This document shows, one piece after another, positions 1 through 32,149 of a DNA stretch of 32,149 nt; the first letter of the stretch is position 1; each line of letters begins with the position of its first letter. This DNA is from Bacteriovoracaceae bacterium (GTDB taxonomy: Bacteria > Bdellovibrionota > Bacteriovoracia > Bacteriovoracales > Bacteriovoracaceae). The notes below the pieces were generated by a model. The model was given only the letters and a program-made list of their open reading frames with translations, had not been told where the DNA came from and ran no database searches. The position numbers and the translations under genes are program-made. Where the stretch lies: assembly GCA_017858255.1 (NCBI GenBank), contig JAFMBV010000036.1, forward strand, positions 1-32,149. Reading direction: 5' to 3'.

Positions 1-49
1 TATACATGATTAGCCATGTAAATGTGTCCGGAGTATATAAGGGTCTAGA

Positions 50-850
50 TTGAAACAAAACTTAGACATTGAGAATTTTCTATTAGTGAAAAATTTTGAT
101 CATTGGGATTACAGCTCAGGTCTTGATATCACCAAAATTCTTGATAAAGCTAAAAGAGCAAGTGGGTTAGAAAAGGTCGACTTAATTTTAAGCTATGAAC
201 TTCCTGATTATAAAAATCTTTTAATATCTAGCCTGCTCTATCTCGCTACAAAAAAGGAAAAAGGCTCAGAGGAACAAAAAACAGCGCTAGAGAATCATCG
301 TCATTTGGTAAGACTCTTTTTAGATACAAAAACTCTCGTCGGGAATATTATGGCAGGTTTGCTCTTGGAGTGGGAAGTATCTGTTGTGAAATGGTATGGA
401 GTAACAGATTGGAAATCTGTACCTGAAAAAATTAGGAGTAGTCATATGAGATTAAGTTGGGGATGGACCGGTATGATACACTCGTCCTACTTTTCGAAGA
501 TGAGCCAAAGCCTTGAAAAATATAAGAGACCTTCTCTTGCTCTTTGTGCGGGAGTCAGAGAGAACTTAACTTCAGCGAGCGCTTTTGCTGACTTCTTTGA
601 ACCGAGATGGCCATTTGAGTATGAGCTTCCTCATTCTATGGAAAGTGTGAGGGCCGAAATGAAAGAGCTCATCAATATTTGTGACTTAGAGAAGTGGTCT
701 GTTTTTAATGAGAACAAAGGGAAAATATCTGAGATCTTAACTCCTGCAGGTTTAAAAGTGAGCTCTAACTATTTTCCTTATATTAGGAACACAATTGGAA
801 TGATATTGCTAACTATTGCATCGCCGAACTTTTTTAAAATTTATAATTAG
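50..850 (+). CDS. Unrecognised cytoplasmic protein, 266 aa
   Basis: I do not recognise this protein. It begins at a TTG codon (50-52). An in-frame stop lies at 38-40, so no longer start is possible, and an AAGGG at 39-43 sits a suitable distance upstream as ribosome-binding site. It has no signal peptide and no clear membrane segment. It is mixed-charge and rich in aromatic residues (several Trp in the central third), with a hydrophobic stretch close to the C-terminus. It stands alone next to insertion-sequence debris, so it may itself be accessory. Whether it is functional is unknown. The full-length open frame and plausible start argue that it is real. Confidence 0.6.
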   Translation: MKQNLDIENFLLVKNFDHWDYSSGLDITKILDKAKRASGLEKVDLILSYELPDYKNLLISSLLYLATKKEKGSEEQKTALENHRHLVRLFLDTKTLVGNIMAGLLLEWEVSVVKWYGVTDWKSVPEKIRSSHMRLSWGWTGMIHSSYFSKMSQSLEKYKRPSLALCAGVRENLTSASAFADFFEPRWPFEYELPHSMESVRAEMKELINICDLEKWSVFNENKGKISEILTPAGLKVSSNYFPYIRNTIGMILLTIASPNFFKIYN

Positions 851-1166
851 CAAAAGGATTTTGTGCCATTCGGACTAAAATACTAAATCTTTACGATTAA
901 AGTTAATTATATAATTTTATGACAATGTTCTAATTTACAGAATAATTCAGTTAAGATTCTTCTAAATTACTGAAAAGATGTAGAGGAAGAGGCATTATCA
1001 TAATTTGAAGTAGCAATAATCTCTGGCACAAGAAAGTAGAATAAGTCCTACTTATAAATTAATAAGAGAAAAAGGTTCCAGAGATGTACTATATAATGGT
1101 TAGTTTTGTTTCCAAAGCCGAACAAAGAAAAAGCTACTCTTTTAGTAGCCTTCTCCTATAGTAGCC
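851..1166. other. Gene-free AT-rich spacer left of the IS3 element
   Basis: No convincing gene was found on either strand. The stretch holds a nested pair of inverted repeats: an 8-bp ATCTCTGG/CCAGAGAT pair about 50 bp apart around 1018-1084, enclosing an AAGTAG/CTACTT pair. Near its right end is a terminator-like hairpin. A 9-bp direct repeat (TAGTAGCCT at 1143-1151 and 1159-1167) abuts the IS end. I looked here for the missing C-terminal part of the ISL3 transposase on the minus strand and did not find it. Confidence 0.5.
1127..1149 (-). terminator. Rho-independent terminator-like hairpin, minus strand
   Basis: Read on the minus strand, GGCTACT, a short AAAAG loop and AGTAGC form a compact hairpin followed by TTTTTC. 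That is the usual layout of an intrinsic terminator. On the plus strand the hairpin has no U-tract. No gene was seen immediately upstream on the minus strand, so it may be left over from a deleted gene. Confidence 0.4.
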
Positions 1167-1193
1167 TGTGTGTCTTCTTAACATGTGGGACAA
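1167..1193 (+). repeat. Left terminal inverted repeat of the IS3 element
   Basis: This matches the reverse complement of 2644-2670 at 21 of 27 positions. The longest shared blocks are GTCTTC and TGGGACAA. Confidence 0.7.
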
Positions 1194-1246
1194 AATGGGT
1201 AAATACCGACTAATATCCTGAGTATGTTAGTCGGTATTTACCCATT
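1194..1246 (+). promoter_or_regulatory. Long perfect hairpin just inside the left IS end
   Basis: A perfect 20-bp inverted repeat (arms 1194-1213 and 1227-1246) surrounds a 13-nt loop. It lies between the left terminal repeat and orfA. Such hairpins in insertion sequences are known to form in read-through transcripts and block translation of the transposase, which protects the element from activation by outside promoters. That role here is an inference from position. Confidence 0.6.
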
Positions 1247-1297
1247 GCTCCATGCTCCAACATTTAACTTCACTAATAATAGTGAAAGGAGCAAATC

Positions 1298-1627
1298 ATG
1301 AGTAAAAATATTAGAGAAATTAACAAGGCCACCCGCAAGTACTTTTCCGCAGAAAAGAAAATTCAGATCGTTCTAGAAGGTCTTCGCGGGGAAATCACAG
1401 TTGCCGAACTTTGCAGAAGAGAAGGCGTTGCCAGCGTTACTTATTATAAATGCTCTAAGGATTTTCTCGATGCTGGTAAAAATGGACTCACATTAGAAAC
1501 TAAAAGAAACGCTACTGCTGATGAAGTTAAAACTCTCAAGTCAGAGAACTCCGACCTCCGTAGGGCCGCAGCTGAGCAAATGCTCGAAAACGTTCGCTTA
1601 AAAAAATCGTTGGGAATACTTGTCTAA
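1298..1627 (+). CDS. IS3-family transposase OrfA (HTH and leucine zipper)
   Basis: This is the 109-residue DNA-binding subunit of an IS3-family transposase. The N-terminal half is a helix-turn-helix of the IS3/IS911 type (residues about 15-55, with ITVAELCRREGVASVTYYK). The C-terminal third is a Leu/Glu-rich coiled coil (about 75-103) used for multimerisation. ATG 1298 is preceded by AAGGAG (1286-1291). A 7-bp stem-loop (TTCACTA/TAGTGAA, 1269-1286) directly abuts that ribosome-binding site and could limit translation. A run of seven A's near the 3' end (1600-1606) allows a -1 ribosomal shift into the orfB frame, which is open from there through 1648. Confidence 0.85.
   Translation: MSKNIREINKATRKYFSAEKKIQIVLEGLRGEITVAELCRREGVASVTYYKCSKDFLDAGKNGLTLETKRNATADEVKTLKSENSDLRRAAAEQMLENVRLKKSLGILV
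1600..1606 (+). promoter_or_regulatory. Programmed -1 frameshift site of the IS3 element
   Basis: The orfA frame reads TTA AAA AAA here, an A7 slippery run. A -1 slip enters the orfB frame, which has no stop between the slip site and orfB's ATG at 1648. This is the standard IS3-family way of making the OrfAB fusion transposase. The stimulating structure downstream was not identified. Confidence 0.65.
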
Positions 1628-1647
1628 GTAGATCAAGGTTTAAGCGA

Positions 1648-2626
1648 ATGAACTCAGATGAAAAAATGACACTGCTTTTAGCAGTGGAAGAAAGTGGTTT
1701 TAAAATCACAGAGGCACTCAAGCGTCTTGATATACCAAGATCGACTTACTATCGTTGGCGCTCGAAACTTCGGCGTGAAGGGCTTACGGGACTTAAAGAC
1801 AAAAGACCAGCACCTAAGAGGCAATGGAATGCCATCACGCCGAAGGAAGAGGAGACGATATTAGAAATTGCTGAAAGTGAAGCAGAAAAGTCCTGTCGTG
1901 AAATAAGTTTTACGATTACAGATAATTCAGTTTTCAGCGTGAGTGAGTCGACAGTGTACAGAGTTTTAAAAAGTAACGGCCTAGTAAGAGAGACAAAAGT
2001 AGATAGCTTTCCAGCAGCAAAAGAGTATCACTCAAAACCACAGTACGTGAATGAGCAATGGCAAACAGATGCGACCTATCTTCACGTTGAAGGCTGGGGC
2101 TGGTTTTATTTAATTTCAATTCTTGATGATTTTTCTGGAAAGATTATTAGTTGGAAAGTTCAAGACTCGATGACAGCGGACGACTTTATTGAAGTGCTGG
2201 ATGATGCTTGTGACAAGGCAGGACTTGATAAGAAGAGCATGCCTAAACCTTGTGTCTGATCGTGGACCGGCATTGATCTCAGAAGACTTGAGAGACTATC
2301 TGAACGGACAAGATATACATCATATTTTAGCGAGTCCCTATCATCCACAAACGAATGGTAAGATTGAGAGGTATCACAAGTCGTTAAAGTCGAAAGTTAA
2401 GCTTCATATTTACAGCTGTCCTAACGAACTTAGAAAAGAGGTTGATAATTTTATTAATTTTTATAATCAAAACCGCTATCACGAATCGCTTGGCAACGTG
2501 ACTCCTGACGATGTGTTTTATGGAAGAAGAGAAGAAATAATTATAGAGAGGGAGGAGAAAAGACGACGAACAATTATGAGAAGAAAAAACTACAATAGAG
2601 GTTCAAATACAGTCATGCTGTGTTAG
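1648..2626 (+). pseudogene. IS3-family transposase OrfB, frameshifted
   Basis: This is the catalytic part of the transposase (rve integrase fold). It has an N-terminal HTH (about residues 15-45, ending RSTYYRW), then the DDE core. The first Asp is in QTDATY (codon 2068-2070), the second in SDRGP (codon 2258-2260), and the Glu in KIERYH (codon 2366-2368). Asp2 to Glu is 36 codons, the classical D-35-E spacing. The frame opened at 1648 stops at 2257-2259, while the rest continues in the next frame. An extra base, or a loss of two, near 2245-2252 separates the first Asp from the other two. All motifs survive, so the mutation looks recent. A sequencing error is the main alternative. Confidence 0.8.
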
Positions 2627-3642
2627 GACATAGAAAGGCATGGTTGTCCCAAATGTGCTGAAGACTTACAGCGATTAAAGGCCGCAGCTGCCTTCTTGTA
2701 CCCTTTGATTTCATAAAGAGTGTGGAGAGCTTCCTTGGCAGTATAAATATCTTTAAGATCTGGATAAAAGTGAAGAATCGCTCTTAGAGTATTCTTCTCA
2801 TGATTTCTCAGGCGACTTCCTCTCTTTTGAAGCATCATCTTAAAAGGGTTTTTTCTTTGCTTACCAATGACTTCTCTTTTGTACTTTTGAAGAGGTCCAG
2901 AGAGAAGACGTAACACGTGAAACTTATCTGCTGTAATAGTCGCATTTGGAAAAAACTCTTTAACAAAACTTCTAAACCCAGGGGAGAGGTCGGTGATAAC
3001 ATTTTTAACTCCTTCTCGCCCTTTAATTTTTGATAAATTTTCACAAGACATTAAATCTGCAGGTGACCTGCCATATGCGGCTTCTCGAACCTTTTTATTA
3101 TTATAATCCACAAAGATTGTGGTGAAGTCTTTTCTGCCAAATTTATTACGAATGAAACTATGCTCATCAATGCCTACAGTTTTAGGCCATGGGCTTTGAT
3201 GCTTTCTGTTTTCAAGTTCAATTTGCTCATAATAACATTTGTAAACAAGCCACTGTGAGCACCTGTGCTTGCGAGCTACTTTCTTTAAAGTATCAAAGGT
3301 TGAAGAGTCATGCATGAGATTACGTCGATATCTTTGAGTGGTCCTAAACCCTTTTCTAATTCCATTAACTGGTTCTCTAAAAATAGAGCTACATTTTTTA
3401 CACTTAAAACGCCTCTTTTTAATTTTTAAAATCACGTTCTTCCCTCGAAGTGGAACATCACGAATAGTAGAGTAAACATGATCGTAGATAACTGAACATT
3501 TAGCAGCACACTTGGGACAAACTTCAAATTTAGAGCATTTGAGTACTTCAAAAACTCGATCTTTATGACGAGTTGATGAGACTTGTTTGATAAATTTAAG
3601 TTCCGGTAAGAAGAGTGCTTTGGTAACATTGTGGGTAGACAT
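2623..3642 (-). pseudogene. ISL3-family transposase, C-terminally truncated
   Basis: The N-terminal zinc-binding segment (CPKC about residue 42, KCKKC about residue 80) and the DDE-type core of ISL3 transposases are clear. The first acidic residue is in TVGIDEHSF and the second in VITDLSPGF. Family similarity runs to AAAAFNR (about residue 323) and then breaks at position 2671, the right end of the IS3 element. The last 15 or so residues are read from IS3 end sequence. The missing part normally holds the conserved TEGFN region with the third catalytic acid, so the product should be inactive. The rest of the gene is not on the other side of the IS3 element, so simple insertion does not explain it. 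A sequence resembling an ISL3 end (GCTCTTTGTTAGAATTT on the minus strand) lies at about 3677-3693. Confidence 0.8.
2644..2670 (-). repeat. Right terminal inverted repeat of the IS3 element
   Basis: Its reverse complement matches 1167-1193 at 21 of 27 positions. It supplies the last aberrant residues of the truncated ISL3 frame. Confidence 0.7.
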
Positions 3643-3696
3643 GCTTTGCTCCTAGTTAGTGTTTTTTGTGAGAAATAAATTCTAACAAAGAGCATT

Positions 3697-3870
3697 GCAT
3701 ATCTGAGTATCTTAGGCGGTTTCTTTGGTTACCCACTGCGAACCGAGAAGACCCCATCTTGGCTAGAGAAAAAGTATAAGAAGGAATTTGAACATGGCGC
3801 TGGTGTATGTGTTGGATGTAAACCAGTTCTTCAGGAGCATGCCACACCAAGCACATTTCTAATAACTTAA
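3697..3870 (+). pseudogene. Possible 3' remnant of an interrupted gene
   Basis: This plus-strand frame is open from the presumed ISL3 end to a TAA at 3868-3870 and has no start codon. It encodes about 57 protein-like residues, including GGFFGYPLRTEKTPSWLEKK and a CVGC motif. This is what would be left if an ISL3 element had inserted into a gene. I do not recognise the family. The minus strand is also open here (86 codons), so the choice of strand is uncertain. The rest of 3643-3993 shows nothing else. Confidence 0.25.
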
Positions 3871-3993
3871 TACCTCCACGCAATAGTGGCGACAGAAACA
3901 ATGGTTCATGGAACACTAATGTATTAGCAAAAAAAAATGCTCAGGAATGTCGATAAGGACAAATAAAAAAAATGCTAATAACATTTATGATAT

Positions 3994-4548
3994 CTAAACA
4001 GGCAGAATTGTCTTTATCCATGCTCCTTGGTAGGCGGTGACTGTGGTTAGTCGTATCCATGTTTTATTTGCAACAAACTCGTGGACCATTTCAATAATAT
4101 ATTTATTTTGATACTTTCTTTTTAAAACACAATGGCTCTCATCAAACCTTTCTTCTAGCTCATAGGAAATTCGTTCGGATATATTTGAGAGGGTATCTCT
4201 GGGAATTAGTTGTTTATTTATGGTTAAGACTTGAGCCATGTCACCTCTTCTTATTATGATTTCTCCATTCGAATCGATTTGGATGCTTTCCCAGTCATCT
4301 TGTTTCATAAATTGATCAAGGATGCCGAGTTTAAAATAACAAGAATACATAAAGTCTGCTAAGAATTTACTATCGTCGATATTGTCTAATTCAGACAAGA
4401 TAAGATCTATATTTCTCTCCTGATTACTATGTGCTTCGTCAACTTCTAATTGTGCAATTAGTTTTTCGAAAATATGTGTCTTGATCTCAGAGAAACGCTC
4501 AGGGGTTTCAATCGAGTTTAATCTATTTATAAATTCTTCTAGTTTCAT
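3994..4548 (-). CDS. Stand-alone CpaF/VirB11 N-terminal-domain-like protein
   Basis: This 184-residue protein has a good ribosome-binding site (AGAAGG before the ATG at 4548). The N-terminal half is acidic and helical. Residues about 75-165 resemble the N-terminal domain of CpaF-type secretion ATPases: a LGILDQFM..DDWESIQID segment, a GEIIIRRGD strand, then SERISYELEERFDES and a short Lys/Arg-rich hairpin. In CpaF this domain precedes the ATPase, but here the protein ends before any Walker A motif, and no ATPase frame follows. It could be a regulatory stump, a decayed gene, or an unrelated protein with chance resemblance. It is alone between IS debris and a toxin-antitoxin module. Confidence 0.5.
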   Translation of the reverse strand: MKLEEFINRLNSIETPERFSEIKTHIFEKLIAQLEVDEAHSNQERNIDLILSELDNIDDSKFLADFMYSCYFKLGILDQFMKQDDWESIQIDSNGEIIIRRGDMAQVLTINKQLIPRDTLSNISERISYELEERFDESHCVLKRKYQNKYIIEMVHEFVANKTWIRLTTVTAYQGAWIKTILPV

Positions 4549-4683
4549 ACTTTAACCTTCTGGTTATTTACCTAGGATTAAGTCCTACAGGCTTTTTATT
4601 TAAGGATATTAAAAATTAAAAAAATGACGGATAAGACAAATGAGGCCCCTTTTCTACCAGTTACAACATCCATTATAGGGGGG

Positions 4684-4716
4684 AATGGGGAAATTTTTGG
4701 TTAACTTTTCCCCATT
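4684..4716. repeat. 10-bp inverted repeat upstream of the toxin-antitoxin operon
   Basis: AATGGGGAAA (4684-4693) and TTTCCCCATT (4707-4716) are perfectly complementary around a 13-nt spacer. No U-tract follows on either strand, so it is unlikely to be an intrinsic terminator. It may be a protein-binding site or cruciform upstream of the antitoxin gene. Confidence 0.4.
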
Positions 4717-4763
4717 ACCACCTTTCCATGAAATATCATGAGCTTACTGTTTGTCATGACGTA

Positions 4764-4779
4764 TCTTGACCAGTCAAGA
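4764..4779. promoter_or_regulatory. Palindromic operator of the toxin-antitoxin operon
   Basis: TCTTGAC-CA-GTCAAGA is a perfect 7-bp palindrome with a 2-bp centre, 10 bp before the antitoxin ATG at 4790. Ribbon-helix-helix antitoxins normally bind such short palindromes to repress their own operon. A TTG start inside this palindrome is formally possible but is less likely than ATG 4790. Confidence 0.55.
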
Positions 4780-4789
4780 CGGATGGTGT

Positions 4790-5017
4790 ATGGTTAAGAC
4801 TATGGGAACCGCAAAGAAATTTAGCTCGAAAATGGATGAGAAAGTTTTAGAAGATTTACGTAGTTTTGCTAAAGAGCAGAACATGGATATTTCTGCAGTT
4901 TTAACAGAGGCCGTATGTGACCTTTTAAATAAAAAAAGAGTCCGACCAGCATTTAAAAAAGCATCCGTTGAAGCATTCGAAGAATTTGATGAGGCCCTTA
5001 AAGAATTGGCCAAATGA
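4790..5017 (+). CDS. Ribbon-helix-helix-type antitoxin
   Basis: This is a 75-residue DNA-binding antitoxin. Residues 5-45 (AKKFSSKMDEKVLEDLRSFAKEQNMDISAVLTEAVCDL, split here by position: strand 6-11, helix 12-25, helix 30-44) have the beta-helix-helix pattern of RHH repressors. The charged C-terminal 30 residues would wrap and neutralise the toxin. ATG 4790 is chosen because GGA at 4781-4783 precedes it and the longer TTG version starts inside the operator palindrome. ATG 4802 is an alternative. Its TGA overlaps the toxin ATG (ATGA at 5014-5017), so the two are translationally coupled. Confidence 0.75.
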   Translation: MVKTMGTAKKFSSKMDEKVLEDLRSFAKEQNMDISAVLTEAVCDLLNKKRVRPAFKKASVEAFEEFDEALKELAK

Positions 5018-5394
5018 AAACTACAGAATACCTCTCTATTTCTGAGGTTTTAGAACTACATAAAATGACCATTGAGAAACACGGAGGAAAGTCCGGTGTA
5101 AGGGATATGGGCCTACTTGAAAGTGCTCTTTTAAGGTGTCAGTCAGGGTACTACAATACAATTGCTGAGCAAGGGGCATCCCTGTTGCAAAGTCTTTGTA
5201 TGAATCATTGTTTTGTAGATGGAAATAAGAGGGTTGCATTGCTCTCTACAGTCGTTTTTTTTAAGATGAATGGTTACAACGTGAAAGTTACGAATAAAGA
5301 TATTGTTTCCTTTATTATTAATGACATAATAATTTCCAAAATTGAAATAGGTCAAATCACTATTTGGTTAAGTAAAAAATTAAGCAAGTTGTAG
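5014..5394 (+). CDS. doc: Doc-family toxin (Fic fold)
   Basis: This 126-residue protein matches the Doc (death-on-curing) family in length and motifs. The catalytic signature HxFxDGNKR is present as H65-C-F67-V-D69-G70-N71-K72-R73. The family's N-terminal LELHKMTIEKHGG and GLLESAL segments are present too. Doc kinases phosphorylate elongation factor Tu and stop translation until the antitoxin neutralises them. Here the partner is the RHH-type protein encoded just upstream, not a classical Phd. Catalytic residues are intact, so the toxin is probably active. The module lies among mobile-element remains and near a tRNA scar, consistent with a maintenance system on an acquired island. Confidence 0.9.
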   Translation: MKTTEYLSISEVLELHKMTIEKHGGKSGVRDMGLLESALLRCQSGYYNTIAEQGASLLQSLCMNHCFVDGNKRVALLSTVVFFKMNGYNVKVTNKDIVSFIINDIIISKIEIGQITIWLSKKLSKL

Positions 5395-5573
5395 TACTTT
5401 GCGGTTGGCGTTCAATGTCTAAGAAGTAAATTTTCCTTGTTACATCAGGTGAGAAAAACCCACTTCTCCTATCAAAAACAACCTACACTCTAAAAAAGTT
5501 CAAAAAAATACTTACAAATTCCCAAAAAATGATCCTTCAGTTTATGTGATCAATATTTTAGTGAATTTCAAAA

Positions 5574-5595
5574 TGGGGGCGCATTGGGGGCGCAT
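5574..5595 (+). repeat. Tandem 11-bp repeat (TGGGGGCGCAT x2)
   Basis: Two perfect adjacent copies occur at 5574-5584 and 5585-5595. They are markedly more GC-rich than the surroundings and lie 56 bp from a tRNA 3' end. Tandem copies beside a tRNA-type attachment site suggest recombinase arm-binding sites, which is an inference. Confidence 0.55.
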
Positions 5596-5650
5596 GCTGC
5601 ATTTTGCCAGGTCTAAGTTTTTGTAATTATTGTCTTTTTTGAGCTGTGCG

Positions 5651-5678
5651 GGCGGTTCAAATCCGCCCGTCTCCTCCA
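5651..5678 (+). other. tRNA 3'-end fragment, probable attachment-site scar
   Basis: A T-arm (stem GGCGG/CCGCC, loop TTCAAAT, 5651-5667) is followed by a 7-nt acceptor strand (CGTCTCC, 5668-5674), a discriminator T and an encoded CCA (5676-5678). The matching 5' acceptor (GGAGACG) and the D and anticodon arms are absent upstream, so this is not a tRNA gene. Islands that integrate into tRNA genes duplicate exactly this 3' part, which makes a scar or att site the best reading. The intact tRNA is not in the window, so the amino acid cannot be named. Confidence 0.6.
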
Positions 5679-5692
5679 TTTTTCCTCCCAAA

Positions 5693-5877
5693 AGGTGCCA
5701 GGTTGAGTTTGGTACCTTAAGAAGGTTTACATAAAAAGTACCACGTACCTTTTTTGAACCAAGTAAAGAGTCCAACTCACGCCGCGAAGTGAACTAAGCG
5801 GCGCAGAAAGAACAACCGTAAATGTTAAAAATCACCACTGAGAACCTTTTTAGAGTGCCAAACTCAACCTGGCACCT
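5693..5877. repeat. Inverted pair of hairpin repeats (MITE-like unit)
   Basis: Two copies of a repeat face each other at about 5694-5727 and 5843-5876, matching at about 30 of 34 positions after reverse complementing. Each contains its own hairpin (AGGTGCCA, 9-nt loop, TGGCACCT or a close variant). They enclose about 115 bp with no gene. Terminal inverted repeats around a short non-coding core resemble a miniature inverted-repeat element. The right copy (5853-5877) ends 8 bp after the minus-strand lipoprotein gene and may also act as its transcript end. A third copy of the core lies at 10810-10834. Confidence 0.6.
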
Positions 5878-5885
5878 AATGGTCT

Positions 5886-6728
5886 TTATGGAATATTGAC
5901 GACTTGGTAGCCAACTCCGCCGCGCTTATCCCGCACGAGAACTACGGCCACAAAGGGTCCGCCCTCAGGTGCTGTTTCAATCCTTACAGAATCCCCCTCA
6001 GCAACTTTAGCGGCACTTAGCTTGGCCTTACTTGAAACATACCAAGCAAGCTCGTAACTTTCAGTGATGGTTGCCAGAGTACCATTAGAGAAGAAGGCCT
6101 GATAAGTTTGTTCATCGGTGAGATTATTGATGGTCAACTTATCATTGGCAACGGGTAGGCTAGCGAGAGTTGCTCCATTTAAAAGTATAGTAGTGGGGTT
6201 CGTTGGATTGGTATTCTTTGCTGCGCGATTAGAGACAATAATCGTTTTAAAGGCGCGTACTTCGCGCCCATCAACGTTAAAGCGAAAGACCACCACATAA
6301 CCTTTGCCGTTAGTTTGTTGAATAGTGTTCGCGCCATCAAGGGTGTTGGCAGGAGGCGTAACAATAAAAGTTTGGCCAGAGGTTGTAGACAGACTTGTAT
6401 AAGAAGAATTGAATCTGGCTCCATCAGAGAAATCTATCGAAACCGCTTGTGATGGCGTTGCACCAGAAACTCCCACGCAGCTTGGCTCGGCCCCAAGAGC
6501 AATTCCTGGATCAGGACAAGCACGCCAAGTTCCAGAAATTGTACGTCCACCACCATTAACATCGGTGAGTAAAAGACGAAGGGTGACAGCAGAGTTAGCT
6601 GCCACTTCAGGGGTATCAGCAACAATTCCCAACACCCGAAAGCCTTGCAGAGTTTCAACTTTTGGCAGATCATCGTTACCACAACCAAAGAGAATAAATA
6701 GAAGCGCAATTAAAGATAATATTTTCAT
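5886..6728 (-). CDS. Lipoprotein at the end of the TonB operon, 280 aa
   Basis: The N-terminus MKILSLIALLFILFGC is a lipoprotein signal with the lipidated Cys at position 16. The mature part is Thr/Ser/Ala-rich and beta-predicted, with two Cys about 13 residues apart (about 70 and 83) that may pair. It ends in a compact strand-rich segment (VAVVLVRDKRGGVGYQVV). I do not recognise a named domain; an Ig-like or cadherin-like fold is possible. Its start lies directly after the stop of the receptor gene, so it belongs to the exbB-exbD-tonB-receptor operon. A surface or periplasmic accessory to that receptor, such as a substrate-binding lipoprotein, is a reasonable guess but not shown. Confidence 0.75.
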   Translation of the reverse strand: MKILSLIALLFILFGCGNDDLPKVETLQGFRVLGIVADTPEVAANSAVTLRLLLTDVNGGGRTISGTWRACPDPGIALGAEPSCVGVSGATPSQAVSIDFSDGARFNSSYTSLSTTSGQTFIVTPPANTLDGANTIQQTNGKGYVVVFRFNVDGREVRAFKTIIVSNRAAKNTNPTNPTTILLNGATLASLPVANDKLTINNLTDEQTYQAFFSNGTLATITESYELAWYVSSKAKLSAAKVAEGDSVRIETAPEGGPFVAVVLVRDKRGGVGYQVVNIP

Positions 6729-8939
6729 TTAGAAAACCCCCTTCACACCAAAGGTTGGAAGAATTGGAAGACCATCGTCTTCCACTGAAGTTGAATAATC
6801 GAAGGCATAGTCGAGGCCTTCTCCATTACTGCGATTAAGAACGTTTTGAATATCCACATACCAAGAAAGAATCCACGTATCATAAACTGTCTTTCGCTCA
6901 ACTCTTAGATCAAGTTGTTGAAACGAAGACACTCGCTCCGAGAAAAAGCGCCCGCGAATAGGAATATAGACATCATTATTACTATCAAAAACTCCTTGAG
7001 TGACAGGAGTGTAGGGATTACCCGTCACGTAACGAAAGCGACCGGAGAAACTCCAGCGATCAAGATCGTAAGCACCAATGAGATTAAAATTATGGGTTTG
7101 ATCAAATTGCGCCGGAAATTCACCCTGTCCTGGAATTGTTCTTCGGCTATCAAGGTAGGTGTAAACCAACTGACCACTCCATGGGCCTTTTGAATAATTG
7201 GCCTGCACTTCCATCCCAAAGATCTTACCTGTTCCTGAGTTAAGGTAAATGGAGTTGGAATCTGGAATCACAAGATCATCGAGGTCTTTGTAAAAGAAAT
7301 TATTAACAACACTTAAGCGCCCTTGCCCTTCTTTAAGAAAGTCTTTCTCCCAACCCAGAGTATAGTGAGTCGAGCGCGGGGAAGTAATATTAGGATTACC
7401 ATACTCAGCACTGACTTCTTGCGGCTCCGGGGGTTGCGCATAAAGTCCTGCAGAAAGGTTCAACTTAAGTTTGGGTGACCATTGATAGATAACTTGCGTG
7501 CGCGGTTGAGCGATAAACTCTTTAGTGTCGGAAAAATAATCAAAGCGCATATTGGGACTAACAGTCAGTTTATCTGTTGCTTGGTAATTGTAACGCCAAT
7601 AAGGGCCGATGTTGATGTCGGTGCCTTCAATATTAAAACGGCGCTCTTCTCCAGAAGAGAAAGGGTTATCAACGCCACCTTGATTAAAGCGCGAGGGAAG
7701 ACTTAGAGAGACGCGTGCCTTATCAATTTCATTATCAAGGCCCACAAAGAGTTTGTGCTTTTTATCAAACTCATGAACAAGTTCCGAGCGGTGGGTAATC
7801 ACATCACGATCAAGATCAAAAAATTGAGCACCGACATTAAAGAAAATCTTATCCTGGCCAATGGCGAGGGAGTGAGTGGTGGTGGTCCTAGGACCTAGTT
7901 TACCTGTTAGCCTTGGAATAAAGCGAAAGAACTCTGTGGTGTTGGCCAGACCTCCTCGTAGAGCGGGATCATCACCAAAAGCTCGTTGGACGAAAAACTC
8001 AATCTCATCGCGGCTATAAACGAAAGTATTGTCGTAGGTCCAAGTATTTGAGAGCTCCTTTCTATAAAGAGCAGTGATATCACCGTAAACGGGAGCGGAG
8101 TCGATATTAATATCTTCTTCTTCCTCAGTAGCAAGCTTTAACACCTGGCCGATATAGGAATAGCGACCAGAAATTAAGAAAGAACGCTTATCATCAATGG
8201 GACCTTCCGAGACGGCTCCAGCATTGAGGATGTCGACATAAACTGTATTTGTGATCTTATCGTTTCGAGGGGCTTTGGTTTCAAGGTTAATAATACCGCC
8301 AATGGCGCGCGAGTATTCAGGGCCATAACCACTAGGTCTTAACTCAACTCGATCAACTGCTTGAGGGGCGACAACAGAGGCGAGGCCTCCAAAGTGAAAG
8401 ATGATAGGCACAAGGTGGCCATTAATAAGGTAGCCGGTATCATCGGGAGCTGCTCCTTGAACAACCACCTGAGCTCCCGGACCTGACTGGGCAACACCAG
8501 GTAAGTTTTGAGCCGCCCGTACGGGATCACCTCCAAAGCTTCCCGGCATGTTGATAAAGTCCTCTTGCTTGAGGGACTTCATTTGGGCGTCTCTCTTGGG
8601 TGCCTTTGTAGTGATGGTCGTCACAAAGTCGGAGTAGCGAATTTTTTCAAGATAGAGCTTTACCTCGGCAGTCTTGCAATCGATCTCTTCTTCAAGTTTC
8701 TTGTAACCGGTAAGATTAACAATGATCTTACAGGTGTTCTCACTCGTAACAACTGGTCCAAAAGAAAAGCTCCCATCATCTCCTGTAACCGTTTTGGCCT
8801 TCAGGGGCAACAAAAAGACATTTGTGCCCTTAAGAGGAGTCTTTGTTCCTCTCTCCACCAAAAACCCTTCAAGGGCCATGGCTTCACACATTAACAGAAA
8901 CGTCAGCACTATCTTTTTTACCTTTATCTTTATCTTCAT
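6729..8939 (-). CDS. TonB-dependent outer-membrane receptor with CarboxypepD-like N-domain
   Basis: This 736-residue receptor imports a substrate across the outer membrane with energy from TonB. It has a signal peptide (1-22, ending AMA), then a carboxypeptidase-regulatory-like beta domain (about 24-100, GTNVFLLPL..GDDGSFSFGPV). A possible TonB box follows (DFVTTITT, about 104). The plug domain (about 120-235) includes GDPVRAAQNLPGV and PSGYGPEYSRAIGGIINLET. The beta-barrel runs to a C-terminal Phe (GVKGVF), the usual outer-membrane assembly signal. The substrate cannot be read from sequence. It starts 3 bp after the tonB stop codon and is followed immediately by the lipoprotein gene. Confidence 0.9.
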   Translation of the reverse strand: MKIKIKVKKIVLTFLLMCEAMALEGFLVERGTKTPLKGTNVFLLPLKAKTVTGDDGSFSFGPVVTSENTCKIIVNLTGYKKLEEEIDCKTAEVKLYLEKIRYSDFVTTITTKAPKRDAQMKSLKQEDFINMPGSFGGDPVRAAQNLPGVAQSGPGAQVVVQGAAPDDTGYLINGHLVPIIFHFGGLASVVAPQAVDRVELRPSGYGPEYSRAIGGIINLETKAPRNDKITNTVYVDILNAGAVSEGPIDDKRSFLISGRYSYIGQVLKLATEEEEDINIDSAPVYGDITALYRKELSNTWTYDNTFVYSRDEIEFFVQRAFGDDPALRGGLANTTEFFRFIPRLTGKLGPRTTTTHSLAIGQDKIFFNVGAQFFDLDRDVITHRSELVHEFDKKHKLFVGLDNEIDKARVSLSLPSRFNQGGVDNPFSSGEERRFNIEGTDINIGPYWRYNYQATDKLTVSPNMRFDYFSDTKEFIAQPRTQVIYQWSPKLKLNLSAGLYAQPPEPQEVSAEYGNPNITSPRSTHYTLGWEKDFLKEGQGRLSVVNNFFYKDLDDLVIPDSNSIYLNSGTGKIFGMEVQANYSKGPWSGQLVYTYLDSRRTIPGQGEFPAQFDQTHNFNLIGAYDLDRWSFSGRFRYVTGNPYTPVTQGVFDSNNDVYIPIRGRFFSERVSSFQQLDLRVERKTVYDTWILSWYVDIQNVLNRSNGEGLDYAFDYSTSVEDDGLPILPTFGVKGVF

Positions 8940-8942
8940 CGG

Positions 8943-9608
8943 CTAGATCTCCAGCACAAAGCGCAGGGTATAACGAATTCTCACAGCAACATTTTTGCCT
9001 TCCATCGTCGCAGGTTTAAATTTAAATTTCTTCATGGCAGCGACTGCTGGCGCCCTAAAGATCGCCTCTCCTTCAAGAACCTTTACCTGACGTACGACGC
9101 CTTTTCCATCAACTAAAACACTCAGAACTACACTGCCCTCTATTCTGTCGGCCTTCGCCTCCTCAGGATACTGAGGTCTTACTTCAGCGAGGACTTGGGG
9201 CATCTGAGACACGAGGTACTCTTCTGTTGGAGTCGGCAGGGCATCCACATCGTCTTTATTGAGGACTTTTTCATCTACTTCTTTTGCCAGCGTATTACCT
9301 TTTTTAAAGTTGATTCCAGACTTGGCGTCACTTGTGTTCGAGTTTCGAGAAGCACCGTAAACTTGTCTGACTGGTTTTTTCGTTTTCGCCGGTTTTGTCT
9401 TAGGAGTGTTGATCGATTTGACGACAACCGGTTTCTTCTTATCAATTTCTTTTAGAGGGGCAGGATTATCGGGCACACTTAACTCGATGGGAACTTCCAG
9501 AATTTCTCTCTTTTGAGAAAAAGATAAATTGGAGAGCCAAACACTTGCTAAAAAGAGTAAGGCCAGCCCTGCGTGAATACTTAGAGATTGGCCCCAGCTC
9601 GCTGTCAC
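8943..9608 (-). CDS. tonB: TonB-family energy transducer
   Basis: This 221-residue protein links the inner-membrane ExbB/ExbD motor to the receptor. One N-terminal membrane anchor (about 9-28) is followed by a Lys/Pro-rich spacer (about 50-85) and a C-terminal TonB domain (about 140-221: EVRPQYPEEAKADRIEGSV, FRAPAVAAMKKFKFKPA). It starts at GTG (9606-9608), which overlaps the exbD stop (GTGA, 9605-9608), so translation is coupled. The dedicated receptor directly downstream suggests a private TonB for that receptor. Confidence 0.9.
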   Translation of the reverse strand: MTASWGQSLSIHAGLALLFLASVWLSNLSFSQKREILEVPIELSVPDNPAPLKEIDKKKPVVVKSINTPKTKPAKTKKPVRQVYGASRNSNTSDAKSGINFKKGNTLAKEVDEKVLNKDDVDALPTPTEEYLVSQMPQVLAEVRPQYPEEAKADRIEGSVVLSVLVDGKGVVRQVKVLEGEAIFRAPAVAAMKKFKFKPATMEGKNVAVRIRYTLRFVLEI

Positions 9609-10054
9609 TCGCTTAAATCCTTTTCGTCTTGACTACTTTCTTTATTGACCCGTTCGACCTGCAAAGCAAAGCGGTTGAGCTTATTTTGTTTAAGAAGATC
9701 AATAAAGCGCACCAGCTCCCCGTGGCGTGAATCCACATCGGCCATAATCATAAAACGTGTTTCTGGGTTATAGCTGGCAAGAGCTTCTCGTAGTGTCTCT
9801 TGGGTTTGAATTTTTCCATTGAGAAGAACCTGGCCAGACTTAGTGATCGCCACACCAACTTGCTCACCTTCTCCTGCAAGATCTGAAGTTAAGGTCTTTG
9901 GAAGATTTACCTTGAGACTCTCTTTCATCATGGCAGGCGCCGTTACCATAAAGATAACTAGCAACACCAAAACCACATCAACAAAGGGTGTGATATTTAT
10001 TTCGGTGATATCTTCATCATCAAAGCCATCACCATCATTGAGCTGAGCCGCCAT
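9605..10054 (-). CDS. exbD: ExbD-family proton-channel subunit
   Basis: This 149-residue protein has one membrane helix (about 22-42) carrying the essential acidic residue, Asp26 in INITPFVDVVLVLLVIFMV. A periplasmic domain follows. Together with ExbB it forms the proton-driven motor that energises TonB. The gene sits 2 bp after exbB and overlaps tonB by 4 bp. The extra acidic N-terminus (DGDGFDDED) precedes the helix. TolR is the main alternative, but the tonB and receptor context favours ExbD. Confidence 0.9.
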   Translation of the reverse strand: MAAQLNDGDGFDDEDITEINITPFVDVVLVLLVIFMVTAPAMMKESLKVNLPKTLTSDLAGEGEQVGVAITKSGQVLLNGKIQTQETLREALASYNPETRFMIMADVDSRHGELVRFIDLLKQNKLNRFALQVERVNKESSQDEKDLSE

Positions 10055-10056
10055 AC

Positions 10057-10674
10057 CTAGGTCTCCTTGCGATAAATGAGGTAGGAGTCCTTAAGAGTAA
10101 CGAGCTGTTCAGTTAGGCCTTTAACCTTTCTGTTGAAGTAGTTAAAAGCAATGACGGCCGGAATGGCAACGATAAGTCCGACGGCCGTTAAGATGAGAGC
10201 TTCCGCAAGGGAGAGCATCACGGCGTTAGTACCGCCACCATCTTCAGAGAGTTTGCCAAAACTGACAATTATTCCCATGACAGTTCCGAGGAGTCCAATA
10301 AAGGGAGTAGTTGAACCGAGAGTCCCTAAAACCGGCAGACCTTGTTGGGCCTGATTACGAAATCTCTGGAGAAAAATTTTAAAGATTTGGTCGCGATCGT
10401 CTCTTTCTTTAATCGTTGTGATCTCACCTAGGGAATCAGAAAAGGCGGGGTTTAATTTCTTCACTTCCTTTTCAAAGTCTTGCTTCTTTCCAGACCTTAG
10501 TAAAGATAGTAAATCTTCCATGGGCACAATGTTGGATTTAAAAAAGCGCCTGCGCTCAAGCATGATCTGAACAGACCAAATAGAGAGACCAATAAGACCA
10601 ACAAGAATGACTCTTGCCATCCATTCAAAAATTAAAATCACGCCGTACTCCATGGAAAATAATGTAGCGCTCAT
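10057..10674 (-). CDS. exbB: ExbB-family (MotA/TolQ/ExbB) motor subunit
   Basis: This 205-residue protein has three membrane segments, at about 13-37, 113-137 and 150-178, with the family's cytoplasmic loop between the first two. The conserved block GTLGSTTPFIGLLGTVMGII in segment two and the AEALILTAVGLIVAIPAVIAF stretch (by position 155-175) in segment three are typical. It forms a pentamer around ExbD. It is the first gene of the five-gene operon. A GGA before ATG 10674 provides a modest ribosome-binding site. Confidence 0.9.
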   Translation of the reverse strand: MSATLFSMEYGVILIFEWMARVILVGLIGLSIWSVQIMLERRRFFKSNIVPMEDLLSLLRSGKKQDFEKEVKKLNPAFSDSLGEITTIKERDDRDQIFKIFLQRFRNQAQQGLPVLGTLGSTTPFIGLLGTVMGIIVSFGKLSEDGGGTNAVMLSLAEALILTAVGLIVAIPAVIAFNYFNRKVKGLTEQLVTLKDSYLIYRKET

Positions 10675-10809
10675 TAAAATCCATAATTTAGCATTTGAAA
10701 AGAGGTGCGAAGCGTTAGTCTAAGTAAAAACCAAAACTAGATACATTTTGGACAAGGATGTTCATGAAGTTATTTTCAAATATATAAAACCAAACCGCAA
10801 TCAAGCCTA

Positions 10810-10834
10810 AGGTGCCAAACTCAACCTGGCACCT
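10810..10834 (+). repeat. Third copy of the AGGTGCCA/TGGCACCT hairpin repeat
   Basis: A perfect 8-bp stem surrounds the loop AACTCAACC. A 29-bp stretch (10812-10840) is identical to 5855-5883. Like that copy, it lies 7-8 bp beyond the stop codon of a minus-strand gene. It has no clear U-tract, so its use as a terminator is possible but unproven. Confidence 0.75.
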
Positions 10835-10841
10835 AATGGTA

Positions 10842-11987
10842 TCAATGCTCTTTAAAGCGCTTTAAAGAAAACATAATACTTGGGAAAATACTTGTTAAAA
10901 TTGTATAGATAATAAGAGCGTAGGAATATTCATACGGGATAAGCTTACGCTCAATAAGGATGCCAGAGATAACAAGCCCAAAGATAAGAGTGGGCATTAA
11001 AGAGAAAGACACTTTATACGTGTTCTCAATAATCTCTTTCATAAAAAAAGTCAGACTAGACTTAATCAATAATATTCTTATTGGAATGAAAATAACAAAC
11101 AGGGTGATGGCATAGAGAAAAGCATTTAAGCTTAAAAGAGAGAGGTCAATCTTTGTCCCTGCATAAAAGAAATAAAAGGGAAGAAAGACATTAAAGAAAC
11201 TAGAGAGCGAGCGAAAGAGGGCATCTTCACCATCTTTAAAAATACTTTTCTTAAACTGAGAGCCAATAATCCCCACGATAAACGCCCCTATTAAGTAATA
11301 GGCGCCAAGTTCTTTTGAGACAACACCAGAGATAAGGGAGAGTGCCACGAGAAATGGGATCTCAGAGTTTGGTGCATAGGGGGAGATAAACTTGAAAAAA
11401 AGTCTAAAGATTTTAGGCAAAAAGATAAATAATCCAATAAAAAAGAGAGACGAGAAAATCATGTTTTTAGGCTCGGCCCACTGTAGAGCGATAAACATTA
11501 AGAGAATAGAGACGATTTCCTTACTTATGGCCTTAGATTTAATCCAATATTCATGATCCTCATTAACGTTGAAAGAGTGGAGAGAATTTAAAATAAAACC
11601 CGCCGATGGTGTAAGTATACCAAGAGAAAAGATAAGTGCGACCTGCCATGACCAATCAAAAAGGGAGTGGAGGGAAAAGGCGACAATAGAGAGCGCCATT
11701 GTATATTTGCTGAGGTATTTAAATAGGTAGCCCTTGTCCTCTTTAAGTTCAGAAGTCTCTACCTCAAGGCCAGCAAAGAGAAAAAGTGATGTAATACCAA
11801 TTTGGGAGAGAAACCTGAAGATTGGCTCACCAGAGATCGTTGGGTCGAGCTTACTGAGAGCAATACCTATTATCAGCGCCGTAATGCCGGAAGGAACTTT
11901 TAACCTTTGGACGACTTTAGGAAGAATTAAGACAGTAATAAAAATGGCAAGATACTCTAAATCAGAGGTAATATTAATCGAAGGCAT
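10842..11987 (-). CDS. Cation/proton antiporter, CPA2 (Kef/NapA-like) type
   Basis: This 381-residue inner-membrane protein has about a dozen hydrophobic segments throughout. The first segments (VVQRLKVPSGITALIIGIAL, then FLSQIGITSLFLFAGLEVE) carry the CPA2 pattern in which a short Pro-broken helix is followed by the LFLFAGLE block. Residues about 150-160 and 210-240 would form the core helices that exchange Na+ or K+ for H+. There is no C-terminal nucleotide-binding (RCK) domain, so it is shorter than Kef proteins. It has a strong AGGGAG ribosome-binding site and stands alone, with a hairpin repeat at its 3' end. The ion cannot be told from sequence. Confidence 0.85.
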   Translation of the reverse strand: MPSINITSDLEYLAIFITVLILPKVVQRLKVPSGITALIIGIALSKLDPTISGEPIFRFLSQIGITSLFLFAGLEVETSELKEDKGYLFKYLSKYTMALSIVAFSLHSLFDWSWQVALIFSLGILTPSAGFILNSLHSFNVNEDHEYWIKSKAISKEIVSILLMFIALQWAEPKNMIFSSLFFIGLFIFLPKIFRLFFKFISPYAPNSEIPFLVALSLISGVVSKELGAYYLIGAFIVGIIGSQFKKSIFKDGEDALFRSLSSFFNVFLPFYFFYAGTKIDLSLLSLNAFLYAITLFVIFIPIRILLIKSSLTFFMKEIIENTYKVSFSLMPTLIFGLVISGILIERKLIPYEYSYALIIYTILTSIFPSIMFSLKRFKEH

Positions 11988-12095
11988 GCTTTTTCTCCCT
12001 ATTCCTCTTTTGATTTTAGACTAAATTTTTTATTTTAAAAGAAGATAAGTGCAGATATTTCGTAACCTGCACTTTGGAAAATAATTAAAGAACGA

Positions 12096-12938
12096 TTAAG
12101 AAGCATTAATAGTATTACGTACCATTTGAACTAAGAAGGAAGCATTTACCAAATGGTATTTTTCCTTTTTTATAGAACCGAGAATATCTTCAAAGCAATA
12201 CTCTCTCTTATCAAAGACGACAACGATACTTGTGTCTCCCGCCTTCAAGAAGTTTGACTGACCATACTCGGTATACCTTGTCGCTCCAATACTTATAATA
12301 CATTGCTCAGGATAAATAGATTCTGCTAAGTATTGCGACATATCTTCTGCTGGGCCTATATTACTTTGGTTATTTAAGCGATCGATAATCCAATCTAAGA
12401 GTTTTTCGTTGTTATAGCTATAACTAGCGACATCACTTGTTTCTCCATATTGGTGAATTTCATTATTTGATTTATGAAAACTACAAATGCAATAGTGATT
12501 AAGTTCACTATCTTTAGAAAAGGAATTAATTTCTATAAGCTGGTCAGAAAAGCCTTTTGAAGATTTTCCCCAATTTTTTTTGTGGCTAATCTTTTGAGCA
12601 TCTGGTCTTCTAATAGAGCAATCATTATAGGCGCCAAAACTAATTGGTTTAAGCTCTAAAACTTTATTTTCTTTATAAGTAATATTACAAATCAGAGCTA
12701 CTTCTGGCTCAATTTGAACGTCGTAGGGACTGTCGGGAAGAATAATATCTGAGCTTGATATAGGATACGTACTCAAGAAACTATCTCTTAAGTTAGGAAA
12801 GTAGAAAGGGAAAATGGCCTTAGGTTGAGTTTCTTCTTTAACTTCAATTGCTTTGAAATCACTCGCTTCATTTGCCTGTTCGAGATGACCGGTAAAGTTT
12901 CCTGCAACGCCTATACCGAAGTAATTCTCATATTTCAT
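12096..12938 (-). CDS. DUF5718-like protein, 280 aa
   Basis: The opening GIGVAGNFTGHLEQA (residues 8-22) followed by FKAIEVKEE..PKAIFPFYFPN is, from memory, characteristic of a conserved bacterial family annotated DUF5718. A central EPEVALICNITY (about 77-88) recalls the metal-binding strand of fumarylacetoacetate-hydrolase-like enzymes, but that resemblance is weak. The function is unknown. It is predicted cytoplasmic, with no signal peptide. An AGGAA precedes the ATG at 12938. It sits alone between the antiporter and the acyl-ACP desaturase. Confidence 0.6.
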   Translation of the reverse strand: MKYENYFGIGVAGNFTGHLEQANEASDFKAIEVKEETQPKAIFPFYFPNLRDSFLSTYPISSSDIILPDSPYDVQIEPEVALICNITYKENKVLELKPISFGAYNDCSIRRPDAQKISHKKNWGKSSKGFSDQLIEINSFSKDSELNHYCICSFHKSNNEIHQYGETSDVASYSYNNEKLLDWIIDRLNNQSNIGPAEDMSQYLAESIYPEQCIISIGATRYTEYGQSNFLKAGDTSIVVVFDKREYCFEDILGSIKKEKYHLVNASFLVQMVRNTINAS

Positions 12939-13169
12939 ATATATTCCTAATTATAAAAGTGACTTTTTTAACATAATAAAAGCTTTATGCCCCACTCAAC
13001 TGTAGACCTCCCTGTTCTGTTGATGTGAATCAATAGAATTTATGGTAAAAAAGACGCAAAGGTAGTTGTTAGATTCGATGCGCATTGAAGGTTTTATAGT
13101 TCTTTTACAATTGGGCCGATGATATTTGGTTTTCCATGATCTAGAATGGCGTTTGCTAAGGAGAGCATT

Positions 13170-14213
13170 ATGAAGGCCACACAAAAAGAAGTCCTCTTTT
13201 CAGAGAAAATGCTCGCAGTAGTTTCTCAAAAATACGAAGCTGCCAAAGAGCCCAAAGAAACTTGGGCTCCTACTGACTTCCTTCCCAATTTCGCTTCTAG
13301 CACCTGGCAAGAAGAGGTTAAAGAGCTCCAAGACAATTCAAGGAATTTATCTGATCCATTTTTTATGGCATTGGCCGGAAATATGATCACCGAAGAAGGC
13401 CTGCCAACTTTTCTTACTTGGATTAATCAAAACGATCATATCGCAGACCGCAGTGGTGTAGATGATCATGCCTGGGCGAAATGGGCGAGAGCTTGGACAG
13501 CAGAAGAAAATAAGCATGGGGATATCTTACACAAATACCTTTATCTCTCCGGTCGAGTTGATATGAGGACCATTGAAATCACAATTGGAGAGTTTATAAG
13601 AAATGGATTTACAACAAAATCCTTAAATGACCCTTATCGGGGAATTATTTTTACCTCTTTTCAGGAGAGAGGAACTCGAATCTCTCACTCTAGGCTAGGA
13701 TTTGAAGCTAAAAAAGCTGGAGATGAATCTCTCGGAAAGATTTGTCAGGTTGTCGCAGCTGATGAAGGTAGACACGAAGCCGTTTATCAATCCTTCGTAC
13801 AAGAGGTTTTCAACCAAGACCCAAGTCAAATGATGCTAGCGTTTACTGAGACGATAAAAACGGGAATAACAATGCCCTTGAGCGCAGCTGGAAAAGATAC
13901 TTTTGAATTCTTTTCTAAAGTTACAGAGGCCTTAGGTATGTACACTTATGGTGATTACATCGAAATTTTAGAATTTCTTTTAAAAAGATGGAATATAGAT
14001 AAATTAGAGGGACTCGACGACACAGCTGAAAAAGCTCGAGATTATATGTGTCTTCTTCCAGAAAGGTTAAAGAAAATTGCTTCAAGAAAAAAACCATGGC
14101 TTTTAGAAAATATTAAAGAACCACTTCTTTGGGTAAATCAAGAAGACAGTTTGGTTTCTCACCTTCAGACTAAAAGAGGCCAATTAGAATCGTTGCAACT
14201 TGATCAAGTTTGA
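13170..14213 (+). CDS. Soluble acyl-ACP desaturase (di-iron)
   Basis: This enzyme inserts a double bond into acyl chains still bound to acyl carrier protein, using a di-iron centre in a helical bundle. The two ligand motifs of the stearoyl-ACP desaturase family are intact: EENKHG (starting E112) and DEGRHE (D198-E203). A third ligand-bearing helix (ITEEGLPTF, about 75-83) is also seen. ATG 13170 is chosen because AAGGAG (13158-13163) precedes it by 6 nt. The in-frame ATG at 13146 has no such site. The resulting 347 residues match the family length. It probably needs ferredoxin, which is not encoded nearby. A membrane desaturase lies 1.4 kb away on the other strand. Confidence 0.9.
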   Translation: MKATQKEVLFSEKMLAVVSQKYEAAKEPKETWAPTDFLPNFASSTWQEEVKELQDNSRNLSDPFFMALAGNMITEEGLPTFLTWINQNDHIADRSGVDDHAWAKWARAWTAEENKHGDILHKYLYLSGRVDMRTIEITIGEFIRNGFTTKSLNDPYRGIIFTSFQERGTRISHSRLGFEAKKAGDESLGKICQVVAADEGRHEAVYQSFVQEVFNQDPSQMMLAFTETIKTGITMPLSAAGKDTFEFFSKVTEALGMYTYGDYIEILEFLLKRWNIDKLEGLDDTAEKARDYMCLLPERLKKIASRKKPWLLENIKEPLLWVNQEDSLVSHLQTKRGQLESLQLDQV

Positions 14214-14246
14214 TTAACTCAGCTTCAATCATTTCCAAATTCGTTC

Positions 14247-14277
14247 AAAAAAAGATTATAAAGAGAGGCACTCTTTA
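14247..14277 (-). terminator. Terminator of the arylsulfotransferase-like gene
   Basis: On the minus strand, TAAAGAG, a TGCCT loop and CTCTTTA (stem 14259-14265/14271-14277) overlap the last codons of the gene. They are followed by TAATC and a run of seven T's (14247-14253). This is a weak but standard intrinsic-terminator layout. Confidence 0.5.
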
Positions 14278-15356
14278 CTTATATTGGTTGAAGTGATTTT
14301 TGTTTGAAGGCTTATTGGAGTTTGGTAGGGAACGAATCGATAGGCACCATCGGCTTTTTTATTTGGAAGGTTGATTTTGAAAGACGCCTTCTCTGTAAAG
14401 TCTTTATTTAATATATGAATATAGTCGATTCCTCGATGGGACGGGTTGGCAATCATTGTTATGTATTCATTGTCTCCCTCAAAAAATGATCCATGATAAG
14501 CGCTTGATCTATTAAAGTTAAAAGTCCTCTTTATTAATATTTGGTCATTATCAAAACTTAATATGTGCGCCTTACTTGGCCCATATGGGAGATCAGTTAC
14601 TTTAATATCCTTCTGGGCATTATTATTAAACAAGCTTATATCACCACTTGAGAGTTCTGTGAGGTGGTGCTGACCATGGATAGAAAGTGAGGCAAGATCA
14701 AAGCTTTTGATTACTTTCGTTAACTCTTTATTGAGTAATGCTAAGTGGTCAATATCTCTAAAACTTACCCATATACCAGCTTTCCCTATAGAAAGAGAAT
14801 TCATGTGAAGAAAATCAAATCCTCTCTTTGGTATTTTTTGACCCCTTTTAAGGAAAGGATAGATACTTTTTCGAAGACCATATTTATACCAATTGTAGAC
14901 TTTGAAGTGATCATAACTATTCCAGCGATAAACTTCTTTTCCTGTCTTTATATCAAATCCCAGAACAGAGTTAAGCCTAATGGGGATGGAGGGACCTAGT
15001 AAAAACTTAACCTTTTTCCACAAGTCGCTCCATCCTTCAATCTTGGTTAAGAAATTCCAATGGGGACGGATAAATCTGACCTTATTCTCAATAGAGTAAA
15101 AAATTTCGCCATCAATCACCCAATCATGTGTGAGCCAACTCTTTGGGTCTTTTTGTAAAATAGTTTCTTTACCTTCACCTCTGATGAGATTTTTTCCTAA
15201 TTGCCACCTATAGGCATGTGAGTTGTTAATTAGGGTTTGTCTATATCCATCCCATGCTTTTATAACTTCACCCTTCTTGTTAATTATAAGGGAGAAATTA
15301 ATGACTTCATTATTGGTCTTCTTAGTTTCAAAATCGAAGTTGAAAAAGGGAATCAT
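14256..15356 (-). CDS. Arylsulfotransferase-like beta-propeller protein
   Basis: This 366-residue protein carries the spaced motifs of the Arylsulfotran_2/ASST type: DFLHMNSL (181-188), VSFRDIDHLALLN (197-209), then IHGQHHLTELSSGDISLFNNN (His230-His231 within 227-246). The family fold is a beta-propeller, and its enzymes move sulfuryl groups between phenolic compounds. No signal peptide is present although family members are usually exported. An in-frame TAA directly precedes the ATG at 15356 with no good ribosome-binding site. A lost N-terminus or an internal frameshift is therefore possible. It lies downstream of the membrane desaturase on the same strand, separated by 278 bp. Confidence 0.55.
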   Translation of the reverse strand: MIPFFNFDFETKKTNNEVINFSLIINKKGEVIKAWDGYRQTLINNSHAYRWQLGKNLIRGEGKETILQKDPKSWLTHDWVIDGEIFYSIENKVRFIRPHWNFLTKIEGWSDLWKKVKFLLGPSIPIRLNSVLGFDIKTGKEVYRWNSYDHFKVYNWYKYGLRKSIYPFLKRGQKIPKRGFDFLHMNSLSIGKAGIWVSFRDIDHLALLNKELTKVIKSFDLASLSIHGQHHLTELSSGDISLFNNNAQKDIKVTDLPYGPSKAHILSFDNDQILIKRTFNFNRSSAYHGSFFEGDNEYITMIANPSHRGIDYIHILNKDFTEKASFKINLPNKKADGAYRFVPYQTPISLQTKITSTNISKECLSL

Positions 15357-15634
15357 TTATTTACAGAAGTGGAAGTTGAGCGAGATAGAAGTGTGCTTAT
15401 AAACCTAAATAAGCCTTTTCAAATCAATCATCCATTAAGGGAACTTGCGAATAAGAATATTGAATATTCTCTTAAGGCCCTCAATTCTGATTTTCTTAAT
15501 TTGCACTTAAGTCTTTACCCTTTATTTAAGGGTCACGTTAGACCCTTTCAAACAAAACTCAAGCGTTCTAGAGAACTATTAGACCCTTTTCAAAGAAAGT
15601 TAAGTAACAGAAGTTTGACGTTTAGGGGCTTAAC
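15357..15634 (-). other. Structured leader between desaturase and sulfotransferase-like gene
   Basis: No gene is supported here, though one plus-strand frame stays open across it. The stretch contains ACCCTT/AAGGGT complementary blocks at 15517-15522 and 15528-15533, with further ACCCTT copies at 15542 and 15582. The AAGGGT can therefore pair with any of three partners. TTAGACCCTTTCAAA (from 15538) recurs almost exactly from 15579. Alternative pairings in a transcript leader would suit an attenuation device for the downstream gene. That is an inference. Confidence 0.35.
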
Positions 15635-16699
15635 TTACGATTCTTGTAAAACATACTTTCTAGAATATTGTTCTTTTTCCTGACCTAAGTTTTTCATCAT
15701 TTTGAAATGGCTCGAGAGTGCAGGAAAATAACTGGTTGTTGTGTGATAGGGAAAAGCAAACTCATTTGCTGTCTCTTCTACTATTTTTGAAATGGCAGGA
15801 TAATGAATGTGGGAGACCATTGGTAGTAAGTGATGCTCTACTTGAAAGTTAAGACCACCTGCATACCAAGTGAGTAACTTGTTGCTTGTGCCAAAATTCG
15901 TCGTTGTAGAGAGTTGTAACTCTACCCAGTCGATAGAGAGTTTATTCGTTTCTTTATTTGGTTCTGGATAAGATGAACCATCAAAAATGTGGGCCAATTG
16001 AAAGACTGCGGCCATTGAAAGGCTCATCGAATAATGAAAAATCACCAGTCCCACTAGGAATGTTTTTAGTGGGAAGTAATATAGAGGTAGAGCAAAGAAA
16101 ATACTGAGATAAATTATTTTAGAAACCCAAAACTCTACGTGCTGTGGAAGTTTCAACTTAGGAATGCTTTGTCTGTCATTTATCTTGAGCGTAAAGTATT
16201 GAACAAAGTCTTTAATAAATATCCATTCAAAGGTTGTTAGGCCGTATATTATTGGTGCGTACAGATGTTGAAAGTGATAACGAGCTGAGCATGGTTGCCC
16301 TGGTGCCAAACGGAGGCCATCTCTTGTCTCTAGGTCATCATCCCAATCTTCAATATTCGTGAATTGATGATGTAGATAGTTATGTTTATGCCTCCAAAAA
16401 TAGTGAGCAACACCAAGTTGGGAGCAACTTAGAAAAGCAAAAAAATGATTAATCTTACGGGACTTTGACAATGAACCGTGTATTGAATCATGGAATAGAT
16501 TAAACCCAAACCCTGTAAATCCAAGGCCCATGCTTATACAAAGCATTACTTGCAAAGTCGTTGATTCCACAAAGTAGAGAGAGATATATGAGGTTAGTGA
16601 CCATATAAATATGATTAAACATTTTATATAATGTCTTGGATCATCACGCTTTGTTTTTATATCAAGCCTATTACTTATCTTAGTTTTAAGAACTTTCAT
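15635..16699 (-). CDS. Membrane fatty-acid desaturase (three-His-box type)
   Basis: This 354-residue integral-membrane di-iron desaturase acts on lipid-linked acyl chains. All three histidine boxes are intact: H70-DSI-H74, H106-NYL-H110-H111 and QVE-H289-H290. The QxxHH third box is typical of front-end and linoleoyl-CoA-type desaturases, but there is no cytochrome b5 domain fused at the N-terminus. Hydrophobic pairs at about 25-65 and 195-240 would anchor it. With the soluble acyl-ACP desaturase nearby, the region suggests tailored membrane unsaturation. The regiospecificity cannot be read from sequence. Confidence 0.9.
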   Translation of the reverse strand: MKVLKTKISNRLDIKTKRDDPRHYIKCLIIFIWSLTSYISLYFVESTTLQVMLCISMGLGFTGFGFNLFHDSIHGSLSKSRKINHFFAFLSCSQLGVAHYFWRHKHNYLHHQFTNIEDWDDDLETRDGLRLAPGQPCSARYHFQHLYAPIIYGLTTFEWIFIKDFVQYFTLKINDRQSIPKLKLPQHVEFWVSKIIYLSIFFALPLYYFPLKTFLVGLVIFHYSMSLSMAAVFQLAHIFDGSSYPEPNKETNKLSIDWVELQLSTTTNFGTSNKLLTWYAGGLNFQVEHHLLPMVSHIHYPAISKIVEETANEFAFPYHTTTSYFPALSSHFKMMKNLGQEKEQYSRKYVLQES

Positions 16700-16924
16700 A
16701 AACTCATTATTAGAGGCTATTTTAATCGAAGTGCTTTTGTTACTAGCGATAGTAAGGTCCTTGTATGAATGTCTTTTTTACTAATAATACAGAAGATCAC
16801 TATCATTGCTAACTATGTTTTTTAGTCGGGTATTTGAGGGAATTTTATCAAGATAACGTTGGGTTATACTCATTAGTTAAAGGCTTTTATTCTTTTTACT
16901 CTTTTTTTGTTTAGGCTAGCTACT

Positions 16925-17665
16925 CTATTTCAGCTCTGGGAATTTAAACTCTTTAACTAGTGGTGAGATGTTCTTCCTCCATGGGCCTCTTGGAGCAAAG
17001 CTTAAATGCATGGCGATCGGATTTGCGAAGTTTGCGCATATAAGTTGTGGGCTTGATTTTAAAAAAGGCCTTACTCCTAAAGATTCAGGTAGAATAAAAA
17101 ACTTCGCCCTTCCTTTCTTTAACATTTTCATTGCTCGTAAAATATAGTTCCCCGTGTAATCTAGACGTTGGATTTTTAATTTTAAATCTTTTACTTTTGA
17201 GTGAAGATAAGCTCCCTGAGGATAAATTACTTCTTGTCCTGTCAATATAGCATCATCGATCTTTTGAGTGATAGACCGCAGCGAGCAAATGATGGGTTGC
17301 ATTTTTACAAGAGGGTTTTTAGCATATTCAACATCTGCTTTATCCTCAGGTCCTGGAGCATAGCTGCCATAAACTTGAATGAGATTGTTCTTAAGAGAAC
17401 GTCCGCCCCTCGCTAAAGGAATCCTTAACCATTTAATTTGATAGTTATACTGAAGAAAATCAGTTAGATGCTTGACTAAAAAACCCTTGGGCGTCTCTTC
17501 ACTAAAGTCATAATAAGGGGGGTAATGGACAGCACCAATTGTAAGTACAGGTTTTTCGGCTGCCTCAACTTTAGAGATCATCAAAGATGATAAAATTATT
17601 AAAGAAAAAGACAGAAAAGCATTTAATTTTAGATATTTCTTAATCATTGGTTGAAAGGCTAGCAC
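16925..17665 (-). CDS. Solitary periplasmic substrate-binding protein (copy 1)
   Basis: This 246-residue exported protein resembles the extracellular solute-binding family 3 fold. A signal peptide (ending near VEAAEK, about 36) is followed by LTIGAVHYPPYYDFSEETPK, the typical first strand and ligand loop, and a GFLVKHLTDFL helix. No permease or ATPase gene is nearby, as is common for lone binding proteins of this type, which may act as sensors or scavengers. The frame opens at GTG 17665. ATG 17647 is an alternative that still leaves a good signal peptide. A near-identical paralogue is at 23224-24060, which lost the last ten or so residues of this version (KEFKFPELK end). Confidence 0.75.
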   Translation of the reverse strand: MLAFQPMIKKYLKLNAFLSFSLIILSSLMISKVEAAEKPVLTIGAVHYPPYYDFSEETPKGFLVKHLTDFLQYNYQIKWLRIPLARGGRSLKNNLIQVYGSYAPGPEDKADVEYAKNPLVKMQPIICSLRSITQKIDDAILTGQEVIYPQGAYLHSKVKDLKLKIQRLDYTGNYILRAMKMLKKGRAKFFILPESLGVRPFLKSSPQLICANFANPIAMHLSFAPRGPWRKNISPLVKEFKFPELK

Positions 17666-17748
17666 ATAAAAAAATCTAAATCATATTAGTTTTGATTTAG
17701 TTTAAATGAGTAGCCTTTGATCTAAGAGACAACTCCTACATTTGATAA

Positions 17749-18600
17749 TTATCGAGCAGGACATATTAGTCTTACAGATTGAGAGTAATCAATCCAACTA
17801 TTATCATGACCACCGCTGCCACCATTTTGGCAATAACCAGTACGTGAACAAGCAGAAGGTACGCGAAAACCAAAGAACCTAAAATTGTCACTACCGTCAT
17901 CAATATACCATTTAAAGTGACCATTAATAAGATTCTCTCTTCCGGCCTGTGCTCTTCTTCCCATTTCAGGATCATTCATCATTCTTGTCATATTTGAATA
18001 TCTTTGAGCTGTATCATTTGGAAGTATAGTTCTAGCGTTAAAAGTATTACCTTGTTGTTCAGCATGATTTCTAATCGCCTGAGCTTGTGCTTGATTTGGA
18101 AGCCTACATCCCCATGCGCTTGCAATGTCACGTGCCTCCCTATAGGTAAAGTTCACGTAAGTACCATCTGGCAGAGTTAGAGCATCGTTGAATACTTCAA
18201 ACCTTCCTCCAGGAAGATCAAGAGTTGTTGTAGCATGTCTATCTCTTCCTTCTTCTCTAATTCTGGCGACTAAAGCGACTCTATCGGCTTCATTTCTAAT
18301 ATCATATTCACCCGAGCGTGCGCTAAACTCTTCACTATGGGTGCTCGCTGTTACTTCAAGCCCACACATTTCACAAGGTGCACTATGAAGTCTTTCAGTT
18401 AATCCAAAGCCATTGATCTCATCATTTAGTCTGGAGGCCGATGGCAGATTGGTCCCACCATTAGTAAGCCTTAGTGCAGCCGCCTGTGCATCAGGATTAT
18501 TTTGAAACTCAATAGGAGTGGCGGAGGTATCCATGCCTTGCTCACAGGAGAAAAAAGTTAAGCTGAACAAGAACAACAAACAACAACTGGTAACGTTCAT
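17749..18600 (-). CDS. Exported lipoprotein, 283 aa, unknown function
   Basis: The N-terminus ends LTFFSC with Cys19, a plausible lipobox, so the mature protein is probably membrane-anchored. GGGAG precedes the ATG at 18600. Paired cysteines (CEMC, about 76-79; further Cys at about 166, 257, 263 and 280) suggest disulfides. A segment NFTYREARDIASAWGCRLPN and the ending near VRLICPAR recall, weakly, the A-x-x-W-x-x-RLP and GFR strands of formylglycine-generating-enzyme-like domains. I would not assign that fold on this evidence. It stands alone between a binding protein and a large secreted protein. Confidence 0.65.
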   Translation of the reverse strand: MNVTSCCLLFLFSLTFFSCEQGMDTSATPIEFQNNPDAQAAALRLTNGGTNLPSASRLNDEINGFGLTERLHSAPCEMCGLEVTASTHSEEFSARSGEYDIRNEADRVALVARIREEGRDRHATTTLDLPGGRFEVFNDALTLPDGTYVNFTYREARDIASAWGCRLPNQAQAQAIRNHAEQQGNTFNARTILPNDTAQRYSNMTRMMNDPEMGRRAQAGRENLINGHFKWYIDDGSDNFRFFGFRVPSACSRTGYCQNGGSGGHDNSWIDYSQSVRLICPAR

Positions 18601-18864
18601 AACTACTCCCTAAATCACGGTATAGACATTATCGGTTTAGTTAGAACAAAGTGTAAGAGCAGTAAGCGAAATCAGTGATTTAAGCACCTTTGGAGGGTTA
18701 CTGGGTGCCCATTAATTTGGGCAATTTTCAATAATGATAAATTTCAAGGGCTCAAAATAAGCCAAAATGTCAGGGCATAAAACTTTAAATAAACTTATTG
18801 TTGTTACCGTATAATATTCTTAAAAAGAATTAAGTGAGAAGATTTTGGGAATGCTCCTTCTCAA

Positions 18865-20913
18865 TTATCTACAGGGGGACCCACCACAGAGTTGAATTTC
18901 TCCTCTGATACTAAGGACACCTGCTGTATCGCCATTAGGGCGTCTTAAAAATCCATATTCTTCAGTTAAGTAACCTCCACCGTCAAATTGTTGATTTCTC
19001 GAAATTAACAACTCTTGAGAAATCCGTCCGTCCCTATCTGTGTACCTGAAGCGACAAGCGAGTCCATCTGGTCCAGCACCGCGAGGCGCTGGAGGGAGCT
19101 CTCTCCCTCTTGTAAACCCTTCACTTATAGTTGCCTCGGCGGATAGTTCAGAACAAGGGCTTCCAAAAACGCCTCTGCTATTAGTAAGAACAGCATAGGT
19201 GCTCGCAGATCTTCCACTTTCTTCTTCGCTTAATGAGACACCAATTGTATAGCCTTGCGAATCGAGAATACTTCCTTGCTCGCTGGCGATTAGGGCATCA
19301 ATTCCAAACTCTGAATCAGGCCCTGCAGAAGCGCTTATAAGGTGGGTGTAGCTAGAGAAAGCTACATCGCGATCTTCTCTTATTTGAGTCTCAGTAACGG
19401 CTTGACCAAATGTCAGAACAACACTGCCTTCACTAGATAACTCTATACCTCTTTGGTCTGCTACAATTACTCTTCTTGTGTCTCCATTAGTGTATTCACC
19501 TTCAGTTGTACGTTGATCGACGATATCAGCTGATAGAGTATGAATGCCTGGTGCTTCTGGTTGACCATCATACTCATGACTAAAAGTTAAGGTTCTGGTG
19601 CCTTCTTCAAGTTCTCTTTCTCTTTGTATTAAAAAGGTTGAATCAAGACCTCCGTATAAAGATTGATCTAATTCAAAATTAAAGCGGGATTCTGAGTCAC
19701 CTGCTCCTAAATTGAGTTCATAATGTTCTGATCTAAAGTCAGCTGATCCAAGAAGATAACTTGATTCTTCTCCGTCTCGCTCGGCAAGGCCAAAAGTTAA
19801 TCTTTCTGGACCTCCATCGAACTCACCAGCGAGCCCAAAATGATGAAGGGATACAACTCCTGGTTGGGGTCCATTTAACCCTTCCTGACTTGGTACGGGA
19901 GGTTCTCCTTTTCCTCCTCCAGCAGGAGCCTGAGAAGAACCATCTGCTGTCAAACGAAATAGTTCTGGCCGCTGTATGGCCAAATCACCTCTAACACCTG
20001 TGATGTTATGACCATTGAGACCAGCATTACCAAGTTGAAAGTCATAGCGAGGAACAGTGTGCTCATCATCTGTTATATTAAATCTATACGCTTGATCATC
20101 ATCAGTATAAGCGACTCCAGTCTCTAATTGACGATTTAAACGAGTGCCATCTACCGAGAAAGTTTCAGTAACGTCTGCACTAAATTGAAGCTCACGGCCA
20201 GATGGAGGAGCATTTGGATCAACTGGTCCATCAAGACCATAAGTTAAAGTTGCACCACCATTAAAAGCGACGGAGCTTGCATCACATGTACCATCTATGT
20301 TCTGGCGACCATGACAGGTGAATCCAAGCCTTGTTTCTACAAGATTCCCACCATCGGTTGGTAGTACTCTGCCATAGGTGAGTCCATTATCTCGTCTTTC
20401 GATTCGGTAGGTTGGATCAACTGGAGGAACTACTTCTTCAGGGCTTTCTAGGGCCACTTGAGGAGCGTCGAAAGATTCAACAGTCACTTCGCCGTCTTCA
20501 TTTCTTCTAAGGATAAAGACACGATCAACACCATCGACCTCTGCATGATAGACCATTATGCGACCTTCTAGGCCGGCCTGACGATAGAATTGCAGTTGAT
20601 CTGGTAGCCCCGATAAGTCGGGCGCTTCTTCCTCTTGAGGGGAGAGTGCTTCGGTAAATTGATCCAAGCAATTCCTTGGGGTGGTAGAATCAAGCTGTAT
20701 CGCCAATGTTAAATTAAATTGATCAAAGGAAAAGGGAGGAACCTCTTCTTGGTCTTCATAGGTCTGTTCAAGAATTGATGCCACTTCCCTTGAGAGACTT
20801 TCAATTTCTGGACAATCACATACATCAAGGCCGCTCTCTACTTGTGCAGACAGACTCGAGAGCGAGATCAAGAAAATGAAAATGGCCTTTAAAATTTCTC
20901 TACTCATTAACAT
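18865..20913 (-). CDS. Large acidic secreted protein, 682 aa
   Basis: I do not recognise this protein. A signal peptide (about 1-23, ending SLSA) is followed by an acidic region with an early CDC motif and EQTYEDQEEVPP, then several hundred residues of alternating short strands rich in Gly, Asp, Glu, Ser and Thr. Many segments have the form of beta-hairpins (RLTFGLAERDGEESSYLLGS, then YELNLGAGDSESRFNFELD), as in an outer-membrane barrel or a beta-solenoid surface protein. The end (IQLCGGSPCR) has two Cys. It lacks the usual C-terminal aromatic of outer-membrane barrels. It is divergent from a papain-like protease gene, with a 290-bp shared upstream region, so the two may be co-regulated. Confidence 0.7.
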   Translation of the reverse strand: MLMSREILKAIFIFLISLSSLSAQVESGLDVCDCPEIESLSREVASILEQTYEDQEEVPPFSFDQFNLTLAIQLDSTTPRNCLDQFTEALSPQEEEAPDLSGLPDQLQFYRQAGLEGRIMVYHAEVDGVDRVFILRRNEDGEVTVESFDAPQVALESPEEVVPPVDPTYRIERRDNGLTYGRVLPTDGGNLVETRLGFTCHGRQNIDGTCDASSVAFNGGATLTYGLDGPVDPNAPPSGRELQFSADVTETFSVDGTRLNRQLETGVAYTDDDQAYRFNITDDEHTVPRYDFQLGNAGLNGHNITGVRGDLAIQRPELFRLTADGSSQAPAGGGKGEPPVPSQEGLNGPQPGVVSLHHFGLAGEFDGGPERLTFGLAERDGEESSYLLGSADFRSEHYELNLGAGDSESRFNFELDQSLYGGLDSTFLIQRERELEEGTRTLTFSHEYDGQPEAPGIHTLSADIVDQRTTEGEYTNGDTRRVIVADQRGIELSSEGSVVLTFGQAVTETQIREDRDVAFSSYTHLISASAGPDSEFGIDALIASEQGSILDSQGYTIGVSLSEEESGRSASTYAVLTNSRGVFGSPCSELSAEATISEGFTRGRELPPAPRGAGPDGLACRFRYTDRDGRISQELLISRNQQFDGGGYLTEEYGFLRRPNGDTAGVLSIRGEIQLCGGSPCR

Positions 20914-21203
20914 CGATTACTTCCACTTGAGTATGTATTCAGAGTTCTCTTCGGTATTTTAACTCGAAAGTGATATTTAAGTTGTTCTAAGGGGTTGCAG
21001 CTGATGGAGATACCAAATAAATGAGGCATCTTTGCTGCGCAGGAGGACTTAAATCTGAACATAATAATAGTAGTTTATGAAAGAATTTGTGAATTTAGGA
21101 GAGATCACTACAACGAAAGAAGGATATTCCCGATAATAATAAAAAGGAAGTTACCTAAAAACCTTGAGAATTGTAAACTCATCAAGATCATTGAGCTTAA
21201 CAA
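20914..21203. promoter_or_regulatory. Divergent promoter region
   Basis: This 290-bp AT-rich region lies between two diverging exported-protein genes and must hold both promoters. I could not identify convincing -35/-10 pairs. A good AGGAGG (about 21050) is not followed by a start codon at the right distance. A 19-codon frame at 21021-21080 is probably chance. Confidence 0.4.
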
Positions 21204-22229
21204 ATGAAAAGAAAAATAGTTCTGTCATTAATGGTCACTCTCTATGTCTCGACTCCTGAGGCCAGGGTTACGCAAGAGCAGTGCTCCTCCTTAGATATTC
21301 GTGATCAAATGGAGCCAGAGATGCGTGCGCACTTTAGTACTCCACGAAACCAAGGTAGTGTTGGTTGGTGTTATGGTTTTGTTGCAGCTGATTTACTCTC
21401 TGTAGATTTGGGTGTTCCTATTTCTAGTACCTTCGTTTCTGCAACCTATAATCAAGGGGTACGGCGAAACCCAATAACCCGCGCCATTATGTCGGTGATA
21501 CGCCCTCAAGAAGGGCAGACAGGATCAAATGTTGGTGAAGGTGGATTCATTCGTCAGGCAATTTTACAAAATATGCGGCAAGATTTTATTTGCCAAGAGG
21601 ATGGATTACCTTTTGATAGTAATAATGAAAGTGGCACTTTAAGCCATATTCGTTTTTTAGAAGACTTAGAAATTTTTTTGGAAGACCGCAGGGGTGGAGA
21701 AGTTAATCTAAATGATTGTGCGGCCTTTGCTTATCAAAGAGAAATAAATCCTTTCATCGGTGAAAATTTACAGCTTCTTGCTAATCAACTCACAAATCAT
21801 CATATTGATGAGTACCTTGCAAATTTAGTACACAATGCTTGCCCTGCTTCTCAGAGAGTGCCGGTGGTTGAAAAAAGAGTCTTAAAAAGAAGGGCGCCTT
21901 CTCAAGGCAATGCTCGCGCCGTTGATAATTGGTTTAATGACTTAGGTAATGTTTTAGAGAGGGGAGGAGCCGTTGGTTTTGAATACGATTCTGGTCCTAT
22001 ACTTCTTAAAAATGGTGGTATTGCTCCTCATGCTAGTGTGATCACAGGCAGACGCTGGAGTGAAGGAAAATGCCAATTTAAAGTGAGAAACTCCTGGGGA
22101 GAAGATTGTTCGGTTTATGATCCAAGTGTTATTGAAAGTTGTAATGAAGGCGAAGGCTCTTTTTGGTTAAGTGATGATGAGTTATTAGAGATTTCAACAA
22201 ATATTAGTTTTATTCATCACGAGGAATAG
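21204..22229 (+). CDS. Secreted papain-like cysteine protease (C1A)
   Basis: This 341-residue protein has a short signal peptide (about 1-20). The papain catalytic set is intact: Gln50 and Cys56 in RNQGSVGWCYGF, His276 in IAPHASVITG, and Asn296 in VRNSWGE with the following Trp. The order and spacing match C1A peptidases. There is no obvious inhibitory propeptide, since the catalytic Cys lies only about 36 residues after the signal, so it may be held inactive by another protein. About 200 residues between Cys and His exceed plain papain and contain several extra Cys. The next gene, a lipoprotein hydrolase, starts 3 bp after its stop. Confidence 0.85.
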   Translation: MKRKIVLSLMVTLYVSTPEARVTQEQCSSLDIRDQMEPEMRAHFSTPRNQGSVGWCYGFVAADLLSVDLGVPISSTFVSATYNQGVRRNPITRAIMSVIRPQEGQTGSNVGEGGFIRQAILQNMRQDFICQEDGLPFDSNNESGTLSHIRFLEDLEIFLEDRRGGEVNLNDCAAFAYQREINPFIGENLQLLANQLTNHHIDEYLANLVHNACPASQRVPVVEKRVLKRRAPSQGNARAVDNWFNDLGNVLERGGAVGFEYDSGPILLKNGGIAPHASVITGRRWSEGKCQFKVRNSWGEDCSVYDPSVIESCNEGEGSFWLSDDELLEISTNISFIHHEE

Positions 22230-22232
22230 TAA

Positions 22233-22973
22233 GTGAAATATTTGATGGTTTGCTCTGCCTTTCTCTCTCTGTTTTTCTCCCTCGTTCTCTTAGGTTGCTC
22301 TTCCAACCCTAATCATTATAAGAGAAAGATGAGTTCCATAGATTATGGTGATGATCTTGATTGTGGGCTTGTGAGTAAGGGCTGTCTTTTAAAAAGAGAT
22401 TCCTCTCGTTTAATTATATTTTTTCGAGGTTGGGTTTCTCCTGATATGGCCTCTCGTTATGGAGGATCGCGCAAGCAAGTCGCTGCGAAAGATTGGGCCA
22501 ACGCTGCTGAAGACCTAATCTTTGAGGATTTAAAACTTAACGATATCGAACTAGAGAGTAGTCTCTATGTTTTAGGATCGGCACATCTCGCTCTCTCTCA
22601 AGAAGAATTACTAGTTCTGATGGAAGAAAGTGGGGCAAGAGAAATAGTATTCGCGGCCCATTCTGGCGGATATAAGGGAATGGCCGCCACGATAAGGCCC
22701 ATGCCTTTAGAGTTTTGGAGTAATGTCTCTGGTATTTGGATGTTGGATAACTTCTATGGGGGAGGCTCATTTGCAAGGGATCTTGAGCGAAACTTCGGAG
22801 TATCTTTTCTTCAAAGAAATTGTTTTGGCTTCTTAACAGAGCATAACCGCCAAAGCTATCAAGCTAGTTATTCTCGTTTTTGTCCTCAAGTACTTGGTCA
22901 CGGAGTGAGCCACTCTGGTGGTGTCCTTCAGTGTATGCCTTATTTTGAAAAGGGTGAAGCTTGTCGACCCTAA
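22233..22973 (+). CDS. Lipoprotein with alpha/beta-hydrolase-like nucleophile elbow
   Basis: This 246-residue lipoprotein has the lipobox LVLLGC (Cys22). LIIFFRGW (about 60-67) resembles the first strand and oxyanion region of an alpha/beta hydrolase. FAAHSGGYKGM presents a nucleophile elbow with Ser144. A later Asp (WMLDNFYGG) and a His near HGVSHSGG could complete a triad. It begins at GTG 3 bp after the protease stop codon, so the two are almost certainly co-translated. The substrate is unknown; a cell-envelope ester or amide is one possibility. Confidence 0.65.
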   Translation: MKYLMVCSAFLSLFFSLVLLGCSSNPNHYKRKMSSIDYGDDLDCGLVSKGCLLKRDSSRLIIFFRGWVSPDMASRYGGSRKQVAAKDWANAAEDLIFEDLKLNDIELESSLYVLGSAHLALSQEELLVLMEESGAREIVFAAHSGGYKGMAATIRPMPLEFWSNVSGIWMLDNFYGGGSFARDLERNFGVSFLQRNCFGFLTEHNRQSYQASYSRFCPQVLGHGVSHSGGVLQCMPYFEKGEACRP

Positions 22974-23045
22974 AAATTTAGGAAGAAGTTTTTAGGAGCG
23001 GTGGTTTATTCTGTTGTTCTTTAAAAGTTAGTAAGATTTTTCATT

Positions 23046-23353
23046 TTAGTCTTCAAACTTCCCAAAGTAACAAAGAATGTCTTCTCCTTTGAAACTGACA
23101 TCTTCTGTACCAGCAAATGGTGTTAAGTCTATATCTGCCGTACCGAATCCATTTTTTGATTGAATACTTACGAGCTCTTTTCCATTGTAAACACCCACGG
23201 CCTTGATTGAGTTGTCTGATCTCTCATAACGTGTGATTTTTAAATCGATGGTTTGTGGATTTTGTTCCAAGCGAAAGTAGTTGATTCTTAAGGTTCCTTG
23301 CTTTTTTAGTACACCAAAGAGAACGACAGTATCGACCTGTGTGTAACACATGA
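23046..23353 (-). pseudogene. Truncated duplicate of the 124-aa exported-protein gene
   Basis: This stretch is about 95 percent identical in DNA to 25512-25820, the main part of an intact gene 2.5 kb away, from codon 23 to the stop. It lacks the signal-peptide codons and joins directly to the second substrate-binding-protein gene at about 23353/23354. An open frame continues upstream into that gene (ATG at 23393) in a different frame, but with no ribosome-binding site and no export signal. It is best seen as a gene fragment. Confidence 0.8.
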
Positions 23354-24060
23354 AGTGGTGAGATGGTCTTCCTCCATGGGCTTCTTGGAGCAAAGCTTAA
23401 ATGCATGGCGATCGGATTTGCGAAGTTTGCGCACATAAGTTGTGGATTTGACTTTAAAAAAGGCCTAACTCCGAAAGATTCAGGTAGAATAAAAAACTTC
23501 GCCCTTTCTTTCTTTATCATCTTAATTGCTCGTAAAATATAGTTTCCCGTGTAATCGAGGCGCTGAATTTTCAATTTTAAGTCTTCTACTTTTGAGTGAA
23601 CATAAGCTCCCTGAGGATAAATGACCTCTTGTCCTTTCAATGCAGTATCATCAAAATTTTGAGTGATAGACCTTAGCGAGCAAATTATGGGTTGCATTTT
23701 TACAAGAGGGTTTTTAGCATATTCGACATCAGCTTTGTCCTCTGGCCCTGGAGCATAGCTGCCATAAACTTGAATGAGTTTGTTCTTAAGAGAACGTCCA
23801 CCTCTAGCTAAAGGAATCCTCAGCCATTTTATTTCATAATTATGCTGAAGAGATTTAATCAGATGCTCGACTAAAAAACCCTTGGGCTCCTCCTCACTAA
23901 AATCATAATAAGGTGGATAATGGACAGCGCCAATTGTTAGCACTATTTTTTCGGCTGCTTCAATTTTATAGTTCACCAATGAAGATAAAAAAATTAAAGA
24001 AAAATACAAAAGAACCTTTAGTTTTATAGAATACATATTCATTGGTAAAAAGGCTAACAT
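23224..24060 (-). CDS. Solitary substrate-binding protein (copy 2) with foreign C-terminal tail
   Basis: This is a paralogue of the protein at 16925-17665, very similar from the signal peptide (ending near IEAAEK) through APRSPWRKTISPL (residue 236). At that point (about 23353) the homology ends and the frame runs into a duplicated fragment of another gene, out of that gene's frame. This adds about 42 unrelated residues (HVLHTGRYCRSLW and on, Lys/Asn-rich). Only about ten native C-terminal residues are lost, so the binding fold may still form. It starts at ATG 24060. Whether the tailed product is stable is unknown. Confidence 0.75.
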   Translation of the reverse strand: MLAFLPMNMYSIKLKVLLYFSLIFLSSLVNYKIEAAEKIVLTIGAVHYPPYYDFSEEEPKGFLVEHLIKSLQHNYEIKWLRIPLARGGRSLKNKLIQVYGSYAPGPEDKADVEYAKNPLVKMQPIICSLRSITQNFDDTALKGQEVIYPQGAYVHSKVEDLKLKIQRLDYTGNYILRAIKMIKKERAKFFILPESFGVRPFLKSNPQLMCANFANPIAMHLSFAPRSPWRKTISPLHVLHTGRYCRSLWCTKKARNLKNQLLSLGTKSTNHRFKNHTL

Positions 24061-24282
24061 AGAAAAAAATTAAATCATGTAAGTTTTGAATAAATCTAAA
24101 ATATAGGTATTTATTGCTAATTCAATTCTTTAAAGTTCTTTTTTTTAATCTGAATATTTTAAATATAAATATCACTAATTTCTAAAGTAAATCTCATTTT
24201 CCAAGTCTCTATATGGTGAAATAACTTTGCACTAAACAAGCTACGGGCACTTATCAACACTGATAGGTTAAGGTTTCAAAGA

Positions 24283-25464
24283 ATGCAAAAAATAATCAAA
24301 GCCAAGTCTATTATGCTTAAATATGCATCCTCTACGGGTATATCAGGTATATCACATAGGCCAAGACGTTATCTTTGGACGGACGCTTTTGCAGTGTGCA
24401 ACTACTTAGGCCTGTATCGTCATGATGGGGAAGAATACTTTTTACAACTTGCTTTAAAACTTGTTGATAAGGTTCACCAAACACTCGGTAAGCACCGTCT
24501 TGATAGTGGGAAGAGGGGCTGGCTCAGTGGTCTTAGCGATGAGCAGGGTTTGGAACATCCCACTTTGGGAGGTTTAAGGATTGGCAAAAAAATGAATGAG
24601 CGTCAGCCCGGTGAAAAGACAAATGAGTCTCTGGAATGGGATCAGGATGGCCAATATTTTCATTACCTAACAAAGTGGATGCATGCACTTAATCTCGTCG
24701 GTCATGTTACAGGCAAGAGCATTTACCATGTATGGGCACTGGAGCTCGCCAAAGTCGCCTATTCTGGGTTCTCCTATTCACCTTCTTCTCTGTCGGATAC
24801 AGAGCAAGAAAAACGCCTCTTTTGGAAAATGAGCATTGACCTGACCCGACCTCTCGTTGATTCAATGGGCCATCATGACCCGTTGGATGGACTTATCACT
24901 TATCTACAACTGGAGGCGACTCTAGCAGAATTTCCTGAGATTACCGCTGATTTGAGTTTAAAAAAAGAAATTAAAGAATTGGAAGGTATGTGCATTGGTA
25001 AAAAATGGATGACGAAAGATGCTCTAGGCATGGGCAGTTTAGTAAGTGATACGTTCAAAATTGTCCAATTAATTGATAAGAATCATATTCAGGAAGGCAC
25101 TAGGTTAGAGTTCTTACTAAGAGACATTGAGCTCAGCTTCCAGGCCTTCATGACTTACAATCAACTACATCTTCCCGCTCAATATCGCCTCGCATTTCGC
25201 GAGTTAGGACTGGCCATTGGGTTACATGCTATAGAGAAGATTCAAAAGACCATCGAAGGCCATCCCGATAAATTCAATAATGCGGCTCATTTAATTTCCA
25301 CTGTGAATAAACTTTCTTCTTTTCATAAAATTTCCGGACTAATTGAAAAGTTTTGGTTAGCGCCCGAACATCAATTAGTGAGTAGTTGGTTGGAACACGC
25401 AGATATAAACAACGTCATGCTTGCCACAAGTCTGGTACCAGACGGCTATTTAACAATAGATTGA
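24283..25464 (+). CDS. Conserved all-helical protein, possibly (alpha/alpha)6 barrel
   Basis: This 393-residue cytoplasmic protein has repeated helical hairpins and conserved blocks RRYLWTDAFAVCNYLGLYR (28-46), GLRIGKKMNER (97-107), LEWDQDGQYFHYLTKWMHAL (117-136) and a GHHDPLDGL. I recall similar conserved hypothetical proteins in diverse bacteria. The pattern of aromatic and acidic residues at helix ends suggests a six-hairpin glycosidase or epimerase-like barrel, but no catalytic assignment can be made. AAGG lies 9 nt before the ATG. It sits in the same direction as the ATP-grasp/deacylase pair but is separated from it by an opposite-strand gene. Confidence 0.7.
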   Translation: MQKIIKAKSIMLKYASSTGISGISHRPRRYLWTDAFAVCNYLGLYRHDGEEYFLQLALKLVDKVHQTLGKHRLDSGKRGWLSGLSDEQGLEHPTLGGLRIGKKMNERQPGEKTNESLEWDQDGQYFHYLTKWMHALNLVGHVTGKSIYHVWALELAKVAYSGFSYSPSSLSDTEQEKRLFWKMSIDLTRPLVDSMGHHDPLDGLITYLQLEATLAEFPEITADLSLKKEIKELEGMCIGKKWMTKDALGMGSLVSDTFKIVQLIDKNHIQEGTRLEFLLRDIELSFQAFMTYNQLHLPAQYRLAFRELGLAIGLHAIEKIQKTIEGHPDKFNNAAHLISTVNKLSSFHKISGLIEKFWLAPEHQLVSSWLEHADINNVMLATSLVPDGYLTID

Positions 25465-25511
25465 TACTTTCAATGACCTAACGGTGAATATGCCCTATTT
25501 AAGCAATTATC

Positions 25512-25886
25512 TTAATCCTCGAACCTTCCAAAGTAACAAAGAACGTCTTCTCCTTTGAAACTGACATCCTCTGTACCAGCAAAAGGTGTTAAGTCTATGT
25601 CTGCCGTACCGAATCCATTTTTTGATTGGATACTTATGAGTTCTTTTCCATTATAAACGCCCACGGCCTTGATTGAGTTGTCTGATCTCTCATAACGTGT
25701 GATTTTTAAATCGATGGTTTGTGGATTTTGTTCCAAGCGAAAGTAGTTGATTCTTAAGGTTCCTTGCTTTTTTAGTACACCAAAGAGAACGACAGTATCG
25801 ACCTGTGTGTAACACATGAAAGCGTCGCTAATTTTTGCGTGGGTTGAAAGAGAAAAGGCCAGACTTAAAAGTAGTAAGTATTTCAT
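25512..25886 (-). CDS. Small exported protein, 124 aa (intact copy)
   Basis: A clean signal peptide (MKYLLLLSLAFSLSTHA, 1-17) precedes a strand-rich domain of about 107 residues, with two Cys (FMCYTQ at 25 and VLCYFG near the end) that may pair. I do not recognise the family. It is complete, whereas a truncated copy of about 308 bp is fused to a binding-protein gene at 23046-23353. GACCC/AAGG around the start gives a weak ribosome-binding site. It is alone between two plus-strand genes. Confidence 0.75.
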   Translation of the reverse strand: MKYLLLLSLAFSLSTHAKISDAFMCYTQVDTVVLFGVLKKQGTLRINYFRLEQNPQTIDLKITRYERSDNSIKAVGVYNGKELISIQSKNGFGTADIDLTPFAGTEDVSFKGEDVLCYFGRFED

Positions 25887-26211
25887 AAGGGTCCTTGTTA
25901 ATTTTCTCTCATTTTACTACTTCCAAGGAATTTCGTGAATTAGGAATATGATTCCTTGTTAGGTAACATTGTATCTTCATAACTTGGTTGTTGTAGGAGA
26001 TGATTTAGATATATAGGAATCCCATAAACGTTAATCACCTTTATAATATTTATATTTATATTAAAGGCACTAATAAATAGGATAAGGCGTAATAAGTCTG
26101 TTATTGTTTTGGGAGAAATAACGGCATTTTAGACTTTGATGTGGGCAATTGCTTGAAATGACGCTGAGGCACCAGGTCTTGGCGAGTTTGGGTAGATATT
26201 GGGAGTTAGCA
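25887..26211. other. Spacer upstream of the ATP-grasp gene
   Basis: This 325-bp AT-rich stretch must hold the promoter of the small minus-strand gene and that of the ATP-grasp operon. It contains a 7-bp inverted repeat (AAGGAAT 25925-25931 / ATTCCTT 25951-25957) and a CCTTTA/TAAAGG pair (26038-26043/26062-26067) around a pure A/T core. No small gene is supported. Confidence 0.4.
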
Positions 26212-27636
26212 ATGAATAACGACATAAAAATTATAAATCCGGGTGACTTTGAACCCGAAAATCATTTTTATCCTAAGGCCCTTAATGCTCAGCTTCATGC
26301 GATGGTTGGGCATTTTTTTAATCTAGATCATCAAAGGATTTTAAAAAGATATGGTCACTTAAATCCACAGGTTGACCTTAAGTATCTCGAAGAAATTCTA
26401 ACTTACCCCTGTCGCCATTTCTTTTGGGGTGGCGCCGACCTCTTTTATGTCACGACTGAAAGTGGTAACCGAAAAATGGTCGTTCTTGAGACAAACTCTT
26501 GTCCCTCAGGTCAAAAGTCTATGCCTCCACGTACAGACTCTGATGAACATCGAGGTTACCGATTTTTAATAGAAAACTCATTTATCCCTCTGTTGAAAAA
26601 GAAAAGGCTCCCAAAAGGTGCCCTCGCAGTCATTTATGATAAAAACTATATGGAGACTTCAGGTTATGCTTCAACCTTAGCTGACCTAACGGGAGAGCCT
26701 GTTTATTTGGTTCCTTTTTATGATCAGGAAGATTCAAATGTTTATTTTAATGAAGGGGTCCTAACCCTAAAAACTGAAGATGGAGAAGTTCCCATTCGAG
26801 CGGCCTTTAGATATGTAACTCAAAAGCCCTGGAACCGTATTCCTCCAACGACTAAAACATTTATCTATAATTCGACTTTAGTTTGCTTGGCCGGTGGTAG
26901 GAACAAATTATTGGCGAATAAGGCCTACGAACTTTTTAACTCTGAGCTTGCAGGAAGTGGTCTGCGAATTAGTATGCCAGAGACTATTAAGGATGTAAGT
27001 AAACTCGAGATTCCTTTGTGGGTCCAAAGGTTTGGGGGAAAAGCTGTTGTAAAAAACCCTTACTCAAACGCTGGACAGGGGGTTTATACAATCACCAATG
27101 AAAGAGAACTCGATAGTTTCATGAAAGAGGACTATGCTTATGATCAATTTATCGTTCAATCCTTAATTGGCCATTATGAGTGGAGTTCTAGCTCACAGCA
27201 TGGACGGTTTTTTCATATCGGCACAATACCTAACAAAAAAGGAAATATTTATATTTCTGATTTAAGGGTCATGGTTTACTCGACACCTAAAGGTTTTTTT
27301 CCATGTGCAATTTACGCAAGGAAGGCCAAAGCCCCATTAACTGCGGAACCACCAGAAAATAGCTGGGAAGTTCTTGGTACCAATTTATCAATTAAGAAGG
27401 GCGAGAATCAGTGGGATTCAGACACCAATCGTTTAATGCTAATGGATCGAAAAGACTTTAATAGTTTGGGCCTTGGAACTGATGATTTGATTGAAGCTTA
27501 TATTCAAACAGTTCTTTCAGTTGTAGCCATTGATAAAATGGCCCAAAACTTAATTAGTAAGAAAGGTGCTTTCAGAAGTAAGCTCTTTCGCTCTCTTGAT
27601 AATGATGAGACCCTTGTTAACGAAATAATGTTATAG
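26212..27636 (+). CDS. ATP-grasp-type ligase, 474 aa
   Basis: ATP-grasp enzymes activate a carboxylate with ATP and join it to an amine or thiol. The ATP-binding loop is seen as KAVVKNPYSNAGQGV (from K277), and the acidic metal-binding strand as SDLRVMVYS (Asp350, Arg352). The N-terminal half (LETNSCPSGQKSMPP, LAVIYDKNYMETSGYASTL) would form the substrate and pre-ATP-grasp domain. ATG 26212 is chosen because GGGAG (26201-26205) precedes it by 6 nt; longer TTG/ATG starts at 26149 and 26158 lack one. The next gene, a zinc deacylase, starts 8 bp after the stop. The pair suggests making and breaking of an amide or peptide-like bond, with the substrate unknown. Confidence 0.7.
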   Translation: MNNDIKIINPGDFEPENHFYPKALNAQLHAMVGHFFNLDHQRILKRYGHLNPQVDLKYLEEILTYPCRHFFWGGADLFYVTTESGNRKMVVLETNSCPSGQKSMPPRTDSDEHRGYRFLIENSFIPLLKKKRLPKGALAVIYDKNYMETSGYASTLADLTGEPVYLVPFYDQEDSNVYFNEGVLTLKTEDGEVPIRAAFRYVTQKPWNRIPPTTKTFIYNSTLVCLAGGRNKLLANKAYELFNSELAGSGLRISMPETIKDVSKLEIPLWVQRFGGKAVVKNPYSNAGQGVYTITNERELDSFMKEDYAYDQFIVQSLIGHYEWSSSSQHGRFFHIGTIPNKKGNIYISDLRVMVYSTPKGFFPCAIYARKAKAPLTAEPPENSWEVLGTNLSIKKGENQWDSDTNRLMLMDRKDFNSLGLGTDDLIEAYIQTVLSVVAIDKMAQNLISKKGAFRSKLFRSLDNDETLVNEIML

Positions 27637-27644
27637 GTAGAAAA

Positions 27645-28649
27645 ATGACTATTCTTAAAATAAAAGCAAAAGAAGACCTTAAACTCTCTGATCTTAAAAA
27701 AGGGGAAGTTCATCGGGTCCAAGTATTGGTTTCAGATAATGCAATGGGTGTTCCTTGGAGGGTTCCACTCATTATCATTCGTGGTTTAGAGAAGGGACCG
27801 GTACTAGGCATAACTGCGGCTTTACACGGTAATGAACTCAATGGAATTTCTACGATTTTTAAAATGATTGATGCAGTTAAACCGGATAAATTAAAAGGAA
27901 CTCTCGTGATGGTTCCTATTTGTAATGTACCTGGATATTTAGAAAATAAACGTCACTTTTCTGATAATGTTGATCTTAATAGAATTATGCCAGGTAAACC
28001 TCATGGAAAAACCTCGGATATATACGCTCATCATTTTATTCAAAAGATAATTTCTAAGTTCGACTATTTACTTGATTTACATACGGCAAGTCATGGCAGA
28101 GTTAATAGTCTTTATATTAGGGCCGATCTCGAAAATGAAGAAACAAGGAACTTAGCTTATCTTCAAAACCCACAAATTATTGTTCAAAAGTACGATGAAG
28201 ATGGGACTTTAAGGGCATGGGCGAATGACAATAATATTCCGGCAATAACGATTGAAATTGGAAATTCGAATGCCTTTCAACACAGTCTTATTGATGAAAC
28301 CCTTGAAGGTATTTTAAATACAATGAAACATCTCAAAATGATGAGAGGGAAATCTGTCAACCTCATGGATGATGCCATTATTTGTGATAACTCTTATTGG
28401 ATTTATTCACAAAGGGGAGGCATCATTGATGTCTTTCCTACACTAGCGGATAAAGTCGAAGAAGGACAAATTATCGCCATCGTTTATGATGTTTTTGGTC
28501 AAGTCAAAGAGGAAGTTAAGGCCAATCGTTCTGGATTTGTTATTGGGAAAAATGTTAGCCCCAATTGTGAAGCGGGAACGCGAGTTCTTCACCTGGGTGT
28601 GAGCGAAATTTCACCAAGCCATGGTGATATCCCAGGCAATGTCTCTTAG
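27645..28649 (+). CDS. Succinylglutamate desuccinylase/aspartoacylase-family deacylase
   Basis: This 334-residue zinc enzyme of the AstE/AspA branch of the M14 fold hydrolyses N-acyl or amide bonds. Zinc ligands are intact: His61 and Glu64 in ALHGNELNG, and His146 in LLDLHTASHG. DLNRIMPG (from Asp110) supplies the substrate-binding Asn-Arg, and Glu204 in ITIEIGN is the catalytic base. A C-terminal beta domain (about 240-334) is the usual small biotinyl-like module (GGIIDVFPTLADKVEEGQ, then VFGQVKEEVKANRSGFVIG). It follows the ATP-grasp gene by 8 bp and is surely co-transcribed, so both probably act on the same compound. Confidence 0.85.
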   Translation: MTILKIKAKEDLKLSDLKKGEVHRVQVLVSDNAMGVPWRVPLIIIRGLEKGPVLGITAALHGNELNGISTIFKMIDAVKPDKLKGTLVMVPICNVPGYLENKRHFSDNVDLNRIMPGKPHGKTSDIYAHHFIQKIISKFDYLLDLHTASHGRVNSLYIRADLENEETRNLAYLQNPQIIVQKYDEDGTLRAWANDNNIPAITIEIGNSNAFQHSLIDETLEGILNTMKHLKMMRGKSVNLMDDAIICDNSYWIYSQRGGIIDVFPTLADKVEEGQIIAIVYDVFGQVKEEVKANRSGFVIGKNVSPNCEAGTRVLHLGVSEISPSHGDIPGNVS

Positions 28650-28778
28650 TAGAATCAATTATTAAGGAAGTAAACTTAATTGGGCACTGAGTTGTGTTTG
28701 TATCAGGATCTTGTGGTTATTAACTACAGGTAAACAAAATTGTAATATCCTTTGGTTTTTTTATTAAACTACCATGTC

Positions 28779-28808
28779 TTGCCAGGCTATTTTTCTCTTA
28801 TGTTAATA
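28779..28808 (+). promoter_or_regulatory. Possible promoter of the 111-aa exported protein
   Basis: TTGCCA (28779-28784) and TTAATA (28803-28808) are 18 bp apart, about 33 bp before the start codon. The match to sigma-70 consensus is moderate. Confidence 0.3.
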
Positions 28809-28841
28809 ATGCCCATTCGGGATTTTTTCTAGGAGGAAAAA

Positions 28842-29177
28842 ATGAAAAACGTACTCATCATTGCCATCTCTCTTTTATCTCTTGCAGGTTTCGCAAAAAG
28901 TAAAGACTTCAGAGATACAGTAAAATTTCAAGCATCTACTGGTGCAGAAGCTTATGCCATGGCCCAAGCAGCTGTTGTAGAAATCAAAGCTGCTCGTTAC
29001 AACCAAAAAGTTCCTTACCTTAAAAACTGTAACCTTAGTGTTAGCCAGTGGGACGATAATTTCTTTTTCAAAAGACAAGCATGGACAAACACGTCTTATG
29101 TTTATCTTAACCATGTAACAGGTATGTATACTTCTCTTGTAAAAGTAGCTTGTACAATTAGAAAAAAAAGAGACTAA
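28842..29177 (+). CDS. Small exported protein, 111 aa, probably well expressed
   Basis: A signal peptide (1-18, ending GFA) leads a mature domain of about 93 residues with two Cys (about 63 and 104). Other features are an AYAMAQAAVVEIKAA helix and a basic tail (IRKKRD). A near-ideal AGGAGG (28831-28836) lies 5 nt before the ATG, and a strong terminator follows the stop, so it is a monocistronic unit likely to be highly expressed. I do not recognise the family. Its alternating aromatic/charged C-terminal half suggests a small beta domain. Confidence 0.8.
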   Translation: MKNVLIIAISLLSLAGFAKSKDFRDTVKFQASTGAEAYAMAQAAVVEIKAARYNQKVPYLKNCNLSVSQWDDNFFFKRQAWTNTSYVYLNHVTGMYTSLVKVACTIRKKRD

Positions 29178-29183
29178 TTCTTA

Positions 29184-29222
29184 ATTCCTTGCAGAGAATC
29201 AATCCTCTGCAAGGAATCTTTT
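29184..29222 (+). terminator. Strong intrinsic terminator after the 111-aa gene
   Basis: A perfect 13-bp stem (29184-29196 with 29205-29217) has an 8-nt loop. It is followed by CTTTTATTA. It begins 7 bp after the stop codon. The stem is A/T-closed and may work in both directions. Confidence 0.8.
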
Positions 29223-29421
29223 ATTATAAATAAAAACGTTCTTAGTGATCGAAAACTAAATCCCTATATCGGCCTATTTTCATCCTTCTCTAAATTTATC
29301 GCTTAAATTATCGGTAATTTGTAAGAAAGTTTAGCTTATAAAAAAAACGGTTAGCCCTTATAATTTAAAAGAAAGACACATTGTAATTGCATTATGTTTA
29401 TGACGTTCATAGGAGTTCCGT

Positions 29422-30030
29422 ATTAAAACAGGATACTTAATTTTTGCTGTAATATTTAATTTATCAGACTGCTTTGCCCGCTCGCCGATCCCCTGTCAGG
29501 ATATTGATCAAAGTAAAGTGATCCCAATCGAAAAAGTTAAGGCGATTATTCAAAAGGATGGCGTTTTTAAAATATTAAAGAAAAGCTGGTCAAATGACAT
29601 TAAGATCCTTCCTTCTTCTTGTCTAAATGATAATGGCGAGATTAAAATTCCTGGCCTTCACGTGAGTATTCTAGGAAAGAAATGCTGGTTAGGAGATCAA
29701 TTGATTGCTTTTAAAATAGAGGATGGAAAAGTTTCCTTTCGTCCACCCTCTCTTGTTAGAAAAAGCGTTACCCTTGAGCAATACGATAAAGAGTTTATTA
29801 AAAAGACCTTGGAAGAAATAGTTAAGAACCCTATAGCTTCTAACTTTTTTAAATTTAGTAAACTTTGCCAAGTAGAATTTATTAGCAATCCAAAAGAGCT
29901 AAGTATGTTCTTTCAATTGAGAGACAAATCAAAAAATTGGTGTTTTTTACAATCGCACGTTGATGGTAGTGAATTAAAAGTAATTAAAAGGCTCTACGCT
30001 AAAGATAGTCAGTGCTCTTTAAACCAATAA
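29422..30030 (+). CDS. Putative lipoprotein, probable ATT start, 202 aa
   Basis: The frame is open back to a TAG at 29410. The only usual start (GTG 29518) has no ribosome-binding site and would discard a protein-like N-terminus. An ATT at 29422 is preceded by AGGAG (29411-29415) with a 6-nt spacer. Reading from it gives a short basic start, a hydrophobic core (YLIFAVIFNLS) and Cys17, which is a lipoprotein-like signal, although Asp just before the Cys is unusual. There is no ATG, GTG or TTG between 29413 and 29518. The mature part is basic and strand-rich with several Cys. Function is unknown. The Hsp70-like gene follows after 45 bp. Confidence 0.55.
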   Translation: MKTGYLIFAVIFNLSDCFARSPIPCQDIDQSKVIPIEKVKAIIQKDGVFKILKKSWSNDIKILPSSCLNDNGEIKIPGLHVSILGKKCWLGDQLIAFKIEDGKVSFRPPSLVRKSVTLEQYDKEFIKKTLEEIVKNPIASNFFKFSKLCQVEFISNPKELSMFFQLRDKSKNWCFLQSHVDGSELKVIKRLYAKDSQCSLNQ

Positions 30031-30075
30031 CCTAAAGACGACATAGATAAAGTAGAAGGTCTAGGCAGGAGTATT

Positions 30076-31326
30076 ATGTGGTATGCGATTGATTTTGGTA
30101 CATCGAACTCATTACTCTCATTTGTGAAAGAGGGAGAGAAACCTAGGTTACTTGATCTAGAAGAGGGCGAGCCTATTCTACGGTCGTTAATTTTTACACC
30201 TGAAAAAGACTCCTATTTCTTTGGTGCGGAAGCGATTGAGCGCTATCAAGAAATGGGCGGTGAGGGGCGCTTCTTTCGTTCTCTAAAAAAGTTCTTACCC
30301 GAACCAGGCTTTAAAGGGACGGAGGTTTTTGGTCGACGCATGAAGATCGAAGAACTTATTGCTACCTTTTTGCGAGAAATGAAGAGACGGGCCGATCAAC
30401 AAAGCGGATATGATGTGACTAACGTGGTAATGGGAAGGCCTGCCTTATATTCTCTAGACCCTAAAAAAGACCAACTAGCACAAGAGAGAATGCGGCGAGC
30501 TGCTGAATTGGCCGGCTTTAAACGAATAGAGTTTTGCCCTGAGCCCATTGCTGCCGGCCTAAACACTGATCCTGAACTTGGAGAGAGGCTTGTCTTAGTT
30601 TGTGACTTTGGTGGGGGAACCTCGGACTTTACTCTTTTGAAGACAGGTACTGCTAAATTCAGTAAGGAAAATGTGCGGGGACTATCCGGTGTTTTTGTTG
30701 CCGGAGATGCTATTGATGGCCGCATTATGCGGAAGTTTATTTCTTCTCATTTTGGAAAAGATGTCAAATATCGTACTCCTATGGGAGACAACCTCTTAAG
30801 CTTTCCTCGGAAGTTTCTCAGTAAACTTTGTAACCCTGCTCACATAGTCTTTCTAAAAGAGCGTGACACTTGGGAATTTCTTAAAGAGCTTAAGCAATGG
30901 GTGGTTGAAGGCGACGACCAGCGTTTCTTTAATCAACTTTTTTGTTTGGTAGAAGAGGACCTAGGCTATCCTGTGTATGCTAGTATTGAAAAGAGCAAGA
31001 TCGAATTGGGCGTTAAAGATGAGTGCCTATTTGAATTTCATCATCCAGGAATTGACATTCAAATGGAGATTGAACGGGCAGTCTTTGAAAAATCGGTCCA
31101 TGGTGAGCTTGAAGATATTTTCGGTGCTTTAGATAAAGTCTTTGAGCAATCTGGTCTAGCTCCTAAGGACGTGGATCAAGTGCGTATCACTGGAGGCACT
31201 GGTCAGATGCCACTAGTGCAAAAGCATCTTGCAGACATTTTTGGCAAAGAGAAAATAGAAATGAGTGAGGTCTTCCAGTCCGTAGTACAGGGCCTGGCCA
31301 AGTATGCTGAAGGTTTAAGCAGCTAG
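30076..31326 (+). CDS. YegD-like Hsp70-family protein
   Basis: This 416-residue actin-fold ATPase is of the short Hsp70 type (YegD-like), without a C-terminal substrate-binding lid. The phosphate-1 loop is AIDFGTSNS (4-12) and the phosphate-2 loop VCDFGGGTSDF (175-185). EPIAAGL (156-162) and the adenosine motif ITGGTGQMP (about 375) are also present. It is probably a cytoplasmic chaperone or regulator. AGGAG precedes the ATG by about 6 nt. The Nudix gene starts 28 bp after its stop, so the two may share a transcript. The preceding lipoprotein gene is 45 bp upstream. Confidence 0.85.
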   Translation: MWYAIDFGTSNSLLSFVKEGEKPRLLDLEEGEPILRSLIFTPEKDSYFFGAEAIERYQEMGGEGRFFRSLKKFLPEPGFKGTEVFGRRMKIEELIATFLREMKRRADQQSGYDVTNVVMGRPALYSLDPKKDQLAQERMRRAAELAGFKRIEFCPEPIAAGLNTDPELGERLVLVCDFGGGTSDFTLLKTGTAKFSKENVRGLSGVFVAGDAIDGRIMRKFISSHFGKDVKYRTPMGDNLLSFPRKFLSKLCNPAHIVFLKERDTWEFLKELKQWVVEGDDQRFFNQLFCLVEEDLGYPVYASIEKSKIELGVKDECLFEFHHPGIDIQMEIERAVFEKSVHGELEDIFGALDKVFEQSGLAPKDVDQVRITGGTGQMPLVQKHLADIFGKEKIEMSEVFQSVVQGLAKYAEGLSS

Positions 31327-31353
31327 AGCTTTAAGAGAAGTAGGACACATAGT

Positions 31354-31878
31354 ATGAGGCACATTCACACGGCTATACATTCACAAATCGATACCATTGA
31401 TAATAAGTCTATCTTTCAACGAAAGGCCACGAGGGCAATTGCTCTCAGGGGGGACATGATTCTTATGGTTTTTACTGAACGATATCATGACTATTGCCTA
31501 CCAGGTGGCGGTATAGATGACGGTGAAGAGCTTATCCCCGGAATGATTCGAGAGCTTCAAGAAGAAACAGGTGCCAAAAATATTTTAGATATAAGAGAGT
31601 TCGGTATCTATGAAGAATATAGACCGTGGTATAAGCCTGACTTTGATATCCAACATATGGTTTCTTATTGCTATACATGCTCTGTCGATCAAGAACTTGG
31701 AGAGACAAGTTTGGAACATTATGAACTTGATAACGGAATGAAGCCGCAATGGATAAATATTCACGATGCCATTGCCCATAATGAAGAAACGATGGCCACT
31801 AGTGAAAAGAAGGGGATGTCGATTGAGCGGGAGACTTATCTTCTTCATTTGATTAAAAAAGAAGTCGTTAAAGTCTAG
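31354..31878 (+). CDS. Nudix hydrolase
   Basis: This 174-residue protein cleaves a nucleoside diphosphate linked to another group. The Nudix box is complete: G52-x5-E58-x7-R66-E67-L-Q-E70-E71-T-G73. The N-terminal half (residues 24-50, RKATRAIALRGDMILMVFTE) is the normal first sheet of the fold, and Nudix proteins of this kind often act on ADP-ribose or oxidised nucleotides. The substrate cannot be specified. It follows the YegD-like gene closely. Confidence 0.9.
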   Translation: MRHIHTAIHSQIDTIDNKSIFQRKATRAIALRGDMILMVFTERYHDYCLPGGGIDDGEELIPGMIRELQEETGAKNILDIREFGIYEEYRPWYKPDFDIQHMVSYCYTCSVDQELGETSLEHYELDNGMKPQWINIHDAIAHNEETMATSEKKGMSIERETYLLHLIKKEVVKV

Positions 31879-32051
31879 TCAATCTTTCCCAATCAAAAGG
31901 CCATTCTCCAATGTATTTCTCAAAAAGAAAAATTTGATATTATGCGGAAGTAAATCATATAATAAAGAAACAAGGTTTAGGTTCACAATTATTTTAGTTG
32001 TCTTCGTATCCCTCTCGAATACCTGATTAATAAATTCAAATGAGTGTTTAA

Positions 32052-32149
32052 ATGAAAGAAAGTCTTATTTTTATCTTTATCTCTTTATTCGTGAACTCTA
32101 TTTATGCTCTTAGCCCAGTTCAAAAAAAGGTTGTTGCTGATGCCCGTAA
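32052..32149 (+). CDS. Start of an exported protein (cut by window end)
   Basis: The open frame begins MKESLIFIFISLFVNSIYA, a signal peptide with probable cleavage after Ala19. The mature sequence starts LSPVQKKVVADAR and runs off the window. There is no strong ribosome-binding site (GAGTG at 32042 is the best). Nothing more can be said. Confidence 0.55.
   Translation, partial: MKESLIFIFISLFVNSIYALSPVQKKVVADAR

Follow-up and report, generated by a model that had tools for sequence, protein, structure and literature searches.

Organization of the locus

The window, a stretch of 32,149 nucleotides from the genome of a Bacteriovoracaceae bacterium, carries two genes that lie head to tail on the forward strand, separated by a gap of 8 bp (Table 1). 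The first encodes a predicted ATP-grasp ligase, present as a single copy in this genome, and the second a zinc hydrolase of the AstE/AspA family, called AstE below. A first-pass annotation had already described this order and spacing together with the zinc ligands and the catalytic residue of AstE, and coordinates and residues are both confirmed. The mechanically called open reading frame of the ligase reaches back to a TTG at 26149, and this extension lies inside the decayed tail of a LysR-type gene upstream. The remark of the same annotation that no transporter or pathway gene is nearby holds within the window but not in relatives, where polyamine genes are found beside the pair. Among named relatives with the ligase, a Bacteriovoracaceae MAG (G002, locus L031) is the nearest, and it is referred to below as the sister genome. 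Isolates with the ligase include Bacteriovorax BSW11_IV and Aureivirga marina LMG 26721, the latter having two copies.

Table 1. Features of the ligase–AstE locus; positions are those of the window.
Feature	Position	Strand	Remarks
Circularly permuted ATP-grasp amide ligase (predicted)	26212..27636	+	ATG to stop, 474 codons (474 aa); no Pfam family
AstE/AspA-family zinc hydrolase	27645..28649	+	ATG to stop, 334 aa; H61, E64, H146, E204; PF24827 3.7e-34
Decayed 3' tail of NhaR-like LysR regulator gene	26076..26225	+	overlaps ligase start; found by tblastn
Predicted permuted metal-binding motif GADLFY...VLETNSCPSG (D76, E93, N95)	26431..26511	+	ligase residues 74-100
Predicted nucleotide-binding lysines K232, K281 and glycine loop (NAGQGVY)	26899..27084	+	ligase residues 230-291
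D350-L-R352 and T390-N391-L-S393-x-K395 motifs	27259..27396	+	ligase residues 350-395; near-invariant in 56 ligases
Relocated block: LysR tail, ligase and AstE	26072..28640	+	75% identity to sister-genome arrangement

A predicted circularly permuted ATP-grasp ligase

The ligase belongs to a family that has neither a Pfam nor an NCBIfam model. A Pfam search of the protein and 24 relatives (25 members) matched no family, GshA (PF08886) included, and a search for sequence relatives among solved structures returned chance beta-lactamase matches only. The plausible NCBIfam matches were weak and all to ATP-grasp enzymes (RimK, MptN and glutathione synthase; best E 3.7e-5); the RimK family model matched 12 of the 25 members (best 3.6e-4) and MptN 7 of 25, and the ligase stayed below the family cut-offs of the RimK-type alpha-L-glutamate ligases (TIGR00768, PF08443). 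In hhalign comparisons, the best alignment placed ligase residues 252-323 on the ATP-binding region of RimK (residues 111-184; E 4e-5). The second-best alternative paired residues 91-98 with RimK 258-265 (P 0.016 on its own), and the third paired residues 349-359 with the D-x-R strand at RimK 186-196. The features of the ATP-grasp superfamily, namely two lysines, a glycine loop and D and E-x-N ligands, are all present, with residue roles transferred from RimK and glutathione synthetase (GSS). The weak family matches, the RimK profile and the fold comparison described below together identify the protein as a predicted ATP-grasp enzyme. Residues D76, E93, N95, K232, K281, G288, G290, D350, R352 and N391 are invariant in 56 ligases, and the sequence is so tightly held across genera (mean column identity 79%) that the ligase presumably does something specific.

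The order of the motifs differs from that of RimK. In RimK the metal-binding motif (G-V-D-I-L...I-M-E-V-N-S-S-P-G) lies C-terminal to the ATP-binding domain, whereas in the ligase the corresponding motif, G-A-D76-L-F...V-L-E93-T-N95-S-C-P-S-G, lies in the N-terminal part. It occurs in 25 of 25 ligases, as compared with 112 of 400,000 shuffled sequences. The Cys-Pro-Ser-Gly element picked out by the first-pass annotation is thus present (C97-P98-S99-G100; S96, P98 and G100 are invariant in the 56 ligases), and it is the N-S-S-P-G of RimK at a different position. Rotation of the ligase sequence left its hmmscan score practically unchanged (16.0 vs 15.9 bits), so the case for a permutation rests on motif order, the alternative local alignments and the fold.

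The AlphaFold model of the ligase (pLDDT 88.6, pTM 0.92) is matched best by 3k1t, a putative ATP-grasp gamma-glutamylcysteine synthetase from Methylobacillus (Z 17.6, 4.2 Å, 329 residues aligned, 12% identity), well above the next match, ArgX (Z 14.2, 2.5 Å, 221 residues aligned). Human GSS (2hgs; Z 14.0, 311 residues aligned) and the glutathionylspermidine synthetase/amidase GspSA (2ioa; Z 13.5) align in sequence order to model residues 14-422 and 12-414, respectively, and the top Foldseek match is 3n6x, a putative glutathionylspermidine synthetase (GspS). Matches along most of the chain are thus to glutathione synthetases, glutathionylspermidine synthetases, YgiC/YjfC and the putative gamma-glutamylcysteine synthetase. 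In contrast, RimK, LysX/ArgX and D-Ala ligases match only from about residue 136 on; for RimK, chain residues 1-242 of 290 align to model residues 136-442 and the C-terminal end is left unaligned. Since the D...ExN motif of this unaligned RimK end sits N-terminally in the ligase, the N-terminal half is best read as the permuted metal-binding segment. Compared with bacterial GshB, human glutathione synthetase shows a circular permutation in the same direction. Motif order and modelled fold therefore identify the ligase as a predicted circularly permuted ATP-grasp enzyme of the GSS/GspS type, with the permuted order and a fold shared over most of the chain, although none of the 25 members matches a curated sequence family of that type. 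The structure prediction and N-terminal comparison proposed at first pass have thus given an answer: the half that had seemed unfamiliar is a rearranged part of a known architecture and not a novel domain. The observation that the ligase is much longer than RimK stands (474 aa vs about 300).

The zinc hydrolase

AstE belongs to the AstE/AspA catalytic family by its match to PF24827 (118 bits vs a cut-off of 25), and its residues H61, E64, H146 and E204, as well as D110 and N112, are invariant in 51 relatives, in line with the intact active site noted earlier. Its model (pLDDT 92.7) is closest to DoeB (6twm, TM 0.82), followed by the cyanophycin dipeptide hydrolase CphZ (8ein, TM 0.75). It falls far below the equivalog cut-offs both of DoeB (TIGR02994; 84.7 vs 402.7 bits) and of the AstE of the arginine succinyltransferase pathway (TIGR03242; 19.4 vs 305.65 bits). 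Many N-acyl compounds serve as substrates within the AstE family, and AstE could therefore also use a substrate other than the product of the ligase.

Conserved pairing of ligase and AstE

Whether the two genes keep together in other genomes was the main check suggested at first pass, and they do. AstE lies immediately downstream of the ligase in 14 of 16 loci of relatives and in 38 of 47 loci from named genomes, and in one further locus it is one gene away. Among 241 genomes of the phylum, in which this AstE subtype was counted as present at a score below 1e-100, it was found in 31 of 31 genomes with the ligase and in 1 of 210 without (21 genera; Fisher p 3e-38, a value that ignores kinship). 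In the exception, G094 (L101), the LysR and AstE genes are kept and the ligase is cleanly absent between them. Genomes in which no AstE adjoins the ligase still carry relatives of AstE at other sites, the weakest case being L071, in which the ligase lies at a contig end. Furthermore, distances within 42 ligase/AstE pairs correlate in a mirror-tree comparison (r 0.79), and 0 of 2000 permutations reached this value. A search for the pair in plasmids and viral contigs gave no match.

That the two genes are chance neighbours, or a decayed remnant without joint function, could be argued from the pseudogene state of the upstream regulator in the window and from the varying genomic setting of the pair. 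Given the co-inheritance in 31 of 31 vs 1 of 210 genomes, the adjacency across phyla, the invariant active sites and the relocation as a block, this possibility is negligible. Adjacency, co-inheritance, block relocation and correlated divergence support ligase and AstE as a conserved functional pair. The two genes make up a real and conserved system built on a ligase family that has no name yet.

Relocation of the pair and the probable LysR regulator left behind

The tail upstream of the ligase comprises approximately the last 50 codons of a LysR gene, contains in-frame stops and runs into the ligase start (tblastn, 48% over 50 aa, E 2e-8). An intact NhaR-like LysR gene is present elsewhere in the window's genome, on G000:C197 (L109:10533-11450), in the order RimB-RimK-AstE2-...-cupin-LysR-129aa-MFS, with neither ligase nor AstE. 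The sister genome has the order RimB-RimK-AstE2-...-cupin-LysR-ligase-AstE-129aa-MFS, which is the ancestral arrangement, and the block in the window aligns unbroken to L031:6861-9429. Because the intact regulator remains at G000:C197 without the pair while the window retains its tail, ligase and AstE have moved together and left the regulator behind.

A search for a conserved third gene had also been suggested, and one exists in this LysR gene, directly upstream of the pair in 20 of 47 loci, with RimK/GshB-like ligases found more rarely. As judged by sequence, the regulator is NhaR-like: the NhaR model (NF008284) is the best of 52 LysR models at 133.8 bits, below its equivalog cut-off of 219. 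It probably controls the pair. Genes for a Ser/Thr kinase, a PP2C phosphatase and a GNAT/CN-hydrolase recur near the pair in fewer loci. The helical protein at 24283, whose membership had been left undecided at first pass, is not a partner, being present in 2 of 144 phylum genomes.

Other amide ligases as neighbours

In ten loci the pair, or its AstE, has a RimK-/GshB-like ligase as a neighbour. In L105, L107 and L108 the AstE subtype stands beside RimK, in L042 ligase and AstE are separated by a RimK-type gene, and in L040, L070, L073, L076, L111 and L129 the neighbour is GshB-like. In the AstE tree, members linked to RimK or GshB are scattered among those linked to the ligase (7 label changes), which suggests that AstE acts together with more than a single kind of amide ligase. 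The use of one AstE subtype with several such ligases fits the idea that one enzyme makes and the other breaks an amide.

The GshB-like neighbours also raise the possibility of a glutathione-like pathway, in which the ligase would act as a GshA-type first ligase making gamma-glutamyl-X, a GshB/RimK-like enzyme, encoded beside it or at another site, would add the next residue and AstE would degrade the product. The best fold match, 3k1t, points the same way, as does the presence of a GshB-like gene in 6 of 7 genomes tested, only 1 of which has the PF04262 glutamate-cysteine ligase. Yet most loci have no GshB-like neighbour, a conventional GshA coexists with the ligase in G018, the AstE subtype is not known to hydrolyse gamma-glutamyl bonds, and PF08886 is unmatched in all 25 members in spite of the fold match to 3k1t. 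We thus consider such a pathway unlikely.

RimK adds amino acids to ribosomal protein S6, and the RimK-linked loci, together with the second, RimB-RimK-AstE2 locus in the window's genome, would also suit a reversible protein tag, in which the ligase would extend the C-terminus or a side chain of a protein with amino acids and AstE would trim these off. The fold of the ligase is that of small-molecule ligases (GSS, GspS and GshA), AstE models like DoeB and CphZ, both of which act on small molecules, and the 47 neighbourhoods revealed no conserved substrate protein; a protein tag is hence quite improbable.

Polyamine genes near the pair in Bacteroidota

In Flavobacteriaceae, the ligase is found in 6 of 249 genomes, in clusters that also encode an enzyme of the arginine decarboxylase type, an agmatinase scoring higher than the TIGR01230 cut-off and a deoxyhypusine-synthase-like enzyme (DS). 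The order is SpeA-SpeB-x-AstE-ligase-DS in L132 and SpeA-SpeB-ligase-DS, with overlapping genes, in L133; L129 and L134 likewise have the ligase in an arginine decarboxylase-agmatinase-DS cluster. The Flavobacteriaceae contig L049 carries a ligase-AstE pair of the Bdellovibrionota type, which groups with L041 (support 100/100), and SpeA-SpeB-DS follows directly downstream. Because this Bdellovibrionota-type pair adjoins the same gene set as the native Bacteroidota ligases, the association with polyamine genes has arisen at least twice. Altogether, 5 of 10 Bacteroidota loci (L049, L129, L132, L133 and L134) lie within a few kb of a polyamine cluster, the count taking in L041, L049 and L129-L136, with L056 being the same as L136. 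Furthermore, the pair in L076 has an agmatinase gene nearby, and L030/L065 carry a DS gene close to AstE-RimK.

In the window, no polyamine gene adjoins the pair, and this genome lacks a DS-like gene. DS is negatively associated with the ligase in the phylum (12 of 31 genomes with ligase vs 161 of 210 without, p 5e-5) and was rejected as a constant partner. The absence of DS here and its negative association suggest that polyamines may be linked to the pair in Bacteroidota only. A frame of the arginine-decarboxylase family (PF02784; 635-667 aa) is present in 16 of 16 genomes tested, that of the window included, which probably gives each of these bacteria a supply of arginine-derived amines.

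Arginine itself could be the stored compound: the ligase would join Asp, Glu or an acyl group to it and AstE would release it, as CphA and CphZ do for cyanophycin. The resemblance of AstE to CphZ and the arginine decarboxylase and agmatinase genes beside the pair in Bacteroidota speak for such a store, as does the cleavage of beta-Asp-Arg by the AstE-family dipeptidases that accompany CphA in cyanophycin clusters (PMC10206079). DoeB is nonetheless the closer relative of AstE, and no cyanophycinase or CphA-like gene was recognized near the pair, which makes an arginine dipeptide store decidedly improbable.

Proposed function and comparison with known systems

The best explanation, to which we assign a probability of about 0.5, is a two-enzyme system that makes and breaks an amide, with an arginine-derived amine as the likeliest substrate. 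The ligase, an ATP-grasp enzyme whose C-terminal metal-binding segment has apparently been shifted to the N-terminus by circular permutation, would activate a carboxylate with ATP as an acyl phosphate and couple it to an amine, giving an amide. The downstream zinc enzyme would hydrolyse this amide, or one closely related to it, and both enzymes together could thereby raise and lower the level of the conjugate, under control of the NhaR-like LysR protein. Agmatine, putrescine, a spermidine-like polyamine and arginine are the likeliest amines, with an amino acid or a small peptide as the partner in the amide. The analysis shows the pairing and joint inheritance of the genes, their intact active sites, the permuted fold of the ligase, the fold of AstE and the polyamine genes around the pair in Bacteroidota; the amide chemistry, the action of both enzymes on one bond, the substrate class and the regulation we infer. 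Taken singly, a pair that makes and breaks one amide is probable, while an arginine- or polyamine-derived amine is a tentative choice. The make/break pair was proposed at first pass; the conserved pairing and the exchange of RimK/GshB-like partners agree with it, whereas the reading of the N-terminal half as unfamiliar has fallen away. Since the closest structural relatives of the ligase are the GSS, GspS and GshA-type small-molecule ligases, and polyamine genes stand beside the pair in Bacteroidota, we favour a small-molecule conjugate over a protein tag.

The precedent of an ATP-grasp ligase with a co-transcribed hydrolase is RimK/RimB of the rimABK operon (PMC11957791, PMC7343187, PMC12239564), and the AstE subtype studied here pairs with RimK in some genomes. 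Unlike RimK, the ligase is permuted, longer and below the RimK model cut-offs, and the hydrolase is AstE, whereas RimB is a retropepsin. In cyanophycin clusters, too, ATP-grasp synthesis and AstE-family hydrolysis of arginine-containing amides occur together (PMC10206079), although CphA is a large polymerase of many domains that keeps the canonical ATP-grasp order, and polymer genes are absent at the window's pair. AstE shares its fold and its zinc and catalytic residues with CphZ and with the N-acetyl-diaminobutyrate deacetylase DoeB/EutE but has other partner genes, and the ligase likewise differs from the 3k1t protein in gene context, low identity and lack of a Pfam match.

In E. coli, glutathionylspermidine synthetase/amidase unites synthetase and amidase domains in one protein. 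The pair resembles GspSA and trypanothione synthetase-amidase in coupling a permuted ATP-grasp synthetase (as predicted here from motifs and fold) to a hydrolase that would undo the amide, and in the company of polyamine genes that such pairs keep in Bacteroidota. It differs in having two separate genes, a zinc enzyme of the AstE family in place of the CHAP cysteine amidase, and a ligase with no detectable sequence family match. If the proposal is true, the product would be a bacterial counterpart of glutathionylspermidine/trypanothione. That the complete picture applies, with an unrecognized permuted ATP-grasp family making a new arginine- or polyamine-derived amide metabolite, a dedicated AstE dismantling it and an NhaR-like regulator of the salt/pH type, is doubtful. 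Should the pair make and break one amide, this would imply an undescribed conjugate, with a two-gene handle on it, and the polyamine-operon neighbours in Bacteroidota provide a concrete list of candidate substrates. Among the papers searched, none linked RimK, ATP-grasp and succinylglutamate desuccinylase, and among the matches listed none connected ATP-grasp with the polyamine cluster; the ATP-grasp neighbourhood survey of Iyer 2009 may mention such a pair. The ligase family is spread over Bdellovibrionota, Bacteroidota, Myxococcota and others.

Two duplicated segments lie upstream of the relocated ligase-AstE pair (see table), and one copy of each abuts the other precisely at 23354. The reading frame at 23224-24060 is a chimera, the product of this segment junction. 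Altogether, this suggests that 23354 marks a recombination junction shortly upstream of the pair. Towards the start of the window, the integrase-core and ISL3-like frames are apparently broken insertion sequences.

Features of the window and of the RimB-RimK-AstE2 locus
Feature	Position	Basis or identity
Integrase-core and ISL3-like transposase reading frames	1648-3642	ORF list
Duplicated segment 1	16959-17706 and 23354-24100	87% over 748 bp
Predicted secreted protein, papain-like peptidase motifs GWCYGF and NSWG	21204-22229	ORF list
Duplicated segment 2	23043-23354 and 25509-25820	95% over 312 bp
Hsp70/MreB-fold protein	30076-31326	PF00012, 7e-25
NUDIX hydrolase, next after the Hsp70/MreB-fold gene	at 31354	
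RimB-RimK-AstE2, then hybrid histidine kinase, cupin and intact NhaR-like LysR gene	L109:5264-11450 (G000:C197)	

Among relatives, the layout of the pair varies. At its longest, in neighbourhood L042:6130-13463, the cluster runs on a single strand throughout and has the order LysR-ligase-RimK-AstE-Ser/Thr kinase-PP2C phosphatase-GNAT/CN-hydrolase. In a close relative (genome G094, locus L101), LysR and AstE are kept, separated by 63 bp, and the ligase is cleanly absent; here the maker is lost and the breaker retained.

The RimB-RimK-AstE2 locus represents a second ligase/AstE pair in the window's own genome, accompanied by the RimB protease. A text search of one rim paper (PMC11957791) found no mention of succinylglutamate desuccinylase or aspartoacylase.

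Finally, several genomes hold weak matches to the AstE profile (frames of roughly 390-400 aa) at most about 1 kb from an Orn/Arg/DAP decarboxylase-family gene (PF02784, 405-417 aa); this proximity is seen in the window's genome (G000:C52), its sister genome (G002:C42) and two further genomes (G006:C9 and G022:C60).
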